A stretch of 64,000 nucleotides of DNA from positions 186,001 to 250,000 of the forward strand of contig NZ_JAFKOK010000001.1 in the NCBI RefSeq assembly GCF_017303295.1. Direction: 5' to 3'. Of the stretch, positions 1 through 64,000 are shown in pieces; the first letter of the stretch is position 1; each line of letters starts with the position of its first letter. A program made the translations under genes and the position numbers. The notes beneath the pieces are model-generated. The model was not told the DNA's origin and ran no database searches. It saw nothing but the letters and a program-made list of their open reading frames with translations. This DNA comes from Rhodobacter sp. NTK016B (lineage in GTDB: Bacteria; Pseudomonadota; Alphaproteobacteria; Rhodobacterales; Rhodobacteraceae).

Positions 1-289
1 TTCGATCGAGCACATCGGCACGCTCGCCCGAAATCGTCTCGCCGGTATAGGCTTCGGGTTCAGCCACCGGCGAGGCGGCCAGCATGCCCATCTTGGCGCC
101 GACCGCCGCATAGCCCGCAAAAAAGGCCACGGCGAGGAACAGGATGCGCCATTCCGCCCGGCGGCGCCCGGCATCGCGCGCCTGTTCACGGCGCAGGCGC
201 AGGTTTTCGCGTTCGATGCCCGACGGGTTCACGCCCTGCGAACGGGCATCGAGAACACGGGCAAGCGGTCTGAGCGGCGTGCGGGTCAC
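1..289 (-). CDS. ftsI: FtsI / PBP3 septal transpeptidase, N-terminal part (cut by window edge)
   Basis: Only the first ~96 codons are present; the gene runs off the left edge. The reading frame opens with GTG overlapping the ftsL stop (GTGA), starts VTRTPLRPLARVLDARSQG, has a charged cytoplasmic stretch, a hydrophobic segment (ILFLAVAFFAGYAAV) and then MGMLAAS and ISGERADVLDR, the usual start of the periplasmic part of FtsI. The family crosslinks septal peptidoglycan as part of the divisome. Position after ftsL in a dcw operon supports the call. No catalytic motifs are inside the window. Confidence 0.85.
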   Translation of the reverse strand, partial: MTRTPLRPLARVLDARSQGVNPSGIERENLRLRREQARDAGRRRAEWRILFLAVAFFAGYAAVGAKMGMLAASPVAEPEAYTGETISGERADVLDR

Positions 290-603
290 AGCGTATCCTC
301 CGGCGTCGGGGCAAGGATCTGCGGATAGGGAACGTCTTCGATCTGGCCGAACTGACGGCCCTCCATCGGACCAAGGCCCAAGCGTTCGAAATTCAGCACC
401 GCCAGCGAGCGCAGGCGCTGCGGGCGGTTGAGATAGGCCCATTCGGCCTGCTGGACATCGAGCGCCTCGTTCAGCGACCGGATTTCCGCGCGCAGGCTGC
501 GCACGTCGCGCAGCGCGGTCTGGGTCTTCTGGTTCTGGTCATAGGCCCAGATCGCCAGTCCGATGACGCCAAAGGCGGCAAGCATATAGAAGACGGCACG
601 CAT
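286..603 (-). CDS. ftsL: Cell division protein FtsL
   Basis: A 105-residue bitopic protein: Met-Arg-Ala-Val then a transmembrane helix near residues 4-22 (YMLAAFGVIGLAIWAYDQN), followed by a leucine-zipper-like coiled coil (RSLRAEIRSLNEALDVQQ) and the conserved AEWAYLNRPQRL motif of alphaproteobacterial FtsL. FtsL scaffolds FtsQ/B and FtsW/I at the septum. The start codon overlaps the rsmH stop, so translation is probably coupled; a longer upstream frame exists but lies inside rsmH and is not credible. Confidence 0.9.
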   Translation of the reverse strand: MRAVFYMLAAFGVIGLAIWAYDQNQKTQTALRDVRSLRAEIRSLNEALDVQQAEWAYLNRPQRLRSLAVLNFERLGLGPMEGRQFGQIEDVPYPQILAPTPEDTL

Positions 604-1610
604 CAGCGATCTCCTTGCAAGACAAGACGGGGCAGCCCCAGCGCGCTGCGCTCGACCGGACCGGCAGGCGCGTCGGTGCGCCGCCCGATGCGCAAGAGCG
701 CCGAGCGCGAACGGGGATTGGCAGCGCATTCGGCCTCGTCCGCGGCGATGGCCTTGCGCGTGACGGTCTCGAAGCGCGGCGCTTCCTGCTCGGTCATCGG
801 GGCGTGGCGGCTGCCCTGCCCCGCCCGGCCCGAGCGCTGCTGAAAGAAGCGTTTGACGATCCGGTCTTCGAGCGAATGGAAACTGACGACAGCCAGCATC
901 CCGCCGGGGTTGAGCGCGCGCTCTGCCGCTTCCAGCCCGTCGACAAGCTGGTGGAACTCGGCATTCACGGCGATGCGCAGGGCCTGAAAACTGCGGGTCG
1001 CCGGATGGCTCTGGCCGGGTTTGGGACGGGGAAGCTGGCTGCTGACGATCTCGGCCAGTTGCAGCGTGGTTTCAATCGGTTGCACCGTACGCGCCTTGAC
1101 GATGGCGCGGGCGATCCGGCGCGAGGCACGCTCTTCGCCATAGTGAAACAGGATATCGGCCAGCGCCGCTTCGTCCTCGGTATTCACCAGATCTGCGGCC
1201 GAAGGGCCATCCTGGCTCATCCGCATGTCGAGCGGGCCGTCGCGGGTAAAGGAAAAGCCGCGCTCGGGCAGGTCGAGCTGCATCGATGACACGCCGAGAT
1301 CCAGAGCCACCCCGTCGAGCGGCTCGCCCGCCAGCGTGTCGAGTTCCGAGAACGTGCCCTGCACGACGCGGATACGCTCGCCGTAAGGCGCGGCCCAGTC
1401 CTGCGCCATGCTCAGCGCCAGCGGGTCGCGGTCGATGCCGATTACCCGGTCGGCGCCCGCCGCGACCAGCCCGCGCGTATAGCCGCCCGCGCCCATCGTG
1501 CCGTCAAGCCAGACACCCCGCACCGGAGCGACACCGGCAAGCAGGGGGCCGAGAAGAACGGGGATGTGCGGGGCGTCCTGTGGGTCGCTCGACATGGGCC
1601 CGTCCGTCAT
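603..1610 (-). CDS. rsmH: 16S rRNA (cytosine1402-N4)-methyltransferase RsmH
   Basis: 335 residues, typical for MraW/RsmH. The N-terminus has [10 protein letters not shown] and the SAM-binding [13 protein letters not shown] loop with IGIDRDP; the middle has [11 protein letters not shown] and [14 protein letters not shown]; the C-terminal half has [20 protein letters not shown] and [10 protein letters not shown], all diagnostic. It N4-methylates C1402 in the decoding centre. Its ATG overlaps the mraZ stop (ATGA). Second gene of the dcw operon. Confidence 0.97.
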
Positions 1611-2122
1611 TCAGGGGTTTCGGTCTTGGCGGGAAGCTCGGGCAGCCAGGATTCGTAATCGAAATCGTCGTCCTCGTCGGCGAAGATGTCTTCGAACCCG
1701 CCCTCTTCCTCTTCGTAGGTTTCCGGCTTGTAGATCATGAACTGATCCGAAGCGGCAACGAACAGGGCCTGTTTCGTCAGGTCCAGCTTGGTGCGCAGCT
1801 TGACGGGCAACAGGATGCGTCCGTCCTCCATCACTTCGATATCATCGGCCAGCGCGTGATAGATTTTTTCCAGCGCGCGGCGCCGCTTCGAGCCGTTGGG
1901 CAACAGCTTGATGCGTTCCTCGATTCTCTCGATCTCTTTGATGGTGTAGCATTTGAGGTAATTCTGCGTCGGAGGACCGAACACGATCACCATATTGGCA
2001 CGCTTGCCCGTTTCCCAATCCGGGTCGCCCGCTTCGATCACACGCCGAAAGCGGGGCGGTATGGATACCCGCCCTTTCGCGTCGATCGTTTGTGTTTCGC
2101 TTCCGCGAAAGCCACGCGCCAC
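1607..2122 (-). CDS. mraZ: Transcriptional regulator MraZ
   Basis: AbrB-like double-domain regulator at the head of the dcw operon; contains [15 protein letters not shown] and a second half with [11 protein letters not shown], the two DxxGR-type swapped-hairpin repeats. An acidic C-terminal tail ([17 protein letters not shown]) is longer than in enterobacterial MraZ. I chose the GTG at 2122 ([12 protein letters not shown]) because a GAGG sits 9 nt upstream and it aligns with other MraZ N-termini; ATG at 2137 would add five residues. MraZ normally represses its own operon by binding 10-bp-spaced repeats, and such repeats are present upstream (2381-2415). Confidence 0.92.
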
Positions 2123-2159
2123 GGTTTTGCGCCTCATGCCACGGCCCGCGAGGGGCCAG

Positions 2160-2204
2160 AAAAAAGTAACGCCGGCCCGGGTGCTGCCATACCCGGGCCG
2201 GCGC
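2160..2204 (-). terminator. Intrinsic terminator in the dcw leader, just upstream of mraZ
   Basis: A perfect 13-bp stem (2171-2183 with 2192-2204, CGCCGGCCCGGGT) with an 8-nt loop is followed on the minus strand by TTAC and seven T. It lies 38 nt before the mraZ start, downstream of the promoter, so most transcripts should stop here before the cell-division genes. Confidence 0.85.
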
Positions 2205-2354
2205 CCTCGTCCCATTTTCTGGGGTCGTCCAGATGCGTAACCGTCTTACTGGGGGGGGGGGTCGAAGACGCTGCTCGCTACGCTCTAGATTCTTGGTCGT
2301 TGGTGGTTGCCTGTAGTCTGCCTTAAGGAAGCGTTTGTTGTTCTGTGCTTCCGT
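2160..2354 (-). ncRNA. UpsM-like sRNA: attenuated 5' leader of the dcw operon
   Basis: The interval from the predicted start site (~2354) to the terminator (ends 2160) is about 195 nt. In Rhodobacter sphaeroides the dcw operon is preceded by an extended leader that is terminated before mraZ and yields the abundant sRNA UpsM of about 206 nt; gene order, length and terminator position match. Sequence similarity to UpsM itself could not be tested here, so the name is by position and architecture. Confidence 0.65.
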
Positions 2355-2360
2355 GAACCC

Positions 2361-2415
2361 ACTATACGCATGAGACTTCCCGGCAGTCCATGGCACTTCT
2401 TGGCACTTCTGGCAT
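2361..2415 (-). promoter_or_regulatory. dcw promoter with 10-bp-phased MraZ-type boxes
   Basis: On the minus strand TGGACT (2385-2390) and TATAGT (2361-2366) are separated by 18 bp, a good housekeeping promoter. Overlapping and upstream of the -35 box are direct repeats with an exact 10-bp period (plus strand cggcagtcca, tggcacttct, tggcacttct, ggcattttt; 2381-2419). MraZ proteins bind short repeats in this phasing near their own promoter, so this is the probable autoregulatory operator. Confidence 0.7.
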
Positions 2416-3050
2416 TTTTTCGGGGCGACGTGCCCAACCGCACCACCAGAAGCGGGTTCTGGACGCCATCGTTAACCATATATTGCCCTGAGAGCGCGCA
2501 GCCACACCACATCCTGCGGGCCATTTTGTGTGGCGAAAAGTGAGAGAATCGGATCGCGACGGGCGACAATGTTGCCCCATGGACACAGGCAACCGATAAC
2601 ACGCCCGTGATGACGATTTTACACCAGAAATCTCGACCACCCAAATCCCCTGTCTGCGATTCGGCCAATATCCGCCGAGGGCCATTGACGCGGGAATCTA
2701 CGCAGTTTTCGTGAGAATCCGATCGCGACTCGGATCACGCGCCTGTGAGTCGCATCAAGAGCACGGAGTCGAGTCGGTTTGGATGAGGGGACGTCATTTT
2801 TTTCGGCGCCAGCAGCCACCTTCAAGGGTGCCATATTTTCCCAAGCCATCCGGTCTCCGGCGGCCCTGGTGCCGGGATTTCCCATCGCCCGACCCTGCCG
2901 GAGCGACGAATTCCCGCAAATTCCCACCAACGCCCCGGCAATGTGCCAAACGCAGCGCGGGCGGGCCGGGATTTCCCATCCCGTCCCAATCGGCGACCGC
3001 TGGCGGCGCAGCCGGTGCCATAAGGTGCCAGCGCCCACCTCTCCGCGCAT
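2416..3050. other. Long gene-poor stretch between the dcw promoter and mrp
   Basis: No ORF here has convincing protein character. The stretch contains several GGGAAW-type words, including two copies of GCCGGGATTTCCCATC (about 2872 and 2966) and AATTCCCGCAAATTCCCACC near 2920, but I cannot assign a function. Confidence 0.5.
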
Positions 3051-3084
3051 GGAAAACGCGCGGCCCATCGGATGGACCGCGCGC
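3051..3084 (-). terminator. Terminator after mrp
   Basis: Minus-strand hairpin CGCGCGGTCCATC / GATGGGCCGCGCG with TTTTCC following it, placed directly after the mrp stop at 3110. Confidence 0.65.
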
Positions 3085-3109
3085 GATAACACTTTCAGGA
3101 CCGCTTCTG

Positions 3110-4210
3110 TCAGGCGAGCTGCGCAATCAATTGCCGCGCCATCGCGCGATAGCTTTCCGCCGCCGGGCTGTCGGTGGCCGCAACCGGCAGACCGCCATCG
3201 CCCGAAAGCCGCACTTCGATCGAGAGCGGCAACTGCGCCAGCACCGGCAGGCCCATCTTCTCGGCCTCCCGCGTGACGCCGCCCTCACCGAAGATATGCT
3301 CTTCATGGCCGCAATTGGGGCAGATAAAGGTCGACATATTCTCGACCAGACCCAGCACCGGCGTTTTCAGCACCTCGAACGCGTTCAGAGCACGGCGGGC
3401 ATCAAGCAGCGCCACGTCCTGCGGGGTCGAGACGACGATCGCGCCCGTCACAGGGAATTTCTGGCACAGGGTCATCTGCACGTCGCCGGTGCCCGGCGGC
3501 ATGTCGATCACCAGCACATCCAGATCGCCCCACGCCACTTGCGTCATGAGTTGCTGAAGCGCGCCCATCAGCATCGGGCCGCGCCAGATCAGCGCCTGAT
3601 CCTCGGGCAGCATCATCCCGATCGAGATGACGCGGATCCCGTGCGCGACCGGCGGGATGATGGTCTTGCCATCGGGCGAGGCGGGCTTTTTCGTCACGCC
3701 CATCATGCGCGGCTGGCTGGGGCCATAGATATCGGCATCCACCAGCCCGACCTTCCATCCCTCGCGCGCGAGGGCGATGGCGAGATTGGCGGAAACCGTG
3801 GATTTGCCGACCCCGCCCTTGCCCGACCCCACGGCGATGATGCGCTTGACGCCCGGCACCTCCGACGGGCCGGCGGTGGGATGGCGACCGATCTTCAGCG
3901 AAGGCGGCTCGCCCTGAGGGTCGCCCTGCGGCGCCTGACGGGCGGGGGCTTTGGCGGCGGGGCCGTGGGCGGTCATGGCGATGGCCACGCGCTCGACCCC
4001 CGGCAGGGCCTTGAGCGCGGCCTCGGCCTGGGCCTGCACCGGTTCGAGCGCCTTGGCTTCGTCGGGCGTCTCGGCTTCGATCACGAAGCGGACGGCGCCC
4101 GCATCGATCACCAGCGCGCGCACCAGATCGCGGCTCACGAGATCCCCGCCCTGGGGAAGCGTGACGCGGGCGAGAACTGCCAGCACCTCGTCGCGTGTCG
4201 GGCTCGTCAT
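3110..4210 (-). CDS. Mrp/ApbC-type Fe-S cluster carrier ATPase
   Basis: 366 residues. N-terminal MIP18/DUF59 domain (~1-90; REEVLAVLARVTLP-like start, ALPGVERVAIAMT), then a P-loop ParA/MinD-like domain with the deviant Walker A GSGKGGVGKSTVSANLA, switch region MPPGTGDVQMTL and the C-terminal CPNCGHEEHIFG pair of cysteines used for cluster binding. The family loads or carries Fe-S clusters for client apoproteins. Start at 4210 is preceded by AGGAG at 6 nt; the longer frame lacks a binding site. The nearest neighbours are unrelated. Confidence 0.93.
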   Translation of the reverse strand: MTSPTRDEVLAVLARVTLPQGGDLVSRDLVRALVIDAGAVRFVIEAETPDEAKALEPVQAQAEAALKALPGVERVAIAMTAHGPAAKAPARQAPQGDPQGEPPSLKIGRHPTAGPSEVPGVKRIIAVGSGKGGVGKSTVSANLAIALAREGWKVGLVDADIYGPSQPRMMGVTKKPASPDGKTIIPPVAHGIRVISIGMMLPEDQALIWRGPMLMGALQQLMTQVAWGDLDVLVIDMPPGTGDVQMTLCQKFPVTGAIVVSTPQDVALLDARRALNAFEVLKTPVLGLVENMSTFICPNCGHEEHIFGEGGVTREAEKMGLPVLAQLPLSIEVRLSGDGGLPVAATDSPAAESYRAMARQLIAQLA

Positions 4211-4590
4211 CGGGAACTCCTGTTCAGCTGAAAGATTCGTTGGGCGTAACCTGCGCAGGAATCGCGCCAAGGCAAGGGCAAGCGCGCTTTCGCCGCGACT
4301 CGGAGCCTCATGTACACATTCGCCCCGATTCCCGGCGCCCCGGTACAGATTGTCGCAGCTGCGGGCAGCGGTTCGCCCTCAAAACTCGACCCTGATGCGA
4401 GCAGAAACGGAGAAACACACGCCTGAGGCACCTTTACCCTACGTCGCCATGCTCTTGCCGCATAGCAGCAATGCCGATGAAAGGGATTGTGCATATGCAG
4501 CATTTGGACCATCTTTGCTTCAACGGCGGAAGAAATTCAGCGGCAGGAACGCTCGAAGCTCGGAACGCCAAAGACGAAAGAGTGACCGAC

Positions 4591-4812
4591 ATGGCATACG
4601 CTACAGCAAATACGACCCGCAGCACCGGCTTTCTGGCTCCGATCTCGGACGCTTTCGGCGCGCTGCGCACCGCATGGGCACGTTCGCGCGTGTATGTGCG
4701 GACCTACAACGAACTGAACGCGCTTTCCACCCGCGAGCTCGCCGACCTCGGCATCAGCCGGTCGATGATCACGCGCCTGGCCTACGAAGCGGCCTACGGC
4801 AAAGACGCCTGA
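4591..4812 (+). CDS. Small DUF1127 protein, CcaF1-like
   Basis: 73 residues, start chosen at the second half of a longer frame because DUF1127 proteins are 45-75 aa. C-terminal DUF1127 motif is clear: YNELNALSTRELADLGISRSMI with upstream TAWARSRVYVRT, rich in Arg. In Rhodobacter sphaeroides the equivalent DUF1127 gene (ccaF1) is co-transcribed with the anti-Shine-Dalgarno-loop sRNAs CcsR1-4, and the same arrangement follows here. DUF1127 proteins have been implicated in RNA binding and turnover; function here is by analogy. Confidence 0.85.
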   Translation: MAYATANTTRSTGFLAPISDAFGALRTAWARSRVYVRTYNELNALSTRELADLGISRSMITRLAYEAAYGKDA

Positions 4813-4848
4813 ATTTCCGGGCCCGCGAGGGCCTGTGACCAGGACGAC

Positions 4849-5400
4849 GGCCCCTCCTCCTCCCTGGGCCGATCGTGCAAGGAACCCGCCGCTTCCTCCT
4901 CCCTGCGGCGAGGTTCCGACCAGTAGCTTAGGCCCCTCCTCCTCCCTGGGCCGACAGCACTCCGGCGCGGTTCCCCTCCTCCTCCCTGGGAACCGCGCCC
5001 CGAATTCCGGGGCCTTTCCAAAGGTCTGGCCCCACAAAGACGCGGACGCCTTCCTCCTCCCTGGCGTTCGTTCTGGCGCGACGCTCCTCTCTCCTCCCTC
5101 GGAGCGTCGCGCCCAAAGACTACGGTGGCCGGACCTCCTCCCTCGGTCGATCGTAAACCGCGCGGTTGCTCCTCCTCCTCCCTGAGCAACCGCGCCACCA
5201 TTCCGGGGCCCTTCCGAAGGTCTGGCCCCACCCGGATACGGACGCCTTCCTCCTCCCTGGCGTTCGTCAGAGGCGCGGCGCTCCTCTCTCCTCCCTCGGA
5301 GTGCCGCACCCTCCTCAAACGGTGAACGGATCCTCCCCCGAACACCGGAACAGAGCGCGGTTGCCCCTCCTCCTCCCTGGGCAACCGCGCTTTTTCTTTT
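4849..5400 (+). ncRNA. Array of CCTCCTCCCT-loop hairpins (CcsR/CuckooRNA-like sRNAs)
   Basis: Eleven copies of CCTCCCT, nearly all in the apex of a strong hairpin: 4849-4870, 4881-4917, 4931-4952, 4965-4998, 5043-5070, 5076-5112, (weak) 5132-5148, 5160-5195, 5239-5266, 5275-5307 and 5355-5390. The stems differ and are compensatory, the pyrimidine loop is constant. Blocks 4965-5112 and 5160-5307 are a tandem duplication of the same four-hairpin unit, each including a GGGGCC..GGCCCC hairpin without the loop motif (5010-5033, 5205-5228). CCUCC resembles the 3' end of 16S rRNA, so the loops could mimic the anti-Shine-Dalgarno. The array lies directly after the DUF1127 gene on the same strand, as ccaF1-CcsR does in R. 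sphaeroides. Confidence 0.85.
5355..5400 (+). terminator. Intrinsic terminator ending the DUF1127-sRNA transcript
   Basis: The last hairpin of the array has a perfect 12-bp stem (GCGCGGTTGCCC, 5355-5366, with 5379-5390) followed by TTTTTCTTTT. Confidence 0.9.
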
Positions 5401-5564
5401 CTCGAATCAGGATATTGCAGCCCCGCGACGGGCCCCGGCGCCCAACGGCGCCCGATTGATGCCGAATGCTGCGCGTGCAAAAGGGGCAAATGAAATAATC
5501 ATTTACCCCTGAGCGCTATTAAGTTTTCAGCACGAAGAAAAAGAGCCGGAAGCTGACCAAAGGG

Positions 5565-7964
5565 TCAGAACGGTACGTCGTCCATTCCGTCCGCAGGTAG
5601 CACGAAACGCGCGACTATGTGCTTCTCGCCGGCGCGGTCGAACGCGACGGCCAGCTTGTCGCCATCCACCGCCATGACCGTGCCCGTGCCGAATTTCTGG
5701 TGAAAGACCCGCTCACCCGGCGCGAAATGCACCTCGGCGGTCGAGCCCCGCACGGCCTTGGGCGCGGCGGGGGCGGATTTGGCGCGCGACTGCAGGCGCT
5801 TCCAGCCGGGCGCATTGTACACATCCGCCCGGGTCGCGCGGCCTTCCAGCGAGTCGGGATCGGGCGTCGCGGTGCCCGAATGCCGACCGGCCGCGCCGAA
5901 TGCCCCGCCATGCAGGCCCGGCGGCACCAGCACTTCGACATGATCGCGCGGCAATTCGTCGATGAATCGGCTGGGCAACTGGCTTTGCCACTGGCCGAAC
6001 ACCCGCCGGTTGGCCGCGAACGAGATCAGGCACAGCCGCTCGGCACGGGTGATGCCGACATAGGCCAGCCTGCGCTCTTCCTCGAGCCCCTTGAGGCCGT
6101 TCTCATCCATCGAGCGCTGCGAGGGGAACAGCCCGTCTTCCCAGCCGGGCAGGAAAACCACGGGGAATTCCAGCCCCTTGGCCGCATGAAGGGTCATGAT
6201 CGTGACCTTCTCCTGCGTTTCCTCGCTCTCATTGTCCATGATCAGCGCGACATGCTCCAGGAACCCTTGCAGGCTCTCGAATTCCTCGAGCGCCTTGATC
6301 AGTTCCTTGAGGTTCTCAAGCCGCCCTTCCGCCTCGGGCGTCTTTTCGTTCTGCCACATCGCGGTATAGCCCGATTCGTCGAGCATCATCTCGGCCAGCC
6401 GCACATGGCTGACGCCGCCTGACGGCGCATCGTCGTCGATCACCAGCGCGTCGTCCTGACCGGGCACGACAGGGCTGCGCACCATATCGTGCCAGCGCGC
6501 CATATTCTCGATGAACGCGCGCAGATTGCCCGCTGCCTTGCCCCCCAGCAGCCCGTCGCGCAGAACCAAGGCCGCGCCCATCAGAAGCGGCACCTCGGCC
6601 TCGCGCGAGACGCGCTGGATCGTCTGGCGCGCCTTGTCGCCGATGCCGCGCTTGGGGGTGTTCACCACGCGCTCGAAGGCCAGATCGTCGGTCGGGCTGA
6701 CGGCAAGCCGGAAATAGGCCATCGCGTCGCGGATCTCGAGCCGCTCGTAGAAGCGCGGCCCGCCGACGACGCGGTAAGGCAGTCCGATGGTCAGGAAGCG
6801 GTCTTCGAAGGCGCGCATCTGGTGGCTGGCGCGCACAAGGATCGCCATCCCGTTGGGGCTGACCGGGTCCATGCCCCGCGTGCCCCGCTCCAGCGCCTCG
6901 ATCTCTTCACCGACCCAGCGCGCCTCGTCCTCGCCGTCCCAATGGCCGATGAGCCTGAGCTTCTCGCCCTCGGTCTCTTCGGTCCACAGCGTCTTGCCGA
7001 GACGGTTCTCGTTGCCCTGAATCACGCCTGAGGCCGCAGCCAGAATATGCGGCGTCGAGCGATAATTTTGCTCAAGCCGGATAACCTTGGCGCCCGGAAA
7101 ATCGCGCTCGAACCGCAGGATGTTGCCGACTTCGGCACCGCGCCAGCCATAGATCGACTGGTCGTCATCACCCACGCAGCAGATGTTCTTGTGGCTTTGC
7201 GCCAAGAGCCGCAGCAGCAGATATTGCGCGACGTTGGTGTCCTGATACTCGTCCACCATGATGTATTTGAGCCAGCGCTGATACTGCGCCAGCACATCGG
7301 GATGGGTCTGCAGGATCGTCACGACATGCAGCAGCAGGTCGCCGAAATCGCAGGCATTGAGCGTGCGCAGGCGGTCCTGATAGGCGGCGTAGAGCTCGGT
7401 GCCGCGGTTGTTGAACGCGCCCGCTTCCGAGCCGGGCACCTGTTCGGGCCGCCACGCGCGGTTCTTCCAATTGTCGATGAGCGACGCCAACTGCCGAGCG
7501 GGCCAGCGCTTTTCATCCATGTTCCACGCCTGGATGAGCTGCTTCATCAGCCGAAGCTGATCATCGGTATCGAGGATCGTGAAATTGGGCTTCAGCCCAA
7601 CAAGCTCGGCGTGACGGCGCAAGAACCGCACGCCGATGGCATGGAAAGTGCCCAGCCACGGCATTCCTTCGACCGCATCGCCCAGAAGCGCGCCGATACG
7701 GTATTTCATCTCGCGCGCGGCCTTGTTGGTAAAGGTAACCGCAAGGATTTCATTGGGGCGCGCGGTGCCCGTGGCGATCAGCTGCGCGATGCGCGCGGTC
7801 AGCGCCTTGGTCTTGCCGGTGCCCGCGCCCGCCAGCATCAGAACCGGACCGTCGAGCGTCTCGACCGCCTCGCGCTGCGGCGCGTTCAGACCGTCGAGAT
7901 AGGCCGCCGACCGATTGGCCGCGACGCCCCCCATGGCCATCTCTGACAGGCTGCGTTCACTCAT
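5565..7964 (-). CDS. uvrD: ATP-dependent DNA helicase UvrD/PcrA (superfamily 1)
   Basis: 799 residues from the ATG at 7964 (GGGGA 8 nt upstream); a longer frame adds 17 residues without better support. All SF1A motifs are visible: LNAPQREAVE (Q), LAGAGTGKTKAL (I), LAVTFTNKAAREMKYR (Ia), VDEYQDTNVAQ (II), VGDDDQSIYGWRGA (III), RLEQNYRS (IV), MTLHAAKGLEFPVVFLPG (V) and YVGITRA (VI). A C-terminal tudor-like RNAP-binding segment (GERVFHQKFGTGTVMAVDGDKLAVAFD) is present. 3'-5' helicase for nucleotide excision and mismatch repair. Confidence 0.96.
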   Translation of the reverse strand: MSERSLSEMAMGGVAANRSAAYLDGLNAPQREAVETLDGPVLMLAGAGTGKTKALTARIAQLIATGTARPNEILAVTFTNKAAREMKYRIGALLGDAVEGMPWLGTFHAIGVRFLRRHAELVGLKPNFTILDTDDQLRLMKQLIQAWNMDEKRWPARQLASLIDNWKNRAWRPEQVPGSEAGAFNNRGTELYAAYQDRLRTLNACDFGDLLLHVVTILQTHPDVLAQYQRWLKYIMVDEYQDTNVAQYLLLRLLAQSHKNICCVGDDDQSIYGWRGAEVGNILRFERDFPGAKVIRLEQNYRSTPHILAAASGVIQGNENRLGKTLWTEETEGEKLRLIGHWDGEDEARWVGEEIEALERGTRGMDPVSPNGMAILVRASHQMRAFEDRFLTIGLPYRVVGGPRFYERLEIRDAMAYFRLAVSPTDDLAFERVVNTPKRGIGDKARQTIQRVSREAEVPLLMGAALVLRDGLLGGKAAGNLRAFIENMARWHDMVRSPVVPGQDDALVIDDDAPSGGVSHVRLAEMMLDESGYTAMWQNEKTPEAEGRLENLKELIKALEEFESLQGFLEHVALIMDNESEETQEKVTIMTLHAAKGLEFPVVFLPGWEDGLFPSQRSMDENGLKGLEEERRLAYVGITRAERLCLISFAANRRVFGQWQSQLPSRFIDELPRDHVEVLVPPGLHGGAFGAAGRHSGTATPDPDSLEGRATRADVYNAPGWKRLQSRAKSAPAAPKAVRGSTAEVHFAPGERVFHQKFGTGTVMAVDGDKLAVAFDRAGEKHIVARFVLPADGMDDVPF

Positions 7965-8021
7965 GCGTCGTTCCCCACTTGTTCCTGTCTTGCCCGTCTT
8001 GGCCCCGGGGTTCAACCCCCG

Positions 8022-8903
8022 TCATCGGCGCCGCGCCAGATAGGCGCGCGAAAACGCCAGATAGCCCGGCGCGGTCACCTGCAAGTGATCGCGCATCAGC
8101 CGGTGCAGGGCGGGCAACCGGTCGAAGGGGACATTGGGCATCACGTGATGCTCGACATGATAGGGCATGTTCCACGCAAGGAAACGCACCATGGCTGTGG
8201 TAAAAGTGGTGCGGGTATTGGCAAACATATCAGACACGCGCGGACAATCGCCATGCTCGGCCAGCAGGTAGAGCCGCAAGAAAGGCTGCCCCAGCAGAAC
8301 GGGGATCAGCCAGAGCCACAGAACCGCGTCGCTCCAGATCAGGCTGAGCACCGCCAGCGCATAGACGGCCAGCAGAACCCGAGCCTCGCGCCCGGCGCGG
8401 GCGCGCACCCGTTCGGGCAGATAAGCAGGATGTTCGCGGCCGGTTGCCAGCCGCCAGATCAGCCGCGCAGACCCCCACCAAAGCGGCAGGCCCGAGACAT
8501 GCCAGAGCCATTCGGCGCGGGTCTCGGGCTTGCGACTGTCGAGCTCGGGATCGCCCGGCTGGTTGGTATGGCGGTGATGGGCGAAGTGGAAATACCGAAA
8601 CCATGTGAACGGGTTAAGGATCAGCGCCCCGATGGTCGCGCCCACCCAATCGCAGAGCCGGTCGCTGGCAAAAGGCGTCCGGTGCGTGCATTCATGCTGA
8701 AGGGTGAAGAGGAAGACGATCAGCACCCCCTGCACGGGCAACAACAGCGGCCAGCCGGGTATCGCCGCGGCAATGGCCCCGCCGGTCCCAAGAATCGCCC
8801 CCATGTGCCCGGCCAGATGCCACAGCCCCTGCCCCGGATACCGCGCGGTCAGAGCCGCCCGGCGCCCGGATGGCAGGGACTTGAGAAAATCACTATGGGT
8901 CAC
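8022..8903 (-). CDS. Membrane fatty acid desaturase / hydroxylase family protein
   Basis: 293 residues with the three histidine boxes of membrane di-iron desaturases: HECTH (~70), HFAHHRH (~107) and HVEHH (~250), and about four hydrophobic segments between them. The family inserts double bonds or hydroxyls into acyl chains or carotenoids. Substrate cannot be decided from sequence. The start overlaps the stop of the upstream amidotransferase gene by 4 bp, so the two are co-translated. Confidence 0.88.
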   Translation of the reverse strand: MTHSDFLKSLPSGRRAALTARYPGQGLWHLAGHMGAILGTGGAIAAAIPGWPLLLPVQGVLIVFLFTLQHECTHRTPFASDRLCDWVGATIGALILNPFTWFRYFHFAHHRHTNQPGDPELDSRKPETRAEWLWHVSGLPLWWGSARLIWRLATGREHPAYLPERVRARAGREARVLLAVYALAVLSLIWSDAVLWLWLIPVLLGQPFLRLYLLAEHGDCPRVSDMFANTRTTFTTAMVRFLAWNMPYHVEHHVMPNVPFDRLPALHRLMRDHLQVTAPGYLAFSRAYLARRR

Positions 8904-9694
8904 GCCGCGCGCGCGCCGGGCTCGGGCGCGAAGGGGCGGATCTCGACGCTGTCGCCGTGGAACCGGCAGAACGAGCCAGGCGGGATCGCCTCCCAGTCGC
9001 CCTCGTCGGTTTCCAAGGGCTCAGAGACCACGGCCCGCCCGCCACGCGAGGCCGACCAGCGGTGAAACAGGCTCGGCGCGTGATCGTCCGAGGCGTAGCG
9101 CGCGGCATACAGCGTCTCGCCATCGCTGAACGCGCAGGTCATGCGCAGATGCGGCAGAGCGCCCTGCGCGGCACTCAGGGCCATCAGCCGCCCCGCCGCC
9201 CGCGCCAGTGCGCCCTGCGGATCCGCCTCCAGCCCCTCGGCCAGCGCCACGAGGAACAGCACCTCGCTGTCGGTCGCGCCCTTGCGATGGGTGTAAAGCG
9301 CGGCGGGGATCATCATATCCGCGTCGCGCCGGAACGCGTCATAGCCGCCGATCTGGCCGTTATGCATGAACGACCAGCGACCGACGACGAAGGGATGGCA
9401 ATTGTTGCGGCTGGTCGCGGTCCCGGTCGAGGCCCGGACATGCGCCAGAAACAACCGCGAACGCACCTGCGCGGTGATCGAGCGCAGGTTGGGATCGGAC
9501 CAGGCGGGATGGATGTCGCGAAACAAGCCGGGCTCGTCCCGTTCACCGTACCACGCGACGCCGAACCCGTCGGCATTGATCGCGCTTGTGCACAGCGTGG
9601 CGCACTGGCTCTGGTGAATGAGCGAATGGCCGGGGCGGCTGACCACGTCTTCAAGAAAAATCGGTGCGCCCGTATAGGCGGCCCAGCGGCACAT
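8900..9694 (-). CDS. Class II glutamine amidotransferase, EgtC/DUF4261-like
   Basis: 264 residues beginning MCRWAAYTG; the Cys2 exposed after Met removal is the N-terminal nucleophile. NADGFGVAWYG, FLAHVRASTGT, NNCHPF and FMHNGQIGG are the Ntn-hydrolase substrate-pocket motifs seen in EgtC and related single-domain amidotransferases. No other ergothioneine genes are nearby, so the specific EgtC role is not supported; a general amidohydrolase or amidotransferase role is safer. Confidence 0.85.
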   Translation of the reverse strand: MCRWAAYTGAPIFLEDVVSRPGHSLIHQSQCATLCTSAINADGFGVAWYGERDEPGLFRDIHPAWSDPNLRSITAQVRSRLFLAHVRASTGTATSRNNCHPFVVGRWSFMHNGQIGGYDAFRRDADMMIPAALYTHRKGATDSEVLFLVALAEGLEADPQGALARAAGRLMALSAAQGALPHLRMTCAFSDGETLYAARYASDDHAPSLFHRWSASRGGRAVVSEPLETDEGDWEAIPPGSFCRFHGDSVEIRPFAPEPGARAA

Positions 9695-9769
9695 GCGACG
9701 GCTCCGGTCTTGACTGCGCCAGCCATATCACGGCGCGCGCCACAGGCAAACAATGCTGGAAGAAATGCA

Positions 9770-9925
9770 GAAGGGGGGCGCTGCCCCCCCTCGCGCTGAC
9801 GCGCTCACCCCCCGGGATATTTGTGGATTAAAGATGGGCGTTAAGGCGCCGTTAATCGTCCATCTTTATTCCTAAAATATCCTCGGGGGTGTCCAGAGGG
9901 GGCAGACAGCCCCCTTTGGGTCTTT
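9770..9925. repeat. REP-like extragenic palindrome
   Basis: A 30-bp imperfect inverted repeat (9806-9837 against 9860-9891, reading CACCCC..GGGATATTT..AAAGATGG and its complement) is flanked by C/G-run hairpins GGGGGGCGCTGCCCCCC (9775-9791) and GGGGGCAGACAGCCCCC (9898-9915). It sits between two minus-strand genes and contains no ORF. The layout fits a dispersed extragenic palindromic element. Confidence 0.65.
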
Positions 9926-9946
9926 CCACCGGGCGCGAGGCGGGGG

Positions 9947-10249
9947 TCAGAGCGTAGCGTCGTCCATGAGTTCGACAACCACAAGGTCGCGCACCGAGGC
10001 GCCGCGGGCATGATCCAGCGCCGCCTGGTACGCCGCTGAACGGTAGCAGGTTTCCGCCGCTTCCAGCGAGGGGAAGACCGCCACGACATGACGGGCGCGG
10101 TCGGCGCCTTCGAGCGTCACGTAGCGCGCGGCGCGGGCGATGAATTTGCCGCCATGCTCGGCGATGGCCGGGCCCGCGCCCTCGGCATAGCGGGCATAGG
10201 CGTCGGCATCGGTTACCTCGACATGGGCGATCCACAGGGCCTTGGGCAT
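9947..10249 (-). CDS. DUF1330 family protein
   Basis: 100 residues of alpha/beta ferredoxin-like (dimeric barrel) type: AKALWIAHVEVTDADAYARY-like start, GGKFIARAAR, VVAVFPSLEAAETCYRSAAYQAAL. The second ATG (10249) is preferred because GGAGG lies 9 nt away; the ATG at 10255 overlaps the alaS stop. Function unknown; related proteins are stress- or metabolism-linked. A second DUF1330 gene is at 16450. Confidence 0.85.
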   Translation of the reverse strand: MPKALWIAHVEVTDADAYARYAEGAGPAIAEHGGKFIARAARYVTLEGADRARHVVAVFPSLEAAETCYRSAAYQAALDHARGASVRDLVVVELMDDATL

Positions 10250-10251
10250 GA

Positions 10252-12903
10252 TCATTGTCCTCCGATCACAGTTTCGGCGGCGGCGATGGCTTTCTCGGCG
10301 CCCGCGATATCGGCGCCGCCGCCCTGGGCCATGGCCGGACGGCCGCCGCCGCCCTTTCCGCCCAGTTCCACGACCGCCGCCTTGAGGATATCGACCGCCG
10401 ACAGCGTGCCGGTCAGGTCATCCGTCACCCCCGCCGCGACCGCCGGTTTCGCGCCGGTATCGGCGATCAACAGAACGGCGCCCGATCCCAGCTTATCCTT
10501 CAGCGCGTCGACCATGGCGGGCAATTCCTTGCCCGACACGCCCGAGACCACCTGCGCGATGAATTTCACACCGGCGATCTCTTTGGCTTCGGCCCCGCCA
10601 CCGCTGCCGCCGCCCATCGCGAGATCGCGTTTGAGCTGCGCGACTTCGTTGGCCAGCGCGCGGCGTTCCTCGGCCAGCGCCTTTACGCGGTCGACCACAT
10701 CAGCCATCGGCGTTTTGAGAAGCTGCGCGACTTCACCCAGACGCGCGTCCTGCGCGCGCAGATGGGCCAGTGCCGGGGCGCCGGTCAGCGCCTCTATCCG
10801 GCGCACGCCGGCGGATGAGGCCGAATCGCCCAGCAGGACGAAAGCGCCGATATCGCCGGTGCGTTTCACATGCGTCCCACCGCAGAGTTCGAGCGAATAG
10901 GTATGGCCGTCGGTCCCCTTGCCGCTGTCGAGCAGCTGGCCCATCGACACGACCCGGACCTCGTCGCCGTATTTCTCGCCAAACAGCGCCTGCGCGCCAA
11001 GGCCACGGGCGTCGTCGGGGGTCATAATGCGGGTTTCCACCGCGCCGTTCTGGCGGATGAAGGCGTTCACCTCGGCCTCGACGCTGGCGATTTCCGTCGG
11101 TTCCAGCGCCTTGGTATGGCTGAAATCGAAGCGCAGCCGGTCGGGCGCATTAAGCGAGCCGCGTTGCGCGACATGGTCGCCCAGCGCGCGGCGCAGCGCT
11201 TCGTGCAGCAGGTGGGTGGCCGAGTGGTTGGCGCGGATCGCGGTTCGGCGGGTGTGGTCAACTTCCAGCTTGACCGCCATTCCGCGCGTCAGCGTGCCGT
11301 CGATCACCTTGGCCTGATGGATGAAGACGCCTTCGACCTTCTTGGTGTCACGCACCTCGGCCTCGCCGCCATCCCAGCGGATCCAGCCGCTATCGCCGAC
11401 CTGACCGCCGGATTCGGCGTAGAAGGGTGTCTGGTTCACCACGATCGCGACTTCGCCCGAGGCGCTGTCGACCATGGTTTCGCCTTCGACCAACGCCATG
11501 ACCTGCGCCTCGGCGCTTTCGGTGTCATAGCCGAGGAATTCGGTACCGCCGTGCTTTTCGGCCACGTCGAACCACACCGCCTGGCTGGCCGCGTCGCCCG
11601 AACCCGACCACGCCGCGCGCGCCTTGGCCTTTTGTTCGGCCATCGCCGCCTCGAAGCCCGCGATATCGACATTGCGGGTCTTTTCGCGCAGCGCGTCCTG
11701 TGTCAGGTCGAGCGGGAAGCCGTAGGTGTCATAAAGCTTGAACGCCGCTTCGCCCGGAAGATCGGCGTCTTCGGGCAGCTTTTCCAGCTCGGCATCGAGC
11801 AGTTTCAGCCCGCGATCCAGCGTCGTGCGGAAGCGGGTTTCTTCCAGCTTCAGCGTCTCGGTGATCAGCGCCTCGGCGGTGCGCAGCTCGGTATAGTGAC
11901 CACCCATCGCCCGCACCAGCGCCGGAACCAGCTTGTACATGACGGGGTCCTGCGCGCCCAGCATATGGGCATGGCGCATGGCGCGGCGCATGATCCGGCG
12001 CAGCACGTAACCGCGCCCTTCATTCGAGGGCATGACGCCATCGGCCATCAGGAACGAGGTCGAGCGCAGGTGGTCCGCGATGACGCGGTGATGGGTCTTG
12101 CCCGGCCCGTCGGGGGCGCCGTCGGTCAGGTTGGCCGAGGCCTCGATCAGCCCGCGCATCAGGTCGGTGTCGTAATTGTCGTGTTTGCCCTGCAAGAGCG
12201 CGCCGATCCGCTCAAGTCCCATGCCGGTGTCGATCGACTGCATGTCGAGCGGGCGCATCGAGCCGTCCTCGAACTGCTCGTTTTGCATGAACACGACGTT
12301 CCAGATCTCGATGAAACGGTCGCCGTCCTCATCCGCCGATCCCGGCGGGCCGCCCCAGATATGGTCGCCGTGATCGTAGAAGATCTCGGTGCAGGGGCCA
12401 CAGGGACCGGTCGGGCCCATGCGCCAGAAATTGTCATCGGTGCCGATGCGGATGATCCGGTCTTCGGGCACGCCGACCTTTTTCCATATTTCGAAGGCTT
12501 CCTCGTCGGTATGGTAGACCGTGGTCAGCAGGCGCTCTTTCGAGATGCCGAAATCCTTGGTCAGCAATTCCCACGCAAACGGGATCGCTTCGGTCTTGAA
12601 GTAATCGCCGAAGCTGAAATTCCCGAGCATCTCGAAGAAGGTATGGTGCCGTGCGGTGTAGCCGACATTGTCGAGATCGTTGTGCTTGCCGCCGGCGCGG
12701 ACGCATTTCTGGCTAGTCGTGGCGCGGTTGTAGTCGCGGTGTTCAAGGCCGGTGAAGACGTTCTTGAACTGCACCATGCCCGAATTCACGAACATCAGCG
12801 TCGGGTCGTTGCGCGGCACGAGGGGCGAGCTGTCCACCACGGCATGGCCCTGGCGGCGGAAATAATCGAGGAAGGTCGAGCGGATATCGTTGAGGCTTGC
12901 CAT
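10252..12903 (-). CDS. alaS: Alanyl-tRNA synthetase
   Basis: 883 residues, full length. N-terminal [37 protein letters not shown], the class II core with [31 protein letters not shown] (written here as two adjoining blocks of the motif), editing-domain [12 protein letters not shown] and [15 protein letters not shown] zinc motif, and the C-terminal [17 protein letters not shown]1 glycine motif. Charges tRNA-Ala and clears mischarged Ser/Gly. Confidence 0.97.
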
Positions 12904-13034
12904 TGGCGGAACGGGCCTTTTTCGGGTCAGCGGGGTTGCGGGCCATTTAGAGGAAATCGGCGGTCCGTTCCAAGGGGAATCGCATGGAAAGGCGCAGCCG
13001 GGCGCGAAAGCGGGCCGTGCAAGCGGCCGGGGGC

Positions 13035-13070
13035 GCCCAAAGCAAAGCGCCGGCCCAGGGGGCCGGCGTG
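13035..13070 (-). terminator. Hairpin after the terpene-cyclase-like gene
   Basis: Minus-strand CGCCGGCCCC..GGGCCGGCG hairpin followed by CTTTGCTTTGG, 60 nt downstream of the stop at 13129. Confidence 0.5.
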
Positions 13071-13128
13071 GATCACAGGGGCATGGGCCGGGCGAACGAC
13101 GATGCGTGCACGCCCGTCCTGACGGGGC

Positions 13129-13845
13129 TCAGAGCCGCGTCCAGGGGTTGATGCCGCGCTTTTTCAGCCCGGTATAGGTCAGCCACATATAGTACACATC
13201 GGCGATGAAGATCGCGACGATGAAGGTGATGACGAACTTGCCGTCCTCGGGGCGCGAGAGGATGTAAATGATCCCCCCGGTCATCGACGTGCCGATCCAT
13301 TTCGCCCAGGCGATGGTGAAGCTCTGCCCCTCGGGGCCACCGCGCAGGTAGTACATGGCGATGAACGAGATCGACATGATGGCGTTCTGGATGAAGGCGA
13401 TCATCTTCGCGCCTTCGATCTGGTCGTTGTTGAAGTAGGTCTCGAACTGCCAGAAGAAGAGGCCGCCATAGTACATGATGAAGAACGAGAAAATCAGCAT
13501 GAAGACGGTGAAGCCGATCCACTGCCCGCGGGTGATGCTGTAGGCGCGCTCGAAGTACTTATAGCCGTATTTGAAGTAGGTATACAGGATCACAAGGTCC
13601 AGCGTCGCCCAGATCAGGAAGATGATCTGCGCTTTGAGCCCGCCATAAGGGATGAGTTCGCTGTCGGCGCTGCCATAGGGCGGGATGAAGATCGCGAAGA
13701 CGATTTCCCAGGCAAGGTTCAGCGCAAGCGGCACGATCGGCATCCCGTAGGACTGATCTTTGAAGCCGCGATAGATGATCCCGATATAGGTGAGTGCCCA
13801 AGTATAGGTACACAGGTGATAGGCGATGATCGTGTGGGTTTCCAT
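13129..13845 (-). CDS. Seven-helix membrane protein resembling Pyr4/PaxB-type terpene cyclases
   Basis: 238 residues, about seven hydrophobic helices and little else. Conserved-looking polar positions are Glu47 in LALNLAWEIVFAIF and Asp216 in FIADVYYMW near the last helix. In fungal Pyr4 the catalytic pair is Glu63 and Asp218 in a protein of the same size and helix count, with the same N-x-x-WE context, so a membrane-bound terpene cyclase of the PaxB/Pyr4 superfamily is the best reading. Those enzymes protonate an epoxide or olefin of a meroterpenoid. No prenyltransferase or epoxidase is adjacent. Start chosen at METHTII; the upstream extension is arginine-rich and lacks support. Confidence 0.6.
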   Translation of the reverse strand: METHTIIAYHLCTYTWALTYIGIIYRGFKDQSYGMPIVPLALNLAWEIVFAIFIPPYGSADSELIPYGGLKAQIIFLIWATLDLVILYTYFKYGYKYFERAYSITRGQWIGFTVFMLIFSFFIMYYGGLFFWQFETYFNNDQIEGAKMIAFIQNAIMSISFIAMYYLRGGPEGQSFTIAWAKWIGTSMTGGIIYILSRPEDGKFVITFIVAIFIADVYYMWLTYTGLKKRGINPWTRL

Positions 13846-14166
13846 GGGTCGACGGGCTCGGCTCTGGTCAGTACGAAATGTGGGGCAATCAGCCTGCGGG
13901 CGAAACACATCGCGCGGGCTGCGCAGAAGTCGCATCATTTTTCCGTGGTGTCCATATTACCCGGACACAAGCGCAGGGCGTGCGGCAAGCGGTCGCCCGC
14001 ACGCGGCCTTCCGGGCCCCCTCGCCCCCCGCAAAGCCGCTCCAGACCACAGGACGCGACGGCGCGGCGACAGGTTCCGGTCGCTTGAAGCGCCCCTCCCC
14101 CTTTCGCGCGCCGCGACCATGGGTTATTTGCAGCGCCATAACCCCCGATGGCAGTGAGCGAGCGCG
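13846..14166. other. Divergent intergenic region
   Basis: Shared upstream region of the membrane protein (minus) and ribBX (plus). I see no clear promoter or riboswitch; an FMN riboswitch was looked for and not recognised. Confidence 0.4.
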
Positions 14167-15285
14167 ATGGATTACGAAAAGCCGGGCCCCGTCGAAGAAA
14201 ACTGGCGTGACGCGATCTCGTCGATCGAGGAGATCATCGACGACGCGCGCAATGGACGGATGTTCATCCTCGTCGATCACGAGGATCGCGAGAACGAGGG
14301 CGATCTGGTGATCCCCGCGCAGATGGCCACGCCCGAAGCGATCAATTTCATGGCCACGCATGGCCGCGGCCTGATCTGCGTGTCGATGCCGGGCGACCGG
14401 ATCGACGCGCTGGGTCTGCCGCTGATGTCGACCAACAACGCCTCGCGCCACGAGACCGCCTTTACCGTATCGATCGAAGCGCGCGAAGGCGTGACCACCG
14501 GGATTTCGGCCTATGACCGCGCGCGCACTGTCGCGGTGGCGATCGACCCTTCGAAAACCGGCGCCGATATCGCCACGCCCGGCCACATCTTCCCGCTGCG
14601 CGCGCGTGACGGCGGCGTGCTGGTGCGCGCGGGCCATACCGAAGCGGCGGTGGATATCTCGCGCCTTGCGGGGCTGAATGCCTCGGGCGTGATCTGCGAG
14701 ATCATGAAGGACGACGGCGACATGGCGCGCCTGCCCGATCTCATCGCCTTCGCGCAGAAGCACAATCTGAAGATCGGCACGATCAGCGACCTGATCGCCT
14801 ATCGCCGCCGTCACGACAACCTCGTGCGCGAGACCGCGCAGCGCTCGGTTACCTCGGCGCATGGCGGCGAATGGATGATGCGCGTCTTCACCGACCAGAC
14901 GCAGGGCGCCGAGCATATCGTGCTGTCGATGGGCGACCTGACCGACCCGGCGCCGGTTTTGACGCGGATGCACGCGATGAACCCGATCGAGGACGTTCTG
15001 GGCATCGGCGAAGGCCATGCGGGCGACCTGCAGGGCGCGATGAAGCTCATCGCATCCGAGGGGCGCGGCGTCGTGGTGCTGTTGCGCGACACGGCGATGA
15101 AGCTCGACCTCGACGAAGGGGGCTCGCCGCAGATCCTGCGCCAATACGGTCTGGGGGCACAGATCCTCGCGGCCCTCGGCCTGCACCAGCTGACGCTTGT
15201 GACCAATTCGCCCACGCCGCGCGTCGTGGGCCTTGATGCCTACGGGCTAGAAATCGCGGGCACCCGCCCCATCCCCAAGGAGTGA
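14167..15285 (+). CDS. ribB: 3,4-dihydroxy-2-butanone-4-phosphate synthase with degenerate GTP cyclohydrolase II half (RibBX)
   Basis: 372 residues. The N-terminal half is a full DHBP synthase: [59 protein letters not shown]. The C-terminal half keeps the RibA fold pattern ([29 protein letters not shown]) but the three zinc-ligand cysteines of GTP cyclohydrolase II (normally EC...CDC) are gone. Such RibBX proteins retain RibB activity and use the RibX domain for stability or regulation, so GTP cyclohydrolase must come from another gene. First of ribBX-ribH-nusB. Confidence 0.92.
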
Positions 15286-15288
15286 GCC

Positions 15289-15828
15289 ATGGCAGGCGCC
15301 AGCCACTATACCCTTCCGCTGCCCGAATTCGACCAGCCGGTGAAAATGCTGATCGTCGTGGCCCCCTATTACCGCGACATCGCCGATGACCTCATCGCTG
15401 GCGCCAAGGCCACGATCGAAGCGGTCGGCGGCAGCTACGAGGTGATCGAGGTTCCCGGCGCGCTGGAAGTCCCCGCGGCCGTGAGCACGGCATGGCGGAT
15501 GTCGAATTTCGACGGGTTCGTCGCGCTCGGCTGCGTCATTCGCGGCGAGACCACGCATTACGACACGGTCTGCAACGACAGCTCGCGCGGACTGACGCTG
15601 CTCAGCCTTCAGGGCTGCTGCCTGGGCAATGGCATCCTGACCGTGGAAAACCACGAACAGGCCGCCGTGCGTGCTGATCCGAAGGACCAGAACAAGGGCG
15701 GTGGCGCTGCTGCTGCCGCGCTGCATCTGATCGCGCTGCAACGCCGCTGGGGCGCGCCCAAGGGCAAGATCGGTTTCCGCCCGCTGGGCGAGACGATCCA
15801 GCTTGCCGAAGGGGGCGACCGGGCATGA
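15289..15828 (+). CDS. ribH: 6,7-dimethyl-8-ribityllumazine synthase
   Basis: 179 residues, with IVVAPYYRDIADDLIAGA, VPGALEVPAAV, ALGCVIRGETTHYD and GILTVENHEQA motifs of lumazine synthase. It condenses the RibB product with the pyrimidine intermediate to give lumazine. The N-terminus has a short extension and the C-terminus a tail beyond the typical 155 residues. Four bases separate it from ribBX, and its stop overlaps the nusB start. Confidence 0.96.
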   Translation: MAGASHYTLPLPEFDQPVKMLIVVAPYYRDIADDLIAGAKATIEAVGGSYEVIEVPGALEVPAAVSTAWRMSNFDGFVALGCVIRGETTHYDTVCNDSSRGLTLLSLQGCCLGNGILTVENHEQAAVRADPKDQNKGGGAAAAALHLIALQRRWGAPKGKIGFRPLGETIQLAEGGDRA

Positions 15829-16292
15829 GCAAGGTTGACGCGAAGCGCGCGCTGCGCTCGGCCGCGCGGTTCTATGCCGTGCAGGCGCTGTTCCAGATGG
15901 AGACCTCGGGCCAGACGGTCGAGAAGGTCCGCGCCGAGTTCGAGAATTTCCGCATCGGCGCCGAGGGCGAGGACGAGACGTGGGTCGAGGCCGATATCGC
16001 CCTGTTCCGGCGGCTGCTCGAAATGGCTGTCGACCAGCAGGCCAAGATCGACCAGCTGACCGACCGGGGCCTTGTGGCGAAATGGCCGATCGCGCGGATC
16101 GACCCGACCTTGCGCGCGCTGTTCCGCGCAGCGGGCGCCGAGATGGTCGAAACCGACACCCCGCCGCGGGTGGTCATCACCGAATACGTCCAGCTCGCGC
16201 AGGCGTTCTTCCCCGAGGGGAAAGAGTCGAAATTCGTGAATGCCGTGCTCGACCACATGGCCCGCGAAGCGCGCCCCGAGGCGTTCTCGTAA
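15825..16292 (+). CDS. nusB: Transcription antitermination factor NusB
   Basis: 155 residues, all-helical; RSAARFYAVQALFQMETSG at the N-terminus and DTPPRVVITEYVQLAQAFFPEGKE with FVNAVLDHMAREAR at the end are NusB signatures. It binds boxA with NusE in rRNA antitermination. ATGA overlap with ribH; ribH-nusB linkage is common in bacteria. Confidence 0.95.
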   Translation: MSKVDAKRALRSAARFYAVQALFQMETSGQTVEKVRAEFENFRIGAEGEDETWVEADIALFRRLLEMAVDQQAKIDQLTDRGLVAKWPIARIDPTLRALFRAAGAEMVETDTPPRVVITEYVQLAQAFFPEGKESKFVNAVLDHMAREARPEAFS

Positions 16293-16315
16293 ACGACCTT
16301 CCGCACAGCGCGACG

Positions 16316-16340
16316 AAGGGGCCCTTTGGGCCCCTTTTTC
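16316..16340 (+). terminator. Terminator of the ribBX-ribH-nusB operon
   Basis: GGGGCCC (16318-16324), loop TTT, GGGCCCC (16328-16334), then TTTTT. Confidence 0.9.
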
Positions 16341-16449
16341 GTTGCCGCACGGGATCTAAGTTCCGCGCGCAACGGCTGCCCTGCGACGACCTTGCTGCCA
16401 GGATCGGAATACAATAATGAGGGGACGACGAAAGCGCCGTGCCCTCCCA

Positions 16450-16743
16450 TCATGCCAGCTTGTCGACCAGTATCGCGCTGAGCGTCGATCCGGATCGGCG
16501 CAACACCGCAAGCTTTTGGAAAGCGTCCGAGTTCCAGAAGCGTCTGGCGTGATCGCGGTCGGGGAATTCAAGAATGAACGCGGCATCCGGAAGCTGCGCG
16601 CTTCCTTCCAGGCTTTCGGGGTTGCCTCCGCGTACCAGAAACTGCCCGCTATGCTCTTTGACGACATCGGGGATCTTCGAGAAGTATTCGTCCATCCAGT
16701 CCCGGTTGTGTATCTGCATCTGGCCGATGATGAATGCCGTCAT
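16450..16743 (-). CDS. DUF1330 family protein (second copy)
   Basis: 97 residues starting MTAFIIGQMQIHNRDWMDEY; GQFLVRGGNPESLEG and FILEFPDRDHARRFWNSDAFQKL are the DUF1330 core. GGGGAG lies 7 nt before the ATG at 16743, deciding the start against a longer frame. A dimeric alpha-beta barrel of unknown function; only moderately similar to the copy at 9947. Confidence 0.88.
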   Translation of the reverse strand: MTAFIIGQMQIHNRDWMDEYFSKIPDVVKEHSGQFLVRGGNPESLEGSAQLPDAAFILEFPDRDHARRFWNSDAFQKLAVLRRSGSTLSAILVDKLA

Positions 16744-16872
16744 GTTGCTTCTCCCCGGAGGCCTCGGCGTGCCGAGCTTACCGGAAGCATAGAGCGACAA
16801 GGCCCATTCTCAAAGCGCCTGCCCCTCCATAGCCATGAAGACTGGGAGGAACTGGGTCCGTCGTCAGCCCTA

Positions 16873-17835
16873 TCAGCTGTGGGCAAAACGTCCGATCTGC
16901 TGCGCCACGGATCGCGCGAGCGGATGATCGATCGACGCCACACGGCGCTGCGCGGCCTCGAAAAAGGCGGTCTCCGTCGCGCTCACGCCGGGGGTCACCA
17001 TCGTCTGACGCCGCTGGACCATCGCCGCGCGAAACGCCGTCTCGGCCAGAAAACCCTCGTCTTCCGAGGCGTTGAAAGCCCTCATCATCCGCTGCATGCG
17101 CGTCCCAAGCGCGTCGCGGTGCCGTTCCCATGCCTGCATCCGGTCCCCGACCGCCCAGTCCATGGTCCGCGCATTCGAGGCTGTCACCCGTTCGTGCAGG
17201 GGAAAGAACCGTTTGCGATACAGCGCCCTGGGCAGATGGATCACCGGCCCCGCCTCAAGAAGACCGAGGGCATATTCCGCTTCCACCGCAAATCCACTCC
17301 AGCGATCCGTCGGGAACCCTTGGGTGACCGCGATGGCGCTGCGGCGCGTGACGCCGCGCCATGGCATGGCCCTTGCCCCTTGCATCATGAAACGGATCAG
17401 GTGCGACATCCGGTCTTCGCGCCGCGGCAAGATGACCGACCTGACCCCGGTCGCCTTTTCCGCCCCGAAGGTCGTCATATCGCCGTATGCGACGGATGCC
17501 TCGGGGTGCTCTGACACCAGCGGGAACAGCGTCGCCAGATAATCGGGATCCCAGATGTCATCATGCGGCAAAGGGGCGTAGAAAGGCGTCTCCACCCGCT
17601 CCAGCAGCACGTTGAAATTGCCAGCCCACCCCAGACGCCGGGGATTGGTCGACACCCTGACGCGCGGATCGTCGCGAAACGGCTCCAGCGCGGCTTCGGT
17701 ATCGTCAGGGCCGCGATCGGGCGGGTCAATGGCAATCTCGACGCGGAAATCGTCGAAGCTCTGCGCCAGCACCGACGCGAGCGTTTCCCCGATGAAAGGC
17801 CCGGCCTGATAGGCGGGGATACAGACGGTTATCAC
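16873..17835 (-). CDS. Family 2 glycosyltransferase
   Basis: 320 residues. MITVCIPAYQAGPFIGETLASVLAQSF is the GT-A nucleotide-binding start (quoted in two parts: MITVCIPAYQAG, then TLASVLAQSF); PHDDIWDPDYL holds the DxD-like HDD. The C-terminal third is unassigned and helical. It probably transfers a sugar to a glycan or small molecule. Its start overlaps the stop of the FAD oxidoreductase gene by 4 bp, so the two are an operon. Confidence 0.85.
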   Translation of the reverse strand: MITVCIPAYQAGPFIGETLASVLAQSFDDFRVEIAIDPPDRGPDDTEAALEPFRDDPRVRVSTNPRRLGWAGNFNVLLERVETPFYAPLPHDDIWDPDYLATLFPLVSEHPEASVAYGDMTTFGAEKATGVRSVILPRREDRMSHLIRFMMQGARAMPWRGVTRRSAIAVTQGFPTDRWSGFAVEAEYALGLLEAGPVIHLPRALYRKRFFPLHERVTASNARTMDWAVGDRMQAWERHRDALGTRMQRMMRAFNASEDEGFLAETAFRAAMVQRRQTMVTPGVSATETAFFEAAQRRVASIDHPLARSVAQQIGRFAHS

Positions 17836-19067
17836 GCGCAGGCTCCCAATTCGGCCAGCACCCTAAGCGCCGCCATTTCCCCGTATTCCGGGGCCATGAC
17901 GTATTTTCCGGTATTAACCGAATGATATCGCGGCAGACTGGTCACACCGATCTCTGCACGGCTATGCAATCCGCTTTCGGGGTCGGTTATGCCGGAAGTT
18001 CCCCATGCGGAAATGTACCCGCCTTTGACCTGAAAATCGCGCGCGTGCTTTGCAAGCGCTGCGCCGTATCCGGGCATGTATCGCGCAAGCGCCGCGATGC
18101 TGTCATCCGTGATGCGCCGGGCCGTCGCGGGCGAAAGGGTGACGGGGCGCGGATCGGGCGCCAGCGCGACTTCGCTTTTCACCAAACCGGCCGGATACCA
18201 GCTCACATAGACCCGCTCGCCGCAGGCGACGGTGTCCCCGTATTCGCCGATGACGAAGGTGACGTTGGGCGTGCGATCTGCAAGCTCCTTGTTTTGCAGG
18301 TGCAAGCCGCATTTGAACCGGTGAACGGCGCGGCGCGGCGGCTTCAGCCCAAGGCCCTCATCCAGCCGCAATCGTTGCTCCCAGCTGGCGTTGACGACCG
18401 CGCCGAAGGTCTCGCGCAGGTGCTCTGGCCCCCATGTCACCACGAAGCCGTCACCGTCGCGGGCGATCCCTGTGACTTCGGCTTCGGTGCGCGTCTCGAC
18501 CAGCGGCTGAGCGCCGAGCGCTGCGATCAGAAACGGTCGCTTCGTGGCCGGATGGCTTGCGATTTCGTTCGTTTCCCATGCCGCCGAGATTTCCCTCGTA
18601 TCGAACAGGTCATCCATTTCGCTGTCCCCAAGGCGGCGCAATCGACTGTCGGGCTTGCTCATCAGCGCATCGCCCCAGCTGTCCGCGTGCTCTTGGACCT
18701 GCCCAAGATGCAGAGCGATCCTGTCTTCGGAGATCATGCTGTCGCGCGGACAGGCATAGAGGAACGGCTGCTCAGACAGGCCGAGCCCCGTCTCGGGGAT
18801 CCATCGCGTCAGGATCCTGCGAAAGCTCGCCGCCCCCGACAGCAGCCGCTTTGTCGTCGCGTGGCTGGGATCGAGCGCATAGGTGTAACCAAGGTGGATC
18901 TTGCCCTCGCACACAGCGCTTGCTCCGGAAAACAGCGCGGCATTGCGTTCGAACAATACAACCGGAACCCCGGCATCCGCAAGGCGCAGGGCGGCCGTCA
19001 CGCCCGCCAGCCCGCTGCCGATCACGGCAACCGGACCGCGATCAAGCCGCGGTTTGCGCTGCGCCAT
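17832..19067 (-). CDS. FAD-dependent oxidoreductase (DAO-like)
   Basis: 411 residues. Rossmann GxGxxG at residues ~17-22 (AVIGSGLAGVTAALRLADAG, then VVLFERNAALFSGAS) identifies a DAO-type flavoprotein. The rest has no fingerprint I recognise beyond FGAVVNASWEQRLRLDEG. Substrate unknown; the coupling to a glycosyltransferase suggests oxidation or epimerisation of a sugar or amino-sugar group, which is inference. Confidence 0.8.
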   Translation of the reverse strand: MAQRKPRLDRGPVAVIGSGLAGVTAALRLADAGVPVVLFERNAALFSGASAVCEGKIHLGYTYALDPSHATTKRLLSGAASFRRILTRWIPETGLGLSEQPFLYACPRDSMISEDRIALHLGQVQEHADSWGDALMSKPDSRLRRLGDSEMDDLFDTREISAAWETNEIASHPATKRPFLIAALGAQPLVETRTEAEVTGIARDGDGFVVTWGPEHLRETFGAVVNASWEQRLRLDEGLGLKPPRRAVHRFKCGLHLQNKELADRTPNVTFVIGEYGDTVACGERVYVSWYPAGLVKSEVALAPDPRPVTLSPATARRITDDSIAALARYMPGYGAALAKHARDFQVKGGYISAWGTSGITDPESGLHSRAEIGVTSLPRYHSVNTGKYVMAPEYGEMAALRVLAELGACA

Positions 19068-19359
19068 CTCTTTCCACTTTCATTTGATGATGTCTGTCGG
19101 ACCGCTTCTTTAACCATCTCGGTCCCGCGAGGTGAAGCTCTGTTCCCTCAGCGGCAGAAACGGAGGACCGTTCCTGCATTGCGCGCGGAACGCCTGCATC
19201 AGCAAAGGTCACGAAGGTGTGAAAGTTTCGGGCGCTTTGTCCTGATGCCGTGACCATGAGACGCTTCTTAGTGGCTCAGCAACCGCTGGCAGGGGAAGAA
19301 GGCCACATTGTTGAGCGTACCGGCGTGCCCCCCCGATCCGGGGAGTACCACCTGCCCGC
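19068..19359. other. Divergent intergenic region
   Basis: Upstream of the FAD oxidoreductase (minus) and the sulfotransferase (plus). No feature recognised. Confidence 0.4.
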
Positions 19360-20326
19360 ATGTCGAGACGATCCTTTCTTGGCTTCTCACGCATTTTGCG
19401 ACACGCTACGCGCATGGCAACCGAGATGGCTACATCATGCCCTCGCCCCGTCGCCATAGGCGGGCTCGGCGGAAGCGGAACGCGGGTTTTTGCCAGCCTT
19501 CTGCAAACGGCGGGACTTCATATCGGCGATTGTCTGAATGTCCCTCTCGATAACCTGTGGTTCACGGTTCTTTTCAAACGGGCGATGTGGGCGCATCCGG
19601 CCAATCCACGGATACCGGAACCGACGGATGTTGCCACCTCGATCCGGTTGTTCGTCCGCGCGATGACCGAGGGGATCTCGGATGATCTGGACGAGGCTGA
19701 TCGCGCCCGGATCACCCGGCTGCGCGCCGATCTGCCGCCGGATGGACATTGGCGATGCGGCGCAAAAGCGGTCCATGCCGACAGCCTGATGCAGAGTCCG
19801 AAGGTTCAGGACGGGCCCACGCGACGTTGGGGATGGAAAGAGCCCAACACGCATATTTTCCTGCCCCATCTTGACCGCGCGGCCCTTGGCCTGCGCTACA
19901 TCCATATCGTGCGTGACGGCTATGACATGGCTTTTAGCGGAAACACCTGGCAGATGCGGCATTGGGGGCATCTGTATGGCTGCCCGGCCGATGCAAACAG
20001 CCCATGGCCCCAACAACAGCTACGCTATTGGGTCGCCGCCAATCATGCCGCACTGACCTATGGCCGTTCCCTATGGCCGTTCGCATATGGCGGACCGGTT
20101 CCTCGCGGTGCACTACGATGATTTCTGCGCCCGGCCTGCGCTCCACTGGGCCCGGATCCAGCGCTTCCTTGGCCTGTCCGAGACGATCCCTCTGCCGCAA
20201 GAGCTGGTCAAAAGCTCGACAATCGGACGCAGCAACGCGCATGACCTGTCGATATTCCCCGACGCGGATCGCGCGGCGGTCCGCGATCTGACGGCACTCG
20301 TGGAAAAGCGGGGTCAGCCCGGCTGA
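19360..20326 (+). pseudogene. Sulfotransferase family gene broken by a 13-bp tandem duplication
   Basis: The first frame (to ~20057) carries PVAIGGLGGSGTRVFASLLQ, a PAPS 5'-phosphosulfate loop, and LRYIHIVRDGYDMAF, the 3'-phosphate motif. The C-terminal part (DRFLAVHYDDFCARP, IQRFLGL) continues in another frame to 20326. The shift is caused by CTATGGCCGTTCC (20058-20070) repeated as CTATGGCCGTTCG (20071-20083). Removing one copy restores ALTYGRSHMADRFLAVHYDD. The true start may be ATG 19414 or 19423. As it stands the product would end in an 11-residue out-of-frame tail without the C-terminal region. Confidence 0.85.
20058..20083 (+). repeat. 13-bp tandem duplication in the sulfotransferase gene
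   Basis: Two adjacent copies, 12 of 13 bases identical; causes the +1 frameshift described for the sulfotransferase. Confidence 0.9.
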
Positions 20327-20343
20327 TGCCGGGTGACGGGACA

Positions 20344-20694
20344 TCACACCACCGGGTAGACGTAGCGCTTCAGGCGGGGCGCTGGTTTCGGGGTGTCGGG
20401 CACGACGAATGCCCCATCGCGCAAGCCACGGTCCAGCGCCGACAGCAACGACGCCATCTGCGGCTCGTCCATCGCCGCGGCATCGCGGCCAAGCTGTTCC
20501 AAGAGACGGCCATTGGCCCCATAGACTTGCGCAAAGCTGCGCAGCGGGGCGTTCAGTTCCGGCATCGGATCGGCGATCAGGCTCTCGGATTTCGGGGCTG
20601 TCTGGAACGGGACCCCCGCTTCCGGGTCCAAAGGCGCGGCCTCCAGCAGGGTTTCGACGCGATCCATCAGCTCGGTGATATCAGTCAGCGGCAA
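20344..20694 (-). CDS. Hypothetical protein downstream of the carbamoyltransferase
   Basis: 116 residues, MPLTDITELMDRVETLLEAA..., largely helical with many Pro/Asp, no domain recognised. It overlaps the end of the carbamoyltransferase gene by 14 bp, which argues that it is a real coupled gene. Possibly a small partner of the carbamoyltransferase. Confidence 0.6.
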   Translation of the reverse strand: MPLTDITELMDRVETLLEAAPLDPEAGVPFQTAPKSESLIADPMPELNAPLRSFAQVYGANGRLLEQLGRDAAAMDEPQMASLLSALDRGLRDGAFVVPDTPKPAPRLKRYVYPVV

Positions 20695-22531
20695 ATTTCT
20701 TCCTCCCGATTTGCTCTTTCACCCAATCCGGCTGCACTTTTTTCCACACGAGGAACGGGCCGATGGCGAGCAGGTCCAGATGGGTATTCAGGAAGCAATC
20801 AATGGCGTCCTTGGGGTCGCAGACGATAGGTTCACCCCGCACGTTGAACGAGGTGTTGAGCAACATCGGGCACCCGGTCAGCGCATCAAAGGCGCGCAGG
20901 ATCGCCCCCGCGCGCGATCCGGTTCGCGCATCGTCTGCCGGGTCGATCGTTTGCAACCGCGCGCTGAAATCCACATGCGACACAGCCGCAACATCGCTGG
21001 TCACGGCGCGCTGCAATTTTATCGGCGCATGCATCCCACGGGCACGCGCCTTGCCAAGGGTGACGGGCCCCCGAAAGGCCGGTTTGAGCTTTGAGACAAA
21101 AAGCATGTACGGGCTGTTGTCAGGCGCCTCGAAATAGTCGGGCGCGCGGTCGGCAAGGACGATAGGCGCAAAGGGCCGCCAGTCCTCGCGAAACTTGATG
21201 CGGCGGTTCACCTTGTTCAGCGTGTCGGTGCCGCGCGGGTCGGCCAGAATCGAGCGGTTCCCCAACGCGCGCGGCCCAAACTCCATCCGACCGAAAAAAT
21301 GTCCGACGACCTGGCTGTCGGCCAGCGCGGCGGCGACGCTCTGCGCCAAGGTATCCGGATCGGAGATTTCCTCGTATGTCAGGTCTGCCTGATCCAAGGC
21401 TGCGCGAATCTGCGCGTCGCTGTATTCCGGCCCCAACAGGCTTGCCGACATTGCGTCCCGCGAGCGCTGGCGCGGGCGGCTTGCGGGGGCTTGTTGTGCA
21501 ACCTCGAGCGCGGCGCCAAGGGCCCCGCCCGCGTCACCGGCGGCGGGCTGTATCCAGAGCCCGTCAAGCCCGGGGACTTCAAGCCGTATGCGGCTGTTCG
21601 CGACGCAGTTCAGGGCAACGCCCCCGGCAAGGCACAGATTGCGCTGGCCGGTTCGGTGCAACGTGGTTCTGGCCAAGCCCAGCACGACATCTTCAAGGAC
21701 CGCCTGGGCAGACGCGGCGATGTTCATGTGAAAGGGCGTGATCGGGGCGTCGGGGCGGCGCGCGGGCTGGCCAAACAGCATCTCGAACAGCGGTGACGTG
21801 GTGCTAAGCCCCTTGTCGAAATCGAAATAGGCCATGTTCAGCGCGAACGAGCAATCGTCACGCAGTTCGATCAGGTTATTGAGGATTGTCTTGCGAAACT
21901 GCGGGGTGCCGAAGGGGGCCAATCCCATCAACTTGTATTCGCCCGAATTCACTTTGAAGCCGCAATACTGGGTGAACGCGCTGTAAAACAATCCGAGGGA
22001 ATGGGGAAAGCGGATCTCGCCCAGAGCGGTCAATCCGCCTGCATTGCCTGACCACATCGTGGTCGTTGACCATTCACCAACCCCGTCAAGAACCAGCACG
22101 GCAGCGTCTTCGAAGGGGGACGGATAAAACGCCGCCGCCGCATGCGAGCGGTGATGCGGCACAAAGACCAACCTGTCGCCATTACCCTTCGCCACGTCCA
22201 GAAGCTGACGGGGCAATTCGGTCGACAGGGTCTCCAGTGTCGCCAGCATCTGCGGCCAGAGCCGCGCCCCGCGCGGCGCCATGGCCCGGGCGGTATCGAG
22301 GATCCGACGGGTTTTGAGGCCCGGATCCTCGTAATACGCAATCGCCGCAGGTTCGACGCCGTCAGGCAGCTGCGACAGACAATATCGGATCGCGTGATCG
22401 GGAAAGCGCCAATCGGCCTTTTGGCGGGTGAACCGTTCCTCCTGCGCCGCGGCGACAATCCGGTCCCCCTGCACGAGCGCCGCCGCCGCGTCGTGGAAAT
22501 GCGAGGAAATTCCCAAGGTGTAATCTTGCAT
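20681..22531 (-). CDS. Carbamoyltransferase, NodU/CmcH family
   Basis: 616 residues. N-terminal Kae1-like domain: LGISSHFHDAAAALVQGDRI, AAQEERFTRQKADWRFP, FVPHHRSHAAAAFYPSPFE with the metal-binding HxxxH, VLDGVGEWSTT, LCLAGGVALNCVAN. C-terminal YrdC-like part: GRMEFGPRALGNRSILADPR and CPMLLNTSFNVRGEPIV. The family O-carbamoylates sugars or natural products using carbamoyl phosphate. Three bases separate it from the upstream SGNH gene. Confidence 0.93.
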   Translation of the reverse strand: MQDYTLGISSHFHDAAAALVQGDRIVAAAQEERFTRQKADWRFPDHAIRYCLSQLPDGVEPAAIAYYEDPGLKTRRILDTARAMAPRGARLWPQMLATLETLSTELPRQLLDVAKGNGDRLVFVPHHRSHAAAAFYPSPFEDAAVLVLDGVGEWSTTTMWSGNAGGLTALGEIRFPHSLGLFYSAFTQYCGFKVNSGEYKLMGLAPFGTPQFRKTILNNLIELRDDCSFALNMAYFDFDKGLSTTSPLFEMLFGQPARRPDAPITPFHMNIAASAQAVLEDVVLGLARTTLHRTGQRNLCLAGGVALNCVANSRIRLEVPGLDGLWIQPAAGDAGGALGAALEVAQQAPASRPRQRSRDAMSASLLGPEYSDAQIRAALDQADLTYEEISDPDTLAQSVAAALADSQVVGHFFGRMEFGPRALGNRSILADPRGTDTLNKVNRRIKFREDWRPFAPIVLADRAPDYFEAPDNSPYMLFVSKLKPAFRGPVTLGKARARGMHAPIKLQRAVTSDVAAVSHVDFSARLQTIDPADDARTGSRAGAILRAFDALTGCPMLLNTSFNVRGEPIVCDPKDAIDCFLNTHLDLLAIGPFLVWKKVQPDWVKEQIGRKKFAAD

Positions 22532-22533
22532 CG

Positions 22534-23406
22534 TTACCGGGGCCCTTCAGTCTGCGTCGCATCGACAAGCTCGGACACGAAGGGCACCAGCCGGTCGGCA
22601 AACAACCGGTTCGCCGCGACATTGGGATGAAGATCCTTGGGCAGAAAGGTGTGTTCCTGATCATAGGGCGTCGATACGTCGATTGTCTGGGGGAAACGGT
22701 CCATAACCGCGCGGCTGAACTCCGGATCCAAGGCATCCAGCAAAACAAACCGCAACGGCACATCTGCGGCCTGCGCGGTTTCCTGCACCAGCGCAAGCAC
22801 GGCAAGCGTCGCCGCGTTGATCATGTACTCGTCCGGCAGGAAAATATCGAACTCGGCATCCCTGATCACCGGCTGCCAGATCGGATGATAAACGAACCGC
22901 ACCCGCCCATCCGCGTTCAGCCGCGCCACGGGGACATGCTCCACACCGAGACTGTGCCATTCGCGGACGAGGTATTGGCGCATTCGTTGGGGATGGGCGA
23001 TGTTGCGAAACCTGTGATCGCTGATAATCGCAAACACGGCAGCGTCCACCCTGCCCTTTCGGATGTCGCGACGAAACTGCAGAAGGTTCTGCACCGTTCC
23101 ATGACCGCCGATCCCCCGATTCAGAACGCGCACTGTCGGCAAGTCGCGCTGCAACACTGCGCAAAAGGTTTCCGCGTCGGCCAGTCCCGTTCCAAAGGTG
23201 AACGAACACCCATAAACCCCCAGTCTTGATCCGGCTTTCGGGCGGTCGGGGACGTGACGCCATCCATCGGCATCGATTGTTTGGATAACGTCCGGGCGAA
23301 ACCCTACTTTGATGCTGTATTCCGGTGTCAGCGACCAACCGATGACAGGGTCGGGACGATAGAGCAACCGGGGCTTTGCGACGGTGTTTTCGGGCTTGGC
23401 CGGCAT
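22534..23406 (-). CDS. SGNH/GDSL-type hydrolase-like protein
   Basis: 290 residues from ATG 23406. LGVYGCSFTFGTGLADAETF contains the block I Ser (GCSFTFG), NRGIGGHGTVQN the Gly/Asn blocks, and KDLHPNVAANRL the block V Asp-x-x-His equivalent. No signal peptide or membrane helix is seen, so probably cytoplasmic. SGNH enzymes add or remove acyl groups on glycans; neighbouring carbamoyl-, glycosyl- and sulfotransferase genes point to a glycan or metabolite decoration set. Confidence 0.8.
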   Translation of the reverse strand: MPAKPENTVAKPRLLYRPDPVIGWSLTPEYSIKVGFRPDVIQTIDADGWRHVPDRPKAGSRLGVYGCSFTFGTGLADAETFCAVLQRDLPTVRVLNRGIGGHGTVQNLLQFRRDIRKGRVDAAVFAIISDHRFRNIAHPQRMRQYLVREWHSLGVEHVPVARLNADGRVRFVYHPIWQPVIRDAEFDIFLPDEYMINAATLAVLALVQETAQAADVPLRFVLLDALDPEFSRAVMDRFPQTIDVSTPYDQEHTFLPKDLHPNVAANRLFADRLVPFVSELVDATQTEGPR

Positions 23407-24048
23407 TCTAGAATTTCTTTCACAAAGGCATGAAGGCGCGGTCTGAACTGTGGTGTCATCATCTTGATTTGTCTGGAAAACGTAATGTCCAATGCGTGCA
23501 CCAAGGGCAGCAGGTGTCCCGCATCGTCGTTGGCGAGACACCGGAAAGCTTTGAGCAAGGCTAACCGGCTCTGCGGTCTGGAACAACCGCCTCTGCCGTT
23601 CGCACCGACAAGCGCGATCCGGCGCGCGGCCTAACTGCGCGTTGCACACAAATCCCCGGCGCATTGGGCTCAGATCCGTCTTGTGCCCGTGTCACAACAG
23701 GAAGCCGGGCTTGGCAGGGGGCGGGACCGCACCACGACTTTGGGCGGGGATGGCGCGCCGTCCAAGACCGCCGGCCCCCGTGAGCGTTAGGTTTGCGGAA
23801 CTTTTTCAACGTTGTTGTCTTCGGGAAGACCCGGTGTGGCTATTGCTGCTTTCTTCGGCCAAGGGCAGATCAGAGGCCAAACAAGACGTCCAAGCCAATG
23901 CTCCTTTTTTCCGGCGTGAAAAACGAAGGCTCGCGTAGCAGTTACTGCTTGCAGCCTTGAAAACGAGCACGATTTTTTTAGGATCGCGCCAGCCCGACTT
24001 TCGCTGGAAAATATTCAAGAATTCTAAATTTCGTTATTGGAGCATTTC
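23407..24048. other. Gene-free region, AT-richer toward the OmpA gene
   Basis: Spans the shared upstream region of the SGNH gene (minus) and the OmpA-like gene (plus). Short ORFs here have no protein character. No operator or RNA recognised. Confidence 0.4.
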
Positions 24049-25503
24049 GTGAAATCACTTTCAATCTCGACCGCCTTGGCCTTTGTCGCCTCAGCATTCT
24101 GCCCGTTCGCCACTCCCGCCGCCGCGCAGGCGCAGGCAGAGCCCGTGACCATCACGGACGGCCGGGGTGTCGAAATCACCTTCCCGCTGGGAATCGCGTC
24201 CTTCGCGGACCGGGTGACGAACTATTCCCCCGGCGGCACCATCCCCGACACCGTCGCGACCAACCCGGAAGGGGCGCTCGCCCTGCCCGATTATTCCCGC
24301 AGCGATTCAGGCACCTTTGTAACGCTAGGCTGCGGCGGTCAGGCGACGTGGGAATTCACCGACAATGTGCTGATCGACGTGCCGGGCCCCGACCTGTGGA
24401 TCTTCGAAATCGGGCCGGACGTCGAGGGCACCGCCGTCGAGGTCAGCGCTGACGGAGCGTCTTGGCTTTCGGTGGGCGCGATCGAAGGGGCGACCGCCGG
24501 GCTCGATCTGGCGGGCAACGCGGCGCCGGGCGAAGCGTTCCGCTTCGTGCGGCTGACCGATGATGGCATCCAGTGCTCGGGCCGGACGCCCGGCGCGGAT
24601 ATCGACGCCATCGGCGCCATCGGCGCCCAAGAGCGTATCGACAACGGCCTGTCCGCCGAAGGGTTCGGCAATGCGTCGGAATATGACGACACGCGAGGCG
24701 GCCTTGTCCAGTTTCCGGCAGGGGACATTTCGTTTGCCGATGCGGTCGTTGCCTATGCTCCGGGCGGCGGGATCGAGCCGGGCTGGGATGATCCGACGCT
24801 TGGCCTGAACGCGCCCGACTACGAAGACACGTCCACGGCACGAGCCACAACGCTTGGCTGTGGCGGGTCGGTTATCTACCAGTTCACCGACAACACGCTG
24901 ATCGACGTGCCGGGTCCGGATCTGTTCATCTTCGAAGTCGGTCCGGACGTGGAAGGAACCTCGCTCGCCATCTCCGGCGATGGGACAAACTGGGTCGAGA
25001 TCGGGGCCATCCAAGGCGCAACCGCGACCATCGACATCGCCCCCTTTATCACCCCCGGCGACACATTCCAGTTCGTGCGCCTTGTGGATGACGCGCTGCA
25101 ATGTTCCGGTCGTTTTCCCGGCGCGGATATCGATGCGGTAGGGGCCATCGGGTCGGCCACGCGTCTGGTACTGGATGCCAATCTGCTGTTCGATTTCGAC
25201 AGCGCCGACTTGCGGCCGGCAGCCGTGAGGGCCATCGCCGAATTGGCGCAGGCGATCAAGTCGGGTGCCATCGCGCAGGTTGTCGTGGATGGCCACACCG
25301 ATGCGCAGGGTTCGGATGACTATAACCTCGGCCTGAGCCGGGCGCGCGCGACCTCGGTTGCGCAGTCGCTGATCCAGGCCGGTGTTCCGCAAGGCATTCT
25401 CACCTCGCGCTCGTTCGGCGAAGCGCGTCCGGTTGCCGACAACGCGACCGATACGGGACGTCAGGCCAATCGCCGAGTCGAGGTTCTTCTGATCCGCGGG
25501 TAA
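24049..25503 (+). CDS. OmpA-family outer membrane protein with two tandem beta domains
   Basis: 484 residues. GTG start with GGAG at 6 nt. Sec signal peptide (VKSLSISTALAFVASAFCPF...AAAQA). Two repeats of ~140-150 aa follow (about residues 45-200 and 215-375), each with SFADxVxxYxPGG, TLGCGG..FTDN.LIDVPGPDL.IFE.GPDVEGT, a WxxxGAI.GAT strand and QCSGR.PGADIDA.GAIG. The C-terminus is an OmpA/MotB peptidoglycan-binding domain: LLFDFDSADLRP, VVVDGHTDAQGSDDYNLGLSRARA, GILTSRSFGEARP, NRRVEVLL. It probably tethers a surface- or periplasm-exposed module to the cell wall. The repeated domain, each with a conserved cysteine pair, is unassigned. Confidence 0.88.
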   Translation: MKSLSISTALAFVASAFCPFATPAAAQAQAEPVTITDGRGVEITFPLGIASFADRVTNYSPGGTIPDTVATNPEGALALPDYSRSDSGTFVTLGCGGQATWEFTDNVLIDVPGPDLWIFEIGPDVEGTAVEVSADGASWLSVGAIEGATAGLDLAGNAAPGEAFRFVRLTDDGIQCSGRTPGADIDAIGAIGAQERIDNGLSAEGFGNASEYDDTRGGLVQFPAGDISFADAVVAYAPGGGIEPGWDDPTLGLNAPDYEDTSTARATTLGCGGSVIYQFTDNTLIDVPGPDLFIFEVGPDVEGTSLAISGDGTNWVEIGAIQGATATIDIAPFITPGDTFQFVRLVDDALQCSGRFPGADIDAVGAIGSATRLVLDANLLFDFDSADLRPAAVRAIAELAQAIKSGAIAQVVVDGHTDAQGSDDYNLGLSRARATSVAQSLIQAGVPQGILTSRSFGEARPVADNATDTGRQANRRVEVLLIRG

Positions 25504-25514
25504 GCGCCGATCAC

Positions 25515-25549
25515 GCAAGACGGGGCCTCGGGGACCCGTCTTGCACCCT
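25515..25549 (+). terminator. Hairpin after the OmpA-like gene
   Basis: Perfect 10-bp stem GCAAGACGGG (25515-25524) with CCCGTCTTGC (25535-25544), 11 nt after the stop; only a weak T tract follows. Confidence 0.65.
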
Positions 25550-25651
25550 TCCCTCGCCTCGCTCTTGCGGTGGCTCACGACGGTCTTCGGATGCGCCCCC
25601 ACCGCTCACCCTTCAACATCGAACCGGGGCGCAACGGCGGGCGCGGCCGCC

Positions 25652-26095
25652 TTATCGATGGTCTTCCGGCACCCAGGCTTCGGGCGGATTGTTCCAGAAC
25701 CGGTTGGGATTGTCCTCATCGAGCCCGCGGATATGGAGCATCCGCATGCAGGGCGTCACGAAAATGACAGGCTCTTCATACGGGTGCACGGTATAGAGGG
25801 TCTCGATAACCCGCGCGGCGCCGGCCTCATCACCGCTCAGAAAAAACGACAACTCCACGCAGGGCACGGTGACCGCCGTCTCGGCTGGCGTGTTTCGTCC
25901 CCCGCCAAGCGATCTGAATTGCTGGATACCGGGCGCGCTGCGCCAGCTGACGCTATCGTAGTCTCCGTATTTCAGACGATCCTCGGACACCACAGCGTCC
26001 ACGATCTTCTGGACGTAGCTTTCCGGCACCTGAACGGTGATCCGCAGTCCGGTCTCGGTCGTGAAGCGTTTGCTGTCGATTTTGGGCAGGGTCAT
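25652..26095 (-). CDS. NIF3/YqfO C-domain-like protein (HPYEEP motif)
   Basis: 147 residues. TVQVPESYVQKIVDAVVSE at the start and ETLYTVHPYEEPVIFVTPC near the end are the ferredoxin-like CutA/PII-type fold with the HPYEEP signature found in the inserted domain of NIF3-like YqfO proteins. It stands alone, without the dinuclear-metal NIF3 domain. Metal or small-ligand binding is likely; function unknown. Confidence 0.65.
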   Translation of the reverse strand: MTLPKIDSKRFTTETGLRITVQVPESYVQKIVDAVVSEDRLKYGDYDSVSWRSAPGIQQFRSLGGGRNTPAETAVTVPCVELSFFLSGDEAGAARVIETLYTVHPYEEPVIFVTPCMRMLHIRGLDEDNPNRFWNNPPEAWVPEDHR

Positions 26096-26177
26096 GGATG
26101 TCTCCGGCAGGTTTCCCGCCTGGATAGCCTGTCTTGCCGGAAATGGGAGGCAAGACAGTTCGCTAGCCGCCGAACTG

Positions 26178-26882
26178 TCACACCGTCGAAACGCCTTTGA
26201 TCGCGTCCCGGCTCAGGCCAAAGACGCTGTCGAAAGCGTCGTATCCGCCGTCGGTGATGGACAGGGCACGGCTTCCCGTCCGACGTTCAAGCCATTGCGC
26301 CGCCAAAGCCTTTTGCAGGATGGCTGTGCCCAGGGGGCCGGAAAGATGCGGCTTCCGCTCCGTCCAGTCGAGACATAGCTTAACGGGCGGCTTTCCGGAC
26401 CTGGCAGGCGGAGCTTCCACTCCGATATCGGTGAGGAAAGCCTGATACCTTGCGCCGGTCGTTATCGCCTCACCGCGAAGAGACAGGACGTCAAGCGCAA
26501 CAAGACGCTCGGTCATCAGGACGCCGAGCGTGCCTGCGATATGATTGTAGCAGCTGCGCGCACGCTGCGTGTCTGTGGCGGCCTTTCCGGGGCGCTTGAG
26601 GTGATCGGTCGGCGACAAGCTGGCCAGCCCTTCCAGCACCTCCGCCACGTCAGCACCCGCGATCCGATGATAGACATGGCGCCCGCTTCGCACCGACGCG
26701 GTCAGGCCCGCGCTTTCGAGTTGTTTCAAATGCGCACTTGCTGTCTGCGGGCTGACCTTCGCGGCAGATGCCAGCTCCTTGTTCGTGAACGCCCGCCCGT
26801 CCATCATCTCGCACAGGATGCGGGATCGGCTGGGATCGCCGAGCGCTGCACCGATAATGTCCAGTCTGGGTTCGACGGTCAT
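26178..26882 (-). CDS. ArsR-family winged-helix regulator
   Basis: 234 residues from ATG 26882. N-terminal HTH: LGDPSRSRILCEMMDGRAFTNKELA, SPQTASAHLKQLESAGL, SGRHVYHRIAGADVAEVL. A ~130-residue C-terminal extension (CYNHIAGTLGVLMTERLVALD, CLDWTERKPHLSGPLGTAIL, WLERRTGSRALSIT) is typical of the long ArsR subgroup; its CLDWTERxxHLxG motif is recurrent there. No target gene is obvious; the divergent side is empty. Confidence 0.88.
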   Translation of the reverse strand: MTVEPRLDIIGAALGDPSRSRILCEMMDGRAFTNKELASAAKVSPQTASAHLKQLESAGLTASVRSGRHVYHRIAGADVAEVLEGLASLSPTDHLKRPGKAATDTQRARSCYNHIAGTLGVLMTERLVALDVLSLRGEAITTGARYQAFLTDIGVEAPPARSGKPPVKLCLDWTERKPHLSGPLGTAILQKALAAQWLERRTGSRALSITDGGYDAFDSVFGLSRDAIKGVSTV

Positions 26883-27353
26883 GCCAGACAGCCTAACGAC
26901 CGCGCGCCGACGCAGCCAGAAAGAACGGTTCGGCGCCTGACGCATTAATGGGGGCGAGGCCATACAGGGGTCTGAACCCGGTGGACCTCATCGGGGCGCG
27001 TGTCTTGATCGCCAGCAACTGGCCGCGCCGCGCCCCACGCGCTCGACTTTGCGATTTCACAACGCCGGGCCTTCAAAGGCCATGTGAAAGGGCGGCGGCA
27101 TTGATCGAAGCCTGCCCGTGCTTATCGACACCGCGCGCGACCTGAACCTGGTCGCGAACCTGATCGGCGCGCTCAAAGCCAAGCACAGCCGCAATAGCGT
27201 CGATACCGCCCAGGATGCACTGAAGCCCAGCTTGTATCGAGCGCCATCCCTCCCCTGGCTGCATAGTCGAGACGACTGACAGACACGGTTGGCGATCCCC
27301 GACCCTATGCTCGGGCAGGCTGCTGCACGCTCTGCGCAAACCGAAGGATCCAC
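26883..27353. other. Gene-free region
   Basis: Contains short plus-strand coding-like remnants (around 27110-27240 reads LIDTARDLNLVANLIGALKA) that I cannot identify; no intact gene. Confidence 0.35.
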
Positions 27354-28733
27354 TCAGGCGCTTCGCAGAAGCGGCTCTTCCCGTCCGCCCAAGGCCTCGG
27401 CAAGGTGGTTTCGGGCATTGCCAAGGTCGGTATCATCGACCTTGAACGCGGCCATCTGTTGAGCGAGTTTCCGGGCATCCTGCGACAAGGACTTTGTCAT
27501 GTTCGTGGATTGCTCGACCATCGCGGCGTTCTTTTGTGTCACCACGTCGAGATGCGCGACAGCCGAGTTGATCTCGGTCAGCGTAGACGCCTGCTCGGCC
27601 GTGCCCAGCGCGATCTCGTGCACCCGTTCATAGATGTTCGACACGCTGTCGGTGATCCTTTGAAGCTCGTTGCCGGTCGCATTCACAAGGTCCACACCGG
27701 TTGACACATGCAGCCTGCTGTCGGAAATCAATGCCTTGATATCGTTGGCTGATTCGGACGACCGCTGCGCGAGAAGACGCACTTCGGAGGCCACGACCGC
27801 GAAACCCTTGCCCGCGTCACCGGCGCGCGCAGCCTCGACCCCGGCATTCAACGCCAGCAAGTTGGTCTGGAACGCGATATCCTCGATCACGGCGATGATC
27901 CGGGAGATCTGCCGCGAGGATTCCTCGATCTTTGCCATCGCATCGATGGCATTGCCGACCACGCTTCCCCCATGCTCGGCGGTTGCCTTCGCATTGGTCG
28001 CCGACTTTTCCACCTCGCGCGCGCTCGTCGCGGCGGCGCTGACCGTGTCGGTCAGTTCGTGCACGGCGGCCGCGGTCTGTTCAAGGGTGGCAGCCTGCGC
28101 TTCGGTCCGTTGGGACAGGTCCGACGATGCCCGGCCCAGATTGGCAGCGGTGGCGTCCAGTTCGGTCGAAAAGGCCTTCACCGACGAGATCGCGGATGAA
28201 AGCTGTTCAGAGGCCTCGTTGAACGCCGTGACGAGGATCTCGATGTCTGGCAGGGTACTATGCGGCAGGCGCACGTTCAGATTGCCGCGGCTCAACTCGG
28301 CAATGCCTTTGGAGAGGCCTTCGATGCTGTTTTGCCGTTCGGTGATATCGGTGGCGATCTTGATCACCCGATCAACTTCGCCTTGGTCGTTGATATCCGC
28401 AGAATACGTTGCCTGCAGCCAGACAACCGAGCCGTCCTTGTGCAGTCTCGGATATTGGTTGGTAAAGAACTCGCCCGAGGCCAGCGCCTTCCAGAACTCG
28501 CGATACTCTTCGGATCTCACATGCTCATCGTCGACAAAAATCGAGTGATGCCGGCCGACGATCTCTTCCAGTGAATACCCGACGGCATCCAGAAAATTCT
28601 GGTTCGCGGTCAGGATGGTTCCATCCGGTTTGAACTGGATGGTCGCCTGCGTCCGGTCGATGACCGCATGAAAAGCAGCGGCAAGCGCTGTCTGGCCATC
28701 TGACTGCGTCCTTTTCTGGCTCCACCCCAACAC
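27354..28733 (-). CDS. Soluble PAS-domain methyl-accepting chemotaxis protein
   Basis: 459 residues from GTG 28733, chosen because GGAGG lies 8 nt upstream. PAS domain ~20-140 (FKPDGTILTANQNFLDAVGY, RLHKDGSVVWLQATYSADI, IKIATDITERQ), linker, then an MCP signalling domain with the tip EVRLLAQRSSESANDIKALI and VVASEVRLLAQRS. No transmembrane helix, so a cytoplasmic receptor, possibly sensing redox or oxygen through PAS; heme or flavin binding cannot be judged. No che genes are adjacent. Confidence 0.92.
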   Translation of the reverse strand: MLGWSQKRTQSDGQTALAAAFHAVIDRTQATIQFKPDGTILTANQNFLDAVGYSLEEIVGRHHSIFVDDEHVRSEEYREFWKALASGEFFTNQYPRLHKDGSVVWLQATYSADINDQGEVDRVIKIATDITERQNSIEGLSKGIAELSRGNLNVRLPHSTLPDIEILVTAFNEASEQLSSAISSVKAFSTELDATAANLGRASSDLSQRTEAQAATLEQTAAAVHELTDTVSAAATSAREVEKSATNAKATAEHGGSVVGNAIDAMAKIEESSRQISRIIAVIEDIAFQTNLLALNAGVEAARAGDAGKGFAVVASEVRLLAQRSSESANDIKALISDSRLHVSTGVDLVNATGNELQRITDSVSNIYERVHEIALGTAEQASTLTEINSAVAHLDVVTQKNAAMVEQSTNMTKSLSQDARKLAQQMAAFKVDDTDLGNARNHLAEALGGREEPLLRSA

Positions 28734-29114
28734 GTTTGCGTCCTCCGTGATTCGCATTATGCAATGTATGTTCGTCTGCGAATGTGAAGAATCCATTGAG
28801 AAGCGAGGGCATTGTCTGAAGGTTCAGACCGGGCCGGTCGAGACATCCCGGACGCCACTGACGTTCTCGTCTTCCCGGGCACTGAGCTTTGCCAGATAGT
28901 CGCGCAGCAAACCCGCGCGCCGGGGCGAAACAGGCGCCATTTGCTGCAAAGACCAAGGTGCCGGGGCGCGGGCTGCAAGCCGGCGGAAACAGGAAGGCGT
29001 TCAGCGCTGCGAGGGTCGTCCGCATGCCGGGCTCTCATGTGAAGTCGCGGCGATGCTGGCCCGACCTGTGCAAGGATGCAGCCCGGCTCATGTGGATTGC
29101 GCCGCGGGCCGTTG
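28734..29114. other. Gene-free region upstream of the chemoreceptor
   Basis: ORFs here are shadows without protein character; nothing recognised besides the GGAGG of the chemoreceptor (28742-28746). Confidence 0.4.
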
Positions 29115-29672
29115 TCAGGCGGGGCCGCTGCCTTCGATGGCGTCGGTCGTGACGACCTTGCCGTAGCTTGCCGCCAAGGGGGCCATGATCGCGGCATGCA
29201 CGTGTTCAGAAGGCACCGTAAGCCCGCCGTGACGAACCGACGCCGCGGCGCAGGCATCGCCGACAACGGTCAGGGAAAACCCCAGATCGACCGCCGCGCG
29301 GGCGGTGGCATCCACGCACATCTGGCTCATCGCGCCGCAGAGGATCAGCTGTTCGATATCGGCCGCGCGCAGGGCGTGCTCCAATCCGGTCCCGATAAAC
29401 GAATTGGGGCGGTTCTTTTCGAAGATCGTCTCGCCGGGGCCGGGGCGCACACTCTCGTGGATTTCGCTGCCCACGGTACCCGGACGGAAGAAAGGCGCCT
29501 TGGCCGAGCTGGCGATGTGACGGATGTGGAAGACGGGGTCTTTGCGGGCTCGCGCGCCGGCGAGCATGCGCGCGGCATTCGCTGAGGCCGCGTTCATCCC
29601 CTCAAGGGGCATCAAGCCGTCATCGAAATAGTCGTTCTGGATGTCGATCAGGATCAGGGCTGTCTTGGTCAT
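29115..29672 (-). CDS. Isochorismatase-family cysteine hydrolase
   Basis: 185 residues. ALILIDIQNDYFDDGLMPLEG carries the catalytic Asp, FEKNRPNSFIGTGLE the Lys, and LILCGAMSQMCVDATARAAVDLG the nucleophilic Cys (SQMCVD). The family hydrolyses amides, ureas or isochorismate. It is divergent from a GlxA-type regulator 59 bp away, a common pairing in which the regulator controls the hydrolase. Confidence 0.92.
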   Translation of the reverse strand: MTKTALILIDIQNDYFDDGLMPLEGMNAASANAARMLAGARARKDPVFHIRHIASSAKAPFFRPGTVGSEIHESVRPGPGETIFEKNRPNSFIGTGLEHALRAADIEQLILCGAMSQMCVDATARAAVDLGFSLTVVGDACAAASVRHGGLTVPSEHVHAAIMAPLAASYGKVVTTDAIEGSGPA

Positions 29673-29731
29673 TGCGGGTTCTCCTTTTCATCAATTTACG
29701 CCCGCGTCCGGTCGCTCTACGATTGGCGCCC

Positions 29732-30670
29732 ATGACAATAATTGTGCCAAATACGCCAAAAGACGTGACGATCGCTCTGGTCGCCTATGAAGGCGTGCAG
29801 ATGTCTGCGGTGCTGGGCCTCGGCGACATCCTGACCGTCGCGAACCGCTACGCAGCCGGGCTTGGTTTGCCCCGGATCGCGTCGGTGGTTCTTAATCCCG
29901 GTGCCCTCGATGCGGACCGGCCGTTCGACGCCGTTGTCCTGCCACCCAATCTAACCGGCGCCCGGGGCGATCACGACACAGCCACGCATGACTGGATCGC
30001 CAATCAGCACCGGCGCGGCGCGACACTCTGCTCGGCCTGCGCGGGCGCTTTCTGGCTCGGTCATGCCGGTGCACTGGAGGGGCGTCCCGTGACCACGCAT
30101 TGGGCGCTGGAAACCGAGTTTCGCACCGCGTTTCCCCGCGCGGACCTGTATCCCGAACACCTGCTGATCGACGACCACGACATCGTGACAGCGGGCGGGA
30201 TGATGGCCTGGGTCGATCTGGGGCTGTTTCTTGTGCGGCGATGGCTGGGACCGGATGTGGTGACGCGCACCTGTCGCCAGATGCTGATCGACCCGCAGGG
30301 ACGTGAGCAGCGCAATTACCGCAGTTTCCGACCCCGGCTGGACCATGCAGACGGCGCGATCCGGGCCCTTCAGCGCTGGATGGAGGAGAACGCCGCGTCC
30401 GACCTCTCTTTACCGGCGCTGGCAGGCGGGGCCGGAATGACCGAGCGCACCCTCCAGCGGCGCTTCGCACAAGCGACCGGCCTGTCAGTGACCCGCTATG
30501 TCCAGGAGCTGAGGATCGAGAAGGCACGGGGATTATTGGAACGAACCAAGATGCCGGTAAGCGATATCTGCTGGGCCGTCGGCTATACGGATGTTTCGGC
30601 CTTCAGCCGGTTGTTCCGGTCAACCTGCGGCGTGAGCGCCGGCGAGTACCGACGCCGGTTCGCCGTTTGA
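29732..30670 (+). CDS. GlxA-type transcriptional regulator (DJ-1/PfpI plus AraC HTH)
   Basis: 312 residues from ATG 29732. The N-terminal DJ-1/PfpI-like domain has the CSACAGAFWLGHAGALEGR nucleophile-elbow motif (Cys) and THWAL; the C-terminal AraC domain has LQRRFAQATGLSVTRYVQELRIEKAR and ICWAVGYTDVSAFSRLFRS. Likely activates the divergent isochorismatase gene. Confidence 0.93.
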   Translation: MTIIVPNTPKDVTIALVAYEGVQMSAVLGLGDILTVANRYAAGLGLPRIASVVLNPGALDADRPFDAVVLPPNLTGARGDHDTATHDWIANQHRRGATLCSACAGAFWLGHAGALEGRPVTTHWALETEFRTAFPRADLYPEHLLIDDHDIVTAGGMMAWVDLGLFLVRRWLGPDVVTRTCRQMLIDPQGREQRNYRSFRPRLDHADGAIRALQRWMEENAASDLSLPALAGGAGMTERTLQRRFAQATGLSVTRYVQELRIEKARGLLERTKMPVSDICWAVGYTDVSAFSRLFRSTCGVSAGEYRRRFAV

Positions 30671-31059
30671 GAAGGCGCCGTCCGAGAACGGAAATCACGC
30701 CCGGTCGCGCTGCCCAAGCTGAACGCGTTCCGGTCAATGTACGGACCCGGACTATCCAAGCACGCAGCCCCCTGCCCCGTAGCCAGCCCTACGGCCAGCG
30801 CTATCAGTGACAACATCAGGCGTTGCCATCGAGGCCATGGCCGGGAATGCGCCGGCGGTCTCCGGAACGCGCAATAGCCTTCGGGAACCAAGCGAAACGC
30901 CAAACAACGCTTGAAACACGCGCACCTGACGACGCATAAATCCTACCGCACCAATCGACACAGAAACGGAGAACCGACGGCAGATGCGGATTGGATGAGC
31001 GGCATAGCTCTGCAGTAATCGGGATCTTTTCAGCACCAAATCACTTGCCTGGGAATTTT
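30671..31059. other. Gene-free region upstream of the HExxH operon
   Basis: Should contain the promoter of the HExxH-adenylation-carrier operon, but no strong -35/-10 pair stands out. A minus-strand ORF with a short hydrophobic run overlaps the regulator and is not credible. Confidence 0.4.
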
Positions 31060-32061
31060 ATGGAACGCCACGTTGCAGCCACCTTGCTGCCGAATGCCGA
31101 AGACCTTCGGGAAACGATAAGCCGGTTAATCTCTCGATTGGAAACCTCATTGCGCCACCTGCTGCTTGAGGTTTGGGACGATAAAGAAAACAAAGTTCGG
31201 GCCGAGGAAAAGCTGGAGCATATCTTTGCCAGTAGCGGGCTCCCTGACAGCTTTGTTTTCGCCGCGCATGACGCCATCCTGAACGCCGCTTTGTCACAGG
31301 ATGAACCGGGGTTTGAACGGGCTTGCTTGCTGTTCCTTCAACTCCCGGATCAGGCGCCGAAAGCCGGTCTGCGGGTACTCGGCCTGTCGGATGACGCCCT
31401 GTCACCTGCGGCCTGCGAAGTCCTCCGCCGCGCCTATCGCGATGACGCCGGACTTACGGACGATCTGGTGGCACCCGGTTCCGGGCAGACAGACCAAGCG
31501 AACAGCATGATCAACCGGGCGAGAGAGATCATGCAGGACTTCGCCCCCGACTGGGCCAGAGAATTCGATCTCCTCGTGTCGCGGATCTATCTGGCCGCGA
31601 ACCGGGACCCCAAAAAGAGCGGCTTCGGGGGGGCCACGGTCTTTGCCGCTTTCGGATCCATTCTATTGAACGCCGACAAGATCGACGGGCTGCCCTCAAC
31701 TTTGATGACGCTGGTTCACGAAAGCTCGCATGCGAAGCTGTTCCTCTATCACCTCGATGACCCCGTCATCTTGAATGAGGATAACGAGTTGTACGCCTCT
31801 CCCCTGCGGTCGACGCCGCGCCCGATGGAGGGGATTTTCCATGCGGCGTGGGTCTCGGCGCGCATGGTGCAAGCCGCGCGGTGTCTTCTCGACAGCGGCT
31901 ATAGCGGCCCCGGGGCCGACGAACTGCGCCGCCGGAGCCGTCAAGCCGCGATCGTCTATCGCGATTGCGCCACGGAAATTCAGCGCCATGCGCGTTTGAC
32001 GCCGCTGGGACAACAGCTGTTCGATGATGCGCAAACGGTGATGTCCGATGTACCCAGCTAA
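31060..32061 (+). CDS. HExxH-motif peptide/amino-acid beta-hydroxylase family protein
   Basis: 333 residues from ATG 31060. Key motif LVHESSHAKLF puts H220, E221 and H224 in place, followed by ELYASPLRSTPRPMEGIFHAAWVSAR with H261 (given here as two blocks, ELYASPLR and RPMEGIFHAAW). This SPxR-xxPRPxxGxFH pattern is that of the mod_HExxH family found in ribosomal-peptide clusters, members of which act as 2-oxoglutarate/iron-dependent beta-hydroxylases rather than metalloproteases. The N-terminal ~190 residues are helical. The gene overlaps the next one by 14 bp, forming a coupled operon with an adenylation enzyme and a carrier protein. Confidence 0.8.
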   Translation: MERHVAATLLPNAEDLRETISRLISRLETSLRHLLLEVWDDKENKVRAEEKLEHIFASSGLPDSFVFAAHDAILNAALSQDEPGFERACLLFLQLPDQAPKAGLRVLGLSDDALSPAACEVLRRAYRDDAGLTDDLVAPGSGQTDQANSMINRAREIMQDFAPDWAREFDLLVSRIYLAANRDPKKSGFGGATVFAAFGSILLNADKIDGLPSTLMTLVHESSHAKLFLYHLDDPVILNEDNELYASPLRSTPRPMEGIFHAAWVSARMVQAARCLLDSGYSGPGADELRRRSRQAAIVYRDCATEIQRHARLTPLGQQLFDDAQTVMSDVPS

Positions 32062-33493
32062 CACCATCGGCGCGGCCTTTCTGAAAAAGGCCGCAGCGGC
32101 CCCCGACGCCATCCTTTTTGAAACCGGGGCCGAGACCGTCACCTATTCGGACTTCAGCGCGCGTCTGGGCACGCTGCGGGCCGCCTTCGCAGACCTCGGC
32201 GTTGCCGCAGATCAGGTCGTGGGTCTGGCGAATACCAACCAAATCGACACGTTCGCCGCGATCTTCGCGCTCTGGGCCTTGGGGGCATCGCCCCTGGTGC
32301 TCGATTTCAGAAGCCCCCTTTCGGAGATTCATGAACGGGCCACGCGCGCGGGCGCCAGCTCTGTCTTTTCGGACTTCAGGACGCTGGCGCAACACGACGG
32401 GGTACAGAGCTTCCCGCGCGACGCCACTGCGCCTGAGATGCCGCGAATGCGACCCGTAGCGCCCGCGTCGCACGGCCCCGCTGATTTCATCATGAGCTCG
32501 GGCACCACCGGGGTTCCAAAGCTGTACCCGTCATCGCATGAAGACCTGCTCACCGCGATTGAGCGGATGGCCCGGCGCGGGGAACGCGGCGACTGGGGAA
32601 ACGCGGTTTCGTGCCTCAATCTCAGTTTTCCGGGAACGCGCTTTATCTGGTATCGCAACGCGATCAGCGGGCGGAAGATCATCACCGTCCCGGTGTTTTT
32701 CAGCTATGCCGAGCTTGATGCCGCGCTTTTGCATGAAGATGCGGAAGAAGTTACCCTTCCGCCGGTCCTGATCCGCGGACTGACCCAGCACATCACGTCG
32801 CAGGGACTGGCCGGCACTGGTCCTCGCTATCATCGGCTGGTGAAAATGCAGTGCATCGGCGGTCCCTTGCTTGGCCCGGCGCTGACCGAAGCCAAGGCGA
32901 TTTTGTCGGCCAAGCTCTGCGTTACCTATTCCTCGACCCAAACGGGCATCATTTCCCGCCTTGAGGGGGACGCGATTGACAGCCATCCGCACTCGGTCGG
33001 GAAACCGCTTCCCCATCATCAGGTCAGCATTGTCGATGACGACGGCCTTCCGCTGCCGATCAATGCGGTCGGCCATATCGTCACGCAGGTTGGTGACAAC
33101 ACCGCGCAACCCGGCGACCGCGGCTATCTCGATGACGAGGGCTATCTGTGTGTTGTTGGAAGAGTTCAGGAATACCTGTGCCGGAATGGCGTGTCCTTCA
33201 ACGCGCCCGACTTGGAGGACCGGATCCAGAAGATCACAGGCGCCGCGCTTTGTTGCGTGATCGCAGCCCCAAGCACAGTCGATGACGAAGACGAGATCAT
33301 TGCCGTCATCGAAGCCGACCCAAGCCGCCTTTCGGACTTCAAAACCCGGTTAAGAGCACAATTGTCACCGCTGACAAGGCCGGACAAGATCGCCCTCCTG
33401 CAGGCCATCCCGAAAACGTCGGGTCTCAAGGTCGCAAGGGCGCAACTGGGTCGATTGGTCGAAACCACTCAGGAGTTGTGCCATGCCCTCTGA
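32048..33493 (+). CDS. Stand-alone AMP-binding (adenylation) enzyme
   Basis: 481 residues, ANL superfamily. The P-loop DFIMSSGTTGVPKLY is at 147-160, YSSTQTG the A5-type motif, GDRGYLDDEGYLCVVGR the A7/A8 region and PKTSGLKVARAQL the A10 lysine. It has no fused carrier or condensation domain. It should activate a carboxylate as acyl-AMP and load it on the carrier protein encoded next; a 10-code prediction was not attempted. Start overlaps the hydroxylase gene, end overlaps the carrier gene by 11 bp. Confidence 0.88.
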   Translation: MYPANTIGAAFLKKAAAAPDAILFETGAETVTYSDFSARLGTLRAAFADLGVAADQVVGLANTNQIDTFAAIFALWALGASPLVLDFRSPLSEIHERATRAGASSVFSDFRTLAQHDGVQSFPRDATAPEMPRMRPVAPASHGPADFIMSSGTTGVPKLYPSSHEDLLTAIERMARRGERGDWGNAVSCLNLSFPGTRFIWYRNAISGRKIITVPVFFSYAELDAALLHEDAEEVTLPPVLIRGLTQHITSQGLAGTGPRYHRLVKMQCIGGPLLGPALTEAKAILSAKLCVTYSSTQTGIISRLEGDAIDSHPHSVGKPLPHHQVSIVDDDGLPLPINAVGHIVTQVGDNTAQPGDRGYLDDEGYLCVVGRVQEYLCRNGVSFNAPDLEDRIQKITGAALCCVIAAPSTVDDEDEIIAVIEADPSRLSDFKTRLRAQLSPLTRPDKIALLQAIPKTSGLKVARAQLGRLVETTQELCHAL

Positions 33494-33719
33494 GCTGAGC
33501 CTATGCGTCGAAAGCGCCTTCAAAACCTGCTTTCCCGATGCCGAGCTGTCGCAGGACAGTGATTTCTTCGACCTCGGTGGGGATTCCCTGAAAGCCGTTG
33601 AGCTTTGCAGCCTGATCGGGCGGCTTATCCACGCCGAAGTTCATCCGTCCCTTCTGTTTTCCCATGCGACCCCGGCAGAGATCACTGAAGCTCTTCGGCG
33701 CGAATACGGGTTCCAATAA
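33483..33719 (+). CDS. Acyl/peptidyl carrier protein
   Basis: 78 residues. DSDFFDLGGDSLKAVELCSL has the 4'-phosphopantetheine attachment Ser35; the IGRLIHAEVHPSLLFSHATPAEI C-terminal helix pattern fits a PCP-type domain. It is encoded directly after the adenylation enzyme and converges on the thioesterase gene, overlapping its 3' end by 38 bp. Confidence 0.92.
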   Translation: MPSELSLCVESAFKTCFPDAELSQDSDFFDLGGDSLKAVELCSLIGRLIHAEVHPSLLFSHATPAEITEALRREYGFQ

Positions 33720-34353
33720 CGCTCTCGATGTTGGCGATCAGGTAGGGGATATTCTCCGGCTTGAAGTACTTTCCGTGACCACAGGGCAAACTGGCTTTCC
33801 GATAAGCGGGAAACAGCTTCGCGACCCGTTCATGGGTCACGGAGAAATCGCTCAGGAACGGATTGCGCTCCGGTGCCTCTGCGCCGAAATTGAGCAAAGC
33901 AGGCACGGGTATTGCACAATCGGGGATGGTATCAATAGCGGCCACGGATTTTATCGTGTGGCCAAGCTCCAACAGGCGTTTTGCGCAGTGGAATGCATAC
34001 GGTGCCCCTTGGCAATTCCCACCGACAAGCGCGATCTCCTCAGGAAGAAGGTCCGTCAGCGCCTCCGCCATCTGCCGCGCCATTTCGGCCCCGACGTCAT
34101 CGCGCTCGGGTGTCGGCTTCATGATGAGGTTGAGAGAGCGGAGCGCGACAAACGGCTGCTCCGGGCTAAGGGCGGCATGAAAATTCAGAGGTTCCTGCTC
34201 TGCGTTGAAGAACCACAGGATCGGCGGTAGCGGTCCGGCCGAATTCAGCAGTCTTGCAGCCCCATGCGGCCCGATGGCCCTGCCCGGCCAGTTCTTGGTC
34301 AAACGCGCGACCGAACGCAGCACATGACCAATTTCCGTGCCTTGGGTCGTCAT
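33682..34353 (-). CDS. Thioesterase-family alpha/beta hydrolase with Cys nucleophile
   Basis: 223 residues. ILWFFNAEQE and LVGGNCQGAPYAFHCAKRLLELG give a nucleophile elbow with Cys114 in place of Ser; IDTIP (Asp141) and CGHGKYF (His193) complete a plausible triad. This matches the thioesterase domains of non-ribosomal and polyketide systems. It converges with the hydroxylase-adenylation-carrier operon, so release or editing of the carrier-bound product is the likely role. Lower confidence in the start; no strong binding site is seen. Confidence 0.8.
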   Translation of the reverse strand: MTTQGTEIGHVLRSVARLTKNWPGRAIGPHGAARLLNSAGPLPPILWFFNAEQEPLNFHAALSPEQPFVALRSLNLIMKPTPERDDVGAEMARQMAEALTDLLPEEIALVGGNCQGAPYAFHCAKRLLELGHTIKSVAAIDTIPDCAIPVPALLNFGAEAPERNPFLSDFSVTHERVAKLFPAYRKASLPCGHGKYFKPENIPYLIANIESVIGTRIRAEELQ

Positions 34354-34403
34354 AGGGTTACGAGCTCTTGCGTAATTCAGGGACTATGTGCCCAACAGGC
34401 CAA

Positions 34404-34436
34404 CGGCCCGCCAAGTTGCGGGCCGCTTTTCTTTTC
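34404..34436 (+). terminator. Hairpin between the thioesterase and the small peptide gene
   Basis: CGGCCCGC (34404-34411), loop CAAGTT, GCGGGCCG (34418-34425), then CTTTTCTTTT on the plus strand. It can terminate the plus-strand operon; on the minus strand it would be an internal hairpin without T tract between the peptide gene and the thioesterase gene. Confidence 0.75.
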
Positions 34437-34464
34437 ACAATCGGAATTATCGTTCCGGCAACGC

Positions 34465-34563
34465 TCAGAAACCGCTTCCCGGAGAAGACGGCTCACCGAC
34501 TTTCGGAGCCGCAGCGGCTTTGCCGCCCTTCAATGTCAGGATTTTCTTGAGATCCAAGTTCAT
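34465..34563 (-). CDS. 32-residue peptide gene, candidate precursor or effector of the HExxH/carrier locus
   Basis: Too short for usual gene calling. The minus strand has AAGGGGAG 5 nt before an ATG, then 32 codons and TGA. The peptide starts MNLDLKKILTLKGGK, goes through an Ala-rich middle (AAAAPKVG) and ends GEPSSPGSGF. An amphipathic leader-like N-terminus and a Ser/Pro/Gly-rich tail resemble a small ribosomal-peptide precursor. It is 111 bp upstream of the Cys-thioesterase on the same strand. No homologue can be named; being a leftover or chance ORF remains possible. Confidence 0.55.
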   Translation of the reverse strand: MNLDLKKILTLKGGKAAAAPKVGEPSSPGSGF

Positions 34564-34569
34564 CACATC

Positions 34570-35045
34570 TCCCCTTCTGGATAAGTTTGATCACAAGATT
34601 ACATTTCGCCCCTCGGTGCAAGGGGCGCGGGAAATTCGTTTCACCTCGTCTTTTCAACGAGGTATGGGGGTGCTTGGGCAGCGCGGTCGTGTATCGGCGC
34701 CGGGACGGGTGTCATTCGGTCGCCCGGCCAACAGCCGCCATCTGCGCTTTGCGGACCTCAGTGGAGCGCGCGCAGCGCTGCTGACGGAAGGCCGCCCAAA
34801 CACCTGCCGCACAAGGAATCAACTGGCGCAAAGACCCAAGCCAGCGGCGATGACGTCAACAGGCTGGCCATGACCTGCTGCTCGACCTGCACCGTCAAGC
34901 GGATGGCCCAGAGCAGGTCAATCATCCTCGAACGTGACCTCAATCGGTCATACGCATAAAGCACGTTACGCGGATGCTAGCTGTCGCCGAGCCAGAGTCC
35001 ATGCGTCCCAACCGGAGTTCCTGCGTTGCGTTCGCGCCCGGTGGT
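34570..35045. other. Gene-free region
   Basis: Between the small peptide and the PhnA-like gene. Upstream of the peptide, TTGCAC and TAATCT are on the minus strand but spaced 14 bp, a weak promoter. The rest has no recognised feature. Confidence 0.35.
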
Positions 35046-35387
35046 CTATCCGGTCACCTTCTTCACGAACTGAGATTTAAGGCTCATCTGGCCAACTCCC
35101 GGAATTTTGCAATCTATGTCGTGATCGCCATCGACGAGCCGAATGCCGCGAACTTTGGTTCCAACTTTAACCACCAACGAAGACCCTTTGACCTTCAGGT
35201 CTTTGATCACGGTTACCGTATCGCCGTCCTCAAGGACGTTCCCGACGCTGTCACGCACCGATGACGCTGTGTCGGCCTGCGCGTCGGGCACCCATTCGTG
35301 TCCGCATTCTGGACAGTTCAACAGAGAATCGACCTGATAGACATAGGTCGAGGAGCATTCGGGACATGGGGGGAGTGTATCGGTCAT
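35046..35387 (-). CDS. phnA: PhnA-family zinc-ribbon protein
   Basis: 113 residues: CPECSSTYVYQVDSLLNCPECGHEW is a two-knuckle zinc ribbon (CPEC and CPEC, about 15 apart), followed by the PhnA domain VLEDGDTVTVIKDLKVKGSS, KVGTKVRGIRLVDGDHDIDCKI. Despite its name the family is not part of phosphonate degradation and its function is unknown. Complete at the C-terminus. Confidence 0.85.
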   Translation of the reverse strand: MTDTLPPCPECSSTYVYQVDSLLNCPECGHEWVPDAQADTASSVRDSVGNVLEDGDTVTVIKDLKVKGSSLVVKVGTKVRGIRLVDGDHDIDCKIPGVGQMSLKSQFVKKVTG

Positions 35388-35714
35388 GGGCATGTCGATA
35401 GCCTGATGCGCGCCCGGTGAACAGCCGATATTACTCCGTCGCAAGAGTTCACGACCCCAACCGCAGACTTCTTCGGTCGGAATGACCACCGCCGTCCCGC
35501 GATCCACGACGCCCGACGCGGCCGTCAGCCCGGCGCCGATCGTCCAGATCCCGGCCGGGTCCCGGTACCCGAGCGTTTGATGTAGCTTCGGCGACCAAGG
35601 GACGCGGTCGTCGCGAACGCAAACGTAGAACATCCCCGACGAAACCGCTTCCATCATTGCCCAGTAGTGCTCCGGTGCGATCGTTTGTGCAGCAAGGGTC
35701 TCGGGTATGCTCAT
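35046..35714 (-). CDS. Chimeric ORF: PAS fragment, lysozyme fragment and PhnA
   Basis: One open frame of 222 codons with a strong binding site (GGAGGAGTTAGG) before the ATG at 35714. Residues ~1-50 look like the start of a PAS domain (SGMFYVCVRDDRVPWSPKLH); ~51-95 are the catalytic region of a GH24-type phage lysozyme (IWTIGAGLTAASGVVD); residues ~110-222 are a complete PhnA protein. The lysozyme part is nearly identical over ~65 bp to the endolysin gene at 52764. The PhnA start at 35387 lacks a binding site, so expression as a fusion is possible. Confidence 0.6.
   Translation of the reverse strand: MSIPETLAAQTIAPEHYWAMMEAVSSGMFYVCVRDDRVPWSPKLHQTLGYRDPAGIWTIGAGLTAASGVVDRGTAVVIPTEEVCGWGRELLRRSNIGCSPGAHQAIDMPMTDTLPPCPECSSTYVYQVDSLLNCPECGHEWVPDAQADTASSVRDSVGNVLEDGDTVTVIKDLKVKGSSLVVKVGTKVRGIRLVDGDHDIDCKIPGVGQMSLKSQFVKKVTG
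35440..35577 (-). pseudogene. Relic of a phage GH24 lysozyme
   Basis: Minus-strand translation YRDPAGIWTIGAGLTAASG then VVDRGTAVVIPTEEV matches residues ~22-57 of the lysozyme at 52764 (YRDPVGIWTIGAGLT.. VITAEEA). DNA identity is near complete for ~65 bp. Only this short part is left; the catalytic Glu side is replaced by PAS-like sequence. Confidence 0.8.
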
Positions 35715-36293
35715 CCTAACTCCTCCCCCGGATCGAATGGCTTCGCATCTTCAGCGTGCGTTTTTTGAGCAAGTTATGGAAAAAATGTTGGCTCTGGTGG
35801 ATTGAAGTCAATATTTTTCAAACGAATGGGGGAGCAGCGCATTGCAGCAATGCGCAGGGATTTGGTCGAGCTTCGTCGCCAGTTAGGTCAGTCACGCAAC
35901 GAAATAGTGTCTCGCGCCAGAATTCCTGGACTCTTGAGCGAGAGGTTCGATCGGCACCGGTGGGCGAGCCGTTAAGTGACCTTGAGAACACGGCTTGGTC
36001 GACGGTGATAATACCGCTTTGTCCGCTTGCCAGGCGCCCCTAGTCCTGTCCGGCCAGCAGCCCCGCCCCCCTAATAAACCGTAATGCCTCTTGGGACGCG
36101 ACCTCTGAACGCCAGAATGAAGGCGACCGCATCTGCATTCTCGGCGAGCCTTTTCCATATCGCTGGTTGTTGCGATCGCCGCCGCCATGGTCGGTGAGTG
36201 GATGATTAACGGCACGCCGGCCAGAGCCCGACAGCTTGCGCCGAGCTCTAATCTTTACGCTGCATGGCTGCCGAGGCTCCACTAAGGCCGCGC
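35715..36293. other. Gene-free region
   Basis: No credible gene. AAACCGTAATGCCTCTT at ~36077-36093 resembles part of the prophage late-promoter motif but is imperfect. Confidence 0.4.
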
Positions 36294-37532
36294 TTATGCG
36301 TCGTCGTCGGTCCGCCCCTCGGGCAGGTCCAGACGCCAGGCGGGCAGTCGGATGACGGCAATCGTCCGGTCCGGTTCGGACCGGACCTCGAAGTCGCCCC
36401 CATGCATCTCGACCAGCTTGCGCGTCAGCGGCAGCCCGAGGCCCAATCCGCCGCGCGTATCCCGGTTGTCGATGCTGTCGCCGACCACGAAGGGCTCATA
36501 GAGCCTTCCCAGCTCAAGATGTTCGGCCAGATTGCCGCTGTCGGCGACCCAAAGCTCGATATTCCCCTGTGCATCCGTGCCGCTGCCAATCGTGATCTCG
36601 CGTCCCCCATGGTTGATCGCGTTGAGCGCCAGCGCATCCAGTGCAAGCTTGATCTGGTCAGGATCGGCGAACAGGGGAACCGACAAGGAGCCATCCGCAA
36701 TGGCAATGCTCTTGAGCGTGCCATCGGCGCCCGGAAGGACAAGATCCCTGACGACCTCGAACAAGGCGTCCGTTTCGCAAACCTGCTCGTTCAGCCGCAA
36801 CTCGCCGGTCGAGGCATCGCTGAACGCGATCACGGATTCGATAAGCTGCATCAGGTGTTCTACGGATTTCCTCGCCGCGTGGGTCAGCCGCGCCCTGCTG
36901 GGGCTTTGCGGCATGGCCTCGAGCATCTGCAGACTGCCGAACAGGATGGTAAGCGGCGTCCGAAGCTCGTGGCCGATAAGGGTGATGAAGGTAGACTTCG
37001 CCTCGTCATCCTCGGTCTGTTTCGCGGGTTTCGGCGGCACGCCTTCCAGCGCCGCCACCACCGCCCGGCCCAGATCGGCCAGAATCGCCATGGTCTGCGC
37101 GCTCGGCGCGTCATGCGCGACGAAATCGAGCCCGCAAAGGCTGCCCAGACGCTGTCCCGACGACAAGACCAGCGGCACGCCTGCGTAAAAGCGCGCGCCC
37201 GGCCCGCCTTCGGCCACCATCGGATGAGCCTTGAAGCGTGGATCCTTGCTCAGGTCGGGCACCACGAGCGGTTCGTTCGACATGATCGTATGCGTGCAGA
37301 AGCTGTTGTTCTTGGGCATGCGATCCAGCTCGATCCCCACCACGGATTTGTACCATTGCGTGTCATCCTCGACGACGCTGACATGCGCGACGGGACAGTT
37401 CAGCAGTTTCCTTGCGGCCTCGCAAATGGCGTCGAGCAACGCTTTGTTTTCTGCGACAAGGCCGGGAACCGCGAACACAGAGCGTAGGCGGGCTTCTTCG
37501 TTAAAGGGAATGGGGTAGGTTCTCGAGATCAC
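36294..37532 (-). CDS. GAF-domain histidine kinase
   Basis: 412 residues, no membrane helix. The N-terminal GAF domain (~10-165) has VVEDDTQWYKSVVG, NSFCTHTIM, VVPDLSKDPRF, FYAGVPLVLSSGQRLGSLCG. The kinase core has the H-box FITLIGHELRTPLTILFG, N-box ALDALALNAINHGG, and G-boxes VADSGN, GGLGLGLPLTRKLVEMHGG. A cytoplasmic sensor; its response regulator is not adjacent. Confidence 0.92.
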   Translation of the reverse strand: MISRTYPIPFNEEARLRSVFAVPGLVAENKALLDAICEAARKLLNCPVAHVSVVEDDTQWYKSVVGIELDRMPKNNSFCTHTIMSNEPLVVPDLSKDPRFKAHPMVAEGGPGARFYAGVPLVLSSGQRLGSLCGLDFVAHDAPSAQTMAILADLGRAVVAALEGVPPKPAKQTEDDEAKSTFITLIGHELRTPLTILFGSLQMLEAMPQSPSRARLTHAARKSVEHLMQLIESVIAFSDASTGELRLNEQVCETDALFEVVRDLVLPGADGTLKSIAIADGSLSVPLFADPDQIKLALDALALNAINHGGREITIGSGTDAQGNIELWVADSGNLAEHLELGRLYEPFVVGDSIDNRDTRGGLGLGLPLTRKLVEMHGGDFEVRSEPDRTIAVIRLPAWRLDLPEGRTDDDA

Positions 37533-37848
37533 TTTGCGTCCTGTTCATGCACCGTTCCAGAGATTTGGGCGGCTAGAATGCAGACCTAGCGCTCGAAGCC
37601 CCCTCTGCTACTCGAAAGCCGCCGGGAACGATCTCATTTGCGTGTGGCGGGGGTATTCCCGATCGGCGCTCGGACGCTTGGTCAGTGCATTTTTTCCTCA
37701 TTCCCAAGCATCAAGGGCCGCCCGGATGCTCCGGCAGTCCATTGACCAACGGGCCGGGGTTTCCCCCGGCCCGCCTGCCCGCAACCATGGCTGAAGGCCG
37801 GAAGGGGCAACCCCCTTCCGGCCGAAATCGTGATGTCTTGTCCGTGTC
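37533..37848. other. Intergenic region with two G/C hairpins
   Basis: GGGCCGGGG TTT CCCCCGGCCC (37751-37772) and CCGGAAGGGG CAA CCCCCTTCCGG (37798-37821) follow the DUF2852 stop on the minus strand, the latter probably its terminator, though neither has a T tract. Confidence 0.5.
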
Positions 37849-38259
37849 TTACACGGTGTCGACCGGACGGGCCTCGTCGGCGCGGCGACGGGCGCGGTCG
37901 TCCATGAATTGGTCGAACTCGGCCTTGTCCTTGGCCTCACGCAGACGCTTGAGGAAGTCCGAGAACGCTTCCTGCTCGTCTTCCAGGCGCTTCAGGGTAT
38001 CGGCCTTGTAGGCGTCGAAGGCCGCATTGCCCGAGGGCTTGTGCATCGCCCAGGCATGACGCTGCGAGTGACGGTTGGCGCGGTTGCAGGATTTCGAAAA
38101 CATGTTTTTCCCCCAGATCATGTAAGCAAGCAAAGCGAGGCCGATGGGCCAGAAAACGATGAAGCCGACGATCATCGCGGCGATCCACGCCCCCTTGCCA
38201 CGCTCATCGAGCCAGCTTTCGGCGTTTCGGGGCCACGAGGTTACGGTCGCGGTGGTCAT
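37849..38259 (-). CDS. DUF2852 membrane protein
   Basis: 136 residues; one or two N-terminal hydrophobic segments (WIAAMIVGFIVFWPIGLALLAYMIWG), then a charged helical tail (LKRLEDEQEAFSDFLKRLREAKDKAEFDQFMDDRARRR) with a probable coiled coil. DUF2852 is largely confined to alphaproteobacteria; function unknown. Confidence 0.9.
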   Translation of the reverse strand: MTTATVTSWPRNAESWLDERGKGAWIAAMIVGFIVFWPIGLALLAYMIWGKNMFSKSCNRANRHSQRHAWAMHKPSGNAAFDAYKADTLKRLEDEQEAFSDFLKRLREAKDKAEFDQFMDDRARRRADEARPVDTV

Positions 38260-38785
38260 GTGAGGTCTCCTTGGTTGCGAGTGTAAATGTTATTTACATT
38301 CACATAGGTGGGCACGTCCAGCGCCCATTCAAGATCCGGGTGCGTTTTTTTCTGTGTGCGTTGACAGGAAGTCTTGCAGAGAAGCGGGATTAGGTGGGAA
38401 AGCGCGGGAAGATGCGGGAAAAGTCAGGGTTTTCAGAGGATTGCTGGCAAGGCGCGGGGCCTGAGACGCGCTGAGCGAAACTTGCAGAAACCGGCTTCTC
38501 GATGGCTTTCGCGGCCCTGAAAGCATGCGTTTACGGGGCGTTTGAACGGGCCTTAAACACTGATTTCAAAGCGATTTTGTCCCACGGCACTGTCGCTCAA
38601 ATCATTCGGAACCTTCAACTGGCCGGAAAGTTCGCCGTCCGAGTTGAAGGTTAGCACTAAGTCTCTGAAATTACGTTGGTATCGTGCAGGAGGGATGCCC
38701 AAGTGGGTTGCGCGAACCTTCAACTGATTTTGGCGCTTTCCTACGTTCTTGCTACACCTCAAGCCTCAGTGGCCGGTGCTGCACC
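38260..38785. other. Gene-free region with inverted repeat
   Basis: Contains GCGGGAA-type repeats at 38390-38420 and three copies of AACCTTCAACT: 38610-38620 (plus), 38642-38652 (inverted) and 38715-38725 (plus). No intact gene or known element. Confidence 0.5.
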
Positions 38786-39109
38786 TCATTCGCCCAGCAG
38801 ACCTTGCCGCCACTTCCAGACCCGCTCGACCGGTCGCCGAATCGTGAGCCGACCGTACTCCTCTGCAGACGGCACCCTCACCCGAGTTCTCACATACTCG
38901 ATCGAGCTGCACCGGCTGCAGGGGAACGGAGGCTCTCCCAACGGATGCTCGGTCCCCACGACATGAACGAGGTCCAGAGCGAGGAACGTGACCTTGCCGC
39001 GACAGAGATTGCACTTGAGCTCGATAACCATGCCGCTTCGAGCCGCATCCGCCATGGTCCGGTGCGGGCGTGAAGGATGAGGACGGATGGGGTCGATGCG
39101 CTCGGGCAT
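38786..39109 (-). CDS. Small cysteine-rich (zinc-ribbon-like) hypothetical protein
   Basis: Up to 107 residues (ATG 39109); ATG 39055 (MADAARSGMVIELKC) is the more natural start. CNLCRGK and PPFPCSRCSS form two CxxC pairs, followed by RTRVRVPSAEEYGRLTIRRP. This looks like the small conserved zinc proteins common in Rhizobiales and Rhodobacterales genomes, of unknown function. Confidence 0.6.
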   Translation of the reverse strand: MPERIDPIRPHPSRPHRTMADAARSGMVIELKCNLCRGKVTFLALDLVHVVGTEHPLGEPPFPCSRCSSIEYVRTRVRVPSAEEYGRLTIRRPVERVWKWRQGLLGE

Positions 39110-39257
39110 CGCGAGAACATTTCAGGAACATCCTGAGTCTGCAAGGACAAGAATGTGCAATTGTGCGGTCGAGAAGGGCGGGTAGCGGACCTTCGCGGCA
39201 CGCGCAAAAAAGCAAGCGAGCCGCACTTGTTCAAACAGTCTCAGCTGTCTTCGAAAC

Positions 39258-41735
39258 CTATTTTCCCTTGAGGTTAATGTTTATCGACTGGCAATCGCAC
39301 CTCAGTTGCACTGAGCTCCCTTTTCGAGGGACGACGTAGGGTAAAGTTCCACATTTCTCGTTCGAGCAACGCATGGATTCGAGTAGAAGCTTGTATGCAT
39401 TGGCGACTTTCTTGAATTCGCTGCTCTCAAAATTCTCCCATTCGTTGAAATGAACCGATGGATTGATAGCCCATTGTTCAACGTATGTTGCTGCAATCAG
39501 CGCATTTGATCTGTCGCGTTTTTCTGTGAGTTTGCACTTTTCTTCGTCGTTACCCCAATGGGCGGCGGCTTTAATCCCTTTTTCGATGCGGTTTTGCCAG
39601 CGTTTTAGGACCGGCGGCAGGAGATCGCCAAGGTCGTAATGGCCGTCCCCGCGAAACTCCACTTGAGCGCGGAGATTGTCGGCAAGGACAGTGGCGATGT
39701 ATTCGAGGTAGCGGCGCAGGAGCCAGGCCGCGCGCGGCACATCGTTCTTGTCGAGCTGGTGGTCGATCTCCGTCCAGATATCCTGATCATCCCAGATGCG
39801 TGGCCCGAACTCGACGCTCCAGCCGCCGAATAGCTGGCTCTTCGTGATCAGCTTCTCGGTCTTCATATACTGCAGCCAGACCCGATCATGGGTGGTTAGG
39901 ATGAACTGCGTGTTTGGGAACTTCGTCTTGAGCATGCGACACACCTCACGGCGATGGCCCGTATCGACGGACATCATCACGTCGTCGAGCACGGCGAAGG
40001 TAAACTTGTCTCCGAGCGTGTGCTGCATCAGCGCAAGATAGAGACACAGCCCCATCCCGTCCTGGTGTCCCTCGCTGTGATATGCGCCAGGCGGGAATGT
40101 GCCCCTGCCGTAGAAGTCCACATTGAAGCTCAGCTTTGCGGGTTCGGCCTTGAGTTCTCCGACGAACTTGCCCTCATCATCGTTGATGGCCTTGTAAAGC
40201 TCTGTGAATTCCTTCGCGACAGTATCGTAAATTTCCTCCAACACATCGTTCGAGGTCTGTACATAGTGGTCATAGACCTTCTCGGCGGCGGTGCTGCGCT
40301 GCGCGCATTCGTTGGCGAAGCGGTTCGCTTCGATCAGGCGGTCATAGCGTTCCTGTAGCACCGTCAGGAACTGGATCGCCTTATCTTTGGCGGAACTGTC
40401 GGGCAATGCCGCGACGGCTTTGTGTGTCTCTTCAAGCACGGCCTGAACGTCGCCGGGTAACGCCCACCAGGCATCCTGCATGGCGGTGATCGCGGGGGCG
40501 ACCTGCGCGTGATCGTCGCGGAAGACTTTGATCGAGGTCAGAATCTGTTTCAGCTGCGCCGCATATGTGCCCAGCGTTGCGGTCACGACGGCGGGTTCCA
40601 GCGTCTTGGTATAGCCCGCCACTGTGCGCAGATCGGCGATGCGGTCTTTGACAGCTTGCTCGATGGTTTGGAAATCCGCGTCCAGCTTCTTCAGGATCTT
40701 GCCGATGGCATCGCTGCTGATGAGCTTTTCTTCAAGATGGGCGCGCAGCGCCTCGGCCTCCCACGGCGTATCGCAAAGCGGACACGCCTCGCTCTCGTCA
40801 CTAACGAACTCCAGCCCCTTGGCAATGAAGCCATGCTGCCGCGCCAGCAACAGCGCAGCGCTGTCCTCTTTTAGCGTGTTCAGCGCAGTAACCGCATCAC
40901 TGCGTGCGCCGGACAGTGCCTCGGGCTCGTCTTGCGCGGCACTCTCGGTCAGAGACTTGAGGTCAGCCAGCGCGACGGATTTGACCAGAGCGGACTGCTT
41001 GCCCCCTTCCTCCTCTTTCTCATCCTCTAATGCGCCTATGAAGATGGTCTCGCGTGTCAGTTCCGTGAGGTCGGGGAGCCCGAGCACCTTGCGGTGTTCA
41101 TTGGCCTTCTCCAGCACAGTTTCGCGTTTGAGCGTGTCAACACCAAGAGCAGTTTTGAGGTCTTGTTCCGCTTTGCGCTTCGCGCCTGTCGCGTTTCTCT
41201 CCTCCTTGGCAGCATTGTTTTTGAATGTGTTCAGCACTTTACGCAGATCGCCGATGCGATCAAGGCGCAGGAGATTCTGCACATCGGTCGAGCGCTGCGA
41301 CGGCGGCGTTATGATGTATTTGGCGATTTCGCGCCGCGAAAGCGCAAACTCGGGATGGGCTTGCAGGCTTGAGACGATTTCCTCCTCGGCTCCGCCGGAG
41401 GGCGTGACGCTCACCTGCCTCGGCGATTTGACCGACCGCGCGATGATCACGTCCTTGCCCAGCGAGGGAATATGCGCCGTGATCTCGACCTGGGCCTTCT
41501 CGGGTGCGGTTCGGCTATCGACATGCGGGCCATGCTTGCTGACGCTGAGTTCTCCCTGACCCTGCCCAGACAGGCGAGTCAAACTCCCCGTGAGGCAGAA
41601 TTCTATAGCATCGACAACGCCGCTCTTACCCGTTCCGTTCGGTCCGCAAATTCCGAAATTCTTGCCTCCCAGATCAAGGGTGAGGTCTTTGATCCCCCGA
41701 AACTCTTCGATGCGGATTGTCTTAAGCCGGATCAT
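39258..41735 (-). CDS. Rad50/SMC-like ATPase with zinc hook and C-terminal zinc ribbon
   Basis: 825 residues. Walker A GICGPNGTGKSGVVDAIEF (~29-46), long coiled-coil arms with ACPLCDTPW (~320), a Rad50-type CxxC hook, a degenerate ABC signature SEGHQDGMGLCLYLALM and Walker B FAVLDDVMMSVDTGHRREV. After the ATPase there is a helical domain (WLLRRYLEYIATVLADNL, IKAAAHWGNDEEKC) and a terminal CSNEKC...CDC zinc ribbon. No nuclease domain is fused. The start overlaps the preceding small gene (ATGA). The architecture recalls ATPases of phage-defence islands, but no known system is recognised. Confidence 0.8.
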   Translation of the reverse strand: MIRLKTIRIEEFRGIKDLTLDLGGKNFGICGPNGTGKSGVVDAIEFCLTGSLTRLSGQGQGELSVSKHGPHVDSRTAPEKAQVEITAHIPSLGKDVIIARSVKSPRQVSVTPSGGAEEEIVSSLQAHPEFALSRREIAKYIITPPSQRSTDVQNLLRLDRIGDLRKVLNTFKNNAAKEERNATGAKRKAEQDLKTALGVDTLKRETVLEKANEHRKVLGLPDLTELTRETIFIGALEDEKEEEGGKQSALVKSVALADLKSLTESAAQDEPEALSGARSDAVTALNTLKEDSAALLLARQHGFIAKGLEFVSDESEACPLCDTPWEAEALRAHLEEKLISSDAIGKILKKLDADFQTIEQAVKDRIADLRTVAGYTKTLEPAVVTATLGTYAAQLKQILTSIKVFRDDHAQVAPAITAMQDAWWALPGDVQAVLEETHKAVAALPDSSAKDKAIQFLTVLQERYDRLIEANRFANECAQRSTAAEKVYDHYVQTSNDVLEEIYDTVAKEFTELYKAINDDEGKFVGELKAEPAKLSFNVDFYGRGTFPPGAYHSEGHQDGMGLCLYLALMQHTLGDKFTFAVLDDVMMSVDTGHRREVCRMLKTKFPNTQFILTTHDRVWLQYMKTEKLITKSQLFGGWSVEFGPRIWDDQDIWTEIDHQLDKNDVPRAAWLLRRYLEYIATVLADNLRAQVEFRGDGHYDLGDLLPPVLKRWQNRIEKGIKAAAHWGNDEEKCKLTEKRDRSNALIAATYVEQWAINPSVHFNEWENFESSEFKKVANAYKLLLESMRCSNEKCGTLPYVVPRKGSSVQLRCDCQSININLKGK

Positions 41736-41953
41736 GCGCCGTCTCCTGCCGCACCATTCCCCTCATCATCTGGCGACGGAAATAGCGCTGCACTGATCTC
41801 GTCCGGCTTAGGGGTTTTGCCACTCCGCAGCAGCGCATCCAGTCGGTCTGCCGCATCGTCTTCGATGGCCTCGTCGGCCTTCATCACCTCAAGAAACTTC
41901 TTCAATACCTTCGCAAGTGTGGGTGAAATTGGCGGGGCTTGATCTTGATCCAT
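41732..41953 (-). CDS. Small acidic partner of the zinc-hook ATPase
   Basis: 73 residues, MDQDQAPPISPTLAKVLKKF then EVMKADEAIEDDAADRLDAL; acidic, helical, no known domain. ATGA overlap with the ATPase gene means the two are co-translated. GGAG is 11 nt before the chosen ATG. Possibly an adaptor subunit. Confidence 0.7.
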   Translation of the reverse strand: MDQDQAPPISPTLAKVLKKFLEVMKADEAIEDDAADRLDALLRSGKTPKPDEISAALFPSPDDEGNGAAGDGA

Positions 41954-42328
41954 TGGCAATTGAACTCCTGGTAGAGCTAGCTCCATTCTTGTTGGACCTA
42001 GAAATAAAATACAACAATTATTGCCCCCGGCCAAACCAAGCAAAATACTGGCCTGTAGCTATACATATTTGCTCTGCGGCGCAGCATAAGGTGGTCTGAC
42101 CAAGGTCCGCTCTGGGCTGCTTCCGGTCATCCGCTGCGCCTGACGCGAACGTCCAGAGAGGGCCGGGAGCGACGCCCGCTGCTGTCTGGCCGGCGCACGA
42201 CCTGCTGCGCCGCCGCATGACCGCTCCGAGCCCAAGGCGGAAGTTCCCTTAAGGCATGCGACGCGAACGCATACTTTTGCCGCATTAAGAAGCTACGAAA
42301 CCGCTGAGCTTTGTCGGGGCAAGAAACA
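41954..42328. other. Gene-free, AT-richer region
   Basis: Promoter region for the ATPase pair (minus) and the membrane protein (plus). No feature recognised. Confidence 0.4.
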
Positions 42329-42862
42329 ATGGAAGAAGCAGTAGTAGCGGGCTTGGCGGCATTTGCCTTCATAGCTTTTGTAATTGGCGTGCCTCGATTT
42401 ATCGCCATCAAATCAGGCTCTCCGCAGATAGACGATAACTTCGGTCGGATTTTCCTACCTAAAGCAACGGCGCTGTTCTTCATTGTTATGTGTCTTGGCG
42501 CTGTCGCTTTTGGTATCTTTGGCATGATTGCCGACCCGAAGACGTTTTGGGCGGGTTTTGCTTTGGTTGCCATGTTCGGCTATGGCATCTGGTGTACAGT
42601 GCAAGCGACCAAAGAAGGGGGCTCGGTGGCATGGAGCAGCAGCGGGGTAGAGGGTCCTTGCAGGATGTACCCTATCCCGTTCTTGGCAAATCGAAAGCAC
42701 GTACCTTGGGAAAGGATAAAGTCGTTCCGTGAAGCCGGTCAGGGTCTCATCATCATGGAATCAAACGATGGCGTCAAGCTAGTCTGGTCTAACTACTTCG
42801 TCGGAGCGGACTTTCTTAAGGATCTAATCCGTCGAAAATGCCCTCATGTCGAGTTCACCTAA
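42329..42862 (+). CDS. Hypothetical membrane protein
   Basis: 177 residues. Three hydrophobic segments: VVAGLAAFAFIAFVIGVPRF, TALFFIVMCLGAVAFGIFGM, AGFALVAMFGYGIWCTV; the rest is a soluble PH-like segment (KHVPWERIKSFREAGQGLIIMES, GVKLVWSNYFVGADFLKDLIRRK). No family recognised. Lower GC than neighbours, probably acquired. Confidence 0.65.
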   Translation: MEEAVVAGLAAFAFIAFVIGVPRFIAIKSGSPQIDDNFGRIFLPKATALFFIVMCLGAVAFGIFGMIADPKTFWAGFALVAMFGYGIWCTVQATKEGGSVAWSSSGVEGPCRMYPIPFLANRKHVPWERIKSFREAGQGLIIMESNDGVKLVWSNYFVGADFLKDLIRRKCPHVEFT

Positions 42863-43034
42863 AACTAATTTGCAGGTGACCAAAGGAAGCATTTTGAGAG
42901 GCAGGTTCGTCCGCGCTGCCGACCTTCACACTCCGAAAATGCTGCGCGACGCACGAACGAACGCTTTGGGGAAGCTGCGGCGCGGCGACGGTGATCCTAG
43001 CCAAGGTCTGCTAAGGGCCGAAAGCAGCCGGCCC

Positions 43035-43700
43035 TCAACCCCACTTATGCCCTGACCATACTACCTCACCAATCACGCCCAGGCTGATGTCGTTCATGGC
43101 CTCGCCTGTCCGATGTTCGGGAGGGTATTTGGGGTTGTCGCTGCGCAGGATGATGGCAGCGTCGGGGATCAGCTCGAGGCGCTTGATGCGCAGGCTGTCG
43201 CCCTCGCGGACAGCATAGATGCGACCAGAGCGGATGTGGGTTTTCCGGCGGTCGATCATGACGAGGTCGCCGTCGTAGATGCTCGGCTCCATGCTGTCGC
43301 CCCGGACGTTGATCAGGACACTGTCGCCGGCGCTGATGCCGTTCTGCTCAAGCCAGCGTTTCGAGAAAGCGAGGTGGTCGATCGGCGGGCCATCGAAGTT
43401 GATCGCTCCGTTCCCGGCGGCGCCTTCGGCTTCGTACCGCGCAACGGTCGAGAACTGTTCTCCTGAAATCGTGGTGGAAGGAGCGGCCGCGTTCTCTCGC
43501 TTCGGCCCATAGTAAAGCTCGAGGTCCAGGACTTCCCCCAGCTTTTCTAGGGTTTCAACGCTGTAGCGTTTCCCGCCAGCTTTCGAGGCCTTCATGTTCT
43601 TGATCAACGAATAGTGCCCTGCCGCGAGCTTTGACGCCGCAGCAGGGCTCAAACCCTTTTTTTTCAGCGCTCTATCGATTTCATCAAGAATCGGATCCAT
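43035..43700 (-). CDS. Phage repressor, HTH plus S24 LexA-like domain
   Basis: 221 residues from ATG 43700. N-terminal HTH-like helices (IDRALKKKGLSPAAASKLAAG), linker, then a S24 peptidase fold: GDSVLINVRGDSMEPSIYDGDLVMID with the catalytic Ser (GDSMEP) and SGRIYAVREGDSLRIKRL with the Lys. It should keep the prophage silent and be cleavable by the RecA pathway. Transcribed leftward from the operator region, as Mu c. Confidence 0.9.
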   Translation of the reverse strand: MDPILDEIDRALKKKGLSPAAASKLAAGHYSLIKNMKASKAGGKRYSVETLEKLGEVLDLELYYGPKRENAAAPSTTISGEQFSTVARYEAEGAAGNGAINFDGPPIDHLAFSKRWLEQNGISAGDSVLINVRGDSMEPSIYDGDLVMIDRRKTHIRSGRIYAVREGDSLRIKRLELIPDAAIILRSDNPKYPPEHRTGEAMNDISLGVIGEVVWSGHKWG

Positions 43701-43708
43701 GCGCCTCC

Positions 43709-43779
43709 TTAGCCTAGTTAAGCTAAATCGGCAATACTGGCTTAGTTTAGCCTTGTATAGCTGGCTTAGCTTAGCTAGC
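43709..43779. promoter_or_regulatory. Operator cluster between the repressor and Ner-like gene
   Basis: Three TTAGC-rich palindromic words: TTAGCCTAGTTAAGCTAA (43709-43726), GGCTTAGTTTAGCC (43739-43752) and GGCTTAGCTTAGCTAGC (43763-43779). They lie in the divergent promoter gap, the expected place of repressor/Ner binding sites. Confidence 0.75.
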
Positions 43780-43787
43780 TTCACGCC

Positions 43788-44036
43788 ATGACCCAACGAA
43801 CAGCGCTCACCTCCCTCGCCGAGACCATGGCCGCGCATGCTGGCGTTACGCACTACGCGATCTCCATGCGTGCCCTGGGCAAAGGCGACTTCTTCAAGAA
43901 GCTGAAAGCGGGCGGCGATTGCCGCACGGCGACTGCCGCCCGCGTCCTCTCGTGGTTCGACGAGAACTGGCCGTCCGATCTCGAATGGCCCTCGGACATC
44001 CCCCGCCCCCGCAAGAAGAAGGAGAAGGTCGCATGA
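43788..44036 (+). CDS. Cro/Ner-like small regulator
   Basis: 82 residues, first gene of the rightward early operon, directly after the operators. GVTHYAISMRALGKGDFFKKLKAGG and RTATAARVLSWFDENWP look like an HTH pattern, with a basic tail PRPRKKKEKVA. Function from position and size. Confidence 0.7.
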   Translation: MTQRTALTSLAETMAAHAGVTHYAISMRALGKGDFFKKLKAGGDCRTATAARVLSWFDENWPSDLEWPSDIPRPRKKKEKVA

Positions 44037-44207
44037 GGCGCCCCGCTCTTCTCCGCTTTGACCAGACGAGCGCCCGCGCCTCGTTCGGGTTTCAGGCCAT
44101 TCAGATCGTTTCCTTTTGGTGTGTGCAGAAGGGAATGAGAGGTGTCGGGGGGCGCGGTAACGTCCTCCGGCACCGCCATCATCGCGACACCGCAGGGGCC
44201 GCGATAC

Positions 44208-44225
44208 GCACTACGGTTTGTGGGG
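44208..44225 (-). promoter_or_regulatory. Third, inverted copy of the prophage late-promoter motif
   Basis: The minus strand reads CCCCACAAACCGTAGTGC, identical over 18 bases to the motif before the endolysin and gpI genes, here pointing left into the Ner/repressor region. The rest of 44037-44290 has no gene. Confidence 0.6.
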
Positions 44226-44290
44226 TATTTGCGGCGGTAGCCGCCCGTCCCCCTGCCGTTTCCTTGTCAATCAAGCCTGTGAGGTACCGC

Positions 44291-44413
44291 ATGCGGCGGA
44301 TCATTCGTGCGCTCATAGCGCTCGACGACCATTGGCTGGGCGACCTGATCGGCGCTCTGTGCCTCTTCGGTGCGCTCTGGATCGGCCTCGCGGCCGGGGT
44401 GGTGCTGCAATGA
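44291..44413 (+). CDS. Small single-helix membrane protein
   Basis: 40 residues, MRRIIRALIALDDHWLGDLIG then a hydrophobic helix ALCLFGALWIGLAAGVVLQ. GAGG lies 6 nt upstream. Its stop overlaps the next start (ATGA). Function unknown. Confidence 0.65.
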   Translation: MRRIIRALIALDDHWLGDLIGALCLFGALWIGLAAGVVLQ

Positions 44414-44748
44414 AGGACTGGAACCAGCCAGCCCCGGCTCAGGCGCGCTTCCGGGTCGAGTATGTGCCCGGTAAGGGCCACGCAGTCTTTGGCCCTGACG
44501 GCGCCATGTCGCATGACCCAACCACGCTGTCGGACGCGCGGTCGGCCTGTCAGGCATTGCAGGCTGAATGGAACCCGGCGCGCAAGATCGGCGAGCGGCC
44601 CTGCCTCTGCTGCGGCATGCCTTTCGAGAGCGAGGGCATCCACAATCGCCTCTGCACGCGCTGCCGCAACCGCGACGATGCGCTGGCCTCTTACGGCTAT
44701 GTGGGCGCGAGCGGCGGTCGCAAACCGCGCCGCTCGTCGGGGGCCTGA
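44410..44748 (+). CDS. Hypothetical early phage protein with zinc-binding cysteines
   Basis: 112 residues; CLCCGMPFESEGIHNRLCTRCR is a four-cysteine cluster of zinc-ribbon type, with a basic end. Translationally coupled to the 40-residue gene and two bases before the ParB-like gene. Confidence 0.75.
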   Translation: MKDWNQPAPAQARFRVEYVPGKGHAVFGPDGAMSHDPTTLSDARSACQALQAEWNPARKIGERPCLCCGMPFESEGIHNRLCTRCRNRDDALASYGYVGASGGRKPRRSSGA

Positions 44749-44750
44749 TC

Positions 44751-45596
44751 ATGGCGGAACCGAGACTTCTCAAGATGGACCGGGTGGCGGTCGCCGAGGT
44801 GCAGAGCACCGGTCGTCTGCGCCCTGTGTCGGAGGCGGGCGTCGAAAGCCTGCTCGCGTCGATCGGCGAGATCGGGGTGATGAAGGACGCCATTCATGTG
44901 CGCCAGAAGAAGAACGGTCAGCTCTTCCTGATCGCTGGCGGCCACCGGCTGGAAGCCGCGCGGCGTCTGGGCTGGGACGAGATCGAGGCCAAGGTCTGGA
45001 CGGACGTGACAGACGACTGGGCGCGGCTGATGGAGATCGACGACAACATCGCCGGGGCGGAGCTGAACGCGCTCGACACGGCGCTGTTTCTGGCCGAGCG
45101 CAAGCGAGTCTATGAGAAGCTGCATCCTGAGACCAAGGCAGGTGTCGCGGGTGGTCTCGCGCGCCAAGGTTTAGCAAGCGACATCGTGTCGTTTGCTGAC
45201 GCATCGGCGGAGAAATTCGGCGTTTCCAAGCGTCATATCGAGCGCATGGTGGCGGCGGGCACTCGCCTCGATCCGCGCGACGTGGCCCTGCTGCGCAAGG
45301 CCCCGCGTCCAATCACGCTCAAGGATCTGGCCGAGATCGCGAAGATCAGCGAGCCGACCGACCGTTACGAGGTGGTTGAGGCGCTGGCTGAGGGCCGCGC
45401 GAAGTCCGCCGCCGATGCGCGGCGGAGCATCGACGCCAGCGAGGGCAGCGGGGCACCTATTGAAGACCCCGTTGAAGCCGCTTTGAAGGCGCTTAAAACC
45501 GCGTGGTCTCGCGCCCCGAAAGAGGCTCGTCGCCGGTTCTGCCGCGATCATGGCGACGACCTCGCGGCCCTTCTCTACGAGGGCGCGCCGGAATGA
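44751..45596 (+). CDS. ParB/Spo0J N-domain protein
   Basis: 281 residues. SVEVQSTGRL-like start, GGVMKDAIHVRQ, LIAGGHRLEAARRLGWDEIEAKVW is the ParB nuclease-fold signature (GGHRxxAA), followed by a helical C-terminal part (SDIVSFADASAEKFGVSKRHIERMV) with an HTH. Such proteins occur next to transposase genes of Mu-like alphaproteobacterial phages; role unclear. Its stop overlaps the transposase start. Confidence 0.85.
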   Translation: MAEPRLLKMDRVAVAEVQSTGRLRPVSEAGVESLLASIGEIGVMKDAIHVRQKKNGQLFLIAGGHRLEAARRLGWDEIEAKVWTDVTDDWARLMEIDDNIAGAELNALDTALFLAERKRVYEKLHPETKAGVAGGLARQGLASDIVSFADASAEKFGVSKRHIERMVAAGTRLDPRDVALLRKAPRPITLKDLAEIAKISEPTDRYEVVEALAEGRAKSAADARRSIDASEGSGAPIEDPVEAALKALKTAWSRAPKEARRRFCRDHGDDLAALLYEGAPE

Positions 45597-47716
45597 CGAA
45601 CCTCGCCCCCGCTCAGCTCTGGTGGACAGCTCAGGAACTGGCCGACGCGCGCCTGCCGGATCTTCCGCGCACGATGCAGGGCATCGACCGCTGGGTTGCG
45701 CGCGTGAACCTGCGCGGCAACCCGGATGTGGCGCGCCGCCGCTCGGGTCGCGGGGGCGGCTGGGAATATCATTGGAGCGCCTTGCCGCTTGCGGCGCGGA
45801 AATCGCTTCTGGCGGAGGCCACGGTGCCGGTCAGTCCCAACGCGGTCAGCCGGGGGCAGGCTTGGGAGTGGTTCGAGGCGCTGCCCCAGAGCGTGCAGGA
45901 CAAGGCACGGATGCGGCTGCGCTGCGTGCAGGCGGTCGAGACGCTGGAAGGGCGGCTCGGTCGGGACCTCGCGGTGCGCGAAGTGGCGCAGATCGAGACG
46001 GTCAGCCCTCGGACGCTCTGGAACTGGCTCGGCCTGATCGAAGGTGTGCGCATGGACGACCGGCTGCCGCATCTGGCGCCCAAGCATCGTGCGGTGGTGC
46101 GCAAGGTCGCGCGTGCCGAGTTCGACGAGGCCTTCTTCGACTGGCTCAAGGCCGATTACCTGCGTCTCGCCGGGCCGTCCTTCTCGTCGTGCTATCGGCG
46201 CGCCGAGCGCGTCGCGCGGAGCAAGGAATGGCAGACGGCGCCCGAGCGCACGATGCGGCGCTATATGGACGCCCGCGTGAGCCAGCCGGTGCAGATCCTC
46301 GCGCGGCGCGGCATCGACGCGTTGAAGCGCCTCTATCCCGCGCAGGTCCGCGACAAGACCGCGCTGCATGCGCTGGAAGTGGTCAACGGTGACTTCCACC
46401 GCTTCGACGTCTTCGTGCGCTGGCCGGGTATCGACACGCCTGTGCGGCCCCAGATGGTGGCCTTCCAGGACGTGTTCTCCGGGCGCATCCTCGCGTGGCG
46501 GCTCGACCTGACCGCCAATTCCAATGCCGTCCTGCTTTGCGCGGGCGACATGATCGAGGACTGGGGCATTCCTGAGCACGTGGTCCTCGACAACGGCCGC
46601 GAGTTCGCGGCCAAGATGATCACCGGCGGCACCCAGACGCGGTTCCGCTTCAAGGTCCGCGAAGACGACATTCCCGGCCTGTTCGTGGCCTTGGGCTGTG
46701 AAATCCATTGGGCCACGCCCTATGCGGGCCAGTCGAAGCCGATCGAGCGGGCGTTCCGCGATATGTGCGACGCCATCGCCAAGGATCCCCGCTTCGACGG
46801 CGCCTGGACCGGCAACAAGCCAGAAGCGAAGCCCGAGGATTACGGCTCGCGCGCGGTGCCCTTCGAGGACTTCCTGCGCGTCGTCGCCGAAGGGATCGAG
46901 GAGCACAATCTGCGGCAGGGCCGGCGCTCGGAAGTGGCGTGGGGCCGGTCCTTTGCCGAGGTCTTCGCCGAAAGCTAAGAGAAGGCGCCGATCCGCAAGG
47001 CCACCGAGGCGCAGCGGCGGCTCTGGCTTCTGGGAGCCGAGGGCCTCAAGGCCGATGCGCGCAACGGGCGCCTTCGGTTCATGGGCAACGAATACTGGTC
47101 CGACTGGATGCACGAGATCGCGGGCCAGAAGGTCGTGTTGCGGTTCGATCCGGCCGATCTTCATGCGCCGGTCCATGTCTACGCCGCCGACAACCGCTAT
47201 CTCGGCGCGGCCGAATGCCACCAGAAGGCAGGCTTCCTCTCGGTCGAAGAGGCGCGCAGCCATAACCGGGCGCGCAAGGACTGGATGAAGGCCGAGAAGA
47301 AGGCGCTCGAAGCGCATCGCAAGCTGAGCGCGCGCGAGCTAGGCGCGCTGCTCGACGAGACCGCGCCGGGCGAGGTCATGCCTGCGCCCGAGGCCAAGGT
47401 GGTCCGGATGGTGCAGCCTCACGCCAAGGCCCCGTCGCCGCAGTCGCGCGATCTGTCGCCCGACCTGTCGCCCGAGGTGAAGGCCGCTCAGGCCGCGCTG
47501 GTGGTCGAGTTCAGTGCGGCCAAGACCGTGGCTCCGGCCAGCGACGAGACCGCGAAAGACCGCTTTGGCCGGGCGCTCGCGCTGGAACGCGCGATCGAGG
47601 CGGGCGGGGCGATCACCGACGAGCAGTCGCGCTGGCTGCGCGTCTACCAATCCACCCCCGAATACCGCGCCGAGCGCATGCTCTGGTCGGACTTCGGGGA
47701 CGCGTACTTCGGATGA
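45593..47716 (+). pseudogene. Mu-type DDE transposase A interrupted by an in-frame stop
   Basis: Frame of 707 codons with a TAA at 46976-46978. N-terminal: WWTAQELADARLPDLPRT, GWEYHWSALPL (HTH/DNA-binding); catalytic core: VNGDFHRFDVFVRWPGIDT (Asp), HVVLDNGREFAAK (Asp), SKPIERAFRDMCD (Glu). The stop falls at codon 462, after the catalytic Glu, in FAES-stop-EKAPIRKA, where Tyr would be expected. The rest, 47081-47716 if restarted at ATG, is the C-terminal part that in MuA contacts B and ClpX. Readthrough or two-part function cannot be excluded. Confidence 0.9.
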
Positions 47717-47775
47717 ATAACCGCCAGCGGGTGGTTGCAGACCCGCCAGCGGTACGAGGGCTAAGGAGAAAAACC

Positions 47776-48531
47776 ATGGCAGACGGCCAACGCCTTTACA
47801 ACAGTGTCGCTCCGCTGCGGAACGTCGCTGCTCTGACCGAACTGATCCACCGGGTCCAGAACCGCGCTTACGGGCTGCCCGGCATGGCCTGCTTCTACGG
47901 CTTCTCGGGCTACGGCAAGTCGACCGGGGCGATCTACGCGGCCAACAAGTTCCAGGCGGTGCTGGTCCAGTGCAAGAGCGCGTGGACGAAGAAGAGCCTG
48001 TGCACCGCCGTGCTGGCCGAGCTTGGTCTGCAGCCCAAGGGCAACACCGCCGACATGGTGGACCGGATCGCGGCCGAGCTGGCGATCCGGGGCGTGCCCC
48101 TGATCATCGACGAGGCCGATCACGCCGTGGCGCGGCGCATGGTCGAGATCGTGCGCGACATCTACGAGGGCAGTCAGGCGCCGGTGATCCTGATCGGCGA
48201 GGAGCTGCTGCCGCAGAAGCTCAAGGAATGGGAGCGGGTGCATGGCCGGATGCTCGATTGGGTCGCGGCCCAGCCTGCCGATATGGGCGATCTCAATCAC
48301 CTCGCGCCGATCTACGCGCCGGGGCTGCAGATCGACCAGGCGCTCAAGCGCGACCTGCTCAAGCGCTCGCATGGCTCGACGCGGCGCGTCTGTGTGAACC
48401 TCGCCCAGCTCTTCGAGCGCGCGCAGGTGCTGGGGCGTGACCACATGGGGCCGGGTGACTTCGACGCAAAATCTTTCTTCACCGGTACGGCCCCCACGCC
48501 GCGCCGTTCGGAAATCGCGGGGCAAGCCTGA
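47776..48531 (+). CDS. Mu B-like AAA+ ATPase (transposition target protein)
   Basis: 251 residues, start after AAGGAG. Walker A FYGFSGYGKSTGAIY, Walker B PLIIDEADHAVARR, sensor VILIGEE. The family binds target DNA and stimulates the A transposase. Follows the A gene by ~60 bp. Confidence 0.93.
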   Translation: MADGQRLYNSVAPLRNVAALTELIHRVQNRAYGLPGMACFYGFSGYGKSTGAIYAANKFQAVLVQCKSAWTKKSLCTAVLAELGLQPKGNTADMVDRIAAELAIRGVPLIIDEADHAVARRMVEIVRDIYEGSQAPVILIGEELLPQKLKEWERVHGRMLDWVAAQPADMGDLNHLAPIYAPGLQIDQALKRDLLKRSHGSTRRVCVNLAQLFERAQVLGRDHMGPGDFDAKSFFTGTAPTPRRSEIAGQA

Positions 48532-49085
48532 TGCGTAGCGACAAGACCCCGCTCGAAGCCGTCGCGTGGAACGCGGCCCTCCGCCTCGTGGAGTTTGACT
48601 ACCGATCGCTCTCGGACGAGGCGCAGGTGGGCTATGAGACCGCCGGCACCTGGGTGCGCCGCTGGATGCGGCTGGGCAAGGTCGAGTGCCTCGGCAAGGG
48701 CGACGGGCAGACGATGCGCTACCGGGTCGTCGGCGCGGCGCTGGAGCCGAAGCCCCCGGTCAACCGGATTGGCCCGCAGACGCCCGAGCTGAACATGTGG
48801 CGCACGATCCGGGCGATGCGCGTGGCCTTCACGCCCACCGACATTGCCGCGCATGCCACCACCGACACGGTTGAGGTCAGCCAGAAGCAGGCGCGCAATT
48901 ACTGCCAGATGCTCACCCGCGCGGGCTACCTGCGCGTCGTGCGCAAGGCGCTGCCGCCCCGGCGCGAGGCCGTCTATCAACTGATCCGGGACACCGGCCC
49001 GCGCCCTCCGCGCGAGCGGCGCCTGCGCGTCGTCTGGGACGACAATGAGGGCGAGATCGCGCATCTGCCGGGTGGGGACGCATGA
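48531..49085 (+). CDS. Early phage protein with two winged-helix-like parts
   Basis: 184 residues. SLSDEAQVGYETAGTWVRRWMRLGKVECLGKGD and TPTDIAAHATTDTVEVSQKQARNYCQMLTRAGYLRV both look like winged helices (longer blocks noted by position only: residues ~22-60 and ~100-145). Start overlaps the B gene stop. Typical of Mu-like early operons; no specific role assigned. Confidence 0.7.
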   Translation: MRSDKTPLEAVAWNAALRLVEFDYRSLSDEAQVGYETAGTWVRRWMRLGKVECLGKGDGQTMRYRVVGAALEPKPPVNRIGPQTPELNMWRTIRAMRVAFTPTDIAAHATTDTVEVSQKQARNYCQMLTRAGYLRVVRKALPPRREAVYQLIRDTGPRPPRERRLRVVWDDNEGEIAHLPGGDA

Positions 49086-49477
49086 GTAATCCCCTCGACA
49101 TCGCCTACACGCATTGGGGCGCCCCCCTGCCTGACTGGATCGAGGCGCTGGCCAAGGCCTGCGGCGAGACCAGCCAGAACAAGGTCGCGGCGCGTCTCGA
49201 CCGTTCGCCCGCGCTGGTCTCGAATGTCCTGCGCAATCGCTACACCGGCAGCATGCAGGCCGTCGAAGAACTCGTGCGCGGGCATCTGCTGTCCGAGACC
49301 GTCAACTGCCCCTCGCTCGGCGTGCTGCCGCTGCACGAATGCCACGACTGGCGCGTGAAGGCGCGGAGCTTCCAGAACACCAACAGCCTGCGCGTGCGCA
49401 TGTACCGCGCCTGCCAGATGTGCCCGCGCTTTGCGCGCCCCGATCATGCCCCCAAGAAAGGAGCCACCGATGTCTGA
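49082..49477 (+). CDS. HTH early phage protein
   Basis: 131 residues: DWIEALAKACGETSQNKVAARL, RSPALVSNVLRNRYTGS is a Cro/C1-type HTH; RACQMCPRFARPDHAP adds a CxxC. Overlaps both neighbours by a few bases. Confidence 0.7.
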   Translation: MSNPLDIAYTHWGAPLPDWIEALAKACGETSQNKVAARLDRSPALVSNVLRNRYTGSMQAVEELVRGHLLSETVNCPSLGVLPLHECHDWRVKARSFQNTNSLRVRMYRACQMCPRFARPDHAPKKGATDV

Positions 49478-50120
49478 GCATCGTCCTCTTCCCATTCCCG
49501 ATGGCCGCATCTCGGTCGCGGGCAAGGATTACATGCCCGACGCCAAGGGCAAGCTGGTGCCCGTGGAGCTGATCGAGGCGGCAGCCCTTCTCGAAGACGA
49601 GACGGTGCGCAAGATCGCGGGCTATGGCGTGGCGCTGTCCGAGCAGGTCGCGCGCTTCAAGGGCAACACCTTCGCCGATCTCGGCGACTTCGAAGCCGTG
49701 CTGGCGCAGGAATACGGCGCGACCAAGGGCGGGGCGAAGGGCAACAAGACCTTCCTGTCCTTCGACGGGCTGTGGAAGGTGACGGTGCAGGTGGCCGATC
49801 ATATCGACTTCGGCCCGCAACTGCAGATCGCCAAGGAACTGGTCGATGAATGCCTGAACGAATGGGCGGCCGAGGCCCGTGCCGAGATCCGCGCCATCGT
49901 CACGCGGGCCTTCAACACCGACAAGGCGGGCCAGATCAACCGCTCGGAGATCTTCATGCTGCTTCGGCTCGAGATTGAGGACGCGCGCTGGAAAGAGGCG
50001 ATGCGCGCGATCCGCGACGCGATGCGGGTGGTGGGCTCGAAGACCTATGTCCGCCTCTATCGCCGCGAGACGCCCGAGGCGCCGTGGCAGGCCGTCACCA
50101 TCGACCTGGCGAAAGCGTAA
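49470..50120 (+). CDS. DUF3164 family protein
   Basis: 216 residues: MPDAKGKLVPVELI, LAQEYGATKGGAKGNKTFLSF, KVTVQVADHIDFGPQLQIAKELVDECLNEW (residues ~110-140), AFNTDKAGQINRSEIFMLLRLEIED. These are DUF3164 signatures, a family found in transposable phages. Function unknown; early region. Confidence 0.9.
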   Translation: MSEHRPLPIPDGRISVAGKDYMPDAKGKLVPVELIEAAALLEDETVRKIAGYGVALSEQVARFKGNTFADLGDFEAVLAQEYGATKGGAKGNKTFLSFDGLWKVTVQVADHIDFGPQLQIAKELVDECLNEWAAEARAEIRAIVTRAFNTDKAGQINRSEIFMLLRLEIEDARWKEAMRAIRDAMRVVGSKTYVRLYRRETPEAPWQAVTIDLAKA

Positions 50121-50130
50121 GGGGGCGGTC

Positions 50131-50499
50131 ATGGCGGAACAGATTTCCCTGATCGAGGCCCCGGTCTACGAGGTCACCGGCGCCGAGGTGCCCCGCATCC
50201 TGCACGAGCTGGTGCGCTTCGAGATACTCGGCGCCCCCTGCCCCGTCCGCACGAGCGCGGAGGGCGATATCCTCTTCCTCAGGCTCGGCAACCGCGACTT
50301 CGCGGTGTCGGTCCTTGATCTCGCCGCAACGGCGGCGCTGGCGATCGAGGGCCATCTCAAGGGCGAGATCCGCACGCGGATCCTCGGCCGCGAGACGCGG
50401 GCAGACCCAGCAGACCCCGTGGCCTCCGCGCAGGACTTGCCGGTTCTGGGCACGGTCGCGCCGGACGGGCGTGTGATCCCCATCCCCCGGAGGATCTGA
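50131..50499 (+). CDS. Hypothetical early phage protein
   Basis: 122 residues, MAEQISLIEAPVYEVTGAEV, beta-rich middle (DILFLRLGNRDFAVSVLDLA). No family recognised. Its stop overlaps the gemA start. Confidence 0.65.
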   Translation: MAEQISLIEAPVYEVTGAEVPRILHELVRFEILGAPCPVRTSAEGDILFLRLGNRDFAVSVLDLAATAALAIEGHLKGEIRTRILGRETRADPADPVASAQDLPVLGTVAPDGRVIPIPRRI

Positions 50500-50933
50500 T
50501 GGCCTCGCCCCTGATCCGCAAGGTGCATGTGGGCTGTCGGCAGCTCGGTCTCGACACCGAGACCCGGCATGCCCTGCAGCGTCAGGTGACCGGCAAGGAC
50601 AGCCTGACCGCAATGAGCGAGCCCGAATTGAAGGCGGTGTTGAAGGCTCTGGAGAACCGGGGCTTCAAGCCGGCCAAGAAGCCCGGCCACAAGGGCGCGC
50701 CCAGCGCCGATCTGCGCTTTGCGCACAAGCTCTGGTCCCTGCTGGGCGAGGCGGGTGCTCTGAAGCATCCCGGGCGCGCGGGCCTCAACGCCTTCATCCG
50801 CGCGCGCTTCGGCGCGAGCTGGGGCAGCGTGCCCGCCGATATCGACATGCTGCGCGACTGGAGCCAGATCGCCGACCTGATCGATGCGCTCAAGGCCATG
50901 TGCCGCCGCAACGGGATCGAGCTTGACCGGTGA
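50499..50933 (+). CDS. gemA: GemA family regulator (Mu gp16)
   Basis: 144 residues: RKVHVGCRQLGLDTETRHAL, VTGKDSLTAMSEPELKAVLKALE, FAHKLWSLLGEAGAL, LIDALKAMCRRNGIEL are DUF1018/GemA features. Family modulates host gene expression and DNA topology in Mu. Overlaps the mor-like gene. Confidence 0.9.
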   Translation: MASPLIRKVHVGCRQLGLDTETRHALQRQVTGKDSLTAMSEPELKAVLKALENRGFKPAKKPGHKGAPSADLRFAHKLWSLLGEAGALKHPGRAGLNAFIRARFGASWGSVPADIDMLRDWSQIADLIDALKAMCRRNGIELDR

Positions 50934-51301
50934 GCAACTGGCCGCGCCCCCCGGCTCATGTCGAGCCCTATGTCCGCATCCTCGGCTATGAGGGTGCGGT
51001 CGCCTTCATTCTGGCCTTCGGGGGCTCAGAGGTCTACCTGCCGATGACACCGACAGCTGCCGCGCGCTCCCCCGCTGCGGCCCTCATCGGGGCCGAGTCG
51101 GTCATGGCGCTCGGCCTGGCCGGCGTCTCGCGCCGTGTTCCCACCGCCAAGCCGTGGCTCGCGCGGGTGTTTCGGACCGAGGGCCTCCGCGTGCCCGAGA
51201 TCGCGCGGAAGCTTCACGCGACAGACGTGACGGTCAGGAAGTGGCTGAAGGACGCCCCCGGCCAGCGCTGGGGCGACGACCGGCAGATGCGGTTGTTCTG
51301 A
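50930..51301 (+). CDS. Mor/C-like transcriptional activator
   Basis: 123 residues. Central GGSEVYLP beta strand followed by a C-terminal HTH (VPEIARKLHATDVTVRKWLKD), as in the Mor/C family of Mu middle/late activators. Only one such gene is present, so it may control the late promoters directly. Immediately after GemA, as in Mu. Confidence 0.8.
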   Translation: MSNWPRPPAHVEPYVRILGYEGAVAFILAFGGSEVYLPMTPTAAARSPAAALIGAESVMALGLAGVSRRVPTAKPWLARVFRTEGLRVPEIARKLHATDVTVRKWLKDAPGQRWGDDRQMRLF

Positions 51302-51524
51302 GCAAAAGACATCGACGGGAGATGTGCGGCGCAGAGTGGTAAGTAGCTGAACAGATCTGCACTGTCCTGAGGTGTCGTTTGCCGAGAGTATCGATACACA
51401 CAATCGCAGCGCAGACAGGTGTTTTGTCAGCGATCTCAAGGACTCTCCGCGTAAGCTCAACTTAACGTTTGAGTCCCAAGTCCAAGACTTGGTAGAAAGG
51501 TCGGTGACGGAGTAGGGAATTTCA

Positions 51525-52580
51525 ATGAGCGAGCGTGCCAACTTCAGCGTTAGGGTAAAGCAAAGCCTTTCTGAACGTGTCGGGTATAGATGCTCATTTC
51601 CTGGATGCGACGCAATCACGATCGGGCCGAGCGCCGAGACACCGACCAGTTCATCAAAATCCGGGATGGCTTGTCACATCTATGCCGCCACGGATGGTCC
51701 ATCAGCACGCCGTGTCAGTCCTGACATGACTCCTGCACAGCTAAGCGCGTTCGATAACGGTATCTGGATGTGCTATCGACACGGCAAGATCATCGACGCT
51801 GACGAATGCACCTATACGCCGGACCTTCTAAAAGACTGGCGGCGGCTGGCAGAGCGCAAAGCCGAACTACGCCATAAGCTCGGTCGAGAGCTAACTCCAG
51901 AGGATTTGGACGCCGAAGCCTTGGCCGCACAAGCCATCGTGGTCACAACCCCGGATTTTGCCAAGACGATTGCAGAGGTCATCGATGAAAGCGGCATGGA
52001 AAGCATTTGGGGCAAGGAAGCGTCGTTTGCGGCAAGAGACGCAGCGATTGAGATCGCGCGAAATGCATTGACACATGGATCGGCAACGCATGTCCGGCTC
52101 CAGGTGACCGCGCATAGCTTTGAGCTGTTGGACGACGGTATACCATTCTCGTTGTCGGACCTTGAGATGGCACGGAACCCGCGCGGTGGCGCGCATGCAG
52201 TGGCGCAATTGCGAAGGCATGCACCAGGCGTCATCCTGTCACACACTCGCCAGGACACCCACAACCGCTTCATAATGGTATCGTCGCACGCCCTCGATGA
52301 GTCACTCGAAACACACCCCTGCTCGACAATGGTCAATGGCGGGCCTTCGTCTGTGAAATCCGCAATGATCTTCATTGAAGAGCGGCCGGAGTGCGACACG
52401 ATCTTTCTACGCCCCAGTTCCGGCATCCTATCCTATAGTGATTTATATAACTTGAAATCCGGCCTAACCACGCACGGCCTTACCAAACGGGACATTGCAT
52501 TGGTGCTGGGGCCACACTCGGAAGGGATCCGGGACTTCTTGGCGAAGGAAATGCCCTACGTTCGGCTGATCGAGAAATGA
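51525..52580 (+). CDS. HNH-like zinc domain plus GHKL-type ATPase domain (prophage cargo)
   Basis: 351 residues. N-terminal HNH-like part: RCSFPGCDA (C23, C28), CHIYAATDGPSARR (C50, H51), NGIWMCYRHGKIID (C83, H86). Middle HATPase-like part: RDAAIEIARNALTHG (N-box, E176, N180), LLDDGIPF (G1, D204) and NPRGGAHAVAQLR (G2). The C-terminal ~120 residues are unassigned. Codon use is AT-richer than the phage genes around it. It lies between the Mor-like gene and the lysis promoter, where Mu has other genes, so it is accessory cargo, plausibly anti-phage or immunity. Confidence 0.75.
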   Translation: MSERANFSVRVKQSLSERVGYRCSFPGCDAITIGPSAETPTSSSKSGMACHIYAATDGPSARRVSPDMTPAQLSAFDNGIWMCYRHGKIIDADECTYTPDLLKDWRRLAERKAELRHKLGRELTPEDLDAEALAAQAIVVTTPDFAKTIAEVIDESGMESIWGKEASFAARDAAIEIARNALTHGSATHVRLQVTAHSFELLDDGIPFSLSDLEMARNPRGGAHAVAQLRRHAPGVILSHTRQDTHNRFIMVSSHALDESLETHPCSTMVNGGPSSVKSAMIFIEERPECDTIFLRPSSGILSYSDLYNLKSGLTTHGLTKRDIALVLGPHSEGIRDFLAKEMPYVRLIEK

Positions 52581-52690
52581 CGAGCCTTTCCGTGCCCGTG
52601 CGACGTTGGGCGCAACGGGCTAGTGGTCCACATCCGCAAAGCAATCCTGACTGACCAAGACTGATTGCAATCCTGCGTCCCCCTCTATTC

Positions 52691-52714
52691 CCCCACAAAC
52701 CGTAGTGCGTATTT
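52691..52714 (+). promoter_or_regulatory. Late promoter of the lysis operon (P-lys-like)
   Basis: CCCCACAAACCGTAGTGC (52691-52708) followed by G and TATTT, 50 bp before the endolysin start. The same 18 bases with TATTT occur before gpI (62237). Mu has activator-dependent late promoters at these two places, so the motif is the likely activator site. Confidence 0.75.
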
Positions 52715-52763
52715 CCCGGGCTCTTAACCCGTCATCGTGTCGTTGTATCGACAGGAGACGAGC

Positions 52764-53666
52764 ATGCGCACGAGCGAGCGGGGAATTGCGTTCAACGAGC
52801 GGTTCGAGGGCGTGGTGCTACGCGCGTACCGGGATCCGGTCGGGATCTGGACGATCGGCGCCGGGCTGACGGCCGCGTCGGGCGTGGTGGATCCCGGGCC
52901 GGGGATGGTGATCACCGCCGAGGAGGCCTCGCGGCTCATGGCCGAGGCGCTGCGGACGCGCTACGAGCCTGTGGTCAACCGGGCCATGCCGGGCGCCGCG
53001 CAGCATGAGTTCGACGGCGCGATCTCGTTTCACTGGAACACCGGGGCCATTGAGCGCGCGAGCTGGGTGCCGGCCTGGGCGAGCGGCAACATGGCCGCGA
53101 TGCGCGAACGGCTGGCGCGGTGGAACAAGGGCGGGGGCAAGGTGCTGCCGGGCCTCGTGCGGCGCCGCAAGGCCGAGGCCGATCTCATCCAGTACCGCGA
53201 CTATGGTGTGCCCTTGCGCGCGAAGGCCCCGCGCGGGCTGGCGCGCGTGACGCTCGATCTGTCGCGCGACGAGGTGAGGGCCGCCCGCGATGCCCTGAAG
53301 GCGCGCGGCTATGCGGTCGGCGAGGATACGCGCGGCATTGCCATTGACGCGGTCCGCGCCTTCCAGACCGATCACGACCTGACCGTGGACGGCATCCTGG
53401 GCCGCGCGACGCTGTCCACGCTGCAGCGCTCGATCGACGCGCGGGGCAAGTCGCTGGTGGGCGGCGGGCTCGTCGCCGGCGGTGGCGCGGAGACCGCCAC
53501 CAATGTCCTGCCGCACGATCTGCCGCTCGCCTGGACCGGTCCCGTGGCGCTCGCGCTCGGGGGGCTTCTCGTTGCCTATCTCGCCTGGACCTACCGCGAC
53601 ATCCTCGCGGCCAAGCTTCAGGCCCGCCTGCCGCGCGTCGCGGCTTTCCTCAGGAGTATCAAATGA
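52764..53666 (+). CDS. GH24 endolysin with peptidoglycan-binding domain and C-terminal membrane helix
   Basis: 300 residues. Catalytic triad spacing of T4-type lysozyme: Glu15, Asp24 and Thr30 in FEGVVLRAYRDPVGIWTIG. ISFHWNTGAIERASW and GLVRRRKAEADLI continue the GH24 fold. A PGB_1-like domain follows (~165-225: RAARDALKARGYAVG, VRAFQTDHDLTVDG), and the end is a hydrophobic helix (VALALGGLLVAYLAWTY). AGGAG precedes the ATG. Stop overlaps the holin start. Confidence 0.9.
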   Translation: MRTSERGIAFNERFEGVVLRAYRDPVGIWTIGAGLTAASGVVDPGPGMVITAEEASRLMAEALRTRYEPVVNRAMPGAAQHEFDGAISFHWNTGAIERASWVPAWASGNMAAMRERLARWNKGGGKVLPGLVRRRKAEADLIQYRDYGVPLRAKAPRGLARVTLDLSRDEVRAARDALKARGYAVGEDTRGIAIDAVRAFQTDHDLTVDGILGRATLSTLQRSIDARGKSLVGGGLVAGGGAETATNVLPHDLPLAWTGPVALALGGLLVAYLAWTYRDILAAKLQARLPRVAAFLRSIK

Positions 53667-54178
53667 GCAGCAGCCTGACGGCCCTTGCCCTGCAGATCGG
53701 CGTCCCGCTCGTCGGCCGGGTCCTTACGCAACGCCTCGGCTCGGGCAATGCCCGGCTGATCACCGAAGTGATCGACGCCGTCGCCCGCAGGCTGGGCGTC
53801 TCGCCCGCCGAGGCCGAGGTGCTGGCCCAGACCGATGAGGGCCGCGTCATCGACGCGCTGCGCGAGACGGAAGCCGACATGCCCGAGCTGATCGCGCTCC
53901 ATGCCTCGGCGCTCGAAGCGCAGACCGCGCTTTTGATGGCCGAGCAGCGCGGCCCGTGGTGGGGCTGGGCGTGGCGGCCGGCCTTCATGTGGCTGCTCGC
54001 CTTCCTGTGGCTGTGGAACGTGGTGCTGTTGCATATTGCGAACGCCGTCTGGCGCATTGCGCTGCCGCCGATCGATCCGGGCGTGCTGCTCTCGGTGACC
54101 GGGATCTATGCCGCGCTCTACATGGGCGGGCACACCGTCAAGGACTGGGTGCGCGTCACCCGAGGGGGCACGCCGTGA
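53663..54178 (+). CDS. 3TM holin-family protein
   Basis: 171 residues. Soluble helical N-terminus (ARLITEVIDAVARRLGVSPAE), then WRPAFMWLLAFLWLWNVVLL and a third hydrophobic stretch PGVLLSVTGIYAALYMGGHT before VKDWVRV. This fits the holin-3TM family (PF11351 type). Forms the lysis pore with the preceding endolysin. Confidence 0.85.
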   Translation: MSSSLTALALQIGVPLVGRVLTQRLGSGNARLITEVIDAVARRLGVSPAEAEVLAQTDEGRVIDALRETEADMPELIALHASALEAQTALLMAEQRGPWWGWAWRPAFMWLLAFLWLWNVVLLHIANAVWRIALPPIDPGVLLSVTGIYAALYMGGHTVKDWVRVTRGGTP

Positions 54179-54516
54179 CCGAGACCCTGACGCTCTCGCC
54201 GCTCATCGCCTGGGTGGGCGCGCTCTCGCTTCTGTTGAACTTCGGCCTGTCGGTCTACGGGCTGATCGCCTCGGGATCGCGCGCCAACAAGGTGCGGCTC
54301 GACGAGCACGAGGCCCGCCTTGCGCGCCATGACAGCCGGATCAGCGGCGCCGAGCAGACCCTGCGGACGCTGCCCTCGACGGGCGATCTGCACAAGATCG
54401 AGCTGTCGCTGTCTCGCATGGAAGGCGAGCTGGGGATCATGGGCCAGCGGCTTCAGCCCGTCGCCGCCATCGCCGAGCGGATGCAGGAGCTGCTGTTGCA
54501 GCAATCGAAGAGGTAA
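54175..54516 (+). CDS. DUF2730 family protein (Mu gp25-like)
   Basis: 113 residues from GTG 54175 overlapping the holin stop. One N-terminal helix (ALSLLLNFGLSVYGLIASG) then coiled coil (RLDEHEARLARHDSRISGAEQ). Matches small membrane-anchored spanin-like/DUF2730 proteins of Mu-like phages. Confidence 0.8.
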   Translation: MTETLTLSPLIAWVGALSLLLNFGLSVYGLIASGSRANKVRLDEHEARLARHDSRISGAEQTLRTLPSTGDLHKIELSLSRMEGELGIMGQRLQPVAAIAERMQELLLQQSKR

Positions 54517-54519
54517 GCC

Positions 54520-54819
54520 ATGGATATGGCCCAGCTGATCCGCGAACAGGCGCGGCTCATCATCCTGAAGGCGCTGGCCGAGCAGATCGACGAGACCCTC
54601 AACAGCGACTTTCTGGTTCTGGAACTGCAGCGCTTCGGGATCCGCAAGGACCGGGCGTGGGTGCATGACGAGCTGCGCTGGCTCGACGAGATGGGGGCGG
54701 TCGTCACCACGCAGGCCGGCACGCTTCTCGTGGCGACGCTCAGCGCCAAGGGCGCGCGGCACGTCCTGCGCGAGATCGCCATCGAAGGCGTCCAGCGCCC
54801 CTCCCGACCGGGCGCGTGA
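54520..54819 (+). CDS. Winged-helix phage protein (Mu gp26-like)
   Basis: 99 residues: AQLIREQARLIILKALAEQ, NSDFLVLELQRFGIRKDRAW, LRWLDEMGAVVTTQAG. Small winged-helix protein found between lysis and terminase genes of Mu-like phages; role unknown. Confidence 0.75.
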   Translation: MDMAQLIREQARLIILKALAEQIDETLNSDFLVLELQRFGIRKDRAWVHDELRWLDEMGAVVTTQAGTLLVATLSAKGARHVLREIAIEGVQRPSRPGA

Positions 54820-54820
54820 C

Positions 54821-55417
54821 ATGACCCAATCCCCGCGCGGCCGTGGCCGCCTGTCGTCGTTCGACCTGATGCCGCCCGAGGCCGATGGGATCATCGCCTG
54901 GGCCGCGCAGGAGCTCTCGGACCGCGAGCGCACGCAAACCGATATCTACGCCGAGTTCGTGACCCGCTGCGAGGCGCTGATGCGCGAGCATAGGGGCGAG
55001 CTCGAGTTCTCCATCCCGGCCTTCAGCTCGTTCAACCGCTACTCGATGCGGCTCGCGCGCCTCACGCGGCGGCTCGATCAGACGAAGGCCATCGTCTCGA
55101 CGCTGGCGGAGAAGTTCGACCCGGCCGATGCCGACAATCTGACGGTGATGACGGCCGAGACGGTGAAGGCGCTGGTGCTGACCATGCTGTCGGAGACCGA
55201 CGAGGACGGGATCGACGCCAAGAGCGTCATGCAGCTGGCCGCCGCATTCAAGCAAGCGGTGCAGGCGCAATCGATCTCGACCGACCGGCGCCGCAAGGCC
55301 GAAGCCGACTTCCAGACCCGCGTCGAGGATGCCGTCCAGACCGTGGCGAAGGCCAAGGGCCTCACCGCCGAGACCACGGAAGCGATCAAATCGCAGATCC
55401 TCGGGGTGGGCGCATGA
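54821..55417 (+). CDS. DUF3486 protein (Mu gp27, small terminase-like)
   Basis: 198 residues: RGRLSSFDLMPPEADGIIAW, SAFNRYSMRLARL-type segment, LTVMTAETVKALVLTMLSE, LAAAFKQAVQAQSISTDRRRK are DUF3486 features. Probably the small terminase subunit of the head-packaging set. Confidence 0.88.
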   Translation: MTQSPRGRGRLSSFDLMPPEADGIIAWAAQELSDRERTQTDIYAEFVTRCEALMREHRGELEFSIPAFSSFNRYSMRLARLTRRLDQTKAIVSTLAEKFDPADADNLTVMTAETVKALVLTMLSETDEDGIDAKSVMQLAAAFKQAVQAQSISTDRRRKAEADFQTRVEDAVQTVAKAKGLTAETTEAIKSQILGVGA

Positions 55418-55605
55418 CGACCTACGACACGGCCATGCTGATCCTCGTGGCGAACGCGCACTTCAAAGGCGCCCGGTGGTGGACCCTTGCGGCCGCGTGG
55501 GTGTTCGGGCGCCACCGGATCGTGATCCATCTCGGGCGTGAGGGCCGCGTCGCCTTCTGGCGGGGCACGCCTTACCTGCTCACCTTCCGCGAGGTGGGCG
55601 CATGA
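55414..55605 (+). CDS. Small hypothetical late protein
   Basis: 63 residues, one hydrophobic stretch (WWTLAAAWVFG), overlapping start and stop with both neighbours (4-bp overlaps), which supports reality. No family recognised. Confidence 0.65.
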   Translation: MTTYDTAMLILVANAHFKGARWWTLAAAWVFGRHRIVIHLGREGRVAFWRGTPYLLTFREVGA

Positions 55606-57272
55606 CGGCCCCGATCACCGAAGAGGAATGGGCGCGCCAGCGCCGGGAAGCGAGCGCGGCGATGCCGGGCGTGATCGACGCCGTGGGCCTGCCAAAGGTG
55701 CTGTTGCCGTATCAGGCGCAGGCCGTCTCGCTTCTCGACAGCGTGCGCGACTGCTCGGCGCTCTTCATCGAGAAGTCGCGCCGGATCGGCCTGACCTGGG
55801 GCCTTGCCGCCTATGCCGTCCTGCGCGCCGCGCGCCAGCGGGTCGCGGGCGGGATGGACGTCATGTACATCTCGTACTCGCGCGAGATGACCCGCGAGTT
55901 CATCGATGCCTGCGCCATGTGGGCGCGCGCCTTCAACCTCGCGGCCGGAGAGGCCGAGGAGTTCCTGTTCGATCAGGGCGACGAGGACGGCGACAAATCG
56001 ATCCAGGCCTTCCGCATCCGCTTTGCCTCGGGCTTCGAGGTGCTGGCGCTGTCCTCGGCCCCGCGCGGCCTGCGCGGCAAGCAGGGCGTGGTGATCATCG
56101 ACGAGGCGGCCTTCGTCGACAGCCTCGCCGAACTCATCAAGGCGGCGATGGCGTTCCTGATGTGGGGCGGTCAGGTCGTCGTCTGCTCGACCCATGACGG
56201 CGTGGACAACCCGTTCAACCAGACGATCCAGGAGATCCTCGCCGGGCGCGTGCCCTACAAACATCTGCGCATCGACTTCGACGCGGCGCTGCGCGACGGG
56301 CTCTATCAGCGCATCTGTCTGGTGAAGGGCGAGGACTGGACGCCTGAGGGCGAGGCGGAATGGCGCGCGAAGATCGTCGCCTTCTATGGCGAGGGCGCGG
56401 ATGAGGAGCTGTTCTGCATCCCGTCGGCCTCGTCGGGCGCGTGGCTGGCCGGTCCGCTCATCGAGGCGCGCATGACAGTGGACCGCCCTGTGCTGCGCCT
56501 TGAGCTGCCGCCCGATTACATGCAGCGGCCCGAGGCCGATCAGTCGGCTCTTATGGCGCCCTTCCTGGAGGAACTCGAAGAGGCGCTCGGTGGCATCGAT
56601 CTTGACCCACATTATGCCTTCGGCTTCGACTTCGGCCGGGTAGCGGACCTTTCCGTTTGCTCGCTTCTGGCCATTGAAGCCCGTCTTAAACGGGTTGAGA
56701 AACTCGCCGTTGAAATGCGCAACGTGCCGGGCGCCGAACAAAAGCTGGTGGTGGGCCTGATCCTTGACCGGGTGCGTACACGACTGGTGGGCGCAGCCTT
56801 CGATGCCACCGGCATGGGCTGGACGGTGGCCGAGGATATGGGGCGCAAGTTCGGCCTGCGCGAGAGCGAGGACAGCTCGGGTCTCGTCTGGGCGATCAAG
56901 TTCACCGAGGACTGGTACCGCCTGCAGATGCCGCCGCTCAAATCCGCGTTCGAGGACGCCCAGATCGCCATCCACCGCGACGAGCAGCTCCTGAGCGACC
57001 TGCGCGCCGTAAAGCTGATCCGGGGCATCCCCCGCGTGCCGCCCGTGCGCCAGGGCGAGACCGGCAAGCGGCGGCACGGCGACTATGCCATCGCGCTGGC
57101 GCTCGCGCATTTTGCCAGCCGCATGCGCTGGGTGGAGACGGATTACCGCGCTGTGCCCGACAGGATGCGGGCCGATCCGTCGCGATTGCAGGACACCGCG
57201 CCCGAAGACACCGGTGAGCGCGGCTGGTGGAAACCCCCGCTCGGGGCGGGGCTCAAGGGAGGCATTCTGTAA
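55602..57272 (+). CDS. Terminase large subunit (Mu gp28-like)
   Basis: 556 residues. Walker A-like IEKSRRIGLTWGLAAY, Walker B VVIIDEAAFVDSL, motif C-like VVCSTHD; nuclease part begins FGFDFGRVADLSVCSLLA with Asp, and GDYAIALALAHFASR near the end. The motor packages DNA into heads by headful cutting of integrated Mu-type genomes. Confidence 0.93.
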   Translation: MTAPITEEEWARQRREASAAMPGVIDAVGLPKVLLPYQAQAVSLLDSVRDCSALFIEKSRRIGLTWGLAAYAVLRAARQRVAGGMDVMYISYSREMTREFIDACAMWARAFNLAAGEAEEFLFDQGDEDGDKSIQAFRIRFASGFEVLALSSAPRGLRGKQGVVIIDEAAFVDSLAELIKAAMAFLMWGGQVVVCSTHDGVDNPFNQTIQEILAGRVPYKHLRIDFDAALRDGLYQRICLVKGEDWTPEGEAEWRAKIVAFYGEGADEELFCIPSASSGAWLAGPLIEARMTVDRPVLRLELPPDYMQRPEADQSALMAPFLEELEEALGGIDLDPHYAFGFDFGRVADLSVCSLLAIEARLKRVEKLAVEMRNVPGAEQKLVVGLILDRVRTRLVGAAFDATGMGWTVAEDMGRKFGLRESEDSSGLVWAIKFTEDWYRLQMPPLKSAFEDAQIAIHRDEQLLSDLRAVKLIRGIPRVPPVRQGETGKRRHGDYAIALALAHFASRMRWVETDYRAVPDRMRADPSRLQDTAPEDTGERGWWKPPLGAGLKGGIL

Positions 57273-58894
57273 TGGCGGGGCAAACCACGCTGCTCGACCG
57301 CTGGGGCCGGCCGATCCTGCGCAAGACGCTGACCGAAGAGGTCGCGGCGGCCACGCTGGGCGGTGTCCGCTCGCCGCTGGCGGGCTACCCCGCCGATGGT
57401 CTGAACCCGGTGCGTCTGGCGCAGATCCTGCGCGAGGCCGATGCCGGCGACCCGCTGCGCTATCTGGAGCTCGCCGAAACCATTGAGGAACGCGATCCGC
57501 ATTATCTGGGCGTGATCTCGACGCGGAAACGCTCGGTCAGCCAGATCGACGTCACGGTAGAAGCGGCCAGCGATGCCCCGAAGGACGCGGAGATCGCCGA
57601 GATGATCCGTGACTGGCTGTCGCGCGACGAACTCACCGACGAGCTCTTCGACGTCCTCGACGCGGTCGGCAAAGGCGTGAGCTTCACCGAGATCCTGTGG
57701 GACACGTCCGAGGGGCAATGGCGGCCGGCACGGCTCGAATGGCGGGATCCGCGCTGGTTCCGGCCCGGGCGCGTCGATCTGCGCAGCCCGATGATGATTG
57801 ACGATGCGGGACAGGATGTGCCGCTGCCGGCGGGCAAGTTCATCCATGGCCTGATCCGCGCGAAGTCCGGCCTGCCGATCCGGGCGGGGCTCGCGCGGAT
57901 CGCGGCGTGGAGCTGGATGTTCAAGGCGTTCACGCAACGCGACTGGGCGATCTTCACGCAGACCTATGGCCAGCCGCTGCGGCTGGGCAAATGGGCGCCC
58001 GGCGCGTCCGAGGCCGACAAGGAAACGCTGTTCCGCGCTGTCGCGAACATCGCGGGCGACTGCGCCGCGATCATTCCCGAGAGCATGTCGATCGACTTCG
58101 TCGAGACCCAATCCGTGGGCTCGTCGATGGACCTTTACGAGCGCCGCGCCGACTGGCTCGACCGGCAGATCTCGAAAGCGGTGCTGGGGCAGACCACGAC
58201 CACCGACGCGGTCTCGGGCGGGCATGCCGTCTCGAAGGAACACCGGCAGGTGCAGGAGGATATCGAGCGCGCGGACGCGAAGGCGCTCGCGGGCTCCCTG
58301 AACCAGGACTTGATCCGGACCTGGGTGCAGCTCGAATACGGCCCGCAAGAGCGCTATCCCCGCCTGATCATCGCACGCCCCGAGGCCGAGGACCTCAAGC
58401 AGCTTGCAGAAAGCCTCGGCGTGCTGGTGCCGCTGGGGCTGCGCGTGGCCGAGAGCGAGGTTCGCGACCGGTTCGGGCTGAGCGATCCGAAGCCCAGCGA
58501 GCGGCTGCTGGGCCAGACTACGGCACCGACCGGGGAGCCTCCGGAAGACAAGGACAAGCCCAAACCCGAAGAGCCGGAAGCGCGTGCGCCCGAGGATGCC
58601 AAGGATAAGGAAGGCGTGGACCTGCAGCAGGCGAGCCTGGGCGCTCCCGATCCGGGCCGCGACCTTGGCGACCGGCTGGGACAAAGCGCCGGGGCCGATA
58701 TCGCGCCGATGATCGACACGCTCGGAACGATGCTCGACGCGGCCGGGTCCCTTGAGGAGCTGCGCGCCATGATCCTGACCGCCTGGCCGGCGCTCGATGT
58801 CAGCGCGCTTGCCGGGCATCTGGAACAGGGCCTGCTCACGGCAGATCTCGCGGGCCGGGTTGCGGTGGCGGACGAGGCTGATGACGACACCTGA
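57272..58894 (+). CDS. Portal protein, DUF935 (Mu gp29-like)
   Basis: 540 residues. LLDRWGRPILRKTLTEEVA, AETIEERDPHYLGVISTRKR, DVLDAVGKGVSFTEILWD, RAGLARIAAWSWMFKAF, LGQTTTTDAVSGGHAVSKEH are DUF935 marks. TAATG overlap with the terminase. Confidence 0.93.
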   Translation: MAGQTTLLDRWGRPILRKTLTEEVAAATLGGVRSPLAGYPADGLNPVRLAQILREADAGDPLRYLELAETIEERDPHYLGVISTRKRSVSQIDVTVEAASDAPKDAEIAEMIRDWLSRDELTDELFDVLDAVGKGVSFTEILWDTSEGQWRPARLEWRDPRWFRPGRVDLRSPMMIDDAGQDVPLPAGKFIHGLIRAKSGLPIRAGLARIAAWSWMFKAFTQRDWAIFTQTYGQPLRLGKWAPGASEADKETLFRAVANIAGDCAAIIPESMSIDFVETQSVGSSMDLYERRADWLDRQISKAVLGQTTTTDAVSGGHAVSKEHRQVQEDIERADAKALAGSLNQDLIRTWVQLEYGPQERYPRLIIARPEAEDLKQLAESLGVLVPLGLRVAESEVRDRFGLSDPKPSERLLGQTTAPTGEPPEDKDKPKPEEPEARAPEDAKDKEGVDLQQASLGAPDPGRDLGDRLGQSAGADIAPMIDTLGTMLDAAGSLEELRAMILTAWPALDVSALAGHLEQGLLTADLAGRVAVADEADDDT

Positions 58895-60128
58895 CGCGCC
58901 CCTTCGCGCGTTTCTGCGGCGCCCGTTTCCCGAGCAGATCGCGGCTTACCGGTTGCGGCTCGGCAATCTCGTGCCGACCCGGGCCTGGGATGAGCTGACA
59001 CAGGCCGCGCATGATCGCGCCTTTGCCGTCGCAGGCGCCACCAAGGCCGATCTGCTGGCCGATCTCGCGCTGGCCATCGACAAGGCCGTGACCCGGGGCA
59101 CCGGGCTCGAGGAGTTCCGCCGCGACTTCCGTGCCCTCGTGGTTCGGCATGGCTGGCACGGCTGGACCGGGGAAGGCACCCGCTCGGGCGAGGCCTGGCG
59201 CACGCGGGTGATCTACCAGACCAACATGCGCACGAGCTACGCGGCCGGGCGGATGGCGCAGCTGCGTGCGGCGGGGTTCCGCTACTGGATCTACCGCCAT
59301 GGCGGATCGCTTGAGCCGCGTCAGCACCACCTTGCCCTCGACGGTCTGATCCTGCCCTCGGACCATCCCTTCTGGGATGTCTGGGCGCCGCCGAACGGCT
59401 GGGGCTGCAGTTGCTGGATCGCCGGCGCTCATACGATGCGCGCGGCCGTGCGCAGAGGCGGCAAACCCGACGTGGCGCTGCCCGATGGCTGGGACGCGAT
59501 CAACCCGCGAACGGGCGCGCCGGAAGGGATCGACGCGGGCTGGGGCTATGCGCCCGGTGCGCGTGCGAGCGATACGATCACCATGGCGGCACGCAAGATT
59601 GCCGCGCTGCCCCCGGCCATCGGTGCGGATTACGGACGCTCCCTGCACGCGGTCATCGACCGGCACTGGCCGCTATGGGTCGCGCAGACGCGCGCCGGGC
59701 TCAGCCACGAACCCGCGCTGGCCGGCATCCTCGCCCCCCAACTCATCGAGGCGCTCAGGGCGCGCGGCCTTGCGCCCGCATCGAGCGAGATCGTCATGCG
59801 CCCGGGGGTGCTGCGCGGGCCGAAGGCGACCCGGCACGAGGCTGCAGGCGATGCGCTCACGCCCGAGCAATGGGAGGCGCTGCCCCGGCTCCTGAGAAAC
59901 CCTGCGGCTGTGTTCGTCGACAACCGGACGGGAAGTCTGGTCTACGTGCTGAATGACGCGCAGGACGCCCGCCCGCAGCTCGCGATCCGGATCGACTACA
60001 AGTTCCGGCAAAACCGTGACACGCGCGTGCTCAACGCGATCGTCTCCGCGTACCGGGCGAACCCATCCAGTCTGGCCGCCCGCCTTGCCGGCGGCGTTCT
60101 CGAGCTGATCTTCGGGGCGTTCGGGTGA
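58881..60128 (+). CDS. Mu gpF-like head morphogenesis protein
   Basis: 415 residues. VIYQTNMRTSYAAGRMAQL, RYWIYRHGGSLEPRQHHLALDG and APPNGWGCSCWIAG are the minor-head-protein (phage_Mu_F) motif. Start overlaps the portal end by 14 bp. Confidence 0.92.
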   Translation: MTTPDAPLRAFLRRPFPEQIAAYRLRLGNLVPTRAWDELTQAAHDRAFAVAGATKADLLADLALAIDKAVTRGTGLEEFRRDFRALVVRHGWHGWTGEGTRSGEAWRTRVIYQTNMRTSYAAGRMAQLRAAGFRYWIYRHGGSLEPRQHHLALDGLILPSDHPFWDVWAPPNGWGCSCWIAGAHTMRAAVRRGGKPDVALPDGWDAINPRTGAPEGIDAGWGYAPGARASDTITMAARKIAALPPAIGADYGRSLHAVIDRHWPLWVAQTRAGLSHEPALAGILAPQLIEALRARGLAPASSEIVMRPGVLRGPKATRHEAAGDALTPEQWEALPRLLRNPAAVFVDNRTGSLVYVLNDAQDARPQLAIRIDYKFRQNRDTRVLNAIVSAYRANPSSLAARLAGGVLELIFGAFG

Positions 60129-60230
60129 TGGAGGGCCGGGATACCCCTCATGTGCTAGCGCTCCGCTCGCGCGGTTTACGGCATCTTGGAACCCGAATTT
60201 CCAAGGTCATCACCTGAAGGAAATGTAACC

Positions 60231-60767
60231 ATGATCGCACTCGACTTCAACGATACCGAGATCCAGAGCGGGCTGGACCGGCTCGCCCGGGCGGTCACGG
60301 ACATGACGCCGGTCATGGCGGATATCGGGGAGGCGCAGGTGGTCTCGACCCGCGATCGCTTCATGGCCGGCACGGCACCCGACGGCACGCCCTGGGCGCC
60401 GAAATCTCCGACCACCGTCGCCGCCTATGAGCGCCGCCGGGATCCGGTCGATCCGCGCCCGCTCTTCGGTCCCAGCCGGCGCCTGTCGTCCGAGATCACG
60501 TCTTACGCCAGCGCCTCCAGCGTCGAGTGGGGCACGAACGTGATCTATGCGGCGGTCATGCAGTTCGGCGCGGCGCAGGGGGAGTTCGGCGCCCGGATGG
60601 GCCGCACGAAACCCAGCGAGAAGCGCCCGCAGAGCCAGGACTACTTCTTCCCCATCCCCTGGGGGCCGATCCCGGCGCGTCCCTTCCTCGGGCTGTCCGA
60701 TGAGGGCCGAAACGGCATCCTAGAGGCGCTGGAAGACTGGCTGACGCGGGCATGGGACGGCAAGTGA
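60231..60767 (+). CDS. Mu gpG-like virion morphogenesis protein
   Basis: 178 residues, phage_tail_S family: MADIGEAQVVSTRDRFMAGT, APDGTPWAPKSPTTVA, LFGPSRRLSSEIT, RPFLGLSDEGRN. Tail-completion/head-tail role. Last gene of the first late block. Confidence 0.9.
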   Translation: MIALDFNDTEIQSGLDRLARAVTDMTPVMADIGEAQVVSTRDRFMAGTAPDGTPWAPKSPTTVAAYERRRDPVDPRPLFGPSRRLSSEITSYASASSVEWGTNVIYAAVMQFGAAQGEFGARMGRTKPSEKRPQSQDYFFPIPWGPIPARPFLGLSDEGRNGILEALEDWLTRAWDGK

Positions 60768-61245
60768 GCCCCAACCGCCCCGGAGAGCGCCGTTAAATAC
60801 CTATTTAATACCCAACTCGCTCTCGCGGGCGGAATGGGCCGCCAGAAGTAAGGAGGCCGCTCAGCGGCGCGCTCAGCGGCTGGTGGGAATCCGGCTAAGA
60901 CGGAGATTCCGGCGGTATGTACGCCGGGGCGGGTGTCAGAGGAAGACAGCAGTAGTTCATGCACTTCGCGGCGAAGATCGGCTTCGAGCGCAATCTGACC
61001 GATGCTGCACTGCCCCGAAAGCCTGTTGTGGAGACGCCGCTCAAAACGACCGTTTGGACACACCAAGCCGATGCCGCCTATGATCTATGCTACTACGACG
61101 TTGCTAGTGGGGTGCGAATCTTGCAAAAGCTAAGGGCCGCCCTAAAGGCGGCCCAGCTATAGCGTCGGGGGTCCGTCACGAACAAAAGCGCGCTGCCGAC
61201 CGATTCCCGACGTTTCAAGGCAGAAAATAGTTAGAGGGACTACAA
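60768..61245. other. Region between gpG and the HEPN gene
   Basis: No convincing gene. A strong hairpin GGGCCGCC/GGCGGCCC (61134-61154) 90 bp before the HEPN gene may terminate the gpG transcript. Sequence is AT-richer after 60950. Confidence 0.5.
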
Positions 61246-62064
61246 ATGTCAAGATACTTGGGGGCGGCTGACGTAGAGGCGATACAGAACCTGCTCTCAA
61301 CTGAAAGGCTAGCAACGTTCCAAGGTCTTACGTCTTCAGGCACGTCCGAGGATGCGATTGAACTCCATCAAACGACCATGAGCTTGGGGGTATCAATCAT
61401 GGCTGTCACAGGCTTGATTGAGGTTTCCCTACGTAACGCAGTCTGCCACGCCATGAACAACAGCTTTGGCGGAAATCACTGGTTGCGAACACCTCCACCG
61501 AACACATTCAAGTGGGCGTACCTAGAAACTTCGTCCATCGCTAAGGCCACGAAGCAAGCCCAGAGGGCAGCATACTCGAAAATGCCTGGCGCGCAGAAGA
61601 ACGCTTTGGATCATCTAGCTTACCCCAATGGTGTGCCGCCAAATGCAAATCACAGAGTGATTGCCCAAAAGCGGCAATCCACCATCAGCGTGCCGGACAG
61701 TCAGGTGATCGCTCAGCTAACAATACATTTTTGGAAACGCTTGTTTTCGGAGAACTACGAGCAGACCCTTTGGAAACCGGCTCTGAAAACCGTTTTCCCC
61801 AATAAAACGATCAATCGTTCAGATGTCGCAGATCATCTTGAAGTGATCTACGAAGTGCGAAACCGGCTAGCTCACCATGAACCGGTGTATGGAGCAAGGC
61901 TTGAGAGAATCCTTGAATCAATCGATTTTGTCACGCTCAATCTCTGCAGTCGGAAACCTACGCCAGAGAACCCTTTCGCCAAGCTAATCATGCCTCAACG
62001 TGATTTGCTGCACGGGCAGGTGGCAATTTTTAGGGCCACGTTCGGACGTCTTACACCTTCGTGA
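61246..62064 (+). CDS. Abi-like (AbiD/F-type) HEPN protein (prophage cargo)
   Basis: 272 residues. GLIEVSLRNAVCHAM has R63-N-x3-H68 and EVRNRLAHHEPVY has R205-N-x3-H210, a pair of RNxxxH HEPN motifs of the kind used for RNA cleavage. IAQLTIHFWKRLF is a conserved helix of Abi_2 proteins. Members cause abortive infection. AT-richer than its neighbours and located between gpG and the gpI promoter, so it is accessory cargo. Confidence 0.82.
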   Translation: MSRYLGAADVEAIQNLLSTERLATFQGLTSSGTSEDAIELHQTTMSLGVSIMAVTGLIEVSLRNAVCHAMNNSFGGNHWLRTPPPNTFKWAYLETSSIAKATKQAQRAAYSKMPGAQKNALDHLAYPNGVPPNANHRVIAQKRQSTISVPDSQVIAQLTIHFWKRLFSENYEQTLWKPALKTVFPNKTINRSDVADHLEVIYEVRNRLAHHEPVYGARLERILESIDFVTLNLCSRKPTPENPFAKLIMPQRDLLHGQVAIFRATFGRLTPS

Positions 62065-62236
62065 AGCAAACATAGAGCAGCAACTGAGGAGCTCCTCCGC
62101 GTTAGTTGGCCCGCATTAAAAAGGCCATTCTTGACGTTGCGAGATCCTCAATGCCGTCACTGGAGCACCCGCGGCGAAAGCCAGCTCCGCCACGCTGAGC
62201 GTGCGCTCCTAATCTAGCCTCGCTGCCCCGCGCCAT

Positions 62237-62260
62237 CCCCACAAACCGTAGTGCCTATTT
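62237..62260 (+). promoter_or_regulatory. Late promoter before gpI (P-I-like)
   Basis: CCCCACAAACCGTAGTGC (62237-62254), one base, then TATTT; 31 bp before the gpI start. Identical 18 bases occur at 52691. Confidence 0.75.
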
Positions 62261-62290
62261 TGACACGGCGCTTCGGGCGATTCTGGGGAT

Positions 62291-62983
62291 ATGAACACCG
62301 CCCCCGCCATCGCCCTTCTTCAGGCTGCCACGCTTCCCGCCGATCCGATCGGTGACTGGGTGCACCTTCTGCCTGCCGGCGCCATCACGACGCAGGACGG
62401 GCGCGGCCCGTACCGCGTCGAGAATGCCGAGGCGCTGATCGCAGCGAGCCTGCAGAGCACCTCGAAACTCCCCATCGACGAGAACCACGCGATCGACCTC
62501 GCAGCGCCCCGCGGCGAAGCCTCGCCGGCGCGGGGCTGGATCGTGGCGCTGCAGGCGCGCGACGACGGGATCTGGGGTCAGGTCGAATGGACCGACACCG
62601 GCAAGTCGCTGCTCGCGGACCGCGCCTATCTCGCGCTCTCGCCCGCCATTGCCCACGACAAGTCCGGCCGCGTGCTGCGCATCCTGCGCGCCTCACTCGT
62701 CAATCGCCCCAATCTGCGCGGGCTGACCGCGCTTCACCAGGAGGACCCGATGTCCCTGCTGCACCGTCTGGCCGCTCTGCTTGGCCTCGATGAGACCACG
62801 ACCGAGGACGCGCTGATCGAGCGTGTGACCTCCCTTCACCAGCAGGCGCCCGAGGCGGTCGCCCTGCAAGCACAGCTCGCGCAGATCGGCACGGCGCTCG
62901 GTCTTGCGCAAGACGCGCCGGCGGAGACCAGCCCCCTATGCTATTCGAGTTTTCGCTCATTGCTGCCCGTCCGCCACGCTTAG
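62291..62983 (+). pseudogene. Mu gpI-like prohead protease, truncated
   Basis: MNTAPAIALLQAATLPADPI, WVHLLPAGAITTQDGRGPY, LPIDENHAIDLAAPRGEASP and AYLALSPAIAHDKSGRVLRI show the protease/scaffold I domain. The frame loses family sequence near 62932 (DAPAETS, then PLCYSSFRSLL) and stops at 62983. The downstream scaffold, major capsid and tail genes do not follow, so this is the prophage break point. Confidence 0.88.
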
Positions 62984-63064
62984 CCAACGCACACGGGCTC
63001 AACGGAAAGCACGTCAGCGCGCCCTGCCCCGGACAGCGGAACGAAGGCCCGGCGACCGGGGCTT

Positions 63065-63871
63065 TCAGACGATTTCGTCCGTCCAGACCTTGAAGTCGAC
63101 CAGCGTATTGGCGCCAAACGTGTGGGTCAGGGGGACATCCGCCGCATCACGGCCAATGGCGATCAGCACCCTGCCCCGCCGGCGCGTGTTGTTGCGCGGG
63201 TCGAACAACCACCAGCGACCGCCCAGATAGACTTCCATCCAAGCGGCGAAGTCTCCGGGTCCGTAGGGTTCCGGCTCGCCGATATCGCTCACATAGCCGG
63301 TGCAATAGCGCGCCGGGATGTTCATGCAGCGGCAGAACGCGATGGCGAGATGGGTAAAATCGCGACAGACGCCATAGCCTTCGGCATAGGCCTGAGACGC
63401 GGTTCGGGTCGCGCTGGCCTTCATGTAGTCGAACACAAGCGCTTGGTGCACATAATCGCAGATGGCCTGCACGCGCGCCCAGCCCGCAGGCGTGCCTTCG
63501 AACAGCGACCAGGCCATGTCGGACAGAAGGTCGGTATCGCAATACCGGCTGCCCAGCAGGTAGACGAGCGTTTCCGACGGCAGATCCTGAACCGCGTGCT
63601 GAAACGCGTCGTGCGCCACCGGGTCGAGATCGCCACTGTCGCGGCAGATCACGTCGGTGCCCAGCTCGAACGTACCCGGCGGGGCGACGAACCGGGTGCA
63701 CCAGTTGCCGAAGCTGTCGCGATAGCTTTCCAGCGGAACGGCCGGGATCGAGCGCAGGAAATCGGCCTGTTCGAGGTCGGCATAGCGCGAATAGTGCACG
63801 TTCAGCATGGCGATCATGGGGGTGGCTTGCGGCAGCTCGTAGCGCAGGCGGCAACCGAGATGGAGTCTCAT
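63065..63871 (-). CDS. Transglutaminase-like cysteine peptidase-fold protein
   Basis: 268 residues from ATG 63871. N-terminal bacterial beta-sandwich-like part (LHLGCRLRYELPQATPMI), then the transglutaminase core: YGVCRDFTHLAIAFCRCMNIPARY with catalytic Cys, DFAAWMEVYLGGRWWLFDPRN with His/Asp region (given as a block around residues 210-230). Family is linked to alpha-E/circularly permuted ATPgrasp genes or acts alone; function unknown. Host gene bordering the prophage. Confidence 0.88.
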   Translation of the reverse strand: MRLHLGCRLRYELPQATPMIAMLNVHYSRYADLEQADFLRSIPAVPLESYRDSFGNWCTRFVAPPGTFELGTDVICRDSGDLDPVAHDAFQHAVQDLPSETLVYLLGSRYCDTDLLSDMAWSLFEGTPAGWARVQAICDYVHQALVFDYMKASATRTASQAYAEGYGVCRDFTHLAIAFCRCMNIPARYCTGYVSDIGEPEPYGPGDFAAWMEVYLGGRWWLFDPRNNTRRRGRVLIAIGRDAADVPLTHTFGANTLVDFKVWTDEIV

Positions 63872-64000
63872 CGGGCAATGTCCTTGTGGCTCAGGCGCTG
63901 TGCCCGAAAATATGGGGCGAGAAGCGTCCGGGGATCCGGTGGACCCGCAGGCCACTCTCACCGCTCAGAAAACGTGACCGTGTCAGCTGTTGGACGTTTC

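What the first reader, a model, noticed from the sequence alone, without database searches (positions are those of the whole stretch)
31060..34563. Compact HExxH hydroxylase / adenylation / carrier / Cys-thioesterase locus with a tiny peptide gene
Three overlapping genes (HExxH-family, AMP-binding, carrier protein) converge on a thioesterase and a 32-codon ORF. HExxH-family enzymes are known from ribosomal-peptide clusters, whereas adenylation, carrier and thioesterase proteins belong to non-ribosomal chemistry. The mixture suggests either beta-hydroxylation of a carrier-bound amino acid or attachment of an activated acid to a small ribosomal peptide. I know of no described pathway with exactly this set.
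Basis: partly seen in the sequence, partly recalled or inferred. Interest (0 to 1): 0.85.

Follow-up and report, generated by a model that had tools for sequence, protein, structure and literature searches.

The report
Hybrid peptide-acylation cassette in marine bacteria
Five genes in this bacterium form a compact, recurring cassette that probably oxidises a tiny ribosome-made peptide and then attaches an acid to it through a carrier protein, a pathway for which our searches found no published description.

Summary
The five genes are an aKG-HExxH oxygenase, an adenylation enzyme, a carrier, a Cys-thioesterase-like enzyme and a 32-residue peptide. The set occurs in 17 distinct loci; A, T and TE are in 17 of 17 and the peptide in 16 of 17 (the other contig is cut). 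An 18th locus has A-T-TE fused. Of 33 other HExxH loci examined, 19 sit beside one of two ATP-grasp-type ligases (12 and 7) and have no carrier or TE; 14 show neither. Peptides found beside 13 of those 19 share the leader (LDxxKLL) and mostly the K-x-G core. So HExxH most likely acts on the peptide, and A-T-TE takes the place of an ATP-grasp ligase. The A enzymes lack the Asp that binds an alpha-amino group (17 of 17), against hydroxylation of a carrier-bound amino acid. Best reading: a carrier-loaded acid is moved by the Cys enzyme onto the peptide, most likely onto the Lys of K-x-G. The acid, acceptor and product are unknown; no structure could be predicted.

The parts
31060..32061 (+). alphaKG-HExxH-type oxygenase (333 aa); H220, E221, H224 and downstream R250, R254, H261 invariant in 24 of 24 aligned relatives
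   Evidence: TIGR04267, 7e-23; A4; PDB 8s5f ChlH, 1.3e-12 with the profile
32048..33493 (+). stand-alone adenylation enzyme (481 aa); catalytic Lys kept, alpha-amino-binding Asp position is Pro
   Evidence: PF00501; A6; alignment to LgrA
33483..33719 (+). stand-alone carrier protein (78 aa), GGDS attachment site
   Evidence: PF00550; A5: GGDS in 17 of 17
33682..34353 (-). alpha/beta-hydrolase thioesterase-like enzyme (223 aa) with Cys in place of Ser (GNCQG) and invariant His; probable acyltransferase; convergent with and overlapping the carrier gene by 38 bases
   Evidence: PF00975 below cut-off; A3: Cys and His in 16 of 16 rows; Cys also in fused L069
34404..34425 (.). GC-rich hairpin between the peptide gene and the thioesterase gene; also predicted in L016 and L017; possible partial stop or RNA processing site that favours the peptide transcript (inference)
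   Evidence: (z -1.78, -2.35, -1.70)
34465..34563 (-). 32-residue precursor peptide; leader MxLDxxKxLxLK, core AAAAPKVGEP
34569..34575 (-). ribosome-binding-site-like AGGGGAG before the peptide start codon
   Evidence: upstream sequence

Best explanation
The cassette makes a ribosomally encoded, post-translationally modified peptide (RiPP) with a carrier-protein acylation step. The short peptide binds the HExxH enzyme through its leader (LDxxKLL), and the enzyme oxidises a residue at or next to the K-x-G core. The adenylation enzyme activates a carboxylic acid that is probably not an alpha-amino acid and loads it on the carrier. The Cys enzyme takes the acyl group from the carrier and passes it to the peptide, most likely to the side-chain amine of the Lys of K-x-G, or else to the hydroxyl made by the HExxH enzyme. 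A-T-TE thus does the conjugation that ATP-grasp ligases do in related clusters. Shown by sequence: the conserved set, the conserved peptide, the alternative modules, the Cys, the missing Asp. Inferred: every reaction, their order, and the acceptor.
For: A, T and TE in 17 of 17 loci, peptide in 16 of 17, the missing one on a cut contig. L069 has A-T-TE as one 841-aa protein overlapping HExxH. In a survey of 295 family genomes the four thioesterase hits above 250 bits all lie in the cassette. Other HExxH relatives sit by a ~330-aa ATP-grasp-like ligase (12 loci) or a cyanophycin-synthetase-like one (7 loci), with no carrier or TE; neither ligase was found in the 19 A-T-TE sequences searched. On a 43-row HExxH tree the A-T-TE rows are one group: 1 change, SH-aLRT 81 with L069, 99 without. 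Peptides share leader and core: K-x-G in 20 of 23 A-T-TE peptides, 14 of 16 of the ATP-grasp set, 4 of 4 of the CphA set; EP in 19 of 23, 0 of 16 and 1 of 4. TE Cys in 16 of 16 rows. Precedent for A + T + alpha/beta-hydrolase on a RiPP: NosI/NosJ/NosK (PMC5585349, passages).
Against: No reaction was tested and no structure was obtained. The acid is unknown and no acid-making gene stood out among the clustered neighbours. 15 of 17 A enzymes lack the Glu of the YGxTE motif (its role is recalled), so activity is not certain. In L069 the A domain aligns poorly in its N-terminal half and has an FD that could be the usual Asp. Three A-T-TE peptides have Ser in place of the Gly, and both L031 peptides lack K-x-G. 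14 HExxH loci, three of them on plasmids beside MFS or unnamed genes, show neither A-T-TE nor an ATP-grasp ligase (eight seen with 1.5-kb flanks only), so a ligase is not a constant partner. Conservation of Lys fits acylation of Lys but also recognition by HExxH. The tree is unrooted, so the direction of the module change is not shown.
Confidence: 0.55

Rival explanations
1. NikP1/NikQ-like amino-acid tailoring: A loads an amino acid on the carrier, HExxH beta-hydroxylates it there, and the thioesterase releases it; the peptide is incidental or a later acceptor.
For: Gene order HExxH-A-T with short overlaps and the A-T-hydroxylase-TE logic (recalled). A carrier is in all 17 loci.
Against: The residue aligned to the alpha-amino-binding Asp is Pro, Ser or Gly in 17 of 17. 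19 related HExxH loci have an ATP-grasp-type ligase and no carrier or TE relative in the sequence held (five of the 19 were seen with 1.5-kb flanks only, and L071 has one A-domain hit about 4.5 kb away). Peptides of the same kind were found beside HExxH in both settings.
Confidence: 0.15
2. Oxidation is the main chemistry: HExxH hydroxylates or oxidatively cuts the peptide at K-x-G (as PflC cuts at ARMD), and A-T-TE caps the new end or hydroxyl rather than the Lys amine.
For: PflC/PosC do both hydroxylation and backbone cleavage to an amide (PMC12636437, abstract and passages). K-x-G is shared by peptides of all three cluster types.
Against: Three of 23 A-T-TE peptides lack the Gly. PflC's motif is not K-x-G.
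Confidence: 0.2
3. The peptide is a scaffold, as in pearlins: a small molecule is built on it by A-T-TE and HExxH and then released.
For: Tiny peptides with variable C-termini; no protein cluster that looks like a leader protease was shared by three or more loci.
Against: No lantibiotic-dehydratase-like ligase (PEARL) stood out among the clustered neighbours (not searched with a PEARL profile). The conserved site lies inside the peptide, not at the C-terminus.
Confidence: 0.07

Closest known systems
NosI/NosJ/NosK of nosiheptide (and LclJ/LclI/LclK of lactocillin)
   Same: Free-standing adenylating enzyme, carrier protein and alpha/beta-hydrolase that bring an acid into a ribosomal peptide (PMC5585349, passages).
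   Different: Here the set is five genes without thiopeptide enzymes, the hydrolase-like enzyme carries Cys, the peptide is about 30 residues with a K-x-G core, and an HExxH oxygenase is the partner. Homology to NosI/J/K was not tested.
alphaKG-HExxH RiPP oxygenases (ChlH, BipH/BpmH, PflC/PosC, PesO)
   Same: TIGR04267 domain above cut-off; HExxH and downstream Arg/His motif shared with ChlH.
   Different: Partners described there include radical SAM, MNIO, GNAT and asparagine-synthetase-like enzymes (PMC12636437, PMC13060819, PMC12707348, passages); here A-T-TE or, in relatives, ATP-grasp-type ligases.
CmaE/SyrC aminoacyl shuttles
   Same: Enzymes that move an acyl group from a carrier (PMC8748450, passages); the Cys nucleophile is recalled.
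   Different: They act between two carriers; here there is one carrier gene and a ribosomal peptide is the likely acceptor.
NikP1/NikQ/NikP2 amino-acid beta-hydroxylation (recalled)
   Same: A, T, oxygenase and thioesterase activities together.
   Different: No alpha-amino-binding Asp in A, an HExxH oxygenase, and a conserved ribosomal peptide.

Membership tests
alphaKG-HExxH peptide hydroxylase family (TIGR04267) | Score above the curated family cut-off | tested here: met
   81.4 bits against 40; L015, L026, L069, L074 also above
alphaKG-HExxH peptide hydroxylase family (TIGR04267) | HExxH plus downstream SPxR...RP..G..H motif shared with ChlH | tested here: met
   H, E, H, R, R, H invariant in 24 of 24 rows; aligned to 8s5f
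alphaKG-HExxH peptide hydroxylase family (TIGR04267) | Iron- and 2-oxoglutarate-dependent oxidation of a peptide | not testable with these tools
   needs enzyme assay
RiPP biosynthetic cluster | Short conserved precursor gene beside the modifying enzymes | tested here: met
   peptide in 16 of 17 loci; 17th contig cut
RiPP biosynthetic cluster | Recognisable leader and core | tested here: met
   LDxxKLL-type leader and K-x-G core shared with ATP-grasp type clusters
RiPP biosynthetic cluster | Leader protease or exporter in the cluster | tested here: inconclusive
   clustering of ORFs >= 70 aa in the window stretch and 25 loci (up to 9 kb flanks): no protease-like cluster in three or more loci; ABC-ATPase-like ORFs occur in the flanks of 8 of 17 loci at scattered distances; the flanks were not scanned with profiles
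RiPP biosynthetic cluster | Peptide is modified by the enzymes | not testable with these tools
   needs mass spectrometry
NosI/NosJ/NosK-type carrier-mediated acylation | Free-standing A, carrier and alpha/beta-hydrolase with a RiPP precursor | tested here: met
NosI/NosJ/NosK-type carrier-mediated acylation | Sequence homology to NosI/J/K | not tested
   sequences not obtained
NikP1/NikQ-type hydroxylation of carrier-bound amino acid | A domain with the alpha-amino-binding Asp | tested here: not met
   Pro, Ser or Gly in 17 of 17; unclear in fused L069
Cys acyltransferases (CmaE/SyrC) | Cys nucleophile in the alpha/beta-hydrolase elbow | tested here: met
   16 of 16 rows of A3 (L020 cut, not included), also L069
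Cys acyltransferases (CmaE/SyrC) | Transfer between two carrier domains | not testable with these tools
   one carrier gene found per locus

The most novel reading that the evidence does not exclude
A new RiPP family in which tiny K-x-G peptides are oxidised by an HExxH enzyme and then conjugated on lysine, and in which the conjugating module differs between lineages: two kinds of ATP-grasp-type ligase in some, and in one clade of roseobacters and relatives a carrier-protein module (A, T, Cys acyltransferase) known from non-ribosomal chemistry.
Probability: 0.42. Interest if true: 0.82.

Novelty: new variant of a known kind. Interest (0 to 1): 0.68.

Why it matters
It would join ribosomal and carrier-protein chemistry in about 3.5 kb and give a natural experiment: one kind of oxygenase and one kind of peptide core paired with three different activation modules. 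That would make it directly testable how a carrier-bound acyl group is moved onto a ribosomal peptide, a step that was not seen in vitro for NosK with its precursor (PMC5585349, passage). The window peptide had no Pfam or NCBIfam hit, 10 relatives had no NCBIfam hit, and three scanned members of the ~330-aa ATP-grasp-like family had no hit in either library, so automatic annotation may miss such clusters.

Tried and rejected
Rejected: the peptide as a chance ORF (codon-position pattern and conservation). Rejected: unrelated adjacent operons. Disfavoured: carrier-bound amino-acid hydroxylation. Alignment A2 used a wrong frame for the L009 thioesterase and was discarded; A3 replaced it. One search failed on a frame error and was repeated. 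HExxH A1 in viral contigs: no relative. P0002 in plasmids: no match at 1e-25; P0001: three distant HExxH hits on plasmids with other neighbours, in which one search found no A, carrier, TE or ATP-grasp relative. The thioesterase profile had no PDB match at 1e-8. Looking for the window's flanking genes in the same-genus genome G222 gave only weak AraC relatives and a 65% PhnA match on another contig, so no empty site was found. No Rfam match. Literature: searches listed no paper that describes this set, as far as the listings show; the library is open-access only. Morishita et al. 2024 (ChlBH) and the journal version of the PflC paper were not held.
Full report
Observation. HExxH 31060-32061 (+), adenylation 32048-33493 (+) and carrier 33483-33719 (+) overlap by 14 and 11 bases; a thioesterase-like gene (33682-34353, -) runs into the carrier gene with a 38-base overlap; a 32-codon ORF lies at 34465-34563 (-). 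Family searches gave TIGR04267 for the first (81.4 bits, cut-off 40), PF00501, PF00550, and a PF00975 match below its cut-off. The small ORF matched no family in Pfam or NCBIfam.

It is one unit. BLASTN (limit 1e-8) of the window against the locus of an uncultured Pseudophaeobacter (L016) gives a single match, 31055-34563 at 74%; against Pseudophaeobacter flagellatus (L017) a single match, 30890-34593 at 74%. The match ends about where the five genes end, and the rest of the two loci (about 9 kb before and 6 kb after) does not align, so the cassette sits in different genomic contexts. In the small ORF the differences between window and L016 fall 4, 2 and 13 on the three codon positions, and a ribosome-binding-like site precedes it in all three.

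Distribution. A scan of genome contigs with a three-row HExxH alignment returned 24 loci. 15 of these 24 (L016-L029, L036), plus G200 (L015) and the window, have HExxH, A, carrier and thioesterase together: 17 distinct loci. L014/L022 and L019/L079 are loci seen twice and counted once. In L020 the contig ends inside the thioesterase gene. A and TE are in 17 of 17, the carrier with GGDS in 17 of 17, and a peptide of the family in 16 of 17. Seven of the loci (L018, L019, L021, L022, L023, L024, L036) gave no row to the peptide profile; their best E-values run from 2.6e-13 to 4.1e-5. The named records are Roseobacteraceae or Paracoccaceae; G200 shares the window's family code. In surveys of the window's family, 12 of 295 genomes had an HExxH relative at 1e-12 (14 places) and 10 of 295 a thioesterase relative; the four thioesterase hits above 250 bits are all in cassettes, and the weaker ones are the fused L069 protein, large ORFs of 1006-1328 aa, or other settings. 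An adenylation homologue at 1e-40 was in 3 of 248. By the coordinates, genes converge and overlap at their 3' ends by 4 to 110 bases in 13 of 17 loci (carrier/TE in 11, A/TE in L026 and L027); in four (L015, L028, L029, L036) all genes run the same way. The peptide lies on the TE strand in the window, L016, L017, L026 and L027 and on the other strand in L018, L019 and L021-L025.

The key comparison. HExxH relatives outside the cassette were examined: nine more loci, three plasmid loci, and others from surveys of family, class (8 of 385 genomes, the window's included) and phylum (9 of 398, the window's included). One, L069, has HExxH overlapping a single protein of 841 aa with PF00501, PF00550 and PF00975 domains and VCQG at the thioesterase elbow. 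Of the other 33, 12 have a ~330-aa protein with an ATP-grasp-like end motif (EINTNP) and a weak profile match to D-Ala-D-Ala ligases (6.9e-5), three scanned members of which had no Pfam or NCBIfam hit. 7 have a cyanophycin-synthetase-like protein: L032 and L039 match NF010623 at 2.5e-44 and 2.5e-68, below its curated cut-off, and L030, L033, L078, L083 and L089 match a profile of those two at 135 to 507 bits; L083, the weakest, is hardly better than cyanophycin-synthetase-like genes elsewhere in L039 and L078. In these 19 there was no carrier or TE relative; L071 has one A-domain hit about 4.5 kb off. Five of the 19 were seen with 1.5-kb flanks only. 14 loci have neither module in the sequence held: 8 with 1.5-kb flanks, L037, L038 and L076, and the three plasmid loci beside MFS or unnamed genes. 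Neither ATP-grasp type was found in 19 A-T-TE sequences (18 distinct, as L079 repeats L019). On an HExxH tree of 43 rows (quick method; several long rows flagged) the A-T-TE rows form one group (1 change; SH-aLRT 81 with L069, 99 without), while the two ATP-grasp types need 3 changes each; the root is only a midpoint, so the direction of change is not shown.

Peptides. Peptides were found beside 9 of 12 loci of the ~330-aa type (not L072, L073, L090), 4 of 7 of the CphA type (not L030, L033, L083), and in L069 and L076. They share a leader like LDxxKLL, and most a K-x-G core. Counts after the leader: A-T-TE set 20 of 23 peptides with K-x-G, 24 motifs (shuffles: mean 8.2, highest 19); ATP-grasp set 14 of 16 peptides, 40 motifs (mean 13.4, highest 25, though up to 15 peptides carried a motif in a shuffle); CphA set 4 of 4, 4 motifs (mean 1.9, highest 6, so not beyond chance). 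The two without in the ATP-grasp set are both from L031. EP occurs in 19 of 23, 0 of 16 and 1 of 4. The A-T-TE set was partly found with a K-[VIL]-[GN] pattern, so its own count is not independent; the others were sought mostly by leader alone. Because HExxH is the only enzyme shared by the three cluster types, a core shared by them most likely serves HExxH. The Lys of the core is present in all 23 A-T-TE peptides; the Gly is Ser in 3.

Enzyme details. The thioesterase elbow is G-x-C in 16 of 16 aligned rows, with an invariant His, so it should form a Cys acyl-enzyme, as transferases of the CmaE/SyrC kind do (Cys recalled; shuttle role from PMC8748450 passages). In the adenylation enzymes the residue aligned to the alpha-amino-binding Asp of LgrA is Pro, Ser or Gly in 17 of 17, while the catalytic Lys is invariant (roles recalled). 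This points to a substrate that is not an ordinary alpha-amino acid. Against full confidence, 15 of 17 lack the Glu of YGxTE, and in L069 the N-terminal half aligns too poorly to read, with an FD that may be the usual Asp. HExxH keeps the motif residues shared with ChlH.

Mechanism. Most likely: leader binding, oxidation at or beside K-x-G by HExxH, loading of an acid on the carrier by A, capture by the Cys enzyme, and transfer to the peptide, probably to the Lys amine. The nosiheptide NosI/NosJ/NosK module shows that such a module can serve a ribosomal peptide, although transfer to the precursor was not seen in vitro there (PMC5585349, passages). Known HExxH enzymes hydroxylate His, Asp, Phe, Gln or Pro (PMC13060819, passages) or cut the backbone (PMC12636437, abstract and passages), so the exact oxidation here is open. 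My estimates: HExxH acts on the peptide 0.8; A-T-TE acylates the peptide 0.6; Lys is the acceptor 0.45.

Limits. No structure could be predicted (server busy at every try). Nothing is known of the acid, the final product, its release or its role. Flanks were compared by clustering, not scanned with profiles; ABC-ATPase-like ORFs occur in the flanks of 8 of 17 loci at scattered distances, so export is open. The literature library is open-access only.

Noticed in passing
L080 (G000:C13, 11500-26500), 7022-8059: The window's genome has a second close relative of the Cys thioesterase (GGNCQG, 197 bits), followed by a 750-aa ORF with a P450 match, a carrier-like hit in a separate frame (10093-10746, E 7e-5), and what looks by eye like a carbamoyltransferase gene.
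   Followed up: partly
L074, 6753-11115: One HExxH gene with six precursor-like ORFs in tandem and two ORFs matching the ~330-aa ATP-grasp-like family; the same genome (G065) has three HExxH loci: one A-T-TE cassette, this one, and L076 with a peptide but no ligase seen.
   Followed up: partly
L031, L034, L070 (= L035), L071-L075, L077, L082, L090, L091: A ~330-aa ATP-grasp-like protein family; the three members scanned (L031, L070, L074) had no Pfam or NCBIfam hit.
   Followed up: partly
L018:12991-13647, L021, L023, L024: A 2OG-Fe(II) oxygenase-like gene (PF13640 in L018; relatives in the other three) lies beside the peptide gene in four of the A-T-TE loci, a possible second oxidation step.
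   Followed up: partly
L075:7658-8014 and L034:8572-8715: Precursor-like peptides with repeated K-x-G cores (for example AKTGSKVTSPLLG repeats).
   Followed up: no
window 34404-34425 and the same place in L016 and L017: A GC-rich hairpin between peptide gene and thioesterase gene, predicted in all three loci (shuffle z -1.70 to -2.35, so only modestly beyond chance).
   Followed up: partly
13 of 17 A-T-TE loci, e.g. window 33682-33719: Carrier (or A) and thioesterase genes overlap tail to tail by 4 to 110 bases, although most of these thioesterases are only about 25-32% identical to the window's.
   Followed up: no
L011, L012, L013 (Xenorhabdus and Pantoea plasmids): Distant HExxH relatives beside MFS transporter genes or unnamed genes, without A, carrier, TE or ATP-grasp relatives; a different setting of the same enzyme family.
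   Followed up: partly
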